A DNA stretch of 46,426 bases, taken from positions 1 through 46,426 of the forward strand of contig CAIQQJ010000036.1 in NCBI GenBank assembly GCA_903873905.1. The letters are read 5' to 3'. Shown piece after piece: positions 1 to 46,426 of this stretch. Both the position numbers and the translations under genes were made by a program. The stretch is from an uncultured Flavobacteriales bacterium. GTDB lineage: Bacteria; Bacteroidota; Bacteroidia; Palsa-965. Below the pieces are notes generated by a model. That model was not told where the DNA came from. It searched no databases and saw only the letters and a list, made by a program, of their open reading frames with translations. The stretch's first letter is position 1; each line of letters begins with the position of its first letter.

Positions 1-523
1 GTTCCGCTTTTTTCAGATCGGTAACTTTTGTAGTAATGATATTTTCAGAAGTCATCACTTCACGCACCGGACGTTTCAGATTTTTCTCAAAACGCAAATC
101 GCGATTGGTGACAATTCCAACCAACAAACCGCTTTTTGTAATAACAGGAATTCCACCAATTTTATTTTCACGCATCAGTTTCAATGCGTCAGAAATCAGG
201 GCATCTTCATTCAAGGTCACGGGATCCTGCACCATGCCGCTTTCAGAACGCTTTACGCGGCGTACCTGAGCGGCTTGCTGTTCAATGGTCATGTTCTTGT
301 GAATGACGCCAATTCCACCTTCACGCGCAATTGCAATGGCCAATTCGAATTCGGTAACCGTATCCATAGCAGCGGAAACGATTGGAGAATTGATGGAGAT
401 GTTGCGGGAAAATTTCGTGCGAATATCTACTTCACGGGGAAGTATTTCGGAATAAGCAGGAACAAGAAGGACATCATCGTAAGTGAGACCTTCACCTAAA
501 AACTTTGAATTGTCAAGAGACAT
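1..523 (-). CDS. guaB: IMP dehydrogenase, N-terminal part (runs off window edge)
   Basis: Inosine-5'-monophosphate dehydrogenase oxidises IMP to XMP with NAD+, the committed step of GMP synthesis in the cytosol. Only the first ~174 codons are present; the gene continues beyond base 1. The minus-strand translation begins MSLDNSKFLGEGLTYDDVLL, which is the usual IMPDH N-terminus. It continues with the barrel segment SAAMDTVTE and IAREGGIGVIHKNM, then enters the first CBS domain (GIPVITKSGLLVGIVTNRDL) and the start of the second. The start at 523 is chosen because the protein aligns from its first residue with the family and a -7 box lies 40 bases upstream. The catalytic Cys loop lies outside the window. 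Confidence 0.95.
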   Translation of the reverse strand, partial: MSLDNSKFLGEGLTYDDVLLVPAYSEILPREVDIRTKFSRNISINSPIVSAAMDTVTEFELAIAIAREGGIGVIHKNMTIEQQAAQVRRVKRSESGMVQDPVTLNEDALISDALKLMRENKIGGIPVITKSGLLVGIVTNRDLRFEKNLKRPVREVMTSENIITTKVTDLKKAE

Positions 524-562
524 AAGAACGTGGTTTGAATTTTAGTTCCAATAAAATTCGTG

Positions 563-570
563 CAAAGATA
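563..570 (-). promoter_or_regulatory. guaB -7 promoter box
   Basis: TATCTTTG on the minus strand matches the Bacteroidota -7 consensus TAnnTTTG exactly and predicts a leader of about 30 bases before the guaB ATG at 523. No clear -33 TTG is seen at the expected spacing. Confidence 0.6.
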
Positions 571-600
571 AGAGAATTGTTGCTGATAAGATGATTGCAG

Positions 601-628
601 ATTACCAATTACCAATTACCGATTATCA
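601..628. repeat. tandem heptamer array (site A, part 1)
   Basis: Four consecutive 7-base words: ATTACCA, ATTACCA, ATTACCG, ATTATCA. They sit in the guaB/surface-protein intergenic gap directly next to a second heptamer array (630-676). The same type of word array recurs at several other intergenic places in this window. Confidence 0.8.
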
Positions 629-629
629 T

Positions 630-676
630 AAAAAAAGGAAGTCGAAATTCAACTTTAGACTTTCGACCTTCGACTG
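630..676 (-). terminator. heptamer-array hairpin acting as terminator (site A, part 2)
   Basis: Read on the minus strand just after the stop of the 1106-aa gene, there are four 7-base words (AGTCGAA, GGTCGAA, AGTCTAA, AGTTGAA) followed by an inverted copy (TTTCGACTT). GTCGAAA at one side pairs with TTTCGAC at the other, and a run of seven T follows. The arrangement has the form of a Rho-independent terminator built from tandem words. Confidence 0.65.
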
Positions 677-679
677 AAT

Positions 680-3600
680 TTATCTTAACAAGGTCACAGT
701 TCCTTTTTGATCAATGAACTGGCCTGAAGCGGTCTTGAATGTCAAAAGCCAAACGTACACGTCAGGCTCGCATTTATGATTCTTGTAGCGACCATCCCAT
801 CCTTGAGTTGCATCTGAGGTTTGGAAAATCATTTCACCCCAACGATTGAAGACTGCAAAGTTGTAATCCACAACATCAATGAAACCCGAAGAAGGTATAA
901 ATAGGTCATTCAGTCCATTTCCATTTGGAGAGAATGCATTTGGCACGTAAACGAGTGGTTTCTGAATAACTTCCGCAATGTTGGAATATGTTGTGTCAGA
1001 GAAATTATAAATATTACCTGCACCCTCCACTCCTTCAATTTGATAGGTGAATTTACCGATGTAATTATTGTATTGGGAAACATCATCAGTGTAAATATTA
1101 TTTACTGCATTCGTGAAAGGAACAGTGGCGATTGGTGTAGGATCAGGAACGCCATCGATGCTACGGTAAATATTGTATTTCAAAACACCACCCAACCAAA
1201 GTTCGTAATCATTCCAATTGAGTGTATTTGTAATTTCATTATTTCCTACAGCTTGCAAATAAATTGTTCTGCCAATATTAGAAGTCATTGCATCCGCACC
1301 ACAACTGTCAATGGCAATCATTTTGTAGCAGTAACTCTGCTTATTTGTTTCTGTCGTGTAGTCCGTGTAAAGCACAACAGAGTTGGGAGGATTTGAAGGA
1401 GTGCTTCCAATCAAAACATAAGTTCCAAGTAAAGAATCAGCACGATAAACATCATAACGGATTACGTCTGCTGTAATATCCACGAAAGCTTTCAAATTGA
1501 CTTGATTAGAACCTGCAACGGTTGCAACTCTCAAATAATTGAAAACAGGTTGCTGCGGAACATTCGCAAAAACGCAAGTATGTTCTGAACTTGCCGTAAT
1601 GGTATTGGTTGTATTATAAGCAACCACATAAAAGCAATAGGTGTGGAATTGTGTCAAACCTGAATAAACAAAATTTGTATCACCAGCAGGAGTCGTTCCT
1701 GTGAGCAAAAATGGTCCGCCGTTGTCACTTACAAATACATTGTAGCCACCAATTCCACCAGGCATATTGATAAATGTATTCCAAGTCAACGAAGTCAATT
1801 CATCACAAACATTTAAATAGGCTGTGACTAATAATGAATTTTGAATTGAACTGAAAGTGCTGATGTTTCCACAAGAATCAAATGCAGCAACAACGTAACT
1901 TTCACTTTGAACTCCACTATTGGAAATAAGATTTACATACGAAGTATTTCCAATACCCCAAACCGTATCAATTGCCGTCCAGATTCCATTTATGTATTGG
2001 TACACTACATAACCAATTACATCTGGAGAAGTACTTTGCTCCCACCCGATCAATGCTGTATTAGTAGCACTCACAGAAACAGAATCGATTACAGGAATAT
2101 TTGGAATAATGACATCTTGAAAAATATCTCCATCAACATTTGAAACGGAAACACAACCAAGCGAATCTCCAATTTCAATTCTGTAATTCACCTGAGAATT
2201 ACACGCGGAAATCGAATCAATATAATTTAGGGATTGCGTTGAATCAATTAAAACCCAATTTCCTATTGGATATTCACGGAAAATTCTGAACCACGGATAT
2301 TGTGTTGTCGGAGCAGGACTTGTAATATTATTCCAAGAAAGATTTGCTGCAACATTTCCATTATTGGTAACAGAAAGATAAATAGAGCTTACTGTATCAG
2401 GCGCATTTAGGAAAGTCATTCCACCACAACCCGATCTTGTTTTAATGAAATAATAAACTGGACCAGCATTCCCATTTGCTGCAAGATGTGTATAGCTTAA
2501 TTGATTGTAATTGAAAATGGAATCAACATCAACAAATGGTCCTGCCAAATTCGTGGAAGAAAAAATGTGATAGGAATTAAATGTTCCTGCTGTATCAATT
2601 GGTTGTTCCCAAGTTAACGTGATTGCGCCAGTGGGAGCTACAGCTACACAATGAACATGAGGAGATGCAACAACAGGCTGCGCAAGAACAGTAATTGAAA
2701 TGGTAGCAATGGTTTGTGCGGGAGCTGGACAAAAATCGTCACTCGTACGAATAACAAAATTATAAGTGTTCGATTGCACAAAACATTGTGAAGTATAATT
2801 GATGTGGTTGCAAGCCGTTTGCCAATTAAAAGTTGTGCTCACATTGAATGGACCTGAAACAGGAGGTGGGGCATTTAGTGTTGCGCATGGTGGATTAATA
2901 CAACCCGCGGCTGCATTGGTAAACCCTGCTCCAAATTCTTGGCCAGTCGCATTTATTGTAATTGTTTGCGGATTTCCATTGGAAAGAAAATCAAAATCTG
3001 TAGCAGAAAGTGTGAAGTTTACTAATGCTCCAGCATAAACAGTATCCTGAAAAACAGTATTTGCTTGAAATGGTGGTGTAACAGATGGTGGTGTATTATT
3101 ACCACAAGGAAGAAGTACAACCTGAATTTCACGGAAAATTTCTGCGATTTTATGTCCGCATCGCCATGCTTCAACACGAATTACTGTTACATAATTCCCA
3201 GAAGTAAAAGAGGTGTATGAAACTTCTCCTGTGTATGGATTCAAAACTGCAGGAATATTTCCAGCATTTAATGCAGGTCCTGGCAATGGATTATTGTAAG
3301 CGAATCCCGCAACGAAAGGTAGAACTGGCGCATTAAATGACGCAGGTGGAAAATTGGTATAAGAATCCAAAGGCTGATCCCATGCATAAGCAAGTGAATC
3401 AAATTCAATGTCAACCGCATTGTGATTGTAGGTAAAAGGATAGCCCGTACAAATAATTGTTTTGGGACTTTCTAGAAATTCTGGTGAATTATCAAAGCAT
3501 GGATTCGTGTTGGTATTATTGTAAGCGTACATTTTTGCACGCAAGGTGAAGCCAACTGCCGATGGATTCAAAAGATTTGAAATGGCTCCATTTCTGCAAC

Positions 3601-4000
3601 AATTCTGGTAAGCGAAAATCCATCCTGCTGCAGGAGGAACACCTGAAATAGTTATCGCTGCTGATTGGTAAATAAATTCTTCTACCGCACCTGGACCCGG
3701 CGTAATACTCGCACAGGTAATAACTGGTCCGATCGCATTACATTGTGGTGAAATATCTGTTTGAGAAACCAGATTCATCGCAATTGTTGTCAGCGATGGA
3801 TTATTAAAAACATCAAGTGCAGCACTTGGAGGACCAGTTGCACCGTTACAATCACGATACAATTTCATATGAAAAACAAATTGTCCATTGCCTTGGCAAG
3901 TCCATGTAATTTCCCCACCCATTAAATGGGATGCACGGAGCTGAAAAGCAACCGCCAAGAGTATTGATATGGTTAATAAGATGCGTTTAAAGGAACGCAT
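680..4000 (-). CDS. T9SS-secreted gliding-motility-type surface protein (1106 aa)
   Basis: Probably an outer-surface or adhesin-like protein exported by the type IX secretion system. A signal peptide covers roughly residues 1-23 (basic start, hydrophobic core). The mature N-terminus SHLMGGEITW with a following LYRDCNG is a recurring start among large Bacteroidota surface proteins. The middle (about 440-1000) is a series of fibronectin-III-like beta modules, with repeated short patterns such as SYVVAAFDSCG and CFYVVAYN. The last ~90 residues, from about 1016 (YVPNAFSPNGNGLNDLF ... VFNRWGEMIF ... WDGRYKN), form the gliding motility-associated C-terminal domain, a T9SS sorting signal. It appears to be a single transcription unit, with a terminator-like hairpin after the stop and its own -7 box. 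The ligand is unknown. Confidence 0.85.
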   Translation of the reverse strand: MRSFKRILLTISILLAVAFQLRASHLMGGEITWTCQGNGQFVFHMKLYRDCNGATGPPSAALDVFNNPSLTTIAMNLVSQTDISPQCNAIGPVITCASITPGPGAVEEFIYQSAAITISGVPPAAGWIFAYQNCCRNGAISNLLNPSAVGFTLRAKMYAYNNTNTNPCFDNSPEFLESPKTIICTGYPFTYNHNAVDIEFDSLAYAWDQPLDSYTNFPPASFNAPVLPFVAGFAYNNPLPGPALNAGNIPAVLNPYTGEVSYTSFTSGNYVTVIRVEAWRCGHKIAEIFREIQVVLLPCGNNTPPSVTPPFQANTVFQDTVYAGALVNFTLSATDFDFLSNGNPQTITINATGQEFGAGFTNAAAGCINPPCATLNAPPPVSGPFNVSTTFNWQTACNHINYTSQCFVQSNTYNFVIRTSDDFCPAPAQTIATISITVLAQPVVASPHVHCVAVAPTGAITLTWEQPIDTAGTFNSYHIFSSTNLAGPFVDVDSIFNYNQLSYTHLAANGNAGPVYYFIKTRSGCGGMTFLNAPDTVSSIYLSVTNNGNVAANLSWNNITSPAPTTQYPWFRIFREYPIGNWVLIDSTQSLNYIDSISACNSQVNYRIEIGDSLGCVSVSNVDGDIFQDVIIPNIPVIDSVSVSATNTALIGWEQSTSPDVIGYVVYQYINGIWTAIDTVWGIGNTSYVNLISNSGVQSESYVVAAFDSCGNISTFSSIQNSLLVTAYLNVCDELTSLTWNTFINMPGGIGGYNVFVSDNGGPFLLTGTTPAGDTNFVYSGLTQFHTYCFYVVAYNTTNTITASSEHTCVFANVPQQPVFNYLRVATVAGSNQVNLKAFVDITADVIRYDVYRADSLLGTYVLIGSTPSNPPNSVVLYTDYTTETNKQSYCYKMIAIDSCGADAMTSNIGRTIYLQAVGNNEITNTLNWNDYELWLGGVLKYNIYRSIDGVPDPTPIATVPFTNAVNNIYTDDVSQYNNYIGKFTYQIEGVEGAGNIYNFSDTTYSNIAEVIQKPLVYVPNAFSPNGNGLNDLFIPSSGFIDVVDYNFAVFNRWGEMIFQTSDATQGWDGRYKNHKCEPDVYVWLLTFKTASGQFIDQKGTVTLLR

Positions 4001-4024
4001 ATGATTTAAGTGTAGGCCTATTTA

Positions 4025-4032
4025 CAAAGATA
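4025..4032 (-). promoter_or_regulatory. -7 promoter box for the 1106-aa surface protein
   Basis: TATCTTTG on the minus strand, 24 bases upstream of the ATG at 4000, matches TAnnTTTG. A convincing -33 element is not visible. Confidence 0.55.
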
Positions 4033-4136
4033 ATGTTTCTTGCTTTTCACTGACGAAGATCATATGACTAATATTGGTAAGGTCTTACCCACCCAAAAGG
4101 CATGAAAATTTCATTTTTTCTAAACAATTGTCAATG

Positions 4137-4176
4137 AAAAAGCGTCATTCCAGATTTAATAAATCCAGAATAACGC
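4137..4176 (-). terminator. strong hairpin terminator downstream of the nifJ unit
   Basis: Minus-strand arms GCGTTATTC and GAATGACGC pair over nine positions (one G-U), with an inner pairing GATTT/AAATC, followed by a T run. A second smaller hairpin (ATTTTAATC / GATTAAAAT, 4216-4235, then TTTTT) overlaps the stop of the HEPN-like gene. The nifJ transcript would therefore meet two tandem hairpins. Confidence 0.75.
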
Positions 4177-4234
4177 CAAAGTAAATTTGTTAAAATGAAT
4201 TATTAACAAAAACTCATTTTAATCAGGATTAAAA

Positions 4235-4621
4235 TCAAATAGGTGCAACATCACTTCCAGGAGCCACAAAATTACCTAAATCTGAAACAATTGAAATACA
4301 GTTCTTCACTTGTTCCATTGAAAGGCAATAAGATTTTCCAATACAATCCCCATCATCACATTTGCATTTCACCGTATTCATGTCAAATTGGACAAAGTTG
4401 GCGTCTTCCTTCAAACACCGTGACATTAGCGATTCTATGGATTCTTCTGGAGAAAATGTAACCTTATTCGTTTCAAGAAATCCAGTCAAATAACCACGAA
4501 TTGATTTCTTAACGGAATGACATGCAGACAACAAAACAACATCTTCTTTTGGACGCATCAGTTCATTTATTGCAAACTCATAATTGGCTTGCGCCTGATC
4601 GAATTTAGAATTGGAATCCAT
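4235..4621 (-). CDS. small HEPN-like protein with a cysteine cluster (128 aa)
   Basis: Function is not known. The protein is short and mostly helical. The pattern around residues 25-45 (LLSACHSVKKSIRGYLTGFL) followed by a long helix resembles HEPN-fold small proteins, but this is a fold impression, not a firm assignment. Near the C-terminus there is a Cys-x-Cys-x4-Cys-x5-Cys run (KCKCDDGDCIGKSYC) that could bind metal. The start at 4621 lies 11 bases after the nifJ stop, so it is almost certainly in the same transcript. A longer version starting at 4666 would overlap nifJ by 34 bases, and its extra residues look non-conserved. Two hairpin terminators follow. Confidence 0.7.
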   Translation of the reverse strand: MDSNSKFDQAQANYEFAINELMRPKEDVVLLSACHSVKKSIRGYLTGFLETNKVTFSPEESIESLMSRCLKEDANFVQFDMNTVKCKCDDGDCIGKSYCLSMEQVKNCISIVSDLGNFVAPGSDVAPI

Positions 4622-4632
4622 GGTCGCTGGAA

Positions 4633-7600
4633 TTAAATGTTTATAAATGATTTTAGTGTTCCCCATCTTTCTGTGACTTGACGTTGTGCTTCAATCAAAA
4701 GTTCAGCAGCAAGTACTTTATCCTGACGAACCAATGAAGTATAACGTCCTTCCTTGTAAATGAAATCTTCCAATGGAATAGTTGCTTCTTTGGAATCAAG
4801 TGTGAATCGTTTTCCTTCAGGCAACATTGGATTGTATCGGAACAATGGCCAATAACCAGATTTCACTGCATTTTGTTGTTGTTCTGCCCCTTTGGACATA
4901 TCAAAGCCGTGCGCAATACAAGGTGAATAGGCAATGATTAAGGATGGTCCAGGATATGCTTCCGCTTCACGCATTGCGCGCAAGGTTTGTGTGTCATTCG
5001 CGCCCAAAGCAATTTGTGCAACATAAACTGTTTTGTAATTCATTGCCATAAAACCAAGATTTTTCTTTCCTGCTTTTTTTCCGGAAGCACTGAATCGAGC
5101 AATTGCACCAGTTGGTGTTGATTTGGATGTTTGTCCTCCTGTATTGGAATAAACTTCAGTGTCCAACACAAGAATGTTCACCTTCTCCCCGCTCGCCATC
5201 ACGTGATCAAGACCACCATAACCGATATCATAAGCCCATCCATCACCACCAACAATCCAAACACTTTTCGTCAACATATTATCAACGAGATGTAAAAGAT
5301 TTTTTGCAATTGGAGAATCATTTGATTTTAAAACATCTTTCAATTCACCAATGTTCTTTCTGTGCAATGCTATTCCTGCTTCGTTTGATTCATCTGGATT
5401 TACAAGTGAATCATACAAGTTTTCAGGACATGTTTCTTTCAATTTTTCGAGCAATGAGAAAGAAGCTGCTTTCTTCTGGTCAATTGCAAGTCGAAGACCA
5501 AGTCCGAATTCTGCATTGTCTTCAAATAATGAATTTGCCCATGCCGGTCCACGTCCTTCTTTATTTTTTGACCAAGGTGTTGTTGGCAAACTTCCGCCAT
5601 AAATGGATGAACATCCTGTTGCATTTGCAACAATCATTCTATCGCCGTACAGTTGTGTCAATAATTTCAAATAAGGTGTTTCACCACAACCACTACATGC
5701 CGATGAAAATTCAAATAGCGGTTGAAGGAATTGAGTTCCTTTTACAGTATTGAGATTCATTCGTGCACGATCGATTTCAGGAATAGAAAGGAAAAATTCC
5801 CAAGCTTCTTTTTCACGTTCAAGAATTGGCAAGCGCTCAATCATATTGATTGCTTTGTGACCAGCAGTTGTTTTGCTTTCCACAGGACAATATTCAACAC
5901 ACAAATTGCATCCCGTACAATCTTCAACGCTTACTTGCAACGCATATGACTCTGTGTCTTTATTGAATTCTTTTCCAACTGGTGAAAGTGTAGGATAATT
6001 TGCTGGTGCATTTGCAAGAAGTGTCTTTTCAAAAACTTTTGCACGAATGGCCGCATGTGGACAAATCACAACACATTTATTGCATTGCGTACAAATGTCT
6101 TTGTCCCAAACAGGAACCATGTCAGCAATATTTCTCTTTTCAAATTTTGTTGTTGCTGTTGGATAAGTACCATCAACTGGTAATGCGCTAACCGGAAGTT
6201 CTTCGCCTAAACCTTTTACAATATCAGCGAGAACTGTTTTTGCAAAATCAGAAGCTTCTTCAGGGAAAGAAAACTCAGCCAATTCTTTTCCTTCTGTTTT
6301 TCCAGGATGACGAACTTCAAACATATTGTTGATTGCTTGATCAACAGCTTCGAAGTTCTTTTGAATCACCGCATCCCCTTTATCAGAATAGGTTTTCTTA
6401 ATTGCCTCTTTGATTTTTGCGATTGCTTCTTCACGTGGAAGAATTCCAGAAATTGCGAAGAAACAAGTTTGTAAAATACCATTGATGCGTGTTCCCATTC
6501 CTGTATCGCGTGCAACGCGTGATGCATTTATTGCCCAGAAATGAATTTTCTTGTCAATGATTTGTCGCTGAACATTTACAGGAACTTGACTCCAAATGTC
6601 CGATTCACCATAAGGAGAATTGAGAAGGAATACAGATCCTGGTACGGCTGTTTTTAAAATATCATATTGCTGCAAGAAGGTGAATTTATGACAAGCAATA
6701 AATGTTGAGGAGGTAATTAAATAAGTTGATTTGATTTTTTTCTTACCAAAACGTAAATGTGAAATCGTCATAGAACCCGATTTCTTGGAGTCGTAAACGA
6801 AATATCCCTGCACATGATTATCAGTTCCTTCACCAATAATTTTTATGGAATTTTTATTTGCACTCACAGTTCCATCAGCACCGAGACCAAAAAACAATCC
6901 TCTGAATTCATGCATTTCCTCCACTGTGAATGATGGATCATAAGAAAGACTCATGTGAGTCAAGTCATCATTGATACCAATGGTGAAATGATTTTTCGGA
7001 GAAGTTTTTCCCAATTCATCAAAAATGCTTTTCACCATTGCAGGTGTAAACTCTTTCGAGGAAAGGCCATAACGTCCACCAATTATTCTTGGCATAGTTG
7101 TTCTTTTGCCTTCAGAAATTTCTTCAGCAAACGCTGTAATAATATCTTGATAAAGTGGTTCTCCAATTGCGCCAGGTTCTTTTGTTCTATCTAAAACAGC
7201 AATTGATTTTACCGATGCAGGAACAGCTTTCAGGAAATGACTTACGGAGAAAGGACGGAATAAACGTACACGCAATACCGCAGTACGTTCATCATGCGCA
7301 TTTAAATAATCAATCGTTTCCTCAGTAGCGCCAGATCCTGAGCCCATGAGAATGATGAGTTTTTCTGGCTCTGCATGACCGTAAATGTCAAATAATTTAT
7401 AGCTGCGTCCAGTAAACGTTGCCAACTTGTCCATTGTTTCCTGAACAATTTCCGGTGTATTGATATAATATTGATTACAAGCTTCACGATTCTGAAAAAA
7501 CACATCGGGATTTTGTGCAGTTCCTTTAATAACCGGTTTTTCAGGATCAAGGCAACGGTTGCGGAAATCCTGAATATCATTTTCATCCATCATTTTATGA

Positions 7601-8169
7601 ATGATATCATCCGAAATAATGGAAATGTCATTCAATTCATGAGAAGTTCTGAAACCATCAAATGCATTGATGAATGGAAGGCGTGAACGTAAAGTGGCTG
7701 CGTGCGCAATAAGGGCCATGTCCATGGATTCTTGAACATTAGTAGCGAAAAGCATTGCAAATCCTGTTGAGCGAACTGACATTACATCACTGTGATCACC
7801 AAAAATAGAAAGCGCGTGTGTAGCAATTGCTCGAGCTGCAACATGAAGAACAAATGGGTTGAGTTCACCAGCTATTTTGAACATGTCTGGAATCATGAGC
7901 AACAAGCCCTGCGAGGAAGTAAATGTTGTTGTTAAGGCTCCTGCCAATAATGAACCATGAACAGCTCCAGCTGCTCCTCCCTCACTCTGCATTTCAACAA
8001 CTCTTGGTACATTTCCCCATATGTTTTCAAGATGTTCAGAGGACCAATCATCGCAATGTTCTCCCATGGTTGAAGCTGGAGTAATCGGATAAATAGCGAT
8101 TACTTCGTTCGTACGGTAAGCGATATAAGCCGCAGCTTCGTTGCCATCAAAAATTTCAATCTTGTTCAT
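4633..8169 (-). CDS. nifJ: pyruvate:ferredoxin (flavodoxin) oxidoreductase
   Basis: Single-chain PFOR (1178 aa, normal length) that converts pyruvate and CoA to acetyl-CoA and CO2 and reduces ferredoxin or flavodoxin. The order of domains is typical: pyrimidine-binding domain with YPITPAS near residue 30; domain II; the gamma domain (GADGTVSANKNSIKIIGEGT, about 430); a bacterial-ferredoxin insert with two CxxCxxCxxxCP clusters (CTQCNKCVVICP near 690 and CTGCNLCVEYCP near 750); then the TPP domain with CSGCGETPYLKLL near 823 (ligands of the proximal cluster) and GGDGWAYDIGYGG/ VYSNTGGQ near 980-1020. The start fits the family (MNKIEIFDGNEAAA). It lies downstream of korAB, separated by a terminator, so it probably has its own promoter. 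It is cotranscribed with the small HEPN-like gene. Confidence 0.97.
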   Translation of the reverse strand: MNKIEIFDGNEAAAYIAYRTNEVIAIYPITPASTMGEHCDDWSSEHLENIWGNVPRVVEMQSEGGAAGAVHGSLLAGALTTTFTSSQGLLLMIPDMFKIAGELNPFVLHVAARAIATHALSIFGDHSDVMSVRSTGFAMLFATNVQESMDMALIAHAATLRSRLPFINAFDGFRTSHELNDISIISDDIIHKMMDENDIQDFRNRCLDPEKPVIKGTAQNPDVFFQNREACNQYYINTPEIVQETMDKLATFTGRSYKLFDIYGHAEPEKLIILMGSGSGATEETIDYLNAHDERTAVLRVRLFRPFSVSHFLKAVPASVKSIAVLDRTKEPGAIGEPLYQDIITAFAEEISEGKRTTMPRIIGGRYGLSSKEFTPAMVKSIFDELGKTSPKNHFTIGINDDLTHMSLSYDPSFTVEEMHEFRGLFFGLGADGTVSANKNSIKIIGEGTDNHVQGYFVYDSKKSGSMTISHLRFGKKKIKSTYLITSSTFIACHKFTFLQQYDILKTAVPGSVFLLNSPYGESDIWSQVPVNVQRQIIDKKIHFWAINASRVARDTGMGTRINGILQTCFFAISGILPREEAIAKIKEAIKKTYSDKGDAVIQKNFEAVDQAINNMFEVRHPGKTEGKELAEFSFPEEASDFAKTVLADIVKGLGEELPVSALPVDGTYPTATTKFEKRNIADMVPVWDKDICTQCNKCVVICPHAAIRAKVFEKTLLANAPANYPTLSPVGKEFNKDTESYALQVSVEDCTGCNLCVEYCPVESKTTAGHKAINMIERLPILEREKEAWEFFLSIPEIDRARMNLNTVKGTQFLQPLFEFSSACSGCGETPYLKLLTQLYGDRMIVANATGCSSIYGGSLPTTPWSKNKEGRGPAWANSLFEDNAEFGLGLRLAIDQKKAASFSLLEKLKETCPENLYDSLVNPDESNEAGIALHRKNIGELKDVLKSNDSPIAKNLLHLVDNMLTKSVWIVGGDGWAYDIGYGGLDHVMASGEKVNILVLDTEVYSNTGGQTSKSTPTGAIARFSASGKKAGKKNLGFMAMNYKTVYVAQIALGANDTQTLRAMREAEAYPGPSLIIAYSPCIAHGFDMSKGAEQQQNAVKSGYWPLFRYNPMLPEGKRFTLDSKEATIPLEDFIYKEGRYTSLVRQDKVLAAELLIEAQRQVTERWGTLKSFINI

Positions 8170-8300
8170 ACAGAATTATTTTATGTGAAATGACAGAAAA
8201 AAGCCTATAAATAAAATGATATTGATCATAGCAGAGATAGACTTATTTCAACTTTTTAATTTTTCAAAATATTAAATGGAGCAAAAACTGATCAGCTTAA

Positions 8301-8331
8301 GAAGCAGAAAACCCGCTTTTTAAAGCGGGTT
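8301..8331 (-). terminator. terminator of the fdx-korA-korB unit
   Basis: On the minus strand AACCCGCTTTAAAAAGCGGGTT forms a perfect stem and is followed by TTTTCTG. It lies 23 bases after the korB stop and upstream of nifJ. Confidence 0.85.
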
Positions 8332-8353
8332 CTGTCTATTTTTCTGATTTCAT

Positions 8354-9385
8354 CTAAGCAATGATCCAAGTTTTGTCTCCTGATAGAATTTTATCCAAAG
8401 AGATTTTTCCTTTTTTAGCGGTAACGGCAGCAATTTGTGCAGTTAAATCATCTTCGTAAACTGCGCGATCTTCAACATAGAATACGCCGAATGGACGAGG
8501 TTTGTGATGAAGCATTGTTGGAGCATCAAACAAACTAGCTAATAAAGAAGCCTTGGTTTTATCACGTTCATCGTGAATCCAAAGATCATTTGCAGAAACA
8601 CCATTTGAAATATCAACTACAACTGGATTTAAGCCATCAAGCTTAATTCCTTTATCATTATTGTTTCCAAAAATCATTGGTTTGCCATGTTCAACAAAAA
8701 GCGCATCTTCTTTTTTGGTTTCCTTTTCTGAATAGGCGAAAAAAGCACCATCATTGAAAACAGCACAGTTTTGATAAATCTCAACAAACGCAGTTCCTTT
8801 GTGCTCATGTGCACGCTTGAACATTGCCTGTTGATGTTTTGGATCACGATCCAATGAACGAGCTACAAAAGTTGCCTTAGCTCCTAGCGCTAATTCCATT
8901 GGATTAAATGGTTCATCAATTGACCCATAAGGACTTGATTTTGTATTCTTTCCCTTTTCAGAAAGAGGAGAATATTGACCTTTTGTTAGTCCGTAAATTT
9001 CATTATTGAACAGTAGATATTTGATGTTAATGTTTCTGCGCAACAAGTGAATAAAATGGTTTCCACCAATGGAAATTGAATCGCCATCACCAGAAACTAC
9101 CCATACATCCAATTCAGGATTTGCAACTTTCACACCGGAAGCAACAGCTGCGGCACGACCATGGATACTATGAATTCCATAAGTATCCATATAATAGGTG
9201 AAGCGCGAAGAACAACCGATTCCGGAAATGAAAACAAAATTTTCTTTTTTTGTATCAAAATCAGGCAACACTTTTTGAACTTGACTCAAAATAGAATAGT
9301 CACCGCAACCTGGGCACCACTTCACATCCTGATCCGAAGAAAAATCTTTTGGCGTTCTTTTCGGCGCTGAGATAATATCGCTCAT
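8354..9385 (-). CDS. korB: 2-oxoglutarate (2-oxoacid):ferredoxin oxidoreductase, beta subunit
   Basis: TPP-binding subunit of a two-subunit 2-oxoacid:ferredoxin oxidoreductase (343 aa). The N-terminal WCPGCGDYSILSQ supplies cysteine ligands. The segment VVSGDGDSISIGGNHFIHLL around residue 98 and LLFNNEIYGLTKGQYSP are the TPP/Mg binding core. It lies one base downstream of korA, so the two are translated from one message. Known relatives oxidise 2-oxoglutarate to succinyl-CoA and reduce ferredoxin. The assignment to 2-oxoglutarate rather than pyruvate rests on the two-subunit organisation and on the presence of a separate PFOR next door; substrate preference cannot be proven by eye. Confidence 0.93.
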   Translation of the reverse strand: MSDIISAPKRTPKDFSSDQDVKWCPGCGDYSILSQVQKVLPDFDTKKENFVFISGIGCSSRFTYYMDTYGIHSIHGRAAAVASGVKVANPELDVWVVSGDGDSISIGGNHFIHLLRRNINIKYLLFNNEIYGLTKGQYSPLSEKGKNTKSSPYGSIDEPFNPMELALGAKATFVARSLDRDPKHQQAMFKRAHEHKGTAFVEIYQNCAVFNDGAFFAYSEKETKKEDALFVEHGKPMIFGNNNDKGIKLDGLNPVVVDISNGVSANDLWIHDERDKTKASLLASLFDAPTMLHHKPRPFGVFYVEDRAVYEDDLTAQIAAVTAKKGKISLDKILSGDKTWIIA

Positions 9386-9386
9386 C

Positions 9387-11267
9387 TTATTTGCTATTTA
9401 GAGTTTCAACAATTCTAGTTTTTAATTCGTCAATCGCAAAAGGCAATCCCTGAACTTTACTGTAACTAATTGCAGGAATCAAATATTTTGCACGAATCAA
9501 TTGACAAAGTTGTCCCATGTTCATTTCAGGAATCAAAACCTTATCAAATCCTTTTAATAATTCACCAAGGTTTCTTGGGAAAGGATTTACATAACGTAAA
9601 TGAACGTGTGCAACATCATGACCTTCAGCAGTCAATTCACGAACAGCTGTGGTAATGGAGCCATAGGTAGATCCCCAACCAAGTACACAAATTTTCGCAT
9701 TCTCTTTTCCGTGATCAACTTTTGCAGGTGGAATAAAATCAGCAATACGCTCAATTTTTTCTGCACGCAAATGTGTCATCACTTCATGGTTAACAGAATC
9801 ATAAGAAACATTTCCTGTTTCATTCTGTTTTTCCAATCCTCCAATGCGATGCTCTAATCCTGGAGTACCAGGTTTAGTTCTAGGACGAACGCCTTTTTCA
9901 TCGCGTTTATATGGAAGGAATTTCCCTCCTGGATTATTATTTTCAGTTGTAAGAGGACAGTTGATAGGTTTTAACATATCGCCTGTTGGAAATCTCCACG
10001 GTTCAGATCCATTTGCAACGTAACCATCACTAAGGAAAATTACTGGAGTCATATGTTCCAATGCAATTCTTGCGGCTTCATAAACTGCTTCAAAACAATC
10101 GGCAGGAGAAGATGCTGCAATAACTGGTAATGGCGCTTCACCATGACGACCATGAATGGCTTGAAGCAAATCTGATTGTTCAGTTTTTGTTGGAAGTCCT
10201 GTTGAAGGTCCACCACGTTGAACATTCACAATTACCAATGGAATTTCTGTAATAACAGCAAGACCGATTGCTTCACCTTTAAGAGAAAGTCCAGGTCCAG
10301 AAGTAGTCGTTACACCAAGTGCTCCTGCGTATGAACCACCAATGGCAGAACATACAGCTGCAATTTCATCTTCAGCCTGAAAAGTCTTTACACCGTTTCC
10401 ACGATATTTAGAAAGTTCGTGAAGAATATCAGAAGCTGGAGTAATCGGATAAGATCCTAAGAACAAAGGAAGCCCTGCTTTTTCTGCAGCACAAATCAAT
10501 CCAATTGCAGTTGCATGATTTCCTGTAATCTGACGATAAACACCAGCAGGAAGTTTTGCAATATCAATTTTGAAACGAGTTGTGAAAATTTCTGTGTGAT
10601 CACCATAATTCCATCCCGCTTTCAATGCTGTAATGTTGGCATTCATCACATCAGGAGTCTTCGCAAATTTTTCTGTAATAAATCCAATCGTATAATCCAT
10701 GGATTTATCGAACATCCAAAAAAGAAGTCCAAGAACAAACATATTCTTGGACCTTTCAATTTCTTTATTTCCTAAACCACTTGTTGCGAGTGCTTCCTTA
10801 ACGTGCTTGGTTACATCAATTTTGTAAACGATATAATCATCCGTAGATCCATCTTCAAGTGGATTAACACCCTCAGGATAATGAGCAAGATTCAGATTCT
10901 TTCTGTCAAAGCCAGCAGTGTTTACAATTAGTACACCACCTTTTTTAAGTTTTGGAAGATCTGTTTTCAACGCAGCAGAATTCATTGCCACTAAAACGTC
11001 AAAAATATCTCCAGGAGTGTAAATTTCTTTACTACCAAAATTAACCTGAAAACCAGATACGCCTGCAACAGTTCCTATAGGTGCTCTAATTTCAGCAGGG
11101 AATTCAGGAAAGGTACTGAGGTCCTGTCCTAAGAATGCAGTAGTATCAGTGAACTGAGTTCCTGTCATTTGCATTCCATCACCAGAATCACCGGAAAATC
11201 TAACAACAACATTTTCAGCTTCGTGAACCTTCGTGACTTTTTCAGATTTTTTTTCCAAGGTGTCCAT
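9387..11267 (-). CDS. korA: 2-oxoglutarate (2-oxoacid):ferredoxin oxidoreductase, fused gamma-alpha subunit
   Basis: 626-aa catalytic partner of KorB. The N-terminal ~200 residues are the gamma domain (VVRFSGDSGDGMQMTGTQF, then GDIFDVLVAMNSAAL). From about residue 240 follows the alpha pyrimidine-binding domain with LGSYPITPASDILHELSKY, AEDEIAAVCSAIGGSYAG and TTSGPGLSLKGEAIGLA, and a C-terminal transketolase-like domain. The gamma-alpha fusion is the usual form in aerobic bacterial KorA. It starts 15 bases after the ferredoxin stop and is followed after one base by korB, giving an fdx-korA-korB operon. In the cytosol it would turn 2-oxoglutarate into succinyl-CoA and reduce ferredoxin. Confidence 0.95.
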   Translation of the reverse strand: MDTLEKKSEKVTKVHEAENVVVRFSGDSGDGMQMTGTQFTDTTAFLGQDLSTFPEFPAEIRAPIGTVAGVSGFQVNFGSKEIYTPGDIFDVLVAMNSAALKTDLPKLKKGGVLIVNTAGFDRKNLNLAHYPEGVNPLEDGSTDDYIVYKIDVTKHVKEALATSGLGNKEIERSKNMFVLGLLFWMFDKSMDYTIGFITEKFAKTPDVMNANITALKAGWNYGDHTEIFTTRFKIDIAKLPAGVYRQITGNHATAIGLICAAEKAGLPLFLGSYPITPASDILHELSKYRGNGVKTFQAEDEIAAVCSAIGGSYAGALGVTTTSGPGLSLKGEAIGLAVITEIPLVIVNVQRGGPSTGLPTKTEQSDLLQAIHGRHGEAPLPVIAASSPADCFEAVYEAARIALEHMTPVIFLSDGYVANGSEPWRFPTGDMLKPINCPLTTENNNPGGKFLPYKRDEKGVRPRTKPGTPGLEHRIGGLEKQNETGNVSYDSVNHEVMTHLRAEKIERIADFIPPAKVDHGKENAKICVLGWGSTYGSITTAVRELTAEGHDVAHVHLRYVNPFPRNLGELLKGFDKVLIPEMNMGQLCQLIRAKYLIPAISYSKVQGLPFAIDELKTRIVETLNSK

Positions 11268-11282
11268 ATTTAAATATTGTAA

Positions 11283-11633
11283 TTACTTAGAATGTAGAGA
11301 ATCTTTCTTTGCTGCAAGTTCATCCTTCGACTCAACATGATCTGGATCAGGAACGCAACAATCAACTGGACAAACCGAAGCGCATTGTGGTTCATCATGA
11401 AACCCTACGCACTCTGTACATTTATCAGCAATAATGTAATAATAGTCGGCAGACAAAGCTGGTTGTTCTGTAAAAGCATCAGCTGATAATCCGCTTTTTG
11501 CTGTAAACATTCCAGTCAATTCAGTTTTATAAGAAAACTGCCAGTTTGCTCCTGGTTCATAAATTGCTCCATTTGGACATTCCGGCTCACATGCGCCGCA
11601 ATTGATACAATCTTCTGTGATTTTAATTGCCAT
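11283..11633 (-). CDS. Alvin-type 2[4Fe-4S] ferredoxin with an internal insertion
   Basis: Small electron carrier (116 aa), first gene of the fdx-korA-korB unit. The first cluster motif is C9-x2-C12-x2-C15-x3-C19 followed by P. The second is C72-x2-C75-x8-C84-x3-C88 followed by P, and the eight-residue spacing is diagnostic of the Allochromatium (Alvin) type, known for very low-potential clusters. The stretch between the clusters (about residues 24-70) is longer than in the classical family by roughly 25 residues and has an acidic/aromatic loop. It is divergently arranged with nuoA, 155 bases apart. It is the natural candidate for the electron carrier between KorAB/PFOR and the complex I encoded next door (inference). 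Confidence 0.93.
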   Translation of the reverse strand: MAIKITEDCINCGACEPECPNGAIYEPGANWQFSYKTELTGMFTAKSGLSADAFTEQPALSADYYYIIADKCTECVGFHDEPQCASVCPVDCCVPDPDHVESKDELAAKKDSLHSK

Positions 11634-11788
11634 GACTTGTTTTTTTTAAATTATGATAAAAATTTCTTGGCAAAGTAACCGAAAATTGTTTTTAAAAAGT
11701 AATATTTGTCCCACTATTTTCCGCGCCATTAAAATGTTGTGTTTTTTGAAATTAATAAGTTCAGTTATAAACAAGAAATAAAAAAATT
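11634..11788. promoter_or_regulatory. divergent promoter region between ferredoxin and nuoA
   Basis: 155 bases between two diverging operons with no coding signal, AT-rich. On the minus strand TTACTTTG (11671-11678) resembles the TAnnTTTG -7 box with one mismatch, 37 bases before the ferredoxin start. No exact -7 box was found for nuoA. A shared regulator could act here, but no operator palindrome is evident. Confidence 0.4.
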
Positions 11789-12139
11789 ATGGGAGCTGGT
11801 TCATTAATACTTCTAATTATTTGTGGAATTGCATTCGCTGGCGGTGGAATGCTTTTATCGAATCTTCTTTCCAAATCGTCGAAGAATATTGTGAAAGGTG
11901 AAGCATACGAATGCGGAATTGTACCAACAGGATCCAATTGGATTCAATTCAATGTAGGGTACTATTTATTTGCATTGATCTTCCTCATATTCGATGTGGA
12001 ATTAATTTATATGTACCCGTGGGCAGTGGTAGTGAAAACCATTGGATGGCCTGCATTTGTTGAGATTGTTGTTTTCATGTTCATACTTTTTATGGGACTT
12101 TTGTATGCATGGAAAAAAGGTGCACTTAAGTGGATGTAA
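11789..12139 (+). CDS. nuoA: NADH-quinone oxidoreductase-type complex I subunit A
   Basis: Small membrane subunit (116 aa) of the complex I proton-pumping arm. It has three transmembrane helices (about residues 4-24, 52-75 and 85-108) and the family signatures YECGIVPTGS and FDVELIYMYPWAVV, the latter with the conserved acidic residues of the quinone-channel region. It is the first gene of an operon with genes packed 0-35 bases apart. Confidence 0.96.
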   Translation: MGAGSLILLIICGIAFAGGGMLLSNLLSKSSKNIVKGEAYECGIVPTGSNWIQFNVGYYLFALIFLIFDVELIYMYPWAVVVKTIGWPAFVEIVVFMFILFMGLLYAWKKGALKWM

Positions 12140-12173
12140 CGAAAATTATTTTTAGCATTGTCCTAAATTTACA

Positions 12174-12707
12174 ATGTCCGACAAAAACAAAATAGAATTT
12201 CCAGGAGAAGTTCACCCGACAGAAGGTGGTGGAATTGTAGTCACCAAACTTGACGATGTCATTAATTGGGCTAGAGCAAATTCATTGTGGCCTTTGATTT
12301 TCGGAACAAGTTGTTGTGCAATTGAAATGATGCATTCTGCAGATGCAAAATATGATTGGTCGCGTTTTGGTTTTGAGGTTGCCCGTGCAACTCCTCGACA
12401 AGCCGATTTGATTATTGTTGCAGGAACAATTGTAATGAAAATGGCTCCCGTTCTAAAACGTCTTTACGACCAAATGCCTGAACCAAAATATGTAATTGCG
12501 ATGGGAGCATGCACAATTTCGGGTGGACCATTTTTCTACAATACCTATTCAGTAGTAAAAGGAGTTGATCATATTATTCCGGTTGACGTTTATATTCCAG
12601 GATGTCCTCCACGACCAGAAGCATTGTTGCATTCAATGATTACGCTTCAGGAAAAAATAAAAACAGAACATTACTCTTTCAAAAAATCCAAAACAATTGA
12701 AAGATGA
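12174..12707 (+). CDS. nuoB: complex I subunit B (N2 cluster protein)
   Basis: 177-aa peripheral subunit that binds iron-sulfur cluster N2, the last electron donor to quinone. The four ligands are visible: tandem C47-C48 ([11 protein letters not shown]), C113 (MGACTISGG) and C144 (PGCPPRPEA). Length and motifs are normal. Its stop overlaps the nuoC start by four bases (ATGA), indicating translational coupling. Confidence 0.97.
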
Positions 12708-13159
12708 ATAAAGAAGAATTGAAATCGGCAATTACTGGAATTTTACCCGAAGCTACTTTCGATGAGTCAGGTGAATTACTCAACGTCATTGTTCCTTCTT
12801 CAGGTTTTCTGCAATTCATGACGAATCTCATGAGCAAAAAGGAATTCGATATGAATTACCTTTATTGCCTCACTTGCATCGATTGGAAAGATCATTTCAT
12901 GATGGTGTATCATTTGCTTTCAAGAAATCACAAACACGAATTTGTTGTCAAAGTGAAATTGGAAAATAGAGATCAGGCAGAAATTGAAACAGTATGTGGA
13001 ATTTGGAAAACTGCTGAATTATTGGAAAGAGAAGTTTTTGATTTATTTGGGGTTACTTTTTTACATCATCCTGATTTACGAAGACTTTTTCTAGATGAAG
13101 ATTGGCCAGGATTTCCGTTGAGAAAAGATTACGTGGACGAAAACATGATTGAAATATGA
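12704..13159 (+). CDS. nuoC: complex I subunit C (30-kDa subunit)
   Basis: 151-aa peripheral-arm subunit. The C-terminal signature is present ([20 protein letters not shown] then RRLFLDEDW and PLRKDYV). It is separate from NuoD, unlike the NuoCD fusion of enterobacteria and Bacteroides. It overlaps both neighbours by four bases. Confidence 0.95.
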
Positions 13160-14277
13160 GTTTGCTCGGAGAAGACATCGTTACTGAAGATGGCTTGTTC
13201 GTTGTGAACATGGGGCCACAGCATCCATCCACACACGGAGTTTTGCATTTGAAAGTTTGGCTTGATGGTGAAACCATTCACAAAATCGAGCCGCACATGG
13301 GATACATTCATCGCTCAATTGAGAAGATGAGTGAAAATCTTTCTTACAGAAATTTTATTTTCGCAACGAGCCGGATGGATTATCTGGCTGCACATATTAA
13401 TAATGAAGCCTGTGCATTGGCTGTTGAAAAAGGTTTGGGGATTCAAGCAACTCCTCGCGCAAAAGTCATTCGCATTTTAATGGGGGAATTAACCCGTCTT
13501 GCTTCTCATCAATTATGGTGGGGCTGTACTGGACTTGATCTTGGTGCAGTTTCTCCTTTCTTCTATGCATTCCGCGATCGTGAAGCGATCAATGATATTA
13601 TGGAAGAAACTTGTGGTGCGCGATTGACTCAAAATTATGTTGTTCCGGGTGGTGTAATGTTTGACATTCACCCAAATTTCCAGAAACGCACAAAAGAGGC
13701 CATTGCAAATTTCAAAAGAAATTTGACGGACTACGATAAGCTTCTTACTGGAAATGTAATTTTCGAAAATCGCACTAAAGGAGTTGGTATTCTTACAAAA
13801 GAAGATGCAATTTCATTTGGAGTAACAGGGCCTACTGCAAGAGCTTCTGGACTGAGTTGTGATGTAAGAAAATGGTTTCCATATAGTGGATATGAAAATG
13901 TCGAGTTTGATGAAATCCTTGCAACAGAGGGTGATTGTTTTGCTCGATACATGTGCAGAATGGCAGAAATGAGACAATCAGTTCGCATTATTGAACAACT
14001 CATTGACAATATTCCTGAAGGAGATTTTCAGGAAAAAACAAAAGCAGTAATCAAACTTCCAAAAGGAGAATTTTATCAACGTGTTGAAACGCCTCGTGGT
14101 GAATTGGGTGTTTTTATCGTGAGTGATGGAGCCGCTTCACCTTATAGAGTAAAATATCGTTCTCCTGGTTTTAGTAATCTTTCAGCATTGTCAACAATGG
14201 CAAAAGGTGGGAAAATCGGAGATCTCGTTGCAATCATGGCAACCATTGACTTAGTAATTCCTGATATCGACAGATAG
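13156..14277 (+). CDS. nuoD: complex I subunit D (49-kDa, quinone-site subunit)
   Basis: 373-aa subunit that forms the quinone-binding pocket together with NuoB. The N-terminal GPQHPSTHGVLHL and GYIHRSIEKM contain the conserved His residues, and the protein ends in PDIDR as the family does. Its stop (TAG, 14275-14277) overlaps the GTG start of nuoH by one base. In the usual gene order nuoE, nuoF and nuoG would come between nuoD and nuoH; here there is no room for them. Confidence 0.96.
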   Translation: MSLLGEDIVTEDGLFVVNMGPQHPSTHGVLHLKVWLDGETIHKIEPHMGYIHRSIEKMSENLSYRNFIFATSRMDYLAAHINNEACALAVEKGLGIQATPRAKVIRILMGELTRLASHQLWWGCTGLDLGAVSPFFYAFRDREAINDIMEETCGARLTQNYVVPGGVMFDIHPNFQKRTKEAIANFKRNLTDYDKLLTGNVIFENRTKGVGILTKEDAISFGVTGPTARASGLSCDVRKWFPYSGYENVEFDEILATEGDCFARYMCRMAEMRQSVRIIEQLIDNIPEGDFQEKTKAVIKLPKGEFYQRVETPRGELGVFIVSDGAASPYRVKYRSPGFSNLSALSTMAKGGKIGDLVAIMATIDLVIPDIDR

Positions 14278-15371
14278 TGAAAACAGTTTTGACCATTAGT
14301 CTTTCTTCCATCGCAGGCCATATTCATCAATGGCTAGAAAAAGCTATTGGCAATCCTACCATCGTGTACCTCATTGATATGGTACTTGTTGCTGTTTGCT
14401 TACTGGTGTTTTTGGTTTTGTTGTGTTTCTTTTTAGGTTGGATGGAAAGAAAAGTTGCTGCTTTCATGCAAATCCGTCTTGGACCTAATCGTGTAGGACC
14501 AAAAGGTTCAATGCAAATTGTTGCGGATACCGTAAAATTACTTTTCAAAGAAGGGCTCACTCCTGCGGCTTCCGACAAATTCCTTTTTCATCTGGCGCCA
14601 ATGATAGTAGTTATTGCCTCCATGATGGTCTGTGCACCACTTGCATTCGCTAAAGATTTTCAAATTTTTGATATTAGCATTGGCGTATTATATGTTTCTG
14701 CCGTTTCTTCATTGGGAATTATCGGAATTTTAATGGCGGGTTGGTCGAGCTACAATAAATATTCGCTCCTAGGTGCTATGAGAAGCGGTGCGCAAATTGT
14801 TTCGTATGAATTATCAATTGGATTGTCCTTGATTTCAGTTGTAATTATGGTGGGAAGTTTGAAAATGTCGGATATCGTAATGAGTCAGAGTGATGGTTGG
14901 TGGATTTGGAAAGGACACATTCCAATGATTATTTCCTTTATCATTTTCGTTGTTGCATCTACTGCTGAAATTAATCGTGCTCCATTCGACTTAACTGAAG
15001 CTGAACAAGAATTAACAGGAGGATTTCACACTGAATATTCAGGAATGAAATTCGCAATGTTCCTTTTATCCGAATACATTAATCTATTTGTAGTGTCTGC
15101 AATTGCCGCAACATTATTCCTTGGGGGATGGATGCCTTTACATATTGGCCATTTACAATCCTTCAATCATATTATGGATTACATACCGTCCTCCATTTGG
15201 TTTATGGGAAAAACAATGTTCATCATTTTCATCATCATGTGGTTCCGTTGGACATTTCCACGCTTGCGTGTTGACCAACTTTTGAATCTCGAGTGGAAAT
15301 ATTTACTGCCAATCAGTATGGTAAACATACTCTTGGTGACATTAATGGCTATAATGGGTTGGCATTTTTAA
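14277..15371 (+). CDS. nuoH: complex I subunit H (membrane, quinone-access subunit); GTG start
   Basis: 364-aa multi-spanning membrane protein that links the peripheral and membrane arms. The signatures are clear: MQIRLGPNRVGPKG after the first helix, and EINRAPFDLTEAEQELTGGF, which carries the conserved acidic quinone-channel residues. The start is GTG at 14277, fused to the nuoD stop as TAGTG; no ATG exists before the first helix. About eight hydrophobic helices are visible. Confidence 0.95.
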   Translation: MKTVLTISLSSIAGHIHQWLEKAIGNPTIVYLIDMVLVAVCLLVFLVLLCFFLGWMERKVAAFMQIRLGPNRVGPKGSMQIVADTVKLLFKEGLTPAASDKFLFHLAPMIVVIASMMVCAPLAFAKDFQIFDISIGVLYVSAVSSLGIIGILMAGWSSYNKYSLLGAMRSGAQIVSYELSIGLSLISVVIMVGSLKMSDIVMSQSDGWWIWKGHIPMIISFIIFVVASTAEINRAPFDLTEAEQELTGGFHTEYSGMKFAMFLLSEYINLFVVSAIAATLFLGGWMPLHIGHLQSFNHIMDYIPSSIWFMGKTMFIIFIIMWFRWTFPRLRVDQLLNLEWKYLLPISMVNILLVTLMAIMGWHF

Positions 15372-15382
15372 AATAAAAGAAA

Positions 15383-15859
15383 TTGAAAGAGCCCGGATAT
15401 TTTAAAACAATTTACCTCTCTGTCAAATCACTCCTGACTGGAATGAGAATGACAGGGTATTATTTTACGCATCCGAAAGAAACACATACCGAACAATATC
15501 CTGATAATCGTGCTACGCTTAAAATGATGGATCGCTTTCGGGGTGAGGTCATAATGCCTCATGATGAAACAAACGAACATCGTTGCACGGGTTGCCAATC
15601 ATGTGAAATTGCTTGCCCAAATGGGTCCATCAAAATCATTACGAAACAGGAAGTCAACGCAGAAGGAAAAAAGAAGAAAGCAATTGACACTTGGGTTTAT
15701 CATTTGGATATGTGTACAATGTGCAATCTTTGCATTGTGGCTTGTCCAACAGATGCAATTAAAATGGGTCAAAAATTTGAACACAGTGTTTTCGATAAAT
15801 CATTGTTGAAAAAAATTCTCAATGAACCAGGATCAAAAGTAAAATCAGGAGTAGAATAA
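15383..15859 (+). CDS. nuoI: complex I subunit I (N6a/N6b ferredoxin-like subunit); TTG start
   Basis: 158-aa peripheral subunit with two [4Fe-4S] clusters. Ligand sets are C68-x2-C71-x2-C74-x3-C78 and C111-x2-C114-x2-C117-x3-C121, each followed by P. The start is TTG at 15383, 11 bases after nuoH; the next ATG would remove the N-terminal membrane-contact helix. In complexes without NuoEFG this subunit is exposed and is the probable entry point for electrons from ferredoxin (family knowledge from ferredoxin-dependent relatives). Confidence 0.95.
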   Translation: MKEPGYFKTIYLSVKSLLTGMRMTGYYFTHPKETHTEQYPDNRATLKMMDRFRGEVIMPHDETNEHRCTGCQSCEIACPNGSIKIITKQEVNAEGKKKKAIDTWVYHLDMCTMCNLCIVACPTDAIKMGQKFEHSVFDKSLLKKILNEPGSKVKSGVE

Positions 15860-15860
15860 T

Positions 15861-16376
15861 ATGCAAGCATCAATCATCATATTCTATTGTTTGGCTGCCA
15901 TGATTATTGGCGGTGCAATCCTGGCTGTTACCAGTCTTAAAATTTTCCGTGCAGCTGTTTTTCTTTTATTTTCATTGATAGGAATTGCAGGTTTATATTT
16001 CTGGATGAATTATGAATTCATTGCGGCTGTGCAAATTGTCGTTTATGTTGGGGGAATAGTTGTATTGATCATTTTTTCAATATTCCTTACCCACCATTCT
16101 GGAGAAGACATGAAATCGCCAAAACTCGCGAGATCAATATTTGTTGCAATTGCTGCCTCCTCTGGATTTGCACTCACGATGTTACTTATTTTACAACATC
16201 AATTTTTTGCTTCATCTGGAAATGTTGTAGAGCCAACGGTCAAAAATATTGGAACACAAATGCTGAGCACCACTGAGAATGGATATCTGCTCCCTTTTGA
16301 AGTGATTAGTATTTTATTACTTGCTGCAATGATTGGAGCAATTGTTATTGCGATAAAAACAAAAACAAAGGCATGA
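15861..16376 (+). CDS. nuoJ: complex I subunit J
   Basis: 171-aa membrane subunit with five hydrophobic helices. The characteristic third-helix segment VVYVGGIVVLIIFSIFL (about residues 60-76) contains the pi-bulge Tyr/Gly/Gly region. It begins one base after the nuoI stop and overlaps nuoK by four bases. Confidence 0.94.
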   Translation: MQASIIIFYCLAAMIIGGAILAVTSLKIFRAAVFLLFSLIGIAGLYFWMNYEFIAAVQIVVYVGGIVVLIIFSIFLTHHSGEDMKSPKLARSIFVAIAASSGFALTMLLILQHQFFASSGNVVEPTVKNIGTQMLSTTENGYLLPFEVISILLLAAMIGAIVIAIKTKTKA

Positions 16377-16687
16377 ACGCTATAGGATTGCCACAAATTC
16401 TGGTTGTAAGTACAGCGCTGTTTTTTATTGGCGTCTATGGATTTCTTACGCGAAGAAACATGATATCAATGTTGATGTCGATCGAATTAATTTTGAATAG
16501 TGTCAATATTAATTTCATTGCATTCAATAAATATCTTTTTCCTGGAAAGCTAGATGGATTATTTTTCACCGTCATCATTATTACGATCGCTGCATCAGAA
16601 GCTGCTGTTGCGATTGCAATTATTATCAACCTTTACCGAAAATATAAATCCATTGATGTGGAAGATGCTAATTCAATGAGATTCTGA
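16373..16687 (+). CDS. nuoK: complex I subunit K
   Basis: 104-aa membrane subunit with three helices. The conserved glutamates in the membrane are seen in MSIELILNSVNINFIAF and IAASEAAVAIAIIINLYR. It overlaps nuoJ by four bases, and nuoL starts two bases after it. Confidence 0.95.
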   Translation: MNAIGLPQILVVSTALFFIGVYGFLTRRNMISMLMSIELILNSVNINFIAFNKYLFPGKLDGLFFTVIIITIAASEAAVAIAIIINLYRKYKSIDVEDANSMRF

Positions 16688-16689
16688 TT

Positions 16690-18639
16690 ATGCTGCATTC
16701 AAAAATCATAGCGCTTGTTCCTCTTCTGCCATTTGCAGTGTTTCTGCTTACGGGTTTGTTTGGAAGAAAGTATTTGAAGAATTTTTCAGGAATTCTTGGA
16801 ACACTTTCGCTTTTAGTTGCATTTGTGATTTCGATTTATACTGCCTATGAATATTTCTTTATTCAAGGAAGAGATGCCAATGGCATTTTCGAAAAAATAA
16901 TCGCATTTAAATATACTTGGCTTCAATTCTCTCCAGGAGTTTCAATAGATATGGGTGTTGTTCTCGACCCTATTTCTATTATGATGATTGTAGTGGTTAC
17001 GTTTATTTCACTAATGGTGCACATATATAGTATGGGCTACATGAAAGGTGAGGAACGTTACGCAACCTACTATTCATTCCTTTCATTATTTACATTTTCA
17101 ATGCTAGGATTAGTATTGGCAAGTAATATTTTTCAGATTTATATTTTCTGGGAATTAGTTGGTGTTTCATCTTTCTTACTAATTGGATTCTATTACGATA
17201 AACCATCAGCTGTTGCTGCAGCGAAAAAAGCTTTCATTGTAACTCGTTTTGCAGACTTAGGATTTTTGATTGGAATATTAATTCTCGCTTTTTATAGCGG
17301 CACACTTGATTTTGGAACATTAATAGAACGATTCACAACACATAATGAATACTACTCTGCCGTAACTGCAGCATCCTTTATGGGAGTTTCAGCTCTTACG
17401 TGGGGATTGGTACTCGTCTTCATAGGAGGTGCTGGAAAATCTGCGATGTTCCCTTTCCATGTTTGGCTTCCCGATGCCATGGAAGGGCCAACACCTGTTT
17501 CAGCTTTGATTCATGCTGCTACAATGGTAGTTGCCGGAGTTTATTTGGTTGCAAGATTATTTCCAGTATTCTCATTGTCTTGTCCTCCTGCTTTAGAAGT
17601 TGTCACTTACGTTGGAATTTTCTCCTCCTTATTTGCAGCACTTATTGCATGTACACAAACCGATATCAAGCGTGTACTCGCCTACTCGACCATGTCACAA
17701 ATCGGATTCATGATGTTCGCATTAGGAGTATCAGGTTACGGCGGTGAACATGGCTTGGGTTACATGGCTTCCATGTTCCATTTATTTACTCATGCCATGT
17801 TCAAGGCACTATTATTCCTTGGAGCTGGAGCTGTCATTCATTTTGTTCATAGTAATGATATGAAGGACATGGGCGGATTGAGAAAATCAATGCCAATTAC
17901 ACATATTACTTTTTTAATTGCTTGTCTCGCTATTGCAGGAATTCCTCCTTTCGCAGGATTTTTCTCTAAAGAAGAAATTCTAGCTGCTGCTTATGCAAAT
18001 AACAAACCTGTTTTTGTTGTTGCAATAATCACTGCTGGAATTACAGCGTTTTATATGTTCCGACTTTATTTCAATATTTTCTGGAACAAAGAGAAAATTG
18101 AAAATCATTCGCACGAAGAGCATTCACATGGAGAAGGTCCGATGACAATGCTGATTCCTTTGAGCATTCTTGCCATTTGTGCTATTGGTGTCGGATTTAT
18201 TCCTTTCGGAAAATTTGTTTCAAGTGATGGAAAAGAATTAATTACAGAATTCAATCCCATGTTTTCACTTGGTCCAGTTGTTCTTGCTTTATCCGGAATT
18301 CTCCTCGCACTTTTCTTCTACAAGAAAGCTAATGGAAAATCAGATAAAGTTGCAGAAGCTCTTGGAGGAATTTATCGCGCAACCTATAAGAAGTTTTACA
18401 TTGATGAAATCTATTTATTCATCACTAAAAAAGTTGTCTTCAATTTGGTTGGCCGTCCAGCAGCTTGGATTGATAAAAACATTGTAGATGGTGTAATAAA
18501 TCTTTCTGCAACAGTCGCTGACAATTTCTCGGAAGCGATTCGACCAATACAATCGGGAAAAGTGCAGCAGTATGCAATTTACTTCTTCATTGGAGCACTG
18601 AGTTTTGCTGTTTTGTTCATCTACTTTTGGAAAAACTAA
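16690..18639 (+). CDS. nuoL: complex I subunit L (antiporter-like, with lateral helix)
   Basis: 649-aa antiporter-like proton-pumping subunit. Family features are FWELVGVSSFLLIGF, VFIGGAGKSAMFPFHVWLPD and GPTPVSALIHAATMV. The C-terminal ~130 residues form the long lateral helix extension, ending in a last membrane helix. Between two helices, near residues 473-486, there is a histidine-rich cytosolic/periplasmic loop (NHSHEEHSHGEGP). The length agrees with a complete NuoL. Confidence 0.96.
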   Translation: MLHSKIIALVPLLPFAVFLLTGLFGRKYLKNFSGILGTLSLLVAFVISIYTAYEYFFIQGRDANGIFEKIIAFKYTWLQFSPGVSIDMGVVLDPISIMMIVVVTFISLMVHIYSMGYMKGEERYATYYSFLSLFTFSMLGLVLASNIFQIYIFWELVGVSSFLLIGFYYDKPSAVAAAKKAFIVTRFADLGFLIGILILAFYSGTLDFGTLIERFTTHNEYYSAVTAASFMGVSALTWGLVLVFIGGAGKSAMFPFHVWLPDAMEGPTPVSALIHAATMVVAGVYLVARLFPVFSLSCPPALEVVTYVGIFSSLFAALIACTQTDIKRVLAYSTMSQIGFMMFALGVSGYGGEHGLGYMASMFHLFTHAMFKALLFLGAGAVIHFVHSNDMKDMGGLRKSMPITHITFLIACLAIAGIPPFAGFFSKEEILAAAYANNKPVFVVAIITAGITAFYMFRLYFNIFWNKEKIENHSHEEHSHGEGPMTMLIPLSILAICAIGVGFIPFGKFVSSDGKELITEFNPMFSLGPVVLALSGILLALFFYKKANGKSDKVAEALGGIYRATYKKFYIDEIYLFITKKVVFNLVGRPAAWIDKNIVDGVINLSATVADNFSEAIRPIQSGKVQQYAIYFFIGALSFAVLFIYFWKN

Positions 18640-18647
18640 TTGATTAA

Positions 18648-20150
18648 ATGAATCTGTCCTTACTCATACTTGTTCCGCTACTTACCGCACTGGTAATATT
18701 GACATGTAAAAACATGTACAGTGTTCGTTGGGTGGCATTTATCGGATCCATAGTTCAATTAGGTCTTGGAGGTGTTTTATTATTTCAATATAATGCAGCA
18801 AGAGCTGCTGGCAATACAGCACAGATGCTTTTTGAATCCAGAGCTTCTTGGTATCAAGCGCTGAATATTGAATATTACGTTGGAGTTGATGGAATTTCAA
18901 TTGCCATGATTTTGCTTACAGCGTTTGTCGTCACTGCTGGAGTTTTGATCTCCTGGAAGATGGATGTTCTCACAAAAGAATTTTTCTTTTTAATCATGCT
19001 GCTAAGTCTCGGGGCTTATGGATTTTTCATTTCCCTTGATTTATTCACCATGTTTTTCTTCTTGGAAATTGCGGTTATCCCAAAATTCTTGTTGATCGCA
19101 ATATGGGGAAGTGGCAAAAAAGAATACAGTGCAATGAAACTTGCATTGATGTTAATGGGAGGATCTGCTCTTGTTCTTATTGGTATTCTTGGTATTTATT
19201 TCAATACGAATGATGGAAGTGGTCATCACACTTTTGATATTCTAAAAATTTCCCATCAACATATTCCTATTGGAATTCAAACTTATTTCTTCCCAATTCT
19301 CTTCACTGGTTTTGGAGTTTTCACTGCCATGTTCCCTTTTCACACTTGGGCACCTGATGGTCACTCTTCCGCACCTACTGCAGCTTCCATGTTTCTTGCT
19401 GGTATTTCAATGAAACTCGGTGGATACGGTTGCCTTCGTGTTGCAACTTATCTAATGCCTGAAGGTGCACACCAATATTCATGGGCCATCATTCTTGTTG
19501 CGACGATCGCAATTATTTACGGAGCGTTCGCCACTTTGATGCAAAAAGATTTAAAATACATCAATGCTTACTCTTCTGTTTCCCATTGTGGATTTGTATT
19601 ACTTGGAATTGGAATGTTGACAAAAACAGCCATTACAGGAGCTGTTATGCAAATGGTTTCTCACGGATTAATGACTGCACTTTTCTTCGGTGCAATTGGA
19701 ATGCTATATGAACGAACTCATACACGACAAGTAAAACAACTTGGTGGTTTGTTGAAATCAATACCATTTATTGGAGTGGTATTTATGATTGCGGGTTTAT
19801 GCTCATTGGGGCTTCCTGGCCTAAGCGGATTTGTAGCTGAAATGACTGTTTTTATGGGCGCATGGCAGGTACAAGAATTCTGGCATCGTCTTGCAACCAT
19901 ATTAGCCTGTGCGTCAATAGTAGTAACAGCTGTTTACATATTACGCGCAGCAGGAGCTTCGGTAATGGGACCAATTAAAGACGAACATTTCAGAGCATTG
20001 AAAGATGCAAATTGGAATGAAAGATTAGCATCTGTTTTATTATTATTTGCTATTGTAGCAATAGGAATGGCACCTTTCTGGTTGACAAAATTAGTCGGAC
20101 CGGATTCACAAATTATTATGGACCATCTGTCAAATGTAGTTGGTCACTGA
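18648..20150 (+). CDS. nuoM: complex I subunit M (antiporter-like)
   Basis: 500-aa antiporter-like subunit with about 14 transmembrane helices. Signatures: FFFLEIAVIPKFLLI (helix with the essential Glu), MFPFHTWAPDGHSSAPTAAS and KDLKYINAYSSVSHCGFVLL. It starts 8 bases after the nuoL stop; its own stop (20148-20150) lies 4 bases before the nuoN ATG. Confidence 0.95.
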   Translation: MNLSLLILVPLLTALVILTCKNMYSVRWVAFIGSIVQLGLGGVLLFQYNAARAAGNTAQMLFESRASWYQALNIEYYVGVDGISIAMILLTAFVVTAGVLISWKMDVLTKEFFFLIMLLSLGAYGFFISLDLFTMFFFLEIAVIPKFLLIAIWGSGKKEYSAMKLALMLMGGSALVLIGILGIYFNTNDGSGHHTFDILKISHQHIPIGIQTYFFPILFTGFGVFTAMFPFHTWAPDGHSSAPTAASMFLAGISMKLGGYGCLRVATYLMPEGAHQYSWAIILVATIAIIYGAFATLMQKDLKYINAYSSVSHCGFVLLGIGMLTKTAITGAVMQMVSHGLMTALFFGAIGMLYERTHTRQVKQLGGLLKSIPFIGVVFMIAGLCSLGLPGLSGFVAEMTVFMGAWQVQEFWHRLATILACASIVVTAVYILRAAGASVMGPIKDEHFRALKDANWNERLASVLLLFAIVAIGMAPFWLTKLVGPDSQIIMDHLSNVVGH

Positions 20151-20154
20151 GTTT

Positions 20155-21561
20155 ATGGGAAATGATTTTTTCATATTGATGAAACCAGAGTTGAGCTTAA
20201 TGCTCATCATCTTCATTTTGTTGTTCCTTAAAATATGGGATGGCATTAAAGAGGTTTCTACCTTATTAATGATCGCTAATGTTTTATTACTCGCAAATTT
20301 TGTTGCGGGATTTTTCCTGAATAAAGAAGGTGTTTTATTCAGCGGAATGTATCACACCACAAGTTTAATTGCCTTGGAGAAAAATGTGCTTGCTTTCGGT
20401 ACACTTCTAATTTCGATGATGGCATGGGATTGGTTGAAAAAGCACGAGCACCTTTTGGAATTCTATATTCTGATTCTTTCTACGCTTTTAGGAATGAATT
20501 TCATGATTTCCTCAGGAAATTTCATGATGTTATATCTCGGATTGGAACTTTCAACAATTCCATTGGCAGCACTCTGTAATTTCGATCTCGATAAATTGAA
20601 ATCTTCTGAAGCGGCTTTGAAAATGATTATGTCATCAGCATTTGCATCTTGCATTTTGCTTTTCGGAATTTCCTTGCTTTACGGAACAACCGGCTCTTTG
20701 GCATTTTCAGAAATGCCCGCACATTTGGATGGAGGAATGTTGCAATTACTCGCATTCATATTTGTATTTGTAGGATTTGCTTTTAAACTTTCAATTGTTC
20801 CATTTCATTTTTGGACGGCTGACGTTTATGAAGGTTCTCCTGTAGCAGTAACCTCCTACCTTTCCGTAATTTCAAAAGGTGCGATTGTATTTGTATTCGT
20901 AACAACATTATTGAATCTATTTGGTACGCTTGGAACTATCTGGTATCACATGCTAGTCATTTCAATCGTTATGACAATTACTGTTGGAAATTTATTCGCG
21001 ATGCGTCAGGAAAACTTGAAACGCTTCCTTGCATTTTCTTCAATAACACAAGTAGGATATATTTTACTCGGTCTCACCAACGGTGGTTCTGCTGGTTCAG
21101 CTGCTTCAATTTATTTCCTTATCATTTATATTTTTTCCAACCTAGCTGCATTCGGCATAATAGGGATGGTTTCAGTCCAAACCGGAAAAGAAAATATGAG
21201 TGACTTCAATGGCTTCTATAAAAAGAATCCTTTGCTAGGTTGGGTTTTGGCATTGGCAATGTTTTCATTAGCTGGAATTCCTCCAACTGCGGGATTTTTT
21301 GGAAAAATGTTTTTGGTAACAGCAGGTGCTGTAAAAGGAAACTATTTGCTTATCACATTTGCCGCGCTCAACATGGTTGTTTCTCTTTACTATTACCTGC
21401 GAGTTGTGAAAGCAATTTTCGTCAACCCGAATGAAAGTCCTATGGAAGCAATAAAGGGAAGTTGGTCTGTGAAAATTGCATTGGGAATTTGTATGCTCGG
21501 TGTAATTGCAACAGGATTCTATAGCGGTATTTACGATTATATCGTTTCCATTCTCAGCTAA
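20155..21561 (+). CDS. nuoN: complex I subunit N (antiporter-like)
   Basis: 468-aa antiporter-like subunit, last of the three pump modules. Typical segments are MMLYLGLELSTIPLAAL, IVPFHFWTADVYEGSP (then VAVTSYLSVISKGA) and LKRFLAFSSITQVGYILLG. The ATG at 20155 is preferred. A TTG at 20140 in the same frame would add five residues and overlap the nuoM stop. Eleven nuo genes are therefore present: A, B, C, D, H, I, J, K, L, M, N. Confidence 0.94.
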   Translation: MGNDFFILMKPELSLMLIIFILLFLKIWDGIKEVSTLLMIANVLLLANFVAGFFLNKEGVLFSGMYHTTSLIALEKNVLAFGTLLISMMAWDWLKKHEHLLEFYILILSTLLGMNFMISSGNFMMLYLGLELSTIPLAALCNFDLDKLKSSEAALKMIMSSAFASCILLFGISLLYGTTGSLAFSEMPAHLDGGMLQLLAFIFVFVGFAFKLSIVPFHFWTADVYEGSPVAVTSYLSVISKGAIVFVFVTTLLNLFGTLGTIWYHMLVISIVMTITVGNLFAMRQENLKRFLAFSSITQVGYILLGLTNGGSAGSAASIYFLIIYIFSNLAAFGIIGMVSVQTGKENMSDFNGFYKKNPLLGWVLALAMFSLAGIPPTAGFFGKMFLVTAGAVKGNYLLITFAALNMVVSLYYYLRVVKAIFVNPNESPMEAIKGSWSVKIALGICMLGVIATGFYSGIYDYIVSILS

Positions 21562-21580
21562 ATAAATTAATAAGGAAACA

Positions 21581-21976
21581 ATGGCTCTTAATCCTAACCA
21601 CGCTTTTGAAGAATTAGAAGGAATTAAATGCTCCATCGTGGAAAAAAAATGCACTCAAGAACGAGCTGATTTTCTGAAACAAATATTGGAGTTCAACAAG
21701 TTCACAGTGCAGATTGTTAAAAGTCCTCCTGCAAAAGTTGCTCCTGCAAAACCTGTAACACCATTGGCGGAAGGTGAAGTTGCTCCTACTCCCACTCCAA
21801 CAGCTCCAACTGTACCGGAGACATTTACTGTAGGCGTTACGGATCTTTCCTTCAATCCAATCAGTGCTGTTTACAATAAAGAATTACAAACTCCTGGAAA
21901 GCAATTTGTGGATGTGAGGTATTGGAAGCAAGAAGCAGAACAACCATCCACTCAGAAGTGGTATTGGGAGAAATAA
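21581..21976 (+). CDS. uncharacterised nuo-linked protein with a Pro/Ala-rich linker (131 aa)
   Basis: No known function can be assigned. The N-terminal ~50 residues (LEGIKCSIVEKKCTQERADF then LKQILEFNKFTVQIV) look like a small alpha/beta domain with two cysteines. Residues about 50-82 are a flexible Pro/Ala/Thr linker (PTPTPTAPT). The C-terminal ~45 residues (TVGVTDLSFNPISAVYNKEL, ending in WYWEK) form a second short domain rich in aromatic residues. It starts 19 bases after nuoN in the same direction with no terminator between, so it is very likely part of the operon. No signal peptide or membrane helix is seen, so it should be cytosolic. It could be an accessory subunit or adaptor of the complex (inference from position only). 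Confidence 0.8.
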   Translation: MALNPNHAFEELEGIKCSIVEKKCTQERADFLKQILEFNKFTVQIVKSPPAKVAPAKPVTPLAEGEVAPTPTPTAPTVPETFTVGVTDLSFNPISAVYNKELQTPGKQFVDVRYWKQEAEQPSTQKWYWEK

Positions 21977-22080
21977 TTACATTTTATTCCATTTTTCCAG
22001 AAGTTTATTCATTTTTTTTCTTATGAATTTTCGATTTTCCACAATGATTTTCATATCGTGCAAAAAATGTGGAAAAACAA

Positions 22081-22111
22081 TTTGGTGAACTGCATTAAGA
22101 ACATATCTTTG
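22081..22111 (+). promoter_or_regulatory. tRNA operon promoter
   Basis: TTTG (22081-22084), a 19-base spacer and TATCTTTG (22104-22111) match the Bacteroidota -33/-7 promoter exactly. Transcription would begin near 22118, about 22 bases before tRNA-Lys. Confidence 0.85.
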
Positions 22112-22139
22112 CACCCGCGTTTAAGGATTTTAAATGCAT

Positions 22140-22212
22140 GATTCCGTAGCTCAGCTGGTAGAGCATTACACTTTTAATGTAGGGGCCCTGGGTTCGAATC
22201 CCAGCGGGATCA
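22140..22212 (+). tRNA. tRNA-Lys (anticodon TTT)
   Basis: Complete cloverleaf. Acceptor GATTCCG pairs with CGGGATC (one T-G). The D arm is GCTC/GAGC. The anticodon stem TTACA/TGTAG encloses loop CTTTTAA with anticodon TTT. The T arm is CTGGG-TTCGAAT-CCCAG. The discriminator is A. CCA is not encoded. Confidence 0.95.
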
Positions 22213-22249
22213 CAAGATTGGATTAAGTTCATTACCTTTATTGTCAATT

Positions 22250-22323
22250 GGATCGGTAGTTCAGCTGGTTAGAATGCCGCCCTGTCACGGCGGAGGTCGC
22301 GGGTTCGAGTCCCGTCCGTTCCG
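22250..22323 (+). tRNA. tRNA-Asp (anticodon GTC)
   Basis: Cloverleaf with anticodon stem CCGCC/GGCGG and loop CTGTCAC (anticodon GTC), T arm GCGGG-TTCGAGT-CCCGT and discriminator G as expected for Asp. Acceptor strands GGATCGG and CCGTTCC pair except for a T-T mismatch at position 4-69. It lies 37 bases after tRNA-Lys and shares its promoter. Confidence 0.93.
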
Positions 22324-22324
22324 C

Positions 22325-22352
22325 AAAAATCCCGCTTATGGCGGGATTTTTT
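22325..22352 (+). terminator. terminator of the tRNA operon
   Basis: AATCCCGC and GCGGGATT pair around loop TTATG, followed by TTTT, directly after tRNA-Asp. Confidence 0.85.
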
Positions 22353-22401
22353 GTTTTCCTACATTTCTCTTAACTTTAAAAACTAAGCAATTCCATTTCG
22401 C

Positions 22402-22854
22402 ATGTTATCCTTTGATGCCTGTTTATTGCAAAGTTTTGGATCATTACAATTTGGATCTTCCTCTGATGAGGTGGTGAAAGTATTTGGCGCGGCAGAGGAA
22501 TCAGAAGAACTCGAAGCAATTGATGGTAGTAAATCTGCAGTATGGCATTATTGGTCAAAAGGATTCTCACTTTTTTTCGACGGCAAAATGAAAAATCGTT
22601 TTTGCTGTGCGGAGATTGACAGCTCTGTTCAATTGAAAATGTGGGACATACCTATTTTTTCATTGAACGAACCGCAGCTCAAAGAACTTTTTGTTCAAAA
22701 TGGGTTCAAAGAATTGGATGAAGAACTTCACGAATGGGGGGAAAAACGTATTACTTTCGAGGACGCAATGGCGGATTTTTATTTTGAAAAAGGAGTAATG
22801 GTTTCTGTCAATTATGGAACTGCTATCTCAAGTGAAATGGAAACTAACAATTAA
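22402..22854 (+). CDS. hypothetical protein upstream of aroK (150 aa)
   Basis: Not recognised. A soluble, acidic protein without signal peptide or membrane helix. The opening pattern GSLQFGSSSDEVVKVFGAAE, followed by WHYWSKGFSLFFDGKMKNRF, resembles small proteins in which a G-x-S-x-x-E-V helix leads into a beta sheet with a Phe-Phe-Asp turn, but no family name is justified. The stop is 18 bases before aroK in the same direction, so the two may be cotranscribed. Confidence 0.7.
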   Translation: MLSFDACLLQSFGSLQFGSSSDEVVKVFGAAEESEELEAIDGSKSAVWHYWSKGFSLFFDGKMKNRFCCAEIDSSVQLKMWDIPIFSLNEPQLKELFVQNGFKELDEELHEWGEKRITFEDAMADFYFEKGVMVSVNYGTAISSEMETNN

Positions 22855-22872
22855 TTAACCAAAACAATTATC

Positions 22873-23412
22873 ATGCGTATTTTTCTTGTGGGCTTCATGG
22901 GCAGCGGAAAATCCTTAATGGGAGCTGCATTAGCAAAGGAACTCGAAGTTAATTTTATTGACCTCGATAAAGTAATTGAAAAAAAAGCGGGCAAAGATGT
23001 TGCCGCAATTTTCGAAGGTGAAGGTGAAAAACATTTCCGTGAATTGGAAAAAAATTCTCTAACAGAACTTCTTCTCGAAGACAATTACGTAATGGCTTGT
23101 GGTGGCGGAACTCCTTGCTTTTCTGATAACATGGAGAAAATGAATGAAGCAGGTGTTGTCATTTATTTAAAAATGAGCACTGATCATTTGGTGGAACGCC
23201 TAGAAGCAGAAGTTGAATCACGGCCTTTACTAAAAGGAAAAACGGGCCATGTGCTTTGGACATTTGTTCACGAATTACTTCAAGAAAGAGAACCCGATTA
23301 CCTGAATGCCAAATATAAAGTACGTGCAACAGGATTGAAACCAGCAGAACTTGCAGAGTTCATACAGTTGTATGAATTGCAAGCTACAACTAATGGAGAT
23401 GAGGAGGAATAG
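22873..23412 (+). CDS. aroK: shikimate kinase
   Basis: Phosphorylates shikimate to shikimate-3-phosphate with ATP in aromatic amino-acid synthesis. Residues 7-14 (GFMGSGKS) are the Walker A loop. IDLDKVIE (29-36) carries the conserved Asp that binds shikimate, R56 lies in KHFRELE, GGGT (77-80) is the second substrate motif, and SRPLLKG is the LID/adenine region. The length of 179 aa is normal. It is followed by a clear terminator. Confidence 0.95.
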   Translation: MRIFLVGFMGSGKSLMGAALAKELEVNFIDLDKVIEKKAGKDVAAIFEGEGEKHFRELEKNSLTELLLEDNYVMACGGGTPCFSDNMEKMNEAGVVIYLKMSTDHLVERLEAEVESRPLLKGKTGHVLWTFVHELLQEREPDYLNAKYKVRATGLKPAELAEFIQLYELQATTNGDEEE

Positions 23413-23437
23413 ATAGATTTTTTTTATTAAGAAAAAT

Positions 23438-23466
23438 AGCTCGGTGAATATCCGGGCTTTTTTTTG
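23438..23466 (+). terminator. aroK terminator
   Basis: AGCTCGG and CCGGGCT pair (one T-G) around loop TGAATAT, followed by eight T. Confidence 0.85.
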
Positions 23467-23490
23467 CCCAAATTCTGCCAATGAAAATGT

Positions 23491-23498
23491 TAACTTTG
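23491..23498 (+). promoter_or_regulatory. -7 box of the acyl-CoA carboxylase gene
   Basis: TAACTTTG matches TAnnTTTG and lies 18 bases before the ATG at 23517; a TTG lies 24 bases further upstream, a little more than the usual spacing. The box rules out the two upstream in-frame ATG codons (23481, 23487) as starts because they would precede transcription. Confidence 0.6.
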
Positions 23499-23516
23499 GC
23501 AAGCAATAAAAATCTT

Positions 23517-25169
23517 ATGACAAGCGCAAAAACAAATATCGATATCACGTTCAACAAAAACGAAGATACCATGAAGCAGCTTATTTCTGCCATGGAGAAA
23601 CGTTTTGAAAAAACAGCAGAAGGCGGTGGAAAAGCTCGTTTGGAAAAACAACGTGAACAAGGAAAACTGACAGCCCGTGAACGTCTTGATTTTCTTTTTG
23701 ACAAAGACAGTCAACGAATTGAAATTGGCGCTTTTGCAGGCGATAATATGTATCCTGAACATGGTGGATGTCCTTCTGGTGGTGTGGTTGTAATGATTGG
23801 TTATGTAAATAAAAAACAATGTATCGTTGTTGCCAATGATGCCACTGTCAAAGCTGGTGCATGGTTTCCAATTACGGGAAAGAAAACATTGCGTGCGCAA
23901 GAAATTGCAATGGAAAATCGTTTACCAATTATTTATTTGGTTGACAGTGCTGGTGTTTATTTGCCAATGCAGGATGAAATATTTCCGGATAAAGAAAACT
24001 TCGGAAGAATTTTTCGAAACAATGCAATGATGTCCTCTGAAGGAATTCTTCAGATCGCAGCAATTATGGGTTCTTGTGTTGCCGGTGGCGCGTATTTGCC
24101 AATCATGAGTGATGAAGCAATGATCGTTGATAAAACAGGAACCATTTTCCTTGCAGGATCCTATTTGGTGAAAGCTGCCATTGGAGAATCAATCGATAAT
24201 GAAACATTGGGTGGTGCAACAACGCATTGTGAAATTTCTGGTGTTACCGATTACAAGTGTAAAGACGATCAGGATTGTCTCACAAGAATTAGAAATATCA
24301 TTGATAAAGTTGGTGCTTTTGATAAAGCAGGTTTTGACCGTGCTACTCCTGCACTACCGAAATTGGATGAAAAAGAAATACTCGGCATCATGCCTGATTC
24401 ACGTGAGAAGCCATATGACATGCGTGAAATTATTTCGCGTTTAGTGGATGATTCTGAATTCGAGGAATACAAGGAACTTTTCGGACAATCAATTATTTGC
24501 GGATTGGCTCGCATCGATGGTTGGGCAGTTGGAATTGTTGCGAACCAACGAAAAGTTGTGAAAAGCAAAAAAGGTGAAATGCAATTCGGTGGTGTTATCT
24601 ATTCCGATTCCGCTGACAAATCGGCGCGTTTCATTATGAATTGCAATCAGAAAAAAATTCCATTATTATTCTTGCAAGATGTGACCGGATTTATGGTAGG
24701 CTCACGATCTGAACAAGGTGGAATTATTAAAGACGGTGCAAAATTGGTGAATGCAATGAGCAATTCAGTTGTACCAAAATTCACAGTTGTAATTGGGAAT
24801 TCTTACGGAGCAGGAAATTATGCAATGTGCGGAAAAGCTTATGACCCAAGATTGATTGTAGGATGGCCCACTGCACAAATTGCTGTTATGGGTGGAGCAC
24901 AAGCGGCGAAAGTGTTATTGTCACTCGAGATTAGTAGTCTTAAAGCACAAGGCAAAAAAGATATTACGCCAGAAGAGGAAAAAGAATTACTTGATAAAAT
25001 TACAGCTCGTTATACCGCGCAAACTTCACCTTATTACGCTGCAGCACGTTTGTGGGTAGATAACATCATCCATCCACTCGATACGCGTAAATGGGTTTCC
25101 ATGGGAATCGAGGCGGCAAATCACGCACCGATAACTAAAAGATATAATACGGGTCTATTACAAACCTGA
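23517..25169 (+). CDS. acyl-CoA carboxylase carboxyltransferase (beta) subunit, methylcrotonoyl-CoA carboxylase-like
   Basis: Transfers the carboxyl group from carboxybiotin to an acyl-CoA. 550 aa from the chosen start. The N-terminal half has LTARERLDFLFD, VVANDATVKAGAWFP, DSAGVYLPMQDEIFPD and GSCVAGGAYLPIMSDEA. The C-terminal half has LQDVTGFMVG, GIIKDGAKLVNAMSN, VIGNSYGAGNYAMCGKAYDP and WPTAQIAVMGGAQAA. The LPMQDE and GNYAMCG segments are closer to methylcrotonoyl-CoA carboxylase beta than to propionyl-CoA carboxylase beta, but substrate cannot be fixed by eye. It is a single gene between two terminators; the biotin-carrying alpha subunit is not in this window. Confidence 0.92.
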   Translation: MTSAKTNIDITFNKNEDTMKQLISAMEKRFEKTAEGGGKARLEKQREQGKLTARERLDFLFDKDSQRIEIGAFAGDNMYPEHGGCPSGGVVVMIGYVNKKQCIVVANDATVKAGAWFPITGKKTLRAQEIAMENRLPIIYLVDSAGVYLPMQDEIFPDKENFGRIFRNNAMMSSEGILQIAAIMGSCVAGGAYLPIMSDEAMIVDKTGTIFLAGSYLVKAAIGESIDNETLGGATTHCEISGVTDYKCKDDQDCLTRIRNIIDKVGAFDKAGFDRATPALPKLDEKEILGIMPDSREKPYDMREIISRLVDDSEFEEYKELFGQSIICGLARIDGWAVGIVANQRKVVKSKKGEMQFGGVIYSDSADKSARFIMNCNQKKIPLLFLQDVTGFMVGSRSEQGGIIKDGAKLVNAMSNSVVPKFTVVIGNSYGAGNYAMCGKAYDPRLIVGWPTAQIAVMGGAQAAKVLLSLEISSLKAQGKKDITPEEEKELLDKITARYTAQTSPYYAAARLWVDNIIHPLDTRKWVSMGIEAANHAPITKRYNTGLLQT

Positions 25170-25180
25170 TCTAAAAATTA

Positions 25181-25212
25181 AAAGCCGCAGAATTTTACTT
25201 GCGGCTTTTTTG
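25181..25212 (+). terminator. terminator after the acyl-CoA carboxylase gene
   Basis: AAGCCGCA and TGCGGCTT pair around a ten-base loop, followed by TTTT. Confidence 0.88.
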
Positions 25213-25239
25213 TTTCATTTTTACTAAGAAAGAAATCCC

Positions 25240-25986
25240 ATGAAATCCCTACTCAAAGCAATTTCAACTCGTGCACCGAAAAATTTAGCCAAAGAAAAAA
25301 TCAAGGCAAAAACAATTGTTTACAGAGCGAAAATTGCAGAATTCCAAAAAGTTTTTTACGCAGAACAAAAATACAGCCTGCTCATTATTCTACAAGGAAT
25401 TGATGCTTCGGGAAAAGACGGACTCGTTGCAAATGTTTTTAGTGGATTGAATCCTTTCGGTTGTAATGTTGCAGCATTCAAATCACCAACTCCAGAAGAA
25501 GCTGCGCACGATTTTTTATGGCGAATTCATAACAAGACTCCTGGCAATGGAATGATTCACATTTTCAATCGTTCCCATTATGAAGATCTGCTCGTTCCTG
25601 TAGTGAACAAGCTGATGAATAAGGATCAAATCGATCGACGCATTCATAACATCAACAACTTTGAAAGATTGCTTGAGGATAATGGAACAATTATTCTGAA
25701 ATTTTATCTTCACATTTCACGCGCAGAACAGGAACAACGTTTATTGGAACGACAAACCAATCCAAAAAAATTCTGGAAGCATGATGATCATGACTGGAGC
25801 ACTAGAGAAAAATGGGACGCTTACATGAATGCCTACGAAACAATTTTTCATAATTGCAATAAACCCGAATGGGAAATTGTGCCTGCCGATCAGAATTGGT
25901 ATAAGGAATATCTGGTTTCCAAAAAGGTTTGCGAAACACTCGAAAAACTCAAATTGGAATATCCCAAGGTTGAGAAAACAAAATAA
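25240..25986 (+). CDS. polyphosphate:nucleotide phosphotransferase, PPK2 family (class III-like)
   Basis: Uses polyphosphate to phosphorylate nucleotides. 248 aa with the PPK2 core: Walker A G53-I-D-A-S-G-K59-D-G, then VFSGLNPFGCNV and KSPTPEEAAHDFLWR, and the second phosphate/magnesium motif N110-R-S-H-Y-E-D116. The single PPK2 domain with DASGKDG and HDFLWR resembles class III enzymes (one is known from Cytophaga hutchinsonii) that act on both AMP and ADP; this class call is inference. Monocistronic, between a terminator and a region of gene remains. Confidence 0.93.
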   Translation: MKSLLKAISTRAPKNLAKEKIKAKTIVYRAKIAEFQKVFYAEQKYSLLIILQGIDASGKDGLVANVFSGLNPFGCNVAAFKSPTPEEAAHDFLWRIHNKTPGNGMIHIFNRSHYEDLLVPVVNKLMNKDQIDRRIHNINNFERLLEDNGTIILKFYLHISRAEQEQRLLERQTNPKKFWKHDDHDWSTREKWDAYMNAYETIFHNCNKPEWEIVPADQNWYKEYLVSKKVCETLEKLKLEYPKVEKTK

Positions 25987-26047
25987 ATTCTAGATCGTGT
26001 CCTTTCTTTTTATGGATTCGGAGTAATGCTAGAAAATAACGCCTGTC

Positions 26048-26182
26048 GTGAAATTTGAAACTCGTCCTGGTGGTGTTTGTTTGCACAATAATGTTTTCAT
26101 TGACGAAACAGAGGTTCGGAATCCATGGTTGGTATTTCGTTGCGTTTGTGAAGTGAAAAAGGAATTGGGAAGCAAATATTAA
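26048..26182 (+). CDS. possible small ORF or gene remnant (44 aa, GTG start)
   Basis: Open frame of 44 codons with a GTG start and no upstream ATG; a stop codon lies 18 bases before the GTG. The translation (VKFETRPGGVCLHNNVFIDE, ending KKELGSKY) has protein-like composition with two cysteines in FRCVCEV. It is not recognised. It lies next to the broken T9SS gene and may be the tail of another decayed gene rather than a functional peptide. Confidence 0.25.
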   Translation: MKFETRPGGVCLHNNVFIDETEVRNPWLVFRCVCEVKKELGSKY

Positions 26183-26189
26183 TTCAAAC

Positions 26190-26745
26190 TCAATTGACCT
26201 TTACAACACGAAACATTTTTCTGTTCTCTCCCACTCCAACCATCACAAAATATATTCCTGAATTTTCATTGCTTAAATCAATTGCTGTAGAATTGGAATT
26301 TACCAAGGAGGACTTGAGTTCTTCTCCTAGAAAATTATAAATTGTAATTGTAGTTCCTATTTGTAAATCTCCCTTGATTTCAAAAAGTCCATTCGATGGA
26401 TTCGGGAAAATGGAAATGGATTCTGGATTCGACATTGGAAAAATTCCAGTTGCAACCACATTCGATTCTGTCAACCAAATGGTCATGTTCATGATTAATT
26501 TTTGGTGTATTCGCATTCACACCTGATTGTGCAGGTGAAGGAATAATTGCAGGATTAGATTCATTCCCCTGTCCTGTAACAGCTGGCCCATTTGAAAAAC
26601 CAATGTTGTGCGTGCTCGCATCTATTACCCAATCTGCATTTCCTGCCATCTCTGCACGTGTAGCATCAAACAGAATTTTTATGTTTGTTTGTGAATAAGC
26701 CAAAGTGGAAACAAAAAGAATAATTACAAAAAAATATTTTTTCAT
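26190..26745 (-). pseudogene. decayed T9SS-secreted protein (internal deletion plus frameshift)
   Basis: Two minus-strand frames each hold half of a typical secreted protein. The upstream half (from 26745) has a signal peptide (MKKYFFVIILFVSTLAYSQ) and a start KILFDATRAEMAGNADWVID followed by GNESNPAIIPSPAQSG, which looks like the N-terminus of a larger exported protein. That frame then turns to nonsense near 26510 and stops at 26380. The downstream half is in another frame: its sense part runs from about 26480 to 26190 and ends with a complete T9SS type A sorting domain (ISIFPNPSNGLFEIKGDL ... MFRVVKVN). The central functional domain is missing. It lies 3 bases after the stop of the phospholipase D-like gene. 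Confidence 0.75.
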
Positions 26746-26748
26746 GAT

Positions 26749-28566
26749 TTAATTGTGAGCAATAATTATTTTTTTTGTTATCGTTTTTTTGTCAGTGCAA
26801 ATTCTCATCAAATAAATTCCATCACTTAAGTCAGAGGTATTGATTGGAAATTTAATTCCCCCATTTGACGCTTTTGTCAAAACCTTTTTTCCAGTCATAT
26901 CATAAAGGTCAACTACAAGACCTCCGCTGAAATTAGTTTCAACAAAAATTTCATCGACTGAAGGATTTGGAAAAACGCGCACATTTTCATTTGACAAATA
27001 TGAAATCCCTGTACTCAAGCATTGTGAAGTTAATGTTCCGCTTAGATCAATAAAATTCTGATTAAAGGATTGGTAAAACATGTTTGCAATAATCGCACTA
27101 TGAATGACCAAAGTATTCTCATCATTTTTTGTGTCAGCGGAAGCAGTCCAATTATGCGAACCTGTTAATACCAACGGATCTGAAGTGGAATCGCATTGAT
27201 CCACAAGCAGGAATTTATTGTGATACAAATAAGAACCGGAATAAACCTTGAGCATATTTCCCATCACTGGATTCAAAATCGAATATGCCGAATATGCAAG
27301 GCTGTTCGGATCCATAATTCCCGCCGCATAAATGCCCGATTGAATTTTATTATTAATAGCAGTTGCAACGGTTGATTCCGTGAAGGTATAAACACCGAAA
27401 TACAAATTGTTGTTAGCAGAGCCAATGGCAGCAAGGATTTTATTTTCAACACCGTCCGATGGGCTAAAATACATTTCAACATATCTTCCACCAATATTGA
27501 AACTATGCACAGTATTGTCAGTTTTAAAAGGACCGAATTTTGAAGTCGAAACATTCGCAACCATTCCAGTATCGCCCCACATTTCATTGAATTCAGCCGT
27601 ATAGGCAGCCGCCAAATTTTTGTCTTGAACGATTACAACATTATTGAAATCATAATTAATCTGTTGTGCATCCCAATTGGTGGAACCCGTCCAAACAATT
27701 GGGTCTGTCAATGTGTTGGAATGTGCATCCACAATCATGAATTTGTTATGCATAATGTTGTAAGAGGAAGTTGTCGGACTTGCCAATGTAGGAATAGCCA
27801 AGTTCAATTGAGTCAATCCTGTATTGGAAGAGCTTCCATTGTAGATCCAACGAATTTTTACGCCACGTGAATAGGCATTGTTAATTGCAGTGGCAATATT
27901 GGATATCGCAGCTGATTGAATGAAATTGTAAACGGCAATGTCAAGGCTGTATTTTGCGCGATCGATATAAGCAATCAAAGTATCGTCAATTGTTTGGTTC
28001 AAATATATTGCTGGAACGCCGCTTGAAACGGAAGTATTGACAGGATTATTGAAATACACGATTATTTTCTCAGCACCGCTTGAAGTTGCATTATTACGCA
28101 ACAAGGAATAATCATCAAAAGCAACATTTCCAACTGATTTGACATACGTGAAACGCAAATGATGAGCAAGGGAATTTATATGATAACTGAAACTTGTGCC
28201 TGTTGTTGGAAGTGGATTAATTCTTGCAACCGTATCCCAAGCAATGCTATCAGGACTTTCCATACACACCAACTTGCTGATGGCATCTGTAGAAATTCCT
28301 TTCACCCAAAACTTTACGGTATCAGCCAAGGAAAATGGTGGCGTATTGATGGTCGCCAGCGTCACTCCGAATTTATAAGAATTTGGGCCGCTAACTCCTG
28401 AACTTGCAACACTCGTGTAATTCCCCTGATATGAAAAATTCCATCCCGCAGGTACCGTTGCCAAGTTTCCTAAATAATTTGTGAACTGTTCCAGTTGAAG
28501 AACTGTTTGCGCCGAAACAAAAAACGGAATCGCAAAAAAAGATAAAAGGACAAGCCCCTTGTTCAT
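26749..28566 (-). CDS. secreted phospholipase D-like protein with T9SS sorting domain (605 aa)
   Basis: A signal peptide covers residues 1-19 (MNKGLVLLSFFAIPFFVSA), followed by a beta-rich N-terminal domain of about 150 residues. Two phospholipase D catalytic repeats follow: the H-x-K-x4-D motif MHNKFMIVD near residue 270 with downstream WTGSTNW, and YHNKFLLVD near 447 with LTGSHNW. Both His and Lys pairs are intact, so a PLD-type phosphodiesterase (phospholipase or nuclease) is expected. The C-terminal ~75 residues (VRVFPNPSVDEIFVE ... KKIIIAHN) are a T9SS type A sorting domain, placing it outside the cell or on the surface. Substrate is unknown. Confidence 0.9.
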   Translation of the reverse strand: MNKGLVLLSFFAIPFFVSAQTVLQLEQFTNYLGNLATVPAGWNFSYQGNYTSVASSGVSGPNSYKFGVTLATINTPPFSLADTVKFWVKGISTDAISKLVCMESPDSIAWDTVARINPLPTTGTSFSYHINSLAHHLRFTYVKSVGNVAFDDYSLLRNNATSSGAEKIIVYFNNPVNTSVSSGVPAIYLNQTIDDTLIAYIDRAKYSLDIAVYNFIQSAAISNIATAINNAYSRGVKIRWIYNGSSSNTGLTQLNLAIPTLASPTTSSYNIMHNKFMIVDAHSNTLTDPIVWTGSTNWDAQQINYDFNNVVIVQDKNLAAAYTAEFNEMWGDTGMVANVSTSKFGPFKTDNTVHSFNIGGRYVEMYFSPSDGVENKILAAIGSANNNLYFGVYTFTESTVATAINNKIQSGIYAAGIMDPNSLAYSAYSILNPVMGNMLKVYSGSYLYHNKFLLVDQCDSTSDPLVLTGSHNWTASADTKNDENTLVIHSAIIANMFYQSFNQNFIDLSGTLTSQCLSTGISYLSNENVRVFPNPSVDEIFVETNFSGGLVVDLYDMTGKKVLTKASNGGIKFPINTSDLSDGIYLMRICTDKKTITKKIIIAHN

Positions 28567-28905
28567 AAGAATGATTTTTTTTAAAATATTTTTTCGGGGC
28601 TGGAAATGAAATCAAAAACCTAAGGTATTAAGAAATCGTTATGCATCGGTTGCAAATAGAATACAATATTCTGTAAAGATTCTGATTTTCATTTTTGAAT
28701 TTGTTAAAAAAATAAAAGGACTTGGAGCAAACCATCTCCCAGTTCAAGCAACACCTCTCCCGCTTTCCGCTTTTACTCCTCGCAAGTTTGGATACTATTG
28801 AAGTTTTTTTCCTCTGCGGGGTAACCGCTTTAATCGGGGCTAACTTGAATCAATTCAGTTTCAAAAAAAAACAATCCAATCAATTTCCTCTTCGTCCCTC
28901 GCCCC
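28567..28905. other. intergenic region upstream of thrS, nothing recognised
   Basis: About 340 bases between the divergent phospholipase D-like and thrS genes, AT-rich with poly-A/T runs. An open frame at 28722-28982 crosses the thrS promoter and has no protein-like composition. No RNA motif was recognised. Confidence 0.5.
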
Positions 28906-28935
28906 TTGTCACAAGTCCCTTTTTCATTATCTTTA
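28906..28935 (+). promoter_or_regulatory. thrS promoter
   Basis: TTG (28906-28908), a 19-base spacer and TATCTTTA (28928-28935) fit the Bacteroidota promoter with one deviation in the last base. Predicted transcription start near 28942, leaving a leader of about 40 bases. Confidence 0.7.
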
Positions 28936-28982
28936 CACCTCACAACAAAAAACCTGCGTTGTATGCAGGACAAAAAAAATAA

Positions 28983-30938
28983 ATGATCAACATTACCTTA
29001 CCAGACGGTGCCGTTCGTCAATACGAAAAAGGAACCAACGCGCTTCAAGTGGCGCAATCCATCAGTGAAGGACTTGCAAGAAATGTCCTCGGAGCAAAAG
29101 TAAACGGTGAAGTTTGGGATGCAACACGCCCAATTGAAACCGACTCAAGCCTGAATCTTCTTACCTGGAACGATACACAAGGAAAAGAAACCATGTGGCA
29201 TTCTTCTGCGCATTTGATGGCGGAAGCGATTGAATCGTTTTATCCCGGAACGAAATTCGGAATTGGGCCTCCAATTGAAAATGGATTTTATTACGATATA
29301 GATCTTGGCGACAAAATGCTTTCATCTGATGACTTTTCAAAAATCGAAAAGAAAATCATGGAACTTGCGCAGAAGAAAAATTCGTACGTAAGAAAGGAAG
29401 TTTCCAAAGCTGATGCCATTTCCTATTTCCAGGAAAAAGGAGATGAATACAAACTCGATTTGTTGGAAGGATTGGATGATGGAAAAATTACTTTTTATAC
29501 ACAAGGAAATTTCACGGATCTCTGCCGTGGTCCACATATTCCGAATACAGGTTATATCAAAGCTGTAAAATTGTTGAGTATTGCCGGTGCTTATTGGCGC
29601 GGCGATGAAACGAAAAAACAACTCACTCGTGTTTACGCCATCACCTTTCCAAAACAAAAAGAGCTGGATGAATATCTCGTGATGTTGGAAGAAGCAAAAA
29701 AACGAGATCACAGAAAACTCGGAAGAGAATTGGAATTATTTGCCTTCTCAGAAAAAGTTGGAATGGGTTTGCCATTGTGGCTGCCGAATGGTGCTGCCTT
29801 GCGCGATCGTTTGCAAAACTTTTTGCAGAAAGCTCAAATCAAAGCTGGATATCTTCCTGTAATTACTCCGCACATTGGTCACAAACAATTGTATGTGACT
29901 TCTGGTCATTATGAGAAATATGGAAAAGATTCTTTTCAGCCGATCAAAACACCACAAGAAGGCGAAGAGTTTTTTCTTAAACCAATGAACTGTCCGCATC
30001 ACTGCGAAATTTATAAAACAAAACCACGTTCGTACAAAGATCTTCCTGTGCGTTTCGCTGAATTCGGAACTGTATATCGCTACGAACAATCTGGAGAGTT
30101 ACACGGACTCACACGCGTGCGTGGATTCACACAAGACGATGCGCATTTGTTTTGTCGCCCCGATCAAGTGAAAGAGGAATTCTGCAAAGTAATTGATCTT
30201 GTGTTATATGTTTTCAACGCACTAGGATTTACAGATTACACTGCACAAATTTCTTTGCGCGATAAAGTTGATCGTTCAAAATATATCGGCACCGATGAGA
30301 ATTGGGAAAAAGCTGAAAATTCAATCATTGAAGCGGCTGCTGAAAAAGGTTTGAAAACTGTTATCGAATACGGTGAAGCCGCTTTCTACGGACCGAAATT
30401 GGATTTCATGGTGCGTGATGCCATTGGAAGAAAATGGCAATTGGGAACCATTCAAGTTGATTATAATTTGCCAGAACGTTTTGAATTGGAATACACAGGT
30501 TCCGATAACATGAAACATCGTCCTGTAATGATTCACCGTGCGCCCTTCGGATCAATGGAACGTTTCGTTGCGGTTTTGATTGAACATTGTGCAGGGAAAT
30601 TCCCATTGTGGCTGACACCTGAGCAAGTGGGCATCCTTCCAATCAGCGATAAGTACATCGACTATGCCTTGAAAGTGCAGGAAATGCTCAAAAATTCCGA
30701 TATTCGCGCATTCGTTGATGATCGTTCTGAAAAAATTGGAAAGAAAATCCGCGATACTGAATTAAAGAAAGTTCCTTACATGTTAATCCTCGGTGAAAAA
30801 GAAGAAGCTGATGGAACAGTTTCTGTAAGAAAACAAGGAGATGCAGAAAATGGTGACAAAGGCGCAATGCCAATTTCCTCATTCGCAGATTTGATCAACA
30901 CGGAAGTAAAAGAAAGATTAGAATCGTTTAATAAATAA
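28983..30938 (+). CDS. thrS: threonyl-tRNA synthetase
   Basis: Charges tRNA-Thr. 651 aa, complete. The N-terminal TGS domain ([17 protein letters not shown]) is followed by the editing/SAD domain with [16 protein letters not shown] and [13 protein letters not shown]. The class II catalytic core has the zinc-binding segment [10 protein letters not shown] near residue 334, motif 2 ([14 protein letters not shown] ... GFTQDDAH) and motif 3 ([19 protein letters not shown]) near 517. The anticodon-binding domain is C-terminal. It leads the classical thrS-infC-rpmI-rplT order; a heptamer-array hairpin lies between it and infC. Confidence 0.98.
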
Positions 30939-30944
30939 TTAAAT

Positions 30945-31023
30945 GGTAATAGGTAGTAAGTAGTAGGTAGCAGGTACAAAATATTTTCTTACTACTTTCT
31001 ACTTTCTACTTACTACCTATACC
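30945..31023. repeat. inverted heptamer arrays between thrS and infC (site B)
   Basis: Left arm of consecutive 7-base words GGTAATA, GGTAGTA, AGTAGTA, GGTAGCA (30945-30972). Right arm in inverted sense TTACTAC, TTTCTAC, TTTCTAC, TTACTAC, CTATACC (30989-31023). The segment AGGTAGTAAGTAG of the left arm finds a perfect 13-base complement in the right arm, so a long hairpin with a short AT-rich loop can form. Confidence 0.9.
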
Positions 31024-31060
31024 ACGACAATAATAATTCACTGATAATTAACTAAAAACC

Positions 31061-31073
31061 GGAGGTCACAATC
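31061..31073 (+). promoter_or_regulatory. infC ribosome binding site with AUC start
   Basis: GGAGG (31061-31065) stands five bases before ATC (31071-31073). No ATG, GTG or TTG exists between the in-frame stop TAA (31053-31055) and the ATC, while the frame stays open from ATC into infC. A strong Shine-Dalgarno is rare in this window, and rare start codons are characteristic of infC. Confidence 0.75.
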
Positions 31074-31679
31074 GCAGCTCCTTTCAACCCAAACAATCGT
31101 CCACGCCCTACAGTACCAAGCGGACCTCGCCCGCCTTTTCAACGTGGATCAAGAATGCCAAGAAGAGAAGATCTTCACCGTATCAATGAGAAAATTCGCG
31201 ACGTTGCAAATGTTCGTGTAGTTGGTGAAGGAATCGAACAAGGATTGTTTTCCATAGAGAAAGCCCTTGAAATTGCAAAAGACGCAGGTCTAGATCTCGT
31301 CGAAATTGTTCCGAATGCTGATCCTCCAGTATGTCGTGTTGTGGAATATAAAAAGTTCCTATACGAACAGAAAAAGAAACAGAAAGAAATGAAATCCAAA
31401 GCGACAAAGGTGGTCGTAAAAGAAATTCGTTTCGGTCCGCACACGGATGATCATGATTTTAATTTCAAGAGAAATCACGCCATAAAATTCCTAGAAGCAG
31501 GTGCAAAAGTGAAAGCTTATGTAATGTTCCGTGGACGTACAATTGTTTTCAAACAACAAGGAGAAATCCTTCTTTTGAAATTCGCTCAAGAATTGGAAGA
31601 AGTTGGGAAAGTGGAACAATTACCAGTACTTGAAGGAAAACGGATGTTCATGCTACTTGCTCCAAAGAAGAAGAAGTAA
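31071..31679 (+). CDS. infC: translation initiation factor IF-3, apparent ATC start
   Basis: IF-3 binds the 30S subunit and checks the initiator codon-anticodon pair. From the ATC the protein is 202 aa: a Pro/Arg/Asn-rich N-terminal extension ([20 protein letters not shown]), the IF3-N domain ([20 protein letters not shown] ... [20 protein letters not shown]), a charged linker helix ([13 protein letters not shown]) and the IF3-C domain ([17 protein letters not shown] ... [10 protein letters not shown]). A start at the first ATG (31155) would discard 28 codons of clean open frame placed exactly behind GGAGG. In E. coli infC starts with AUU and is autoregulated by discrimination against it; the same logic is inferred here. 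Confidence 0.93.
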
Positions 31680-31704
31680 TAAGCTTTACTATTTATTATT
31701 TAGG

Positions 31705-31738
31705 AAAAGGAATGATCAAATGATTGTTCCTTTTTTTT
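31705..31738 (+). terminator. infC terminator
   Basis: AAAAGGAA and TTCCTTTT pair around a 14-base partly self-complementary loop, followed by T-rich sequence. It separates infC from the secreted repeat-protein gene. Confidence 0.75.
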
Positions 31739-31885
31739 ATTTTCAATCCTTCAATTTTATGGCAAATGAACTGAAATATTAAGTTAAATTGCATTGTGAA
31801 TATTTTTTGGGAACTCAAATCAATGATCAAAATAATTCTCAAATATTAATTTGTCTTTGTTTATTAATAACCCCATTCCATACCG

Positions 31886-34792
31886 ATGAAAAAATCAAAA
31901 ATAAATTACGCGGCATTAGTTGTATGCTTATGCTTCATTTCATTTTCTGCAAATGCACAATTCTGGGGTTCCCCTGTATTAACAGAAACATTTACGGGCA
32001 CTGGAAGCAATAACGGTCAATACACTTCCATGCTAATCGTAAATGGCAATCCAGCAATTTCAAGTTATGATCAAACACATGGCGACTTAATCTATTTAAG
32101 GGCTTTGGATGCCAGCGGTACAACTTGGTCAACTCCAATTTCAGTTGATTTAACTGGAGAAATTGTTGGCATGTATACCTCTATGCAAATCGTGAATGGA
32201 AATCCCGCCATATCCTATTATGATTTTACCAATAAAAATTTGAAATATGTGCGGGCATTGGACGCTTCTGGAAATACCTGGGCTGCACCTGTTACCATTG
32301 ATATTACAGGCGATGTTGGGCAATACACTTCATTGCAAATTGTAAATGGTAATCCCGCAATTTCTTATTATGATGTTACCAATACCAATTTGAAATTTAT
32401 CCGTTCAACAGATGCTTACGGCAATGCTTGGTCTGCTCCTATTTCCATTGATGTTACAGGTGATGTGGGAAAATTCAATTCACTAAAAATAATAAATGGC
32501 AATCCTGCAATTTCTTATTATGACAATACCAATAAGAATTTGATTTTTGTTTGTGCTACGGATGCCTCAGGCACTGCATGGGCAAGTCCTGTTCAAGTAG
32601 ATGTTACGGGAGATGTTGGGCAATACACTTCATTGCAAACCGTCAATGGTAATCCTGCAATTTCCTATTATGATTTTACCAATGGGTATTTGAAATATGT
32701 TGGGGCAACAGATGTAACAGGAACAACTTGGGGTGCACCAGTTTCAATTGACGTTTCAGGCGATAATGGTCAACACACCTGTCTTCAAATTGTGAATGGC
32801 AATCCCGCAATTTCTTATTATGATGGTCTTAATGTTAATCTGAAATATGTGCGTGCTACAAATGTGTCGGGCACAGCATGGGCTGCGCCTGTTTTCATTG
32901 ATCTTACTGGTGATGTTGGAAAATATACTTCCATGCAAATCGTAAATGGAAATCCGGCTATTTCTTATTTTGACAATACCAATTATAATTTGAAATATGT
33001 GCGGGCAACAAATGTTTCTGGGACAGCTTGGGCTACTCCAATTTCATTTGATATTGCAGGCGACTTGGGAGTTTACGCTTCTGGGCAAATTGTAAATGGT
33101 AATCCTGCAATTTCATACTACGATATTACCAATGGAAATTTAAAATATGTAAGAGCTTTGGACACCTACGGAACAACCTGGGGCACTTCCATTAGCATTG
33201 ACATTACAGGCACTGTTGGCTTATACCCTTCCTTGCAAATTGTAAACGGAATGCCTGCCATTTCCTATTATGATTATTCAAATACTGATTTGAAATATGT
33301 CATCGCATTAGATGCATCTGGAAATACTTGGTCAACACCAATTACTGTTGATGTAACAGGCGATGTTGGACAATACACTTCTCTAAAAGTTGTGAATGGA
33401 AATCCTGCTATCTCCTATTATGATCAAACCAATTTAGATTTAAAATATGTTCGTGCATCTGATCCCTCTGGTTCAACTTGGAACACACCCGTTTCTGTTG
33501 CAACTACTGGTAATGTGGGAACTTATACTTCGATGCAAGTTGTGAATGGTAATCCTGCAATTTCATATGTTGATGCAAGTGCTGGTGATCTAAAATATGA
33601 AAGGGCTACCGATGCTTCTGGTACCGCTTGGGCTGGGCCAATTACTGTTGATGCAGCTGGCAATACAGGAGCTTTCAATTCGTTGCAAATCGTAAATGGA
33701 AATCCAGCTATCTCTTATTGGAACATTACAAATGGTAGTCTGAAATATATTCGTGCATCAAATGTTTCTGGAACTGCTTGGTCTGCCGCAATAACCGTTG
33801 ATGCATCTCCTTCTGTTGGACAAGGCACATCACTCCAAATTGTAAATGGCAATCCGGCTATTTCCTATTTTGATTTTGGCAACAATGATTTGAAATATGC
33901 ACGAGCTACAAATGTTTCTGGAACAACATGGGCAACACCTGTAACATTGGATGCAGCAGGAAGTACAGGGGAATTCACAACGCTAATTCCAATTGGAACA
34001 GGTGCTGGGATTGCCTATTACAATAGATCTGAAGCATTTCCCTATTTCATATTGGGGACAGTATGTCATAACCCAACTATTCCAACACTTTCTGCAAGTA
34101 TCACAACCATATGTGGTGGCGCAAGTACAACGTTGACAGCAAGTGGAACCTTAAACGATGCAACAAGTTGGCAATGGTATACGGGCTCCTGCGGGGGAAC
34201 TGTAGTAGGAAGTGGTGCCAGCGTTACCGTTGCTCCAAACACAACTACAACCTATTACGCACGCGGAGTTGGTGCATGTGCGATTCCAGGGCTTTGTGGA
34301 AATATTACCATAAACGTTATTCCAGTTGACACATCAGTTTCTATTCTTAATTCCACTTTTACTGCAAACGCAACTAGTGCAACTTACCAATGGATTGACT
34401 GCAACAATGGTCATTTGCCAATTGTAGGACAAACCAATCAAAGTTTTACCGCAATAATTAATGGCAGTTATGCTGTCATTGTAAATCAAAATAGTTGTTC
34501 AGATACTTCTTCCTGCTATGTTATACTCAATACAGGAATTGAAGGGAATAATAAGCATTCAGATATCACTATTTTCCCAAATCCAACCAGCGGGATTTTC
34601 TCTATCAAGAGTGATAATTTGAAAATCAAAACTGTGGACGTTTTCAATATCATTGGAGAAAATATTTTCCAATCAGAATACCCTAATGCAACAACCCAAA
34701 TTGATCTTTCTGAAAAAGCAAATGGTATTTATTTCATCACCATAAAAACAGAAACAGAATCCTTCACCCAAAAAATTATTGTTAATCATTGA
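31886..34792 (+). CDS. T9SS-secreted tandem-repeat protein (968 aa) between infC and rpmI
   Basis: A signal peptide covers about residues 1-25 (MKKSKINYAALVVCLCF ... NAQ). Residues 44-694 are thirteen consecutive ~50-residue repeats plus a decayed fourteenth. Each has the core IVNGNPAISYYD, then a L-K-Y-V-R-A pattern and S-G-x-x-W, ending in a beta-strand with D-V-T-G. The regular strand pattern suggests a beta-propeller or beta-solenoid (inference). An Ig-like module with four cysteines follows (about 720-810; SWQWYTGSCGGTVVGSG). The last ~85 residues are a T9SS type A sorting domain (ITIFPNPTSGIFSIKSD ... KIIVNH). Surface or extracellular; ligand unknown. The position is odd because infC, rpmI and rplT are normally contiguous. 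Confidence 0.9.
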   Translation: MKKSKINYAALVVCLCFISFSANAQFWGSPVLTETFTGTGSNNGQYTSMLIVNGNPAISSYDQTHGDLIYLRALDASGTTWSTPISVDLTGEIVGMYTSMQIVNGNPAISYYDFTNKNLKYVRALDASGNTWAAPVTIDITGDVGQYTSLQIVNGNPAISYYDVTNTNLKFIRSTDAYGNAWSAPISIDVTGDVGKFNSLKIINGNPAISYYDNTNKNLIFVCATDASGTAWASPVQVDVTGDVGQYTSLQTVNGNPAISYYDFTNGYLKYVGATDVTGTTWGAPVSIDVSGDNGQHTCLQIVNGNPAISYYDGLNVNLKYVRATNVSGTAWAAPVFIDLTGDVGKYTSMQIVNGNPAISYFDNTNYNLKYVRATNVSGTAWATPISFDIAGDLGVYASGQIVNGNPAISYYDITNGNLKYVRALDTYGTTWGTSISIDITGTVGLYPSLQIVNGMPAISYYDYSNTDLKYVIALDASGNTWSTPITVDVTGDVGQYTSLKVVNGNPAISYYDQTNLDLKYVRASDPSGSTWNTPVSVATTGNVGTYTSMQVVNGNPAISYVDASAGDLKYERATDASGTAWAGPITVDAAGNTGAFNSLQIVNGNPAISYWNITNGSLKYIRASNVSGTAWSAAITVDASPSVGQGTSLQIVNGNPAISYFDFGNNDLKYARATNVSGTTWATPVTLDAAGSTGEFTTLIPIGTGAGIAYYNRSEAFPYFILGTVCHNPTIPTLSASITTICGGASTTLTASGTLNDATSWQWYTGSCGGTVVGSGASVTVAPNTTTTYYARGVGACAIPGLCGNITINVIPVDTSVSILNSTFTANATSATYQWIDCNNGHLPIVGQTNQSFTAIINGSYAVIVNQNSCSDTSSCYVILNTGIEGNNKHSDITIFPNPTSGIFSIKSDNLKIKTVDVFNIIGENIFQSEYPNATTQIDLSEKANGIYFITIKTETESFTQKIIVNH
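32015..33967 (+). repeat. coding tandem repeat, 13 units of about 150 bp
   Basis: Thirteen in-frame units (first 153 bp, the rest 150 bp) within the 968-aa gene. The IVNGNPAISYYD core is nearly invariant (one unit has NGMPAIS, others vary at the last positions), while the 12 residues after it vary most. Confidence 0.95.
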
Positions 34793-34809
34793 TTTTTTAG
34801 GTCGGGGTT

Positions 34810-34926
34810 ATTGGGTGATTAAGAGATTAGGTAATTGGGTTAAATATGGAATTAGGCATTGGGTGAAAACCTGATGCCTTTTTTCTATCACCCTTCATCA
34901 TTTAATCGCCCAATAAACCCATCACC
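34810..34926. repeat. inverted octamer arrays upstream of rpmI (site C)
   Basis: Left arm with consecutive 8-base words ATTGGGTG, ATTAAGAG, ATTAGGTA, ATTGGGTT, AAATATGG, AATTAGGC, ATTGGGTG (34810-34865). Right arm, in inverted sense, CCCTTCAT, CATTTAAT, CGCCCAAT, AAACCCAT, CACC (34891-34926). The arms are complementary in pattern and could form a long hairpin with a smaller terminator hairpin in the loop. Confidence 0.85.
34854..34885 (+). terminator. terminator of the 968-aa repeat-protein gene
   Basis: AGGCAT and ATGCCT pair with an inner GGT-GAAA-ACC stem and tetraloop, followed by TTTTTT. It lies inside the octamer array, about 60 bases after the stop. Confidence 0.8.
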
Positions 34927-34964
34927 TTTTTCCTTCATTCACTATGTAATTTCCCAAAAACTAC

Positions 34965-34972
34965 TATCTTTG
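34965..34972 (+). promoter_or_regulatory. rpmI-rplT -7 promoter box
   Basis: TATCTTTG matches TAnnTTTG exactly and lies 45 bases before the rpmI ATG. It gives the two ribosomal protein genes a promoter of their own, independent of infC. Confidence 0.65.
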
Positions 34973-35017
34973 CCGCCCCTAAGGAACGTTCCGAAGGGAA
35001 AAAACAAGAATAGTTTT

Positions 35018-35212
35018 ATGCCAAAGATGAAAACCAATTCCAGTGCTAAGAAGAGATTCAAAATCACGGGATCGGGTAAAATCAAGCGTAAACATGCTTA
35101 CAAGCGTCACATTCTTACAAAAAAAGGAACTACACAGAAGCGCCGTCTCACTAAGAGCGGACTTGTATCCAAACAGGATACAAACAATGTGAAGGCTCTC
35201 CTTTGCATGTAG
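35018..35212 (+). CDS. rpmI: 50S ribosomal protein L35
   Basis: 64-aa basic ribosomal protein beginning [20 protein letters not shown] and ending in KALLCM, normal for L35. The ATG at 35018 is chosen; an upstream in-frame extension to 34859 would include the promoter and the octamer array. rplT follows after 113 bases. Confidence 0.96.
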
Positions 35213-35325
35213 AATTGTCGCAATAGCAGTTTCACCTGGTTTATTCGAAAAACATTAAGTTAAACCCGGCTCTCAAGCATTCAAGATCTCTTTAATGAGA
35301 CGCTGACAGCCAAAACGAAAAACAA

Positions 35326-35670
35326 ATGCCAAGAAGTGTCAACCACGTAGCTTCCCGTGCAAAACGGAAGAAGGTCCTCAAAATGACTAAAGGTTATTTT
35401 GGAGCCCGCAAAAATGTTTGGACCGTAGCAAAAAACACCCTTGAAAAAGGTCTCGTTTACGCTTACCGCGATCGCAAACAAAAGAAACGCAACTTCCGCT
35501 CACTTTGGATTCAGCGTATCAACGCAGGTGTTCGTGAACACGGCCTTTCCTACTCACAATTCATCGATATGGCGAACAAAAAAGGAATTACGCTTAACCG
35601 TAAGACTCTAGCCGATCTAGCAATGAATCACCCAGAAGCTTTTACAGCGGTGGTGAATTCAGTGAAATAG
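35326..35670 (+). CDS. rplT: 50S ribosomal protein L20
   Basis: 114-aa early-assembly protein of the large subunit. It begins [20 protein letters not shown] and contains [20 protein letters not shown] and [20 protein letters not shown], all typical. L20 is a known autoregulator of the rpmI-rplT message in several bacteria; the leader fold was not verified here. Confidence 0.97.
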
Positions 35671-35702
35671 ATTTCAGATTATCTGATTACAGATTTCAAA
35701 TT

Positions 35703-35738
35703 AAAATCCCTGAACAGAAATGTTTGGGGATTTTGCTT
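35703..35738 (+). terminator. rplT terminator
   Basis: AAAATCCC and GGGATTTT pair with an inner AACA/TGTT stem around a GAAA loop, followed by GCTTTT. The preceding bases (35669-35700) contain loosely repeated AGATTTC-like words. Confidence 0.8.
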
Positions 35739-35786
35739 TTACTAAAATCAAACATATTTATTTTTTCAATCTGCGAAATCAGCAGC

Positions 35787-35794
35787 TAAATTTG
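35787..35794 (+). promoter_or_regulatory. -7 box directly before the thioesterase gene
   Basis: TAAATTTG matches TAnnTTTG and ends four bases before the ATG at 35799, so the transcript is predicted to be leaderless or nearly so. Confidence 0.5.
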
Positions 35795-35798
35795 CATT

Positions 35799-36224
35799 AT
35801 GAATCAAACAAAATATCCCATCTCTATTGAACTGAGAATTGATTTCAGTGAGCTTGATCTTCTAGGTCATGTGAATAATGTCAATTACTTCAAATACATT
35901 CAGGCTTCACGCATAAAATACTGGGAAACAGTTGGCATCAATCCGGGTTTCAGTACCGACCAGATCGTTCCTGTGCTTGCTTCCACTTCCTGTCAATTTA
36001 AAAAGCAATTATTATATCCAGGAAATATCATTGTTAAAACAGGAATCAATTTCATCAAAACAACCAGCTTCGGTATTCATCATCAGATTTTCAATCATCA
36101 AAATGAACTTTGTGCGGAAGCGGAAGATATTATTGTAATGTTGGATTTCAAGAGCAATATAAAAGTTCCTGTTTCTGCAGAAATGAGGGCAATGGTGGAG
36201 AAGCTTGAAGGAAGAAAATATTGA
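35799..36224 (+). CDS. acyl-CoA thioesterase, 4HBT/YbgC-like hotdog fold
   Basis: 141-aa hotdog-fold thioesterase. The segment FSELDLLGHVNNVNYFKYIQ (about residues 15-34) is the 4HBT signature with the catalytic Asp and the His-Val-Asn-Asn loop; RIKYWETVG and a later VASTSCQFKKQLLYPG agree. It hydrolyses an acyl-CoA thioester in the cytosol; the acyl group is unknown. Monocistronic, with its own -7 box. Confidence 0.88.
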   Translation: MNQTKYPISIELRIDFSELDLLGHVNNVNYFKYIQASRIKYWETVGINPGFSTDQIVPVLASTSCQFKKQLLYPGNIIVKTGINFIKTTSFGIHHQIFNHQNELCAEAEDIIVMLDFKSNIKVPVSAEMRAMVEKLEGRKY

Positions 36225-36312
36225 TTTTAGATATCTGTAAACAAATACATTATATATTTATACTTAAACAATAGATTAATATCTATCAAGAAATTAAGAT
36301 TCAACTGACAAC

Positions 36313-36341
36313 AAAAAAATGCTCCTCATTTCTGAAGAGCA
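36313..36341 (-). terminator. fabI terminator
   Basis: Read on the minus strand, TGCTCTTCA and TGAGGAGCA pair (one G-U) around a GAAA-type loop, followed by seven T. It lies 29 bases past the fabI stop. Confidence 0.88.
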
Positions 36342-36369
36342 CTTTGAATAAAAATTCATTACCTATTAC

Positions 36370-37185
36370 TTATTTCTTAGAAAATTGCTCCATCAATTCA
36401 TTGGTAATTCCTGTCATTGAATAACCTCCATCGTGGTAAAGATTCTGCATGGTTACCATTTTGCTGTAATCGGAGAACATCAGGATGCAATAATTTGCAC
36501 AGTCTTCCGCACTTGCATTGCCCAATGGGGAAAGTTTATTTGCGTATTCATGGAATTCTTCAAAGCCCTTGATGCCACCACCAGCCGTTGTTTTGGTTGG
36601 AGATTGGGAAATGGTATTCACACGCACATGTCTGTGTTTACCATAATGATATCCAAAACTTCTCGCAATCGACTCCAACATTGCTTTTGCATCGGCCATG
36701 TCAGAGTAAAAAGACAATGTGCGTTGCGCTGCGATATAGGAAAGCCCTACTACAGAACCCCATTCACTCATAGCATCCAACTGATATGCAGTTGACATCA
36801 TTTTATGAAACGACAAGGCGCTAACATCAACCGATTTCATGAAAAAATCATAATGAAGTTCAGGGTATGGTATGTTTTTGCGAATGTTTGGTGACATGCC
36901 AATGGAATGCAAAACGAAATCAATTTTTCCACCCAATATTTCTTGCGATTGAACAAAAAGGTTCTTTAGATCATCCATGCTAGTAGCGTCAGCAGGGATA
37001 ATTTTAGACCCAGTTTTTTCAGCCAATTGTGCAATTTCTCCCATGCGCATGGCAATCGGAGCATTGGTCAAAGTGAACGTAGCGCCCTCTTCATGTGCTT
37101 TCTCTGCTACTTTCCAGGCAATTGAATTTGCATCAAGTGCGCCAGAGATAATACCACGTTTCCCTTTGAGGAGATTATATGACAT
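36370..37185 (-). CDS. fabI: enoyl-[acyl-carrier-protein] reductase (NADH), FabI type
   Basis: Last reductive step of fatty-acid elongation. 271-aa short-chain dehydrogenase fold starting with the divergent nucleotide-binding loop GIISGALDANSIAWKVA (11-27). Then come VLHSIGMSPN (91-100) and the FabI catalytic Tyr-x6-Lys pair Y160/K167 in FYSDMADAKAMLES. Further on are RVNTISQSPTKTTAGGGI and YHDGGYSMTG. The QSPTKT segment replaces the GPIRT of enterobacterial FabI. Monocistronic, with a terminator after it and TATCTTTG before it. Confidence 0.93.
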   Translation of the reverse strand: MSYNLLKGKRGIISGALDANSIAWKVAEKAHEEGATFTLTNAPIAMRMGEIAQLAEKTGSKIIPADATSMDDLKNLFVQSQEILGGKIDFVLHSIGMSPNIRKNIPYPELHYDFFMKSVDVSALSFHKMMSTAYQLDAMSEWGSVVGLSYIAAQRTLSFYSDMADAKAMLESIARSFGYHYGKHRHVRVNTISQSPTKTTAGGGIKGFEEFHEYANKLSPLGNASAEDCANYCILMFSDYSKMVTMQNLYHDGGYSMTGITNELMEQFSKK

Positions 37186-37207
37186 ATATTATGTTTTTTT
37201 TGGTAAA

Positions 37208-37215
37208 CAAAGATA
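37208..37215 (-). promoter_or_regulatory. fabI -7 promoter box
   Basis: TATCTTTG on the minus strand, 22 bases before the fabI ATG at 37185; no -33 element is seen at the expected distance. Confidence 0.6.
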
Positions 37216-37227
37216 GCAGAATCGGGG

Positions 37228-37312
37228 TTCGAAAATTCGATAATTTGAGAATTCGAAATTCAATGTTATAGACTATTCAACAGTTAAATTATCAAATATT
37301 AAAATTTAGAAT
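37228..37312. repeat. degenerate inverted word arrays between fabI and recN (site F)
   Basis: The left part (37228-37263) repeats TTCGA/ATTCGA/ATTTGA-like words. The right part (37273-37312), read in inverse, gives ATTCTAA, ATTTTAA, TATTTGA, TAATTTAA. The core TTYGATAATTT occurs in inverted copies on the two sides. Less regular than the other sites. Confidence 0.45.
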
Positions 37313-37315
37313 GTA

Positions 37316-38971
37316 CTAATTTCTCAGAAGTTCCTTTGCATTCTTTAGCGCAGCCTCCCCCACTTTTCCTGCACTTAACATTTTCGCAATTTCATGCACA
37401 CGTTCTTCTTTGTTCAGTAATTTGATTCGAGTAACCGTGCGTTTTCCTTGTTCCACTTTGTGCACGAACAAATGTGATTTCCCTTTACTTGCAACTTGTG
37501 GCAAATGCGTAATCGTGATTACTTGCATGGATTCAGACATTTGTTCCAGAATACTTCCCGTTTTCGCAGCAACATCACCGGAAATCCCTGCATCAATTTC
37601 ATCGAAAATAATTGTTGGCAAGGAAGTGTGTTTTGCAAGCAATGCTTTTAAACTCAGCATCAATCGTGATAACTCTCCACCTGATGCCACTTTGCTTAAT
37701 GTTTGTGCATCACTTCCTTTATTGGCGGAAAACAAAAATGTCACCTTGTCCAAACCATTTTCACGTGGTTCTGGAATTTGCTCAATCACAACATTCAACT
37801 CGGCATTTGGCATGCCCAACTGAAGCAAAGTGATTTTCACTTCTTGAGAAAGTTTCGGAGCGGCGGCACATCGTTTCTTCGTGAGTTTAGCTGCCAGCGC
37901 CATTAATTGCTTTCGCGCATTTTCCAATTCCTTATCCAACTTTTTAATCTGCTCTTCTAAGGAACCTATATCGGCAATTTTCTTTCCCAATTCATCGCGC
38001 AAAACAATCAATTCCTCAATGGTTTTTACTCCATGCTTTTGTTGGAGACGATAAATGACATCCAAATTTTCCTGCACCATTTCCGCACGCTTTGGATCAT
38101 GTATAATATCACCTTCCAGAATTTCCAATTCACTTGCAATGTCTTTCAATTCAATATGTGAACTGTTTACACGCTCATATAAAGCGTCAATTTTCGGATT
38201 GAATTTTGCAAGTTGTGCTAATGTGTTTTTAATTTCTGTCAATGCACCGATCATACTTTTTTCCGCACCATCCAATACAAAAGCCGATTTGGAAAGTCCG
38301 CTCTTGATGGTTTCTGCATTCTCAAGTGTTTCCAATTCTGCTTCCAGCATTGCTTGTTGACCAACTTTCAATTTTGCATTATGCAATTCATCAAACTGAA
38401 AATTGAAATAATCGAGATCCTTTTTCGCTTTGGTTTCTTTTGCATTCAGTTCCATCAATTGATCGGAAAGTTTGCGAAATAATTTGAACGAGGTTTTATA
38501 CTCTGCACACAATTCATTCGTATTTGCTACCGCATCCAATGCATTCAATTGAAAAGCGGATTCATTCAATTCAAGAGTTTCATGTTGAGAATGCACGTCC
38601 ACCAAACGGGTTCCAATAATTCGCAGCAATGAAATGTTCACAGGAGAATCATTGATGAAAGCACGTGATTTCCCTTCCGGATTCACTTCTCTTCGAATAA
38701 CCGTTTCCGCTTCATAATCGAGATCGTTCGTTGCAAAAAAATCTTTCAGATCGTAATCTTTCACATTGAATGTTCCTTCCACAAAACATTTCTGTGTTTT
38801 GTCGTAGAGTGCAGATGTATCAGCACGATCGCCAAGCAATAAACCTAAAGCGCCAAGGAGAATGGATTTTCCCGCACCAGTTTCGCCCGTAATGATAGTG
38901 AGGCCTTTTGCAAGGTCAATCTCAAGCTCATCAATCAAAGCGTAATTCCGAATTACAATGGTCTTAAGCAT
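37316..38971 (-). CDS. recN: DNA repair protein RecN
   Basis: SMC-like ATPase of double-strand-break repair (551 aa, normal). Walker A is GETGAGKSILLGALGLLLGD near residues 30-49. A long coiled-coil region spans roughly 150-370. The ABC signature SGGELSRLMLSLKA and Walker B TIIFDEIDAGISG follow, then the D/H-loop segment VITITHLPQVAS. It is downstream of sucD on the same strand but separated by a terminator; a -7 box (38988-38995) provides its own start of transcription. Confidence 0.96.
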   Translation of the reverse strand: MLKTIVIRNYALIDELEIDLAKGLTIITGETGAGKSILLGALGLLLGDRADTSALYDKTQKCFVEGTFNVKDYDLKDFFATNDLDYEAETVIRREVNPEGKSRAFINDSPVNISLLRIIGTRLVDVHSQHETLELNESAFQLNALDAVANTNELCAEYKTSFKLFRKLSDQLMELNAKETKAKKDLDYFNFQFDELHNAKLKVGQQAMLEAELETLENAETIKSGLSKSAFVLDGAEKSMIGALTEIKNTLAQLAKFNPKIDALYERVNSSHIELKDIASELEILEGDIIHDPKRAEMVQENLDVIYRLQQKHGVKTIEELIVLRDELGKKIADIGSLEEQIKKLDKELENARKQLMALAAKLTKKRCAAAPKLSQEVKITLLQLGMPNAELNVVIEQIPEPRENGLDKVTFLFSANKGSDAQTLSKVASGGELSRLMLSLKALLAKHTSLPTIIFDEIDAGISGDVAAKTGSILEQMSESMQVITITHLPQVASKGKSHLFVHKVEQGKRTVTRIKLLNKEERVHEIAKMLSAGKVGEAALKNAKELLRN

Positions 38972-38987
38972 AAATCAATCTATTAAT

Positions 38988-38995
38988 CAAAAATA
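38988..38995 (-). promoter_or_regulatory. recN -7 box overlapping the sucD terminator T-tract
   Basis: TATTTTTG on the minus strand matches TAnnTTTG and ends 17 bases before the recN ATG at 38971. The same bases belong to the T-rich tail of the sucD terminator. Confidence 0.5.
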
Positions 38996-39023
38996 AAAAA
39001 GGATCGCAACGAATACGACCCTT
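38991..39023 (-). terminator. sucD terminator
   Basis: On the minus strand AAGGGTCG and CGATCCTT pair (one mismatch) around a nine-base loop, followed by TTTTTATTT. Confidence 0.7.
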
Positions 39024-39048
39024 GTTTAATAATTCAACAAACTATTTT

Positions 39049-39933
39049 TTAAGCCGTAACTTTTTTCAAAACTTCAGCCATTTTCTTTCCTATTTCAGCA
39101 GGAGAATCAACAACGTAAACGCCACACTCGCGAAGGATTGCCATTTTAGCTTCCGCTGTATCTTCTGCTCCGCCTACAATAGCACCTGCATGTCCCATGG
39201 TGCGACCTTTAGGAGCTGTTTTACCTGCGATAAATCCAACAACCGGTTTTTTATTTCCGTTTGCTTTGATCCAACGAGCTGCTTCTGCTTCCAAACCGCC
39301 ACCAATTTCTCCAATCATTACAATTCCTTCTGTTTGTGGATCATTCATCAATAACTCAACCGCTTCTTTTGTGGTTGTTCCGATAATAGGATCGCCACCG
39401 ATTCCGATTGCTGTAGTAACTCCCAAACCTGCTTTCACAATTTGATCAGCTGCTTCATATGTTAAAGTTCCAGATTTGGAAACAATTCCGATTGTTCCCG
39501 CTTTGAAAACGAAACCTGGCATGATACCAACTTTTGCTTCGCCAGCGGTAATAACGCCAGGACAATTTGGTCCAATAAGACGACAATCTTTTCCAACTAG
39601 ATATTCTTTTGCAATGATCATGTCTTTCACAGGAATTCCTTCTGTAATACAAACGATCACTTTAATTCCAGCATCAGCCGCTTCAATAATTGCATCGGCA
39701 GCAAATGCAGGTGGAACAAAAATGATGGATACATCGGCACCTGTTCCAAGTACGGCATCAGAAACAGTATTGAAAACAGGTTTCTCAAGATGTTTTGTAC
39801 CACCTTTTCCAGGGGTAACACCACCAACGACATTCGTACCGAATTCTATCATTTGTGTTGCATGAAAAGTGCCTTCAGTTCCTGTGAAACCTTGTACAAT
39901 TACTTTTGAATTTTTTCCGACGAGAACGCCCAT
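39049..39933 (-). CDS. sucD: succinyl-CoA ligase (ADP-forming), alpha subunit
   Basis: Interconverts succinyl-CoA and succinate with ATP formation in the TCA cycle; the alpha subunit carries the phosphohistidine. From [18 protein letters not shown] the protein has 294 aa. The CoA-binding Rossmann part shows [19 protein letters not shown] and [10 protein letters not shown]; later come [29 protein letters not shown] and the active-site GHAGAIVGG near residue 247. The ATG at 39933 is chosen; a TTG at 39984 would lie within the -7 box. sucC (beta) is not adjacent, which is unusual compared with the sucCD pair of many bacteria. Confidence 0.96.
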
Positions 39934-39981
39934 AATATTATTTATTGATGATTTGTGATTAGTTATTTGAAAATTGAAGGT

Positions 39982-39989
39982 CAAAAATA
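39982..39989 (-). promoter_or_regulatory. sucD -7 promoter box
   Basis: TATTTTTG on the minus strand, 48 bases before the sucD ATG, matches TAnnTTTG. It supports the 39933 start. Confidence 0.5.
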
Positions 39990-40137
39990 GGGAAAAATGT
40001 ATAGGGAAAACGAGCTAATTAACAGGTGTTGAGAAATTATTTTGCAATACAGAAACACGAAAATGTTTTACATCACATGTGTGTTGAAAGTAGATCGGCA
40101 GTTGGTGTTTTTTTTCTTTTGCGTGAGGGATAGCAGT
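39990..40137. other. intergenic stretch before the palindrome cluster, nothing recognised
   Basis: AT-rich sequence between the divergent sucD and recR genes. No convincing ORF or RNA motif; the open frames here are short and cross the palindromes. Confidence 0.5.
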
Positions 40138-40254
40138 GCCACATAGTGGCCCTTCAGGAGAAAGCCCGGATCCCCCCAATCCCAACAATGCTGTTGGGAG
40201 GGTTGGGAGAGGACATGTAACGAATGAGCCCGACCCCCACAGTACTGTGGGGGG
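40138..40254. repeat. cluster of three GC-rich palindromes upstream of recR
   Basis: Three self-complementary elements within 117 bases of otherwise AT-rich DNA: GCCAC-ATA-GTGGC (40138-40150), TCCCAACA-ATGC-TGTTGGGA (40180-40199) and the perfect 20-base palindrome made of CCCCCACAGT and ACTGTGGGGG (40234-40253). The base composition is strikingly unlike the flanks, and further C-rich/G-rich complementarity surrounds the second element. It looks like a dispersed palindromic (REP/MITE-like) insertion. Confidence 0.8.
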
Positions 40255-40366
40255 CACGCCCAAAATAAAGTGGATGTAAATATTGGAATTGTAAAAGTCT
40301 TTCCATTTGTTCATAAGAACCTTCATAAAACACGATTGTCATTCTGCAGAAAACAAATTCGATCGC

Positions 40367-40374
40367 TAATTTTG
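40367..40374 (+). promoter_or_regulatory. -7 box directly before recR
   Basis: TAATTTTG matches TAnnTTTG and ends six bases before the recR ATG (40381), predicting an almost leaderless message and excluding the 37-codon upstream extension of the frame. Confidence 0.5.
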
Positions 40375-40380
40375 CGCGAA

Positions 40381-41010
40381 ATGATGCAATACCCGTCGAA
40401 ACTCGTTGAAGAAGCTGTTGAGGCTTTTGCCCAATTGCCTGGCGTTGGACGCAAAACGGCATTGCGGTACGTGTTGCATTTGTTGCGACAAGATGAAGCG
40501 ACTGTAAAAAAATTCGGGAATGTTTTTTCACGCTTGAGAGAGGAATTGAAATATTGCAAAACCTGTTTCAACATCAGTGATCATGAAACATGTTCCATTT
40601 GTTCAACAACAAAACGTGATCATGGAATTGTTTGTGTGGTGGAAGATGTGCGTGATGTAATGGCGATTGAGAATACACATCAATACATTGGCGTTTACCA
40701 TGTACTTGGCGGAATTATTTCTCCGATGGATGGAATTGGTCCGAATGATTTGCAAATTGATTCTTTGGTACAACGTGTTGCTGCAGGAAATGTGCATGAA
40801 ATCATCATGGCACTCAGCACAACGATGGAAGGTGATACCACGAATTTTTTCATTTACAAGAAGCTGAAGGAATTCAACATTCCCGTTTCAACCATTGCGC
40901 GTGGAATTTCCATTGGCGATGAATTGGAATATGCGGATGAAATTACATTGGGAAGATCGATAGTAAATCGGATTCCGTATGAAAAGACGTTTTCTTCTAG
41001 AGGGAATTGA
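40381..41010 (+). CDS. recR: recombination protein RecR
   Basis: Ring-forming mediator of RecA loading (RecFOR pathway). 209 aa, normal length. It has a helix-hairpin-helix [20 protein letters not shown] (15-34), a zinc finger C59-x2-C62-x8-C71-x2-C74, and a Toprim domain from [16 protein letters not shown] (82-97) with [18 protein letters not shown]. The C-terminal part has [18 protein letters not shown] (then EITLGRSI). The stop codon TGA (41008-41010) overlaps the first bases of the octamer array. Confidence 0.97.
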
Positions 41011-41088
41011 TGTGCTGATGTGCTGATGTGCTGATGTGCTGATATGCTGATGTGCTGATATGCTGATATGCTGATGTGCTGATGTGCT
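41009..41088 (+). repeat. ten tandem octamers after recR (site D, left arm)
   Basis: Ten exact 8-base steps: GATGTGCT four times, GATATGCT, GATGTGCT, GATATGCT twice, GATGTGCT twice. Only one position varies (G/A). The inverse of the same word occurs at 41626-41665, on the other side of the four-helix-bundle gene. Confidence 0.98.
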
Positions 41089-41151
41089 AATGAAGGGTGA
41101 AGGGTGAAAAACAAATCTACCTATGGTAGATATTCCAAATTGGTTTTATTT

Positions 41152-41184
41152 TTTGACTTTGGCAATTAATTTTTTATAGATTTG
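41152..41184 (+). promoter_or_regulatory. promoter of the four-helix-bundle gene
   Basis: TTTG (41152-41155), a 21-base spacer and TAGATTTG (41177-41184) fit the Bacteroidota -33/-7 consensus; the ATG is at 41219. Confidence 0.7.
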
Positions 41185-41218
41185 CGGCCAATTTTATTTT
41201 TTTTATTAATAATTATAT

Positions 41219-41569
41219 ATGAAAGAGACTGGTAATTTAATTGTAGATCTGACTTTTGATTTTTCTTTGAAAATTGTGGAATTCACTTCTAAATTGGAGG
41301 AGATTCGGAAGTTTCCCTTATCAAATCAATTATTCAAATCGGGTACTTCAATTGGTGCAAATGTGAGGGAATCACAATCTGCAGAAAGCAAAAATGATTT
41401 TGTACATAAATTGAAAATATCAGCAAAGGAAGCGGAGGAAACTGAATATTGGCTGTTGTTATGCAAACATTCGGAACACCTACCAGATCCTGCAAATTTG
41501 TTGGAGCAAATAAATCGCATTCAAAAAGTGCTTAGTTCCATAATATCCACAGCAAAAAAGCGTTTATAG
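41219..41569 (+). CDS. four-helix-bundle protein (S23 / 23S rRNA intervening-sequence protein family)
   Basis: 116-aa all-helical protein. The family signature is clear: LSNQLFKSGTSIGANVRESQ (about 34-53), then SAESKNDFVHKLKISAKEAE (53-72) and ETEYWLLLCKH. Relatives are encoded inside 23S rRNA intervening sequences and as stand-alone genes in Bacteroidota; the Avd protein of diversity-generating retroelements has the same fold and binds nucleic acid. The role of stand-alone members is not established. The gene has its own promoter and lies between two inverted octamer arrays. No 23S rRNA or reverse transcriptase is nearby. Confidence 0.92.
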   Translation: MKETGNLIVDLTFDFSLKIVEFTSKLEEIRKFPLSNQLFKSGTSIGANVRESQSAESKNDFVHKLKISAKEAEETEYWLLLCKHSEHLPDPANLLEQINRIQKVLSSIISTAKKRL

Positions 41570-41625
41570 TCTTTCCAAAGCCCAAAATCCAAGCGAACAG
41601 TTAAATTTGCCAAGAATGAACATTA

Positions 41626-41665
41626 TTCCCATCCGCCCATCAGCACATTTGCCCATCAGCACATC
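41626..41665 (-). repeat. inverted octamers before the glycosyltransferase (site D, right arm)
   Basis: Read on the minus strand the words are GATGTGCT, GATGGGCA, AATGTGCT, GATGGGCG, GATGGGAA, five 8-base units of the same family as the left arm at 41009-41088, in opposite orientation. It ends six bases before the GTG start of the next gene. Confidence 0.92.
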
Positions 41666-41671
41666 GATCGA

Positions 41672-43636
41672 GTGAAACTATCCATCATCATAGTCAATTA
41701 CAACGTTGAGCATTTTCTCGAGCAATGTTTGCATTCTGTGCGAAAGGCTTCGAAGAATTTGGCGGTGGAAGTTTTTGTGGTTGATAATAATTCTGTCGAT
41801 GGTTCGGTTGCTCTGGTGAAAGATAAATTCCCAGAGGTAAAACTGATTGCAAACAAGGAAAATCTCGGTTTCGCAAAAGCCAATAATCAGGCGATGCGAA
41901 TGGCAACAGGAGCATATATTTTGTTGTTGAATCCTGATACGGTTGTAGAAGAAAACACTTTTGATAAAGTTGTTGCCTTCATGGATGCACATCCAAATGC
42001 TGGCGGACTGGGCGTGCAAATGATTGACGGAAAAGGGAATTTCCTTCCCGAATCAAAACGCGGACTACCTACTCCATCTGTTGCATTTTATAAAATGTTC
42101 GGGTTTTCAAAAATATTTCCGAAATCAAAAAAGTTTGGTCGGTATCATTTGGGATTTCTCGACAAGGATCAGACACACGAAATTGAAATTCTATCCGGTG
42201 CATTTATGTTATTGCGAAAAGCCGCACTTGATAAAGTTGGCTTGTTGGATGAAGAATATTTCATGTATGGAGAAGACATTGATCTCTCTTACCGATTGAT
42301 CCTTGGTGGATACAAAAATTATTATTTCCACGATACACGCATTATTCACTACAAAGGAGAAAGCACTAAGAAAAGCAGTGTCAATTATGTTTTTGTTTTT
42401 TATCGTGCAATGGTAATTTTCGCACGAAAACATTTCTCTACGAAGAATGCCAAACTTTTTTCCTTTCTCATCAACATCGCCATTTATTTACGCGCAGGCA
42501 CTGCAGTTTTCACTCGATTCCTAAAAGCAATTGCATTACCTGCCTTTGATTTGGCCATTCTGCTTACAGGATTGTACTTTATCAAATCCTATTATGAGTT
42601 GAATATTAAATTGGTGGAAGGCGGTTATTATTCTTCGCAGCTCGTAAATATTTTCTTTCCGATTTATTCTGTCATTTGGTTGCTCGCCGTTTATTTCAGT
42701 GGCGGTTATGATAAACCCGTTCGCTTATTGAAAATTGTTCGCGGAATTTTTGTGGGAACTGCTGTCATTCTCATCATGTACGCGCTCTTGCCTGAAGATT
42801 GGCGTTTCTCACGTGCATTAATTCTTTTCGGTGCTGGTTGGGCGCTTGCAAGTTTATTGTTGACCAGATTATTTTTCTCGCTCGCACGAATCAAAAGCAT
42901 GCGCATCGACAGCGGACATGCACAACGTATTGCCATTGTTGGTAGTGCGGATGAATGTCGGCGCGTAAAAGGATTGTTAAACCAAACTTCTGCAAATACA
43001 AGTTTCGTGGGATTCGTTAGCGCAACAGATGATGAAATAAATGACGCTGGTTTTCTTGGTCGATTCGGACAATTGCAAGACATCGTCACCATTTACAGCA
43101 TGGATGAAGTTATTTTTTGTGCAAAAGATTTGCCTGCTCAACAAATCATCGATCGCATGGCGCAGTTGGGAGAAAGCAGAAAAGTGAATTACAAAATTGC
43201 TCCGCCGGAAAGTATGTCAATCATTGGAAGCAATTCCATTGATACAGCTGGTGATCTTTATGTGATTGATATTAACTCAGTGAGCAAAGCTGTGAACAGA
43301 AGAAATAAACGCGTGGTGGATGTTTGTGTTTCATTGGCACTTCTTTCTCTTTTCCCTTTGCTAATGTGGATAATGAAAAAGCCGTTTGGATTTATTGGAA
43401 ATATTTTTGCCGTTTTATTTGGAATAAAATCCTGGGTTGGTTTTGCTCCTGCAAAAGATGGAAATATTCATTTGCCCAAAATCCGTAAAGGTGTTTTAAA
43501 TCCATCGGATGTTTTGCCTGAAGAACAACGAACAGCAATTATTTGCGGAAGATTGAATTTACTTTACGCAAAAGATTATCAAGTTGGAACTGATCTAAAC
43601 ATTATCAGGAAAGCAATGCGTGAACTGGGAAAATAA
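41672..43636 (+). CDS. family 2 glycosyltransferase fused to a polyprenyl-phosphate sugar-transferase-like membrane region (654 aa)
   Basis: Likely involved in surface polysaccharide synthesis. Residues 1-250 are a GT2 domain: LSIIIVNYNVEHFLEQCLHS, VDNNSVDGSV, LLLNPDTVV (metal/nucleotide Asp) and GEDIDLSYRLILGGYK. From 265 to 400 there are about five membrane helices. Residues 415-510 resemble the Rossmann-like domain of polyprenyl glycosylphosphotransferases (RIAIVGSADECRRVKGLL). The tail has NRRNKRVVDVCVSLALLSLF and SWVGF, matching the ends of the sugar-transferase domain, but the catalytic middle (Lys-Phe-Arg-Ser motif) is not visible. The start is GTG, six bases after the octamer array. 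Confidence 0.85.
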   Translation: MKLSIIIVNYNVEHFLEQCLHSVRKASKNLAVEVFVVDNNSVDGSVALVKDKFPEVKLIANKENLGFAKANNQAMRMATGAYILLLNPDTVVEENTFDKVVAFMDAHPNAGGLGVQMIDGKGNFLPESKRGLPTPSVAFYKMFGFSKIFPKSKKFGRYHLGFLDKDQTHEIEILSGAFMLLRKAALDKVGLLDEEYFMYGEDIDLSYRLILGGYKNYYFHDTRIIHYKGESTKKSSVNYVFVFYRAMVIFARKHFSTKNAKLFSFLINIAIYLRAGTAVFTRFLKAIALPAFDLAILLTGLYFIKSYYELNIKLVEGGYYSSQLVNIFFPIYSVIWLLAVYFSGGYDKPVRLLKIVRGIFVGTAVILIMYALLPEDWRFSRALILFGAGWALASLLLTRLFFSLARIKSMRIDSGHAQRIAIVGSADECRRVKGLLNQTSANTSFVGFVSATDDEINDAGFLGRFGQLQDIVTIYSMDEVIFCAKDLPAQQIIDRMAQLGESRKVNYKIAPPESMSIIGSNSIDTAGDLYVIDINSVSKAVNRRNKRVVDVCVSLALLSLFPLLMWIMKKPFGFIGNIFAVLFGIKSWVGFAPAKDGNIHLPKIRKGVLNPSDVLPEEQRTAIICGRLNLLYAKDYQVGTDLNIIRKAMRELGK

Positions 43637-43718
43637 TTACCATTCACAATTTCCTATCAGCTAAATAATAAATTGGATATTTTTTCACACCAATTATCTC
43701 CAATAAAATTAGACTCGA

Positions 43719-44234
43719 ATGAATCTCCAGAATCTTCTAAGTGACAAAGGCAAAAAGCCAAAAGAAAAAACGGAAACCATCAGCAAATGGTTGCTCAATG
43801 ATAAGTTGAGAGTAGATGAACTGATTGGATTTGCTGGCACATCAAATGATCCAATAAAAGCGACATGCATTGAAGCCATTGAATTTGCGACAAAACAAAA
43901 CCCTTCCATTGCTGATGAAAGCGTTCTCGATTTTGTCAGTCAAACGCTGTCCGAAAAAGCACCAAGAATAAAATGGGAATCTGCAAAAGTGATCGGAAAC
44001 ATCGCGCATCTTTTCCCAGAAGATCTCGACAAGGCAATCAAAAATCTTTTGACAAACACTTCCTATGATGGAACTGTGGTCAGATGGGCTGCTGCATTTG
44101 CACTGGGAGAAATCCTGAAATTGAAAACCAAACACAATAAAAAACTGCTGCCTGCAATTGAAACGATCATTTTAAAAGAAGAAAAAAATAGTATCAAGAA
44201 AATTTACTTGAGTGCAATCAAAAAATCAGTTTAA
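43719..44234 (+). CDS. HEAT-repeat-like helical protein (171 aa)
   Basis: Soluble helical protein. Repeated pairs of helices with patterns such as RIKWESAKVIGNIAHLFPED and VVRWAAAFALGEILKL are typical of HEAT/armadillo repeats used for protein-protein contacts. No enzymatic motif, signal peptide or membrane helix. Function is unknown. It is convergent with the thioredoxin-like gene, 14 bases apart. Confidence 0.75.
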   Translation: MNLQNLLSDKGKKPKEKTETISKWLLNDKLRVDELIGFAGTSNDPIKATCIEAIEFATKQNPSIADESVLDFVSQTLSEKAPRIKWESAKVIGNIAHLFPEDLDKAIKNLLTNTSYDGTVVRWAAAFALGEILKLKTKHNKKLLPAIETIILKEEKNSIKKIYLSAIKKSV

Positions 44235-44248
44235 TGGAATCCAATTTT

Positions 44249-44905
44249 CTATTTATCATTAGGTAGACCAGGATTTACTAACTGATTAGAACTTGGTGCT
44301 AACCTCTTAATCGAACAACCACTAGAAACTGTTGTCTTCACAGCAATTTCTTTCCCATTAGACATTGCAGTCATTGCATCCAACAAATAATGTGCTTTAA
44401 CGGATTTTTCTTCCTTAGGACTATCATCGATCGCTCCACGATAAACCAACTTTCCATCTTTATCAAACAGGAAATTTTCAGGCGTGCGAGTTGCACCAAA
44501 TGCATTCGCCAAATCAGAATTTACATCCACCAAATAGGGAGCAAGAAATTTCTTCGCAATTCCATATTTTTTCATCGCTTCTTTTGAGTCGTCCGCATCC
44601 CGTTTTGCTTCATTTGAATTGATGATGACTACTCCAATTTTCATTCGCTGCGCATCAAGTTGAATACTACGTATGCGTGATTCATTCGCAATAACGTATG
44701 GGCAGGTGTTGCAGGAAAATATTACCAAGGTTCCTAATTCACCTTTTTTATCGTTGATGGAAAATTCTTTTCCAGAAAGCACATCATATAATTTCACATC
44801 TGCTTTTGGAAGATCGGTTCCAATATCTATAGGCTTAATTTCTTCCGATTGAAATGTAAATCCGAAAAACATTGCAACTATTGGAAATAAAAATAATTTT
44901 TTCAT
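44249..44905 (-). CDS. exported thioredoxin-like (AhpC/TSA-type) protein
   Basis: 218 aa with an N-terminal hydrophobic signal (LFLFPIVAMFFGFTF). The redoxin fold follows: DVLSGKEFSINDKKGELGTL, then VIFSCNTCPYV with C65-x2-C68, VVIINSNEAKRDADDS, VDVNSDLANAFGATRTPENF (cis-Pro loop TRTPE) and LFDKDGKLVYRGAIDD. The CNTC pair is of the family in which a redox-active Cys pair is followed by Pro-Tyr. Probably periplasmic thiol-disulfide or peroxide chemistry; partner unknown. Confidence 0.88.
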   Translation of the reverse strand: MKKLFLFPIVAMFFGFTFQSEEIKPIDIGTDLPKADVKLYDVLSGKEFSINDKKGELGTLVIFSCNTCPYVIANESRIRSIQLDAQRMKIGVVIINSNEAKRDADDSKEAMKKYGIAKKFLAPYLVDVNSDLANAFGATRTPENFLFDKDGKLVYRGAIDDSPKEEKSVKAHYLLDAMTAMSNGKEIAVKTTVSSGCSIKRLAPSSNQLVNPGLPNDK

Positions 44906-44921
44906 GTTTTAATATTTTTCT

Positions 44922-44929
44922 TAAAGATA
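44922..44929 (-). promoter_or_regulatory. -7 box of the thioredoxin-like gene
   Basis: TATCTTTA on the minus strand, 17 bases before the ATG at 44905, one base off TAnnTTTG. Confidence 0.4.
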
Positions 44930-44987
44930 TGACATTTTCATTGAGGAATCATGCCATTGAAAGCGTGTTTTTCACCTCCAATAAATT

Positions 44988-46325
44988 TCAATTGATTCTT
45001 TCCCGATACAAATATTTTTTCTGAATCGATTCTGTTGGACGGAAAATATAATATACATTTCCACTTCTAATGCGAATATGCTTCGGATATTGATTCTCGA
45101 TTTTATAGGTTCCAGTAATTTTTCCTGTTTTAATATCAATACGTTTCAAATAATAAAATCCTCCTTTTACAAATCGCGCATAAATTTCTCCTGTCACTTC
45201 ATCCTGATGCAATTGATGATTCCATTCTTTCCAATTGGCAGGATGGTGATAATCAATTTTTGAAGCGTGTATTTGTTTTCCTCCTTTATCATAAAGAAAA
45301 AGTGAATCGGAATAATGATCGAAAACACAAATGGTATCCTGCACAACAAACATTGGTGCATATAATGGTGTGTAATAAATTGAATTCGGAAAACCTGTCA
45401 TCGTTGCTGCAATAATGCGTTTATCAATTCCTGTATACGCTTCCATCTTACGCGCGTATAAACGATCTTTGGGTTTGAGGTAATCAAATTCCCAATTGTA
45501 TTGCGCCAACAAATCCTTATCAACAATCGTTCTCACTTTTTTTATTACCGTATCAGCAGGATTGTAAGTGAAATAGGAAAACTCAGGATAATCCCGATTG
45601 TAATTTGAAAAAAGAATCTTCCCTCCTATCGTATCCACACAAGGTAACATTCTATCACAAAAATCACGATAAGGCAATGCCATTAAGGCAATATGTTTGT
45701 CAGGAAAAACATGAACGCGGAATGCAGAATCCTTACACATCACATTAATATGTCCTTGATAATCCTTAAACAATTCAATCGCCTCAATGGGAATATCCGT
45801 TTTGCTGATAATGTTTTGTTCTCTATCCACCAACATCACTTGTGCTGACTTCAAATTCTTTTCAAATGTGAGTAGAACAAATTGACCTGAATCGTAAAAA
45901 ATATAATCTTCAATGAAAAAATGCCAATTCCCTATCACTGTATCCGGCCCTTGATGGGCTGAAATATCTGTGGGCTTCAACTCAATCATTTCGGCAGGCA
46001 TCACAATATTCAAATTCAAAGTGTCTCCTATTGCCCTTTTCAAAACTTGAGCAGTGATCGTCCGTGAAACGGTTTTATGTCCGAGAATTCTGAATTCCAA
46101 AACAGAACCTATTTTTCTGTCAATGAGAATTGCGTAATTCCCGTTTTTATCTGAACGACTTTGTCTTGATGGATCTTTACAAATCACAATCACTCCTTCC
46201 AATGAAGAACTGTCTTTGGAGGAAATGATTTTCCCTAGCACAAGCAAACGCGATTCCTGTGCGGAAAGCATGGAACTTAACATCGTCGCCATAAAAGCGA
46301 GCATAAAAAATCTGCTCTTCAACAT
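44988..46325 (-). CDS. exported protein with carboxypeptidase-regulatory-like domain and beta-propeller-like region (445 aa)
   Basis: A signal peptide covers residues 1-22 (MLKSRFFMLAFMATMLSSML ...). Residues about 27-100 are a carboxypeptidase D regulatory-like domain: VLGKIISSKDSSSLEGVIVI, SDKNGNYAILI, VLEFRILGHKTVSR. The remaining ~340 residues show repeated strand patterns (VMLVDREQNIISKTDIPIEA, NVMCKDSAFRVHVFPDK, CVFDHYSDSLFLYDKGGK) that suggest a beta-propeller; no enzyme motif is visible. No T9SS sorting domain is present, so it is probably periplasmic or outer-membrane associated. Function is unknown. Confidence 0.8.
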   Translation of the reverse strand: MLKSRFFMLAFMATMLSSMLSAQESRLLVLGKIISSKDSSSLEGVIVICKDPSRQSRSDKNGNYAILIDRKIGSVLEFRILGHKTVSRTITAQVLKRAIGDTLNLNIVMPAEMIELKPTDISAHQGPDTVIGNWHFFIEDYIFYDSGQFVLLTFEKNLKSAQVMLVDREQNIISKTDIPIEAIELFKDYQGHINVMCKDSAFRVHVFPDKHIALMALPYRDFCDRMLPCVDTIGGKILFSNYNRDYPEFSYFTYNPADTVIKKVRTIVDKDLLAQYNWEFDYLKPKDRLYARKMEAYTGIDKRIIAATMTGFPNSIYYTPLYAPMFVVQDTICVFDHYSDSLFLYDKGGKQIHASKIDYHHPANWKEWNHQLHQDEVTGEIYARFVKGGFYYLKRIDIKTGKITGTYKIENQYPKHIRIRSGNVYYIFRPTESIQKKYLYRERIN

Positions 46326-46398
46326 AACCTGCGATTTGATTTATGACGTTTGAGTATTACAAAATGCATAAAAAAATCAAACTGATAAATAAGATTTT

Positions 46399-46426
46399 GG
46401 TATCTGGTATCAAGTAGCTGGTATCA
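46399..46426. repeat. tandem heptamer array at the window end (site E)
   Basis: Four exact 7-base words GGTATCT, GGTATCA, AGTAGCT, GGTATCA, cut off by the window edge. Same type as sites A and B. It lies upstream of the 445-aa gene. Confidence 0.85.

Follow-up and report, generated by a model that had tools for sequence, protein, structure and literature searches.

L20 leaders have been reported from the Gammaproteobacteria and the Firmicutes, with a candidate in the Deltaproteobacteria, and mimicry of rRNA is reported for them (available sections of PMC7247131). In Bacillus subtilis the leader precedes infC and works through attenuation, and the Escherichia coli operator exerts translational control and has an irregular hairpin resembling the 23S site (excerpts of PMC10931766). 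In E. coli, a pseudoknot and a hairpin control rpmI, to which rplT is translationally coupled (excerpts of PMC6962249). The deltaproteobacterial r-leader candidate of Eckert and Weinberg is described as retaining an AA dimer and, separated from it by a helix, two G-C pairs in succession; Table 1 of the same article lists L13 and S4 leaders for the Bacteroidia and no L20 leader for the Bacteroidetes (available sections of PMC7247131). The Bacteroidia group is described as rarely using Shine-Dalgarno pairing (excerpts of PMC9976891). No description of a leader in the rpmI-rplT spacer of Bacteroidia was found in the literature searched.

The locus described here carries a putative leader in that spacer. 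Like the Rfam family L20_leader (RF00558, Bacillota), it would be a cis RNA controlling the L20 operon, but RF00558 comprises 127 positions and lies upstream of infC, whereas the Bacteroidia element spans ~60 nt between rpmI and rplT. Translational control and a 23S-like hairpin, as proposed for the Bacteroidia element, are also attributed to the E. coli operator in the excerpts cited above; that operator lies upstream of rpmI, in contrast to the single element directly before rplT. The deltaproteobacterial candidate belongs to another lineage, and the likeness to it concerns its published description rather than scaffold detail. Rfam searches of the window, eight stretches from relatives and ten leader loci returned only two tRNAs over threshold. 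RF00558 exceeded its cut-off in 0/60 genomes of the class; sub-threshold matches occurred in 19/60, none at a known leader place, and the same model matched 3/14 control genomes (2 over cut-off). The Bacteroidia spacer element is distinct from Rfam L20_leader and may be an undescribed switch.

An interrupted infC-rpmI junction

The window is a 46,426-nt stretch of contig CAIQQJ010000036.1 from an uncultured Flavobacteriales bacterium; genes and signals are on its forward strand, and the two long hairpins are given without strand. thrS (threonyl-tRNA synthetase, ORF and Pfam, 28983–30938) precedes infC (IF3, Pfam IF3_N/IF3_C, 31071–31679), which probably starts at an in-frame ATC at 31071 behind GGAGGT, upstream of the first ATG (31155). 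The infC stop at 31679 is separated by 3,338 bp from the start of rpmI (L35, Pfam Ribosomal_L35p, 35018–35212), which is followed by rplT (L20, Pfam Ribosomal_L20, 35326–35670). The first-pass annotation had described a T9SS-type gene within a junction that is otherwise usually closed, and both points held: the gap contains an ORF for a 968-aa protein with a Pfam sorting domain (31886–34792), and rpmI begins 4–141 bp after infC in 90/101 related loci. A terminator-like hairpin with a T-run, identified by folding and terminator scoring, follows infC (31700–31747). The rpmI-rplT unit is preceded by a Bacteroidota-type -7 box, TATCTTTG (34965–34972), so the box previously ascribed to rpmI is present and is promoter-like in sequence. 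Between this box and rpmI lies a short hairpin (34977–34998, CCCU-AA-GGA..UCC-GA-AGGG, folded for the window copy only), presumed to form the 5' end of the rpmI mRNA. Hairpins of differing sequence, read by eye, occupy the same position in uncoupled relatives. This hairpin was considered as a second L20 site and dropped, its CUAAGG..CCGAAG being 23S-like, by eye, in the window species alone.

The 968-aa protein, the cargo of this species, has the C-terminal sorting domain expected of T9SS cargo (Por_Secre_tail, PF18962; 56.2 bits against a cut-off of 27), a signal-like N-terminus (by eye), repeats of ~50 aa and an Ig_7 domain. The combination of Por_Secre_tail and Ig_7 is shared with other T9SS-exported repeat proteins of Bacteroidota, compared with which the location of the gene is its sole unusual feature. 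A low-confidence structure model (pLDDT 66.6, pTM 0.40) predicted the repeats to be four-stranded, propeller-like blades, and in this model the protein resembles beta-propeller lectins. A relative with 61% identity is encoded in the family genome G003, at another place.

Uncoupling preceded the inserted gene

The family comprises 12 genomes in three genera, and the junction was scored in the eight with both infC and rpmI; G001, G003, G009 and G010 had no match to one or the other. All six scored genomes of two genera were uncoupled, with infC-rpmI distances of 207–6,132 bp, a terminator after infC and a TAnnTTTG box before rpmI. The third genus was contiguous in 2/2 genomes (40–47 bp including the stop codon). 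In the tree, the six uncoupled genomes were set apart from the rest with support of 1.0; the third genus was joined to them at 0.50 support only. Junction contents across the six were the 968-aa protein, nothing (G004, the closest relative), a GH18 protein, several ORFs, a 23S-IVP protein and a flippase-like protein. The empty junction of G004 measured 207–210 bp, yet it retained the terminator-like hairpin, the -7 box and the 5' hairpin. Because G004 has these signals although it lacks the insert, and four further genomes have them around different inserts, uncoupling of infC and rpmI preceded the arrival of the 968-aa gene and is common to the two genera; the earlier view of that gene as the breaker of the operon finds no support in the same evidence. 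The question of whether one interruption runs through the family receives a divided answer, as the split is old and found in two of three genera and its content is not common to them.

The association of separation with individual signals extended to other relatives. TAnnTTTG occurred within 100 nt of rpmI in 14/15 separated loci (7/8 uncoupled, with L074 the exception, and 7/7 detached) and in 0/91 contiguous loci, where ~2.7 boxes would be expected at the window density of 0.03 per 100 nt. A strong terminator-like hairpin, defined as a score of 10 or more by a cut chosen after the scores were known, followed infC in 14/17 separated and 0/91 contiguous loci; L079 and L119 had no infC terminator, and L074 had a weak one only. 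L093 was omitted from the rplT search because its contig ends 983 bp past infC.

Other accounts of the junction were weighed against this old split. The first-pass annotation had placed repeat arrays at the right junction and upstream of infC, and had called repeat-mediated insertion conceivable. Both arrays exist, each as one arm of a hairpin rather than as a flank of the insert. The heptamer array (30945–30976) forms one arm of a long heptamer-periodic hairpin (30945–31016, repeat finder and folding, -36 kcal/mol) in the thrS-infC spacer, away from the infC-rpmI junction, and is absent from that spacer in G004. The octamer array (34810–34865) is imperfect and was read by eye; at a score of 30 the repeat finder returned no array there. 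Together with a complementary arm it folds into a long hairpin (34810–34922, -57 kcal/mol) that includes a terminator-like GGCAT..ATGCC-TTTTTT (by eye) and probably marks where the cargo transcript ends at its 3' side. Repeat-mediated insertion is unsupported because the arrays differ in unit, do not bound the insert and, for the heptamer, are missing in G004; nor was a recombinase or a pair of matching ends found between flanks too diverged to show a target-site duplication, the 968-aa ORF being the sole long ORF between infC and rpmI. It is improbable that a recent insertion of this kind broke a working infC-rpmI-rplT operon, after which a new promoter rescued rpmI. The arrays do, loosely speaking, lie on both sides and the closest relative lacks the insert, but its empty and nonetheless uncoupled junction largely contradicts such a sequence of events, as do the same terminator-like hairpin, box and 5' hairpin around other inserts in four further genomes. 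Five differing contents and one empty state in six genomes might instead mark a dedicated integration hotspot of a cargo-swapping mobile system, which we also regard as improbable. Pfam scans of eight cargo proteins (the 968-aa protein, five family cargoes and two more ORFs from G005; 3/8 without a Pfam match) returned no recombinase. Over ~17 kb, the window and G004 differed further at 25240–28566, at 35799–36224 and between fabI and recN; as neighbouring junctions also differ, turnover at this one does not look exceptional, and the hotspot reading was dropped after that comparison. Mis-joining in a draft genome of 181 contigs is very improbable, since the junction is internal to a contig of 46 kb, an intact terminator and an intact box lie on its two sides, and other assemblies have like flanks around other contents. 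The interruption is an ordinary outcome of the operon having split long ago.

A conserved RNA between rpmI and rplT

The proposed L20 autoregulatory leader occupies 35259–35317 in the rpmI-rplT spacer and is supported by covariation, model hits and comparison with rRNA. In the window, the fold consists of P1 (35268–35278/35302–35311), an internal loop AUUCAAGA (35279–35286) opposite a single C (35301), and P2 (UCUC/GAGA, 35287–35290/35297–35300). Run on 94 aligned spacers taken without selection, RNAalifold recovered hardly any consensus structure (-3.9), probably because spacer lengths differ, and a seed of 21 sequences was used in its place. Its sequences were chosen and its structure drawn by eye, making it a biased sample for which non-seed matches serve as independent evidence. 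The seed was 94.5% paired, 11/13 pairs changed on both sides, and covariation reached 0.657, against 0.270 in the shuffled control and no more than 0.160 on sliding. The seed model matched 38 further sources outside the seed, at the same position in each. Covariation supports a conserved secondary structure, with the seed chosen by eye. Because A2 and A3 are alignments fitted to the models, their pair counts lean towards the structure; the 12 pairs of A3 that changed on both sides were reached in 168/500 shuffles, unlike the other four measures. An upstream GGTT able to pair with AACC before P1 was seen in 36/79 spacers, against 5.3 in shuffles.

A second model (R2) matched 81/97 loci, every match ending 6–14 nt before rplT, and gave no match in the remaining 16. 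Whole-genome scans returned one match per matched genome, and 41/41 best-scoring loci that were fetched carry the element between rpmI and rplT. All 81 and all 41 matches thus place it on the L20 mRNA, beside the start that it would regulate. With few candidates per genome scored, 132/295 genomes were matched in a large scan and 22/296 in a phylum sample. The element was kept in 6/7 detached genomes; the seventh, L198, had no credible leader match.

Resemblance to the 23S rRNA site of L20

The L20 C-terminal domain is described as sitting at the H40-H41 junction of 23S rRNA (excerpts of PMC6962249). The loop of this junction reads CCCCAAAU opposite U, and in E. coli 23S CCCAAAGU opposite C. 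The internal loop of the spacer RNA was 8x1 nt in 42/81 sequences, with a C opposite in 81/81; in 78/81 an AAG stood close to where the 5' loop ends, the same place as in H40-H41, and supplies the AA dimer of described leaders. Where L20 sites are reported to have two G-C pairs in succession, one pair was G-C in 81/81, and its neighbour was C-G in 45, U-A in 25, U-G in 8 and A-U in 3. On sequence and predicted fold, the spacer RNA looks like an L20 autoregulatory leader resembling the H40-H41 junction. A real RNA with another role, binding L35 or another factor or being processed by an RNase to set the rpmI:rplT ratio, seems unlikely to us. The strict G-C/G-C feature is confined to 45/81 sequences, but 81/81 matches sit immediately before rplT, and loop size, AA position and the opposite single nucleotide fit the H40-H41 site to which, in the excerpts of PMC6962249, the L20 C-terminal domain is assigned.

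Discussion

We propose that in the class Bacteroidia rpmI and rplT together form a unit that is self-contained and regulates itself. A structured RNA between the two genes, which stops shortly ahead of the start codon of rplT, would imitate, with its internal loop, the helix 40-41 junction of 23S rRNA; L20 in excess over rRNA would bind this spacer RNA and rplT translation would be blocked. infC could then be separated without loss of control, provided that a promoter arises for rpmI and a terminator for infC, because control would lie neither upstream of infC, as in Bacillus, nor upstream of rpmI, as in E. coli. The position of the leader may therefore be the reason that the split is tolerated. 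Uncoupling would have happened once in the ancestor of the window genus and its neighbouring genus, and separately elsewhere among relatives, after which the opened junction would behave like other intergenic sites, gaining and losing genes, here one for a T9SS-secreted repeat protein. The model as a whole, an old infC split and a self-regulated rpmI-rplT unit with an L20 leader, is in our judgement quite probable, with binding, repression and promoter and terminator activity proposed from sequence and fold.

It is also likely that much of the Bacteroidia controls L20 through this undescribed intra-operon leader, a near-copy of H40-H41, and that the resulting portability of rpmI-rplT explains the repeated shedding of infC. 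If so, the Bacteroidia would hold a further solution to L20 control, with a loop that is a near position-for-position match to the rRNA site, and would offer a clean case of rRNA mimicry arising repeatedly. This suggests a rule for operon decay, in which a conserved junction becomes breakable once both sides own their control.

The infC-rpmI junction

As the first-pass annotation had described, infC and rpmI are interrupted by a T9SS-type gene, and rpmI has its own box; the box reads TATCTTTG and stands 53 nt upstream of rpmI. All on the + strand, the order is thrS (28983-30938), infC (ending at 31679), a 968-aa ORF (31886-34792), rpmI (35018-35212) and rplT (35326-35670), leaving a gap of 3,338 bp between infC and rpmI. 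Two domains were recognised in the 968-aa protein, Ig_7 and the T9SS sorting domain PF18962 (56.2 bits), and a 150-bp period in the DNA corresponds to its 50-aa repeat. A low-confidence structural model from three related sequences (pLDDT 66.6, pTM 0.40) has four strands per 50 residues, with propeller lectins among its PDB matches. A 61%-identical relative in another genome of the family, G003, sits in a different neighbourhood; no infC or rpmI match was found in G003.

Separation of infC from rpmI goes with a promoter-like box and a terminator-like hairpin. Among 101 related loci (80 public and 21 others, some from the same genomes), rpmI lay 4-141 bp after infC in 90 and 1.6-1.7 kb away in two, and was not found downstream of infC within the available stretch in nine. 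TAnnTTTG occurred ≤100 nt before rpmI in 7/8 loci where the genes are uncoupled on the same stretch versus 0/91 contiguous loci, where ~2.7 were expected by chance at the window's density. The exception was L074, whose gap is filled by a 563-aa ORF. A search for rplT in L074 and in eight of the nine genomes lacking a nearby rpmI located it in 8 of these 9 genomes; in all seven genomes with rpmI-rplT detached to another place, rpmI still adjoins rplT and the box lies 28-32 nt before rpmI. Strong terminator-like hairpins (score ≥10, a cut chosen after the scores were seen) stood 3' of infC in 14/17 separated loci versus 0/91 contiguous loci; weak hairpins followed infC in 5/91 contiguous loci. 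By eye, the -7 box before rpmI is directly followed by a short hairpin of varying sequence, at 34977-34998 in the window and at the same place in the related loci L031-L036; visual inspection of the detached genomes revealed none.

Age of the split and turnover of its contents

The split is old and the contents of the junction are not. Both genes were detectable in eight of the family's 12 genomes. They were uncoupled in all six from two neighbouring genera, the window's among them, and contiguous in both from the third genus (40-47 bp, counting the stop codon). A FastTree phylogeny of thrS, infC, rpmI and rplT (20 loci) split the six uncoupled genomes from the rest at support 1.0, and placed the third genus as their nearest kin at just 0.50. 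All six have the terminator-like hairpin 3' of infC, the TAnnTTTG box and, by eye, the short hairpin before rpmI. The junction holds the 968-aa protein in the window, a T9SS-tailed GH18 protein in G006, a 23S-IVP protein in G002, a polysaccharide flippase-like protein in G007, and in G005 6.1 kb encoding an R2K ATP-grasp protein and 449-aa, 830-aa and 131-aa ORFs without Pfam matches. In G004, the closest relative, whose infC is 96% identical to that of the window, it spans 207-210 bp and holds no gene. The idea that the 968-aa insert broke the operon is therefore not supported: hairpin and box are also present in G004 without any insert and in other genomes with different ones. The interruption itself is ordinary.

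Gene turnover at junctions is common between the window's species and G004, which we compared over ~17 kb. Two genes upstream of thrS (25240-25986 and 26749-28566) and a thioesterase-like gene after rplT (35799-36224) have no room in G004, where the interval between the genes we take to be fabI and recN is ~3.4 kb longer. As these other junctions differ too, infC-rpmI was dropped as a special hotspot. The gene at 26749-28566 also encodes a T9SS-like tail, weakly matching that of the 968-aa protein.

The infC start and periodic hairpins

A rare codon appears to serve as the start of infC, in a class seldom using Shine-Dalgarno pairing. In 51/108 loci, including the window (31060-31073), a GGAGG-type Shine-Dalgarno precedes an apparent ATA, ATC or ATT start; with any start codon allowed the number is 56/108, both being raw counts. 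In E. coli, IF3 controls itself via a rare start codon.

Several long hairpins between genes, at 30945-31016 and 34810-34922 in the window and, outside it, at L203:2776-2862 and L206:408-519, have arms with a 7- or 8-nt period, the unit differing from one hairpin to the next. The octamer hairpin was detected by folding. A stem-score-18 scan of the window and eight other stretches of the same genome gave three hairpins of 7-nt period, one each in the window, L203 and L206 (lag-7 identity 0.81, 0.57 and 0.78, respectively), while five stretches from three congeners yielded none; that at 30945-31016 is absent from the closest relative. They are possibly related to the heptamer repeats reported in Beggiatoaceae (PMC4679880, main points). 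An octamer array, TGATGTGC, occupies 41008-41092 (10.6 copies, 93% matches).

A structured RNA in the rpmI-rplT spacer

The rpmI-rplT spacer is strongly conserved between the window and G004. AACC occurs in 85/98 spacers and AAG in 96/98, and most run in the order helix, AAG, second helix, C, A-rich tail, rplT; in the window this putative leader occupies 35259-35317. A seed of 21 spacers, picked and given a structure by eye and aligned without structure, had 94.5% paired cells and 11/13 pairs changed on both sides; its paired percentage and covariation score were reached by 0/500 shuffles, and sliding the pairing partners lowered pairing to 33-47%. The seed model matched 59/97 sources (38 outside the seed), all at the place matched by a second model, which matched 81/97, every match ending 6-14 nt upstream of the rplT start. 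The 81-row alignment, being fitted to the model, was 94.1% paired with covariation 0.861 versus 0.252 shuffled; its number of pairs changed on both sides was equalled in 168/500 shuffles. Gene-blind whole-genome scans of overlapping draws matched at least 53/197, 132/295 and, in a phylum sample, 22/296 genomes, lower bounds because few candidates were scored per genome. Each matched genome had one match, and all 22 in the phylum sample belong to the window's class. The best-scoring 41 loci fetched from the scans, some sharing genomes with the 97 sources, all lay between rpmI and rplT. The leader is kept in 6/7 detached genomes, with L198 scoring just 13 bits. The conserved AACC preceding the leader has a possible GGTT pairing partner in 36/79 spacers versus 5.3 expected from shuffling (35240-35266 in the window), and the two perhaps form an alternative or second hairpin.

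On 23S rRNA, L20 binds through its C-terminal domain at the junction of helices 40 and 41 (PMC6962249, in the part available). This junction reads GGU-CCCCAAAU-helix-U-ACC in Bacteroidia and, with the helix assigned by eye, GGU-CCCAAAGU-helix-C-ACC in E. coli; the leader has AGC-AUUCAAGA-helix-C-GCU in the window, and in G004 AGC-AUUAAAGU-helix-C-GCU. Among the 81 model-fitted rows the 5' loop had 8 nt in 42, 7 in 23, 9 in 14 and 6 in two, ended in AAG plus one nucleotide in 78, and always faced a single C. Features common to the known L20 leaders are an AA dimer and two G-C pairs in succession (PMC7247131, in the part available). The Bacteroidia leader has the AA dimer but fits the G-C pairs only partially: one is invariant, and its neighbour is C-G in 45/81, otherwise U-A, U-G or A-U. 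Rfam L20_leader exceeded the cut-off in 0/60 genomes of the class, the weak matches listed lying away from the leader positions; the same search matched 3/14 control genomes, two over the cut-off. In searches of the main text of open-licence PMC papers and in passages of seven of them (PMC7247131, PMC10931766, PMC9723704, PMC2864571, PMC6097659, PMC9976891, PMC8710568), no L20 leader from Bacteroidetes came up; for Flavobacterium psychrophilum, 64 structured 5' regions are listed in a supplement (PMC9723704). Within that literature, we rate the spacer RNA, judged by sequence, as a putative new form of the known L20-leader type.

Proposed leader control and the split operon

We infer that L20 binds the leader and represses rplT. 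Free L20 would stabilise P1, the outer helix, and thereby block ribosome access to rplT, whose start in the window lies 14 nt downstream of P1. E. coli infC lies outside L20 control (PMC10931766, in the part available), and IF3 would not need to be on the rpmI-rplT transcript. With control inside rpmI-rplT and IF3 free of that transcript, the pair could change place or be cut loose as one unit, and a leader inside the operon may be the reason that the infC-rpmI split is tolerated.
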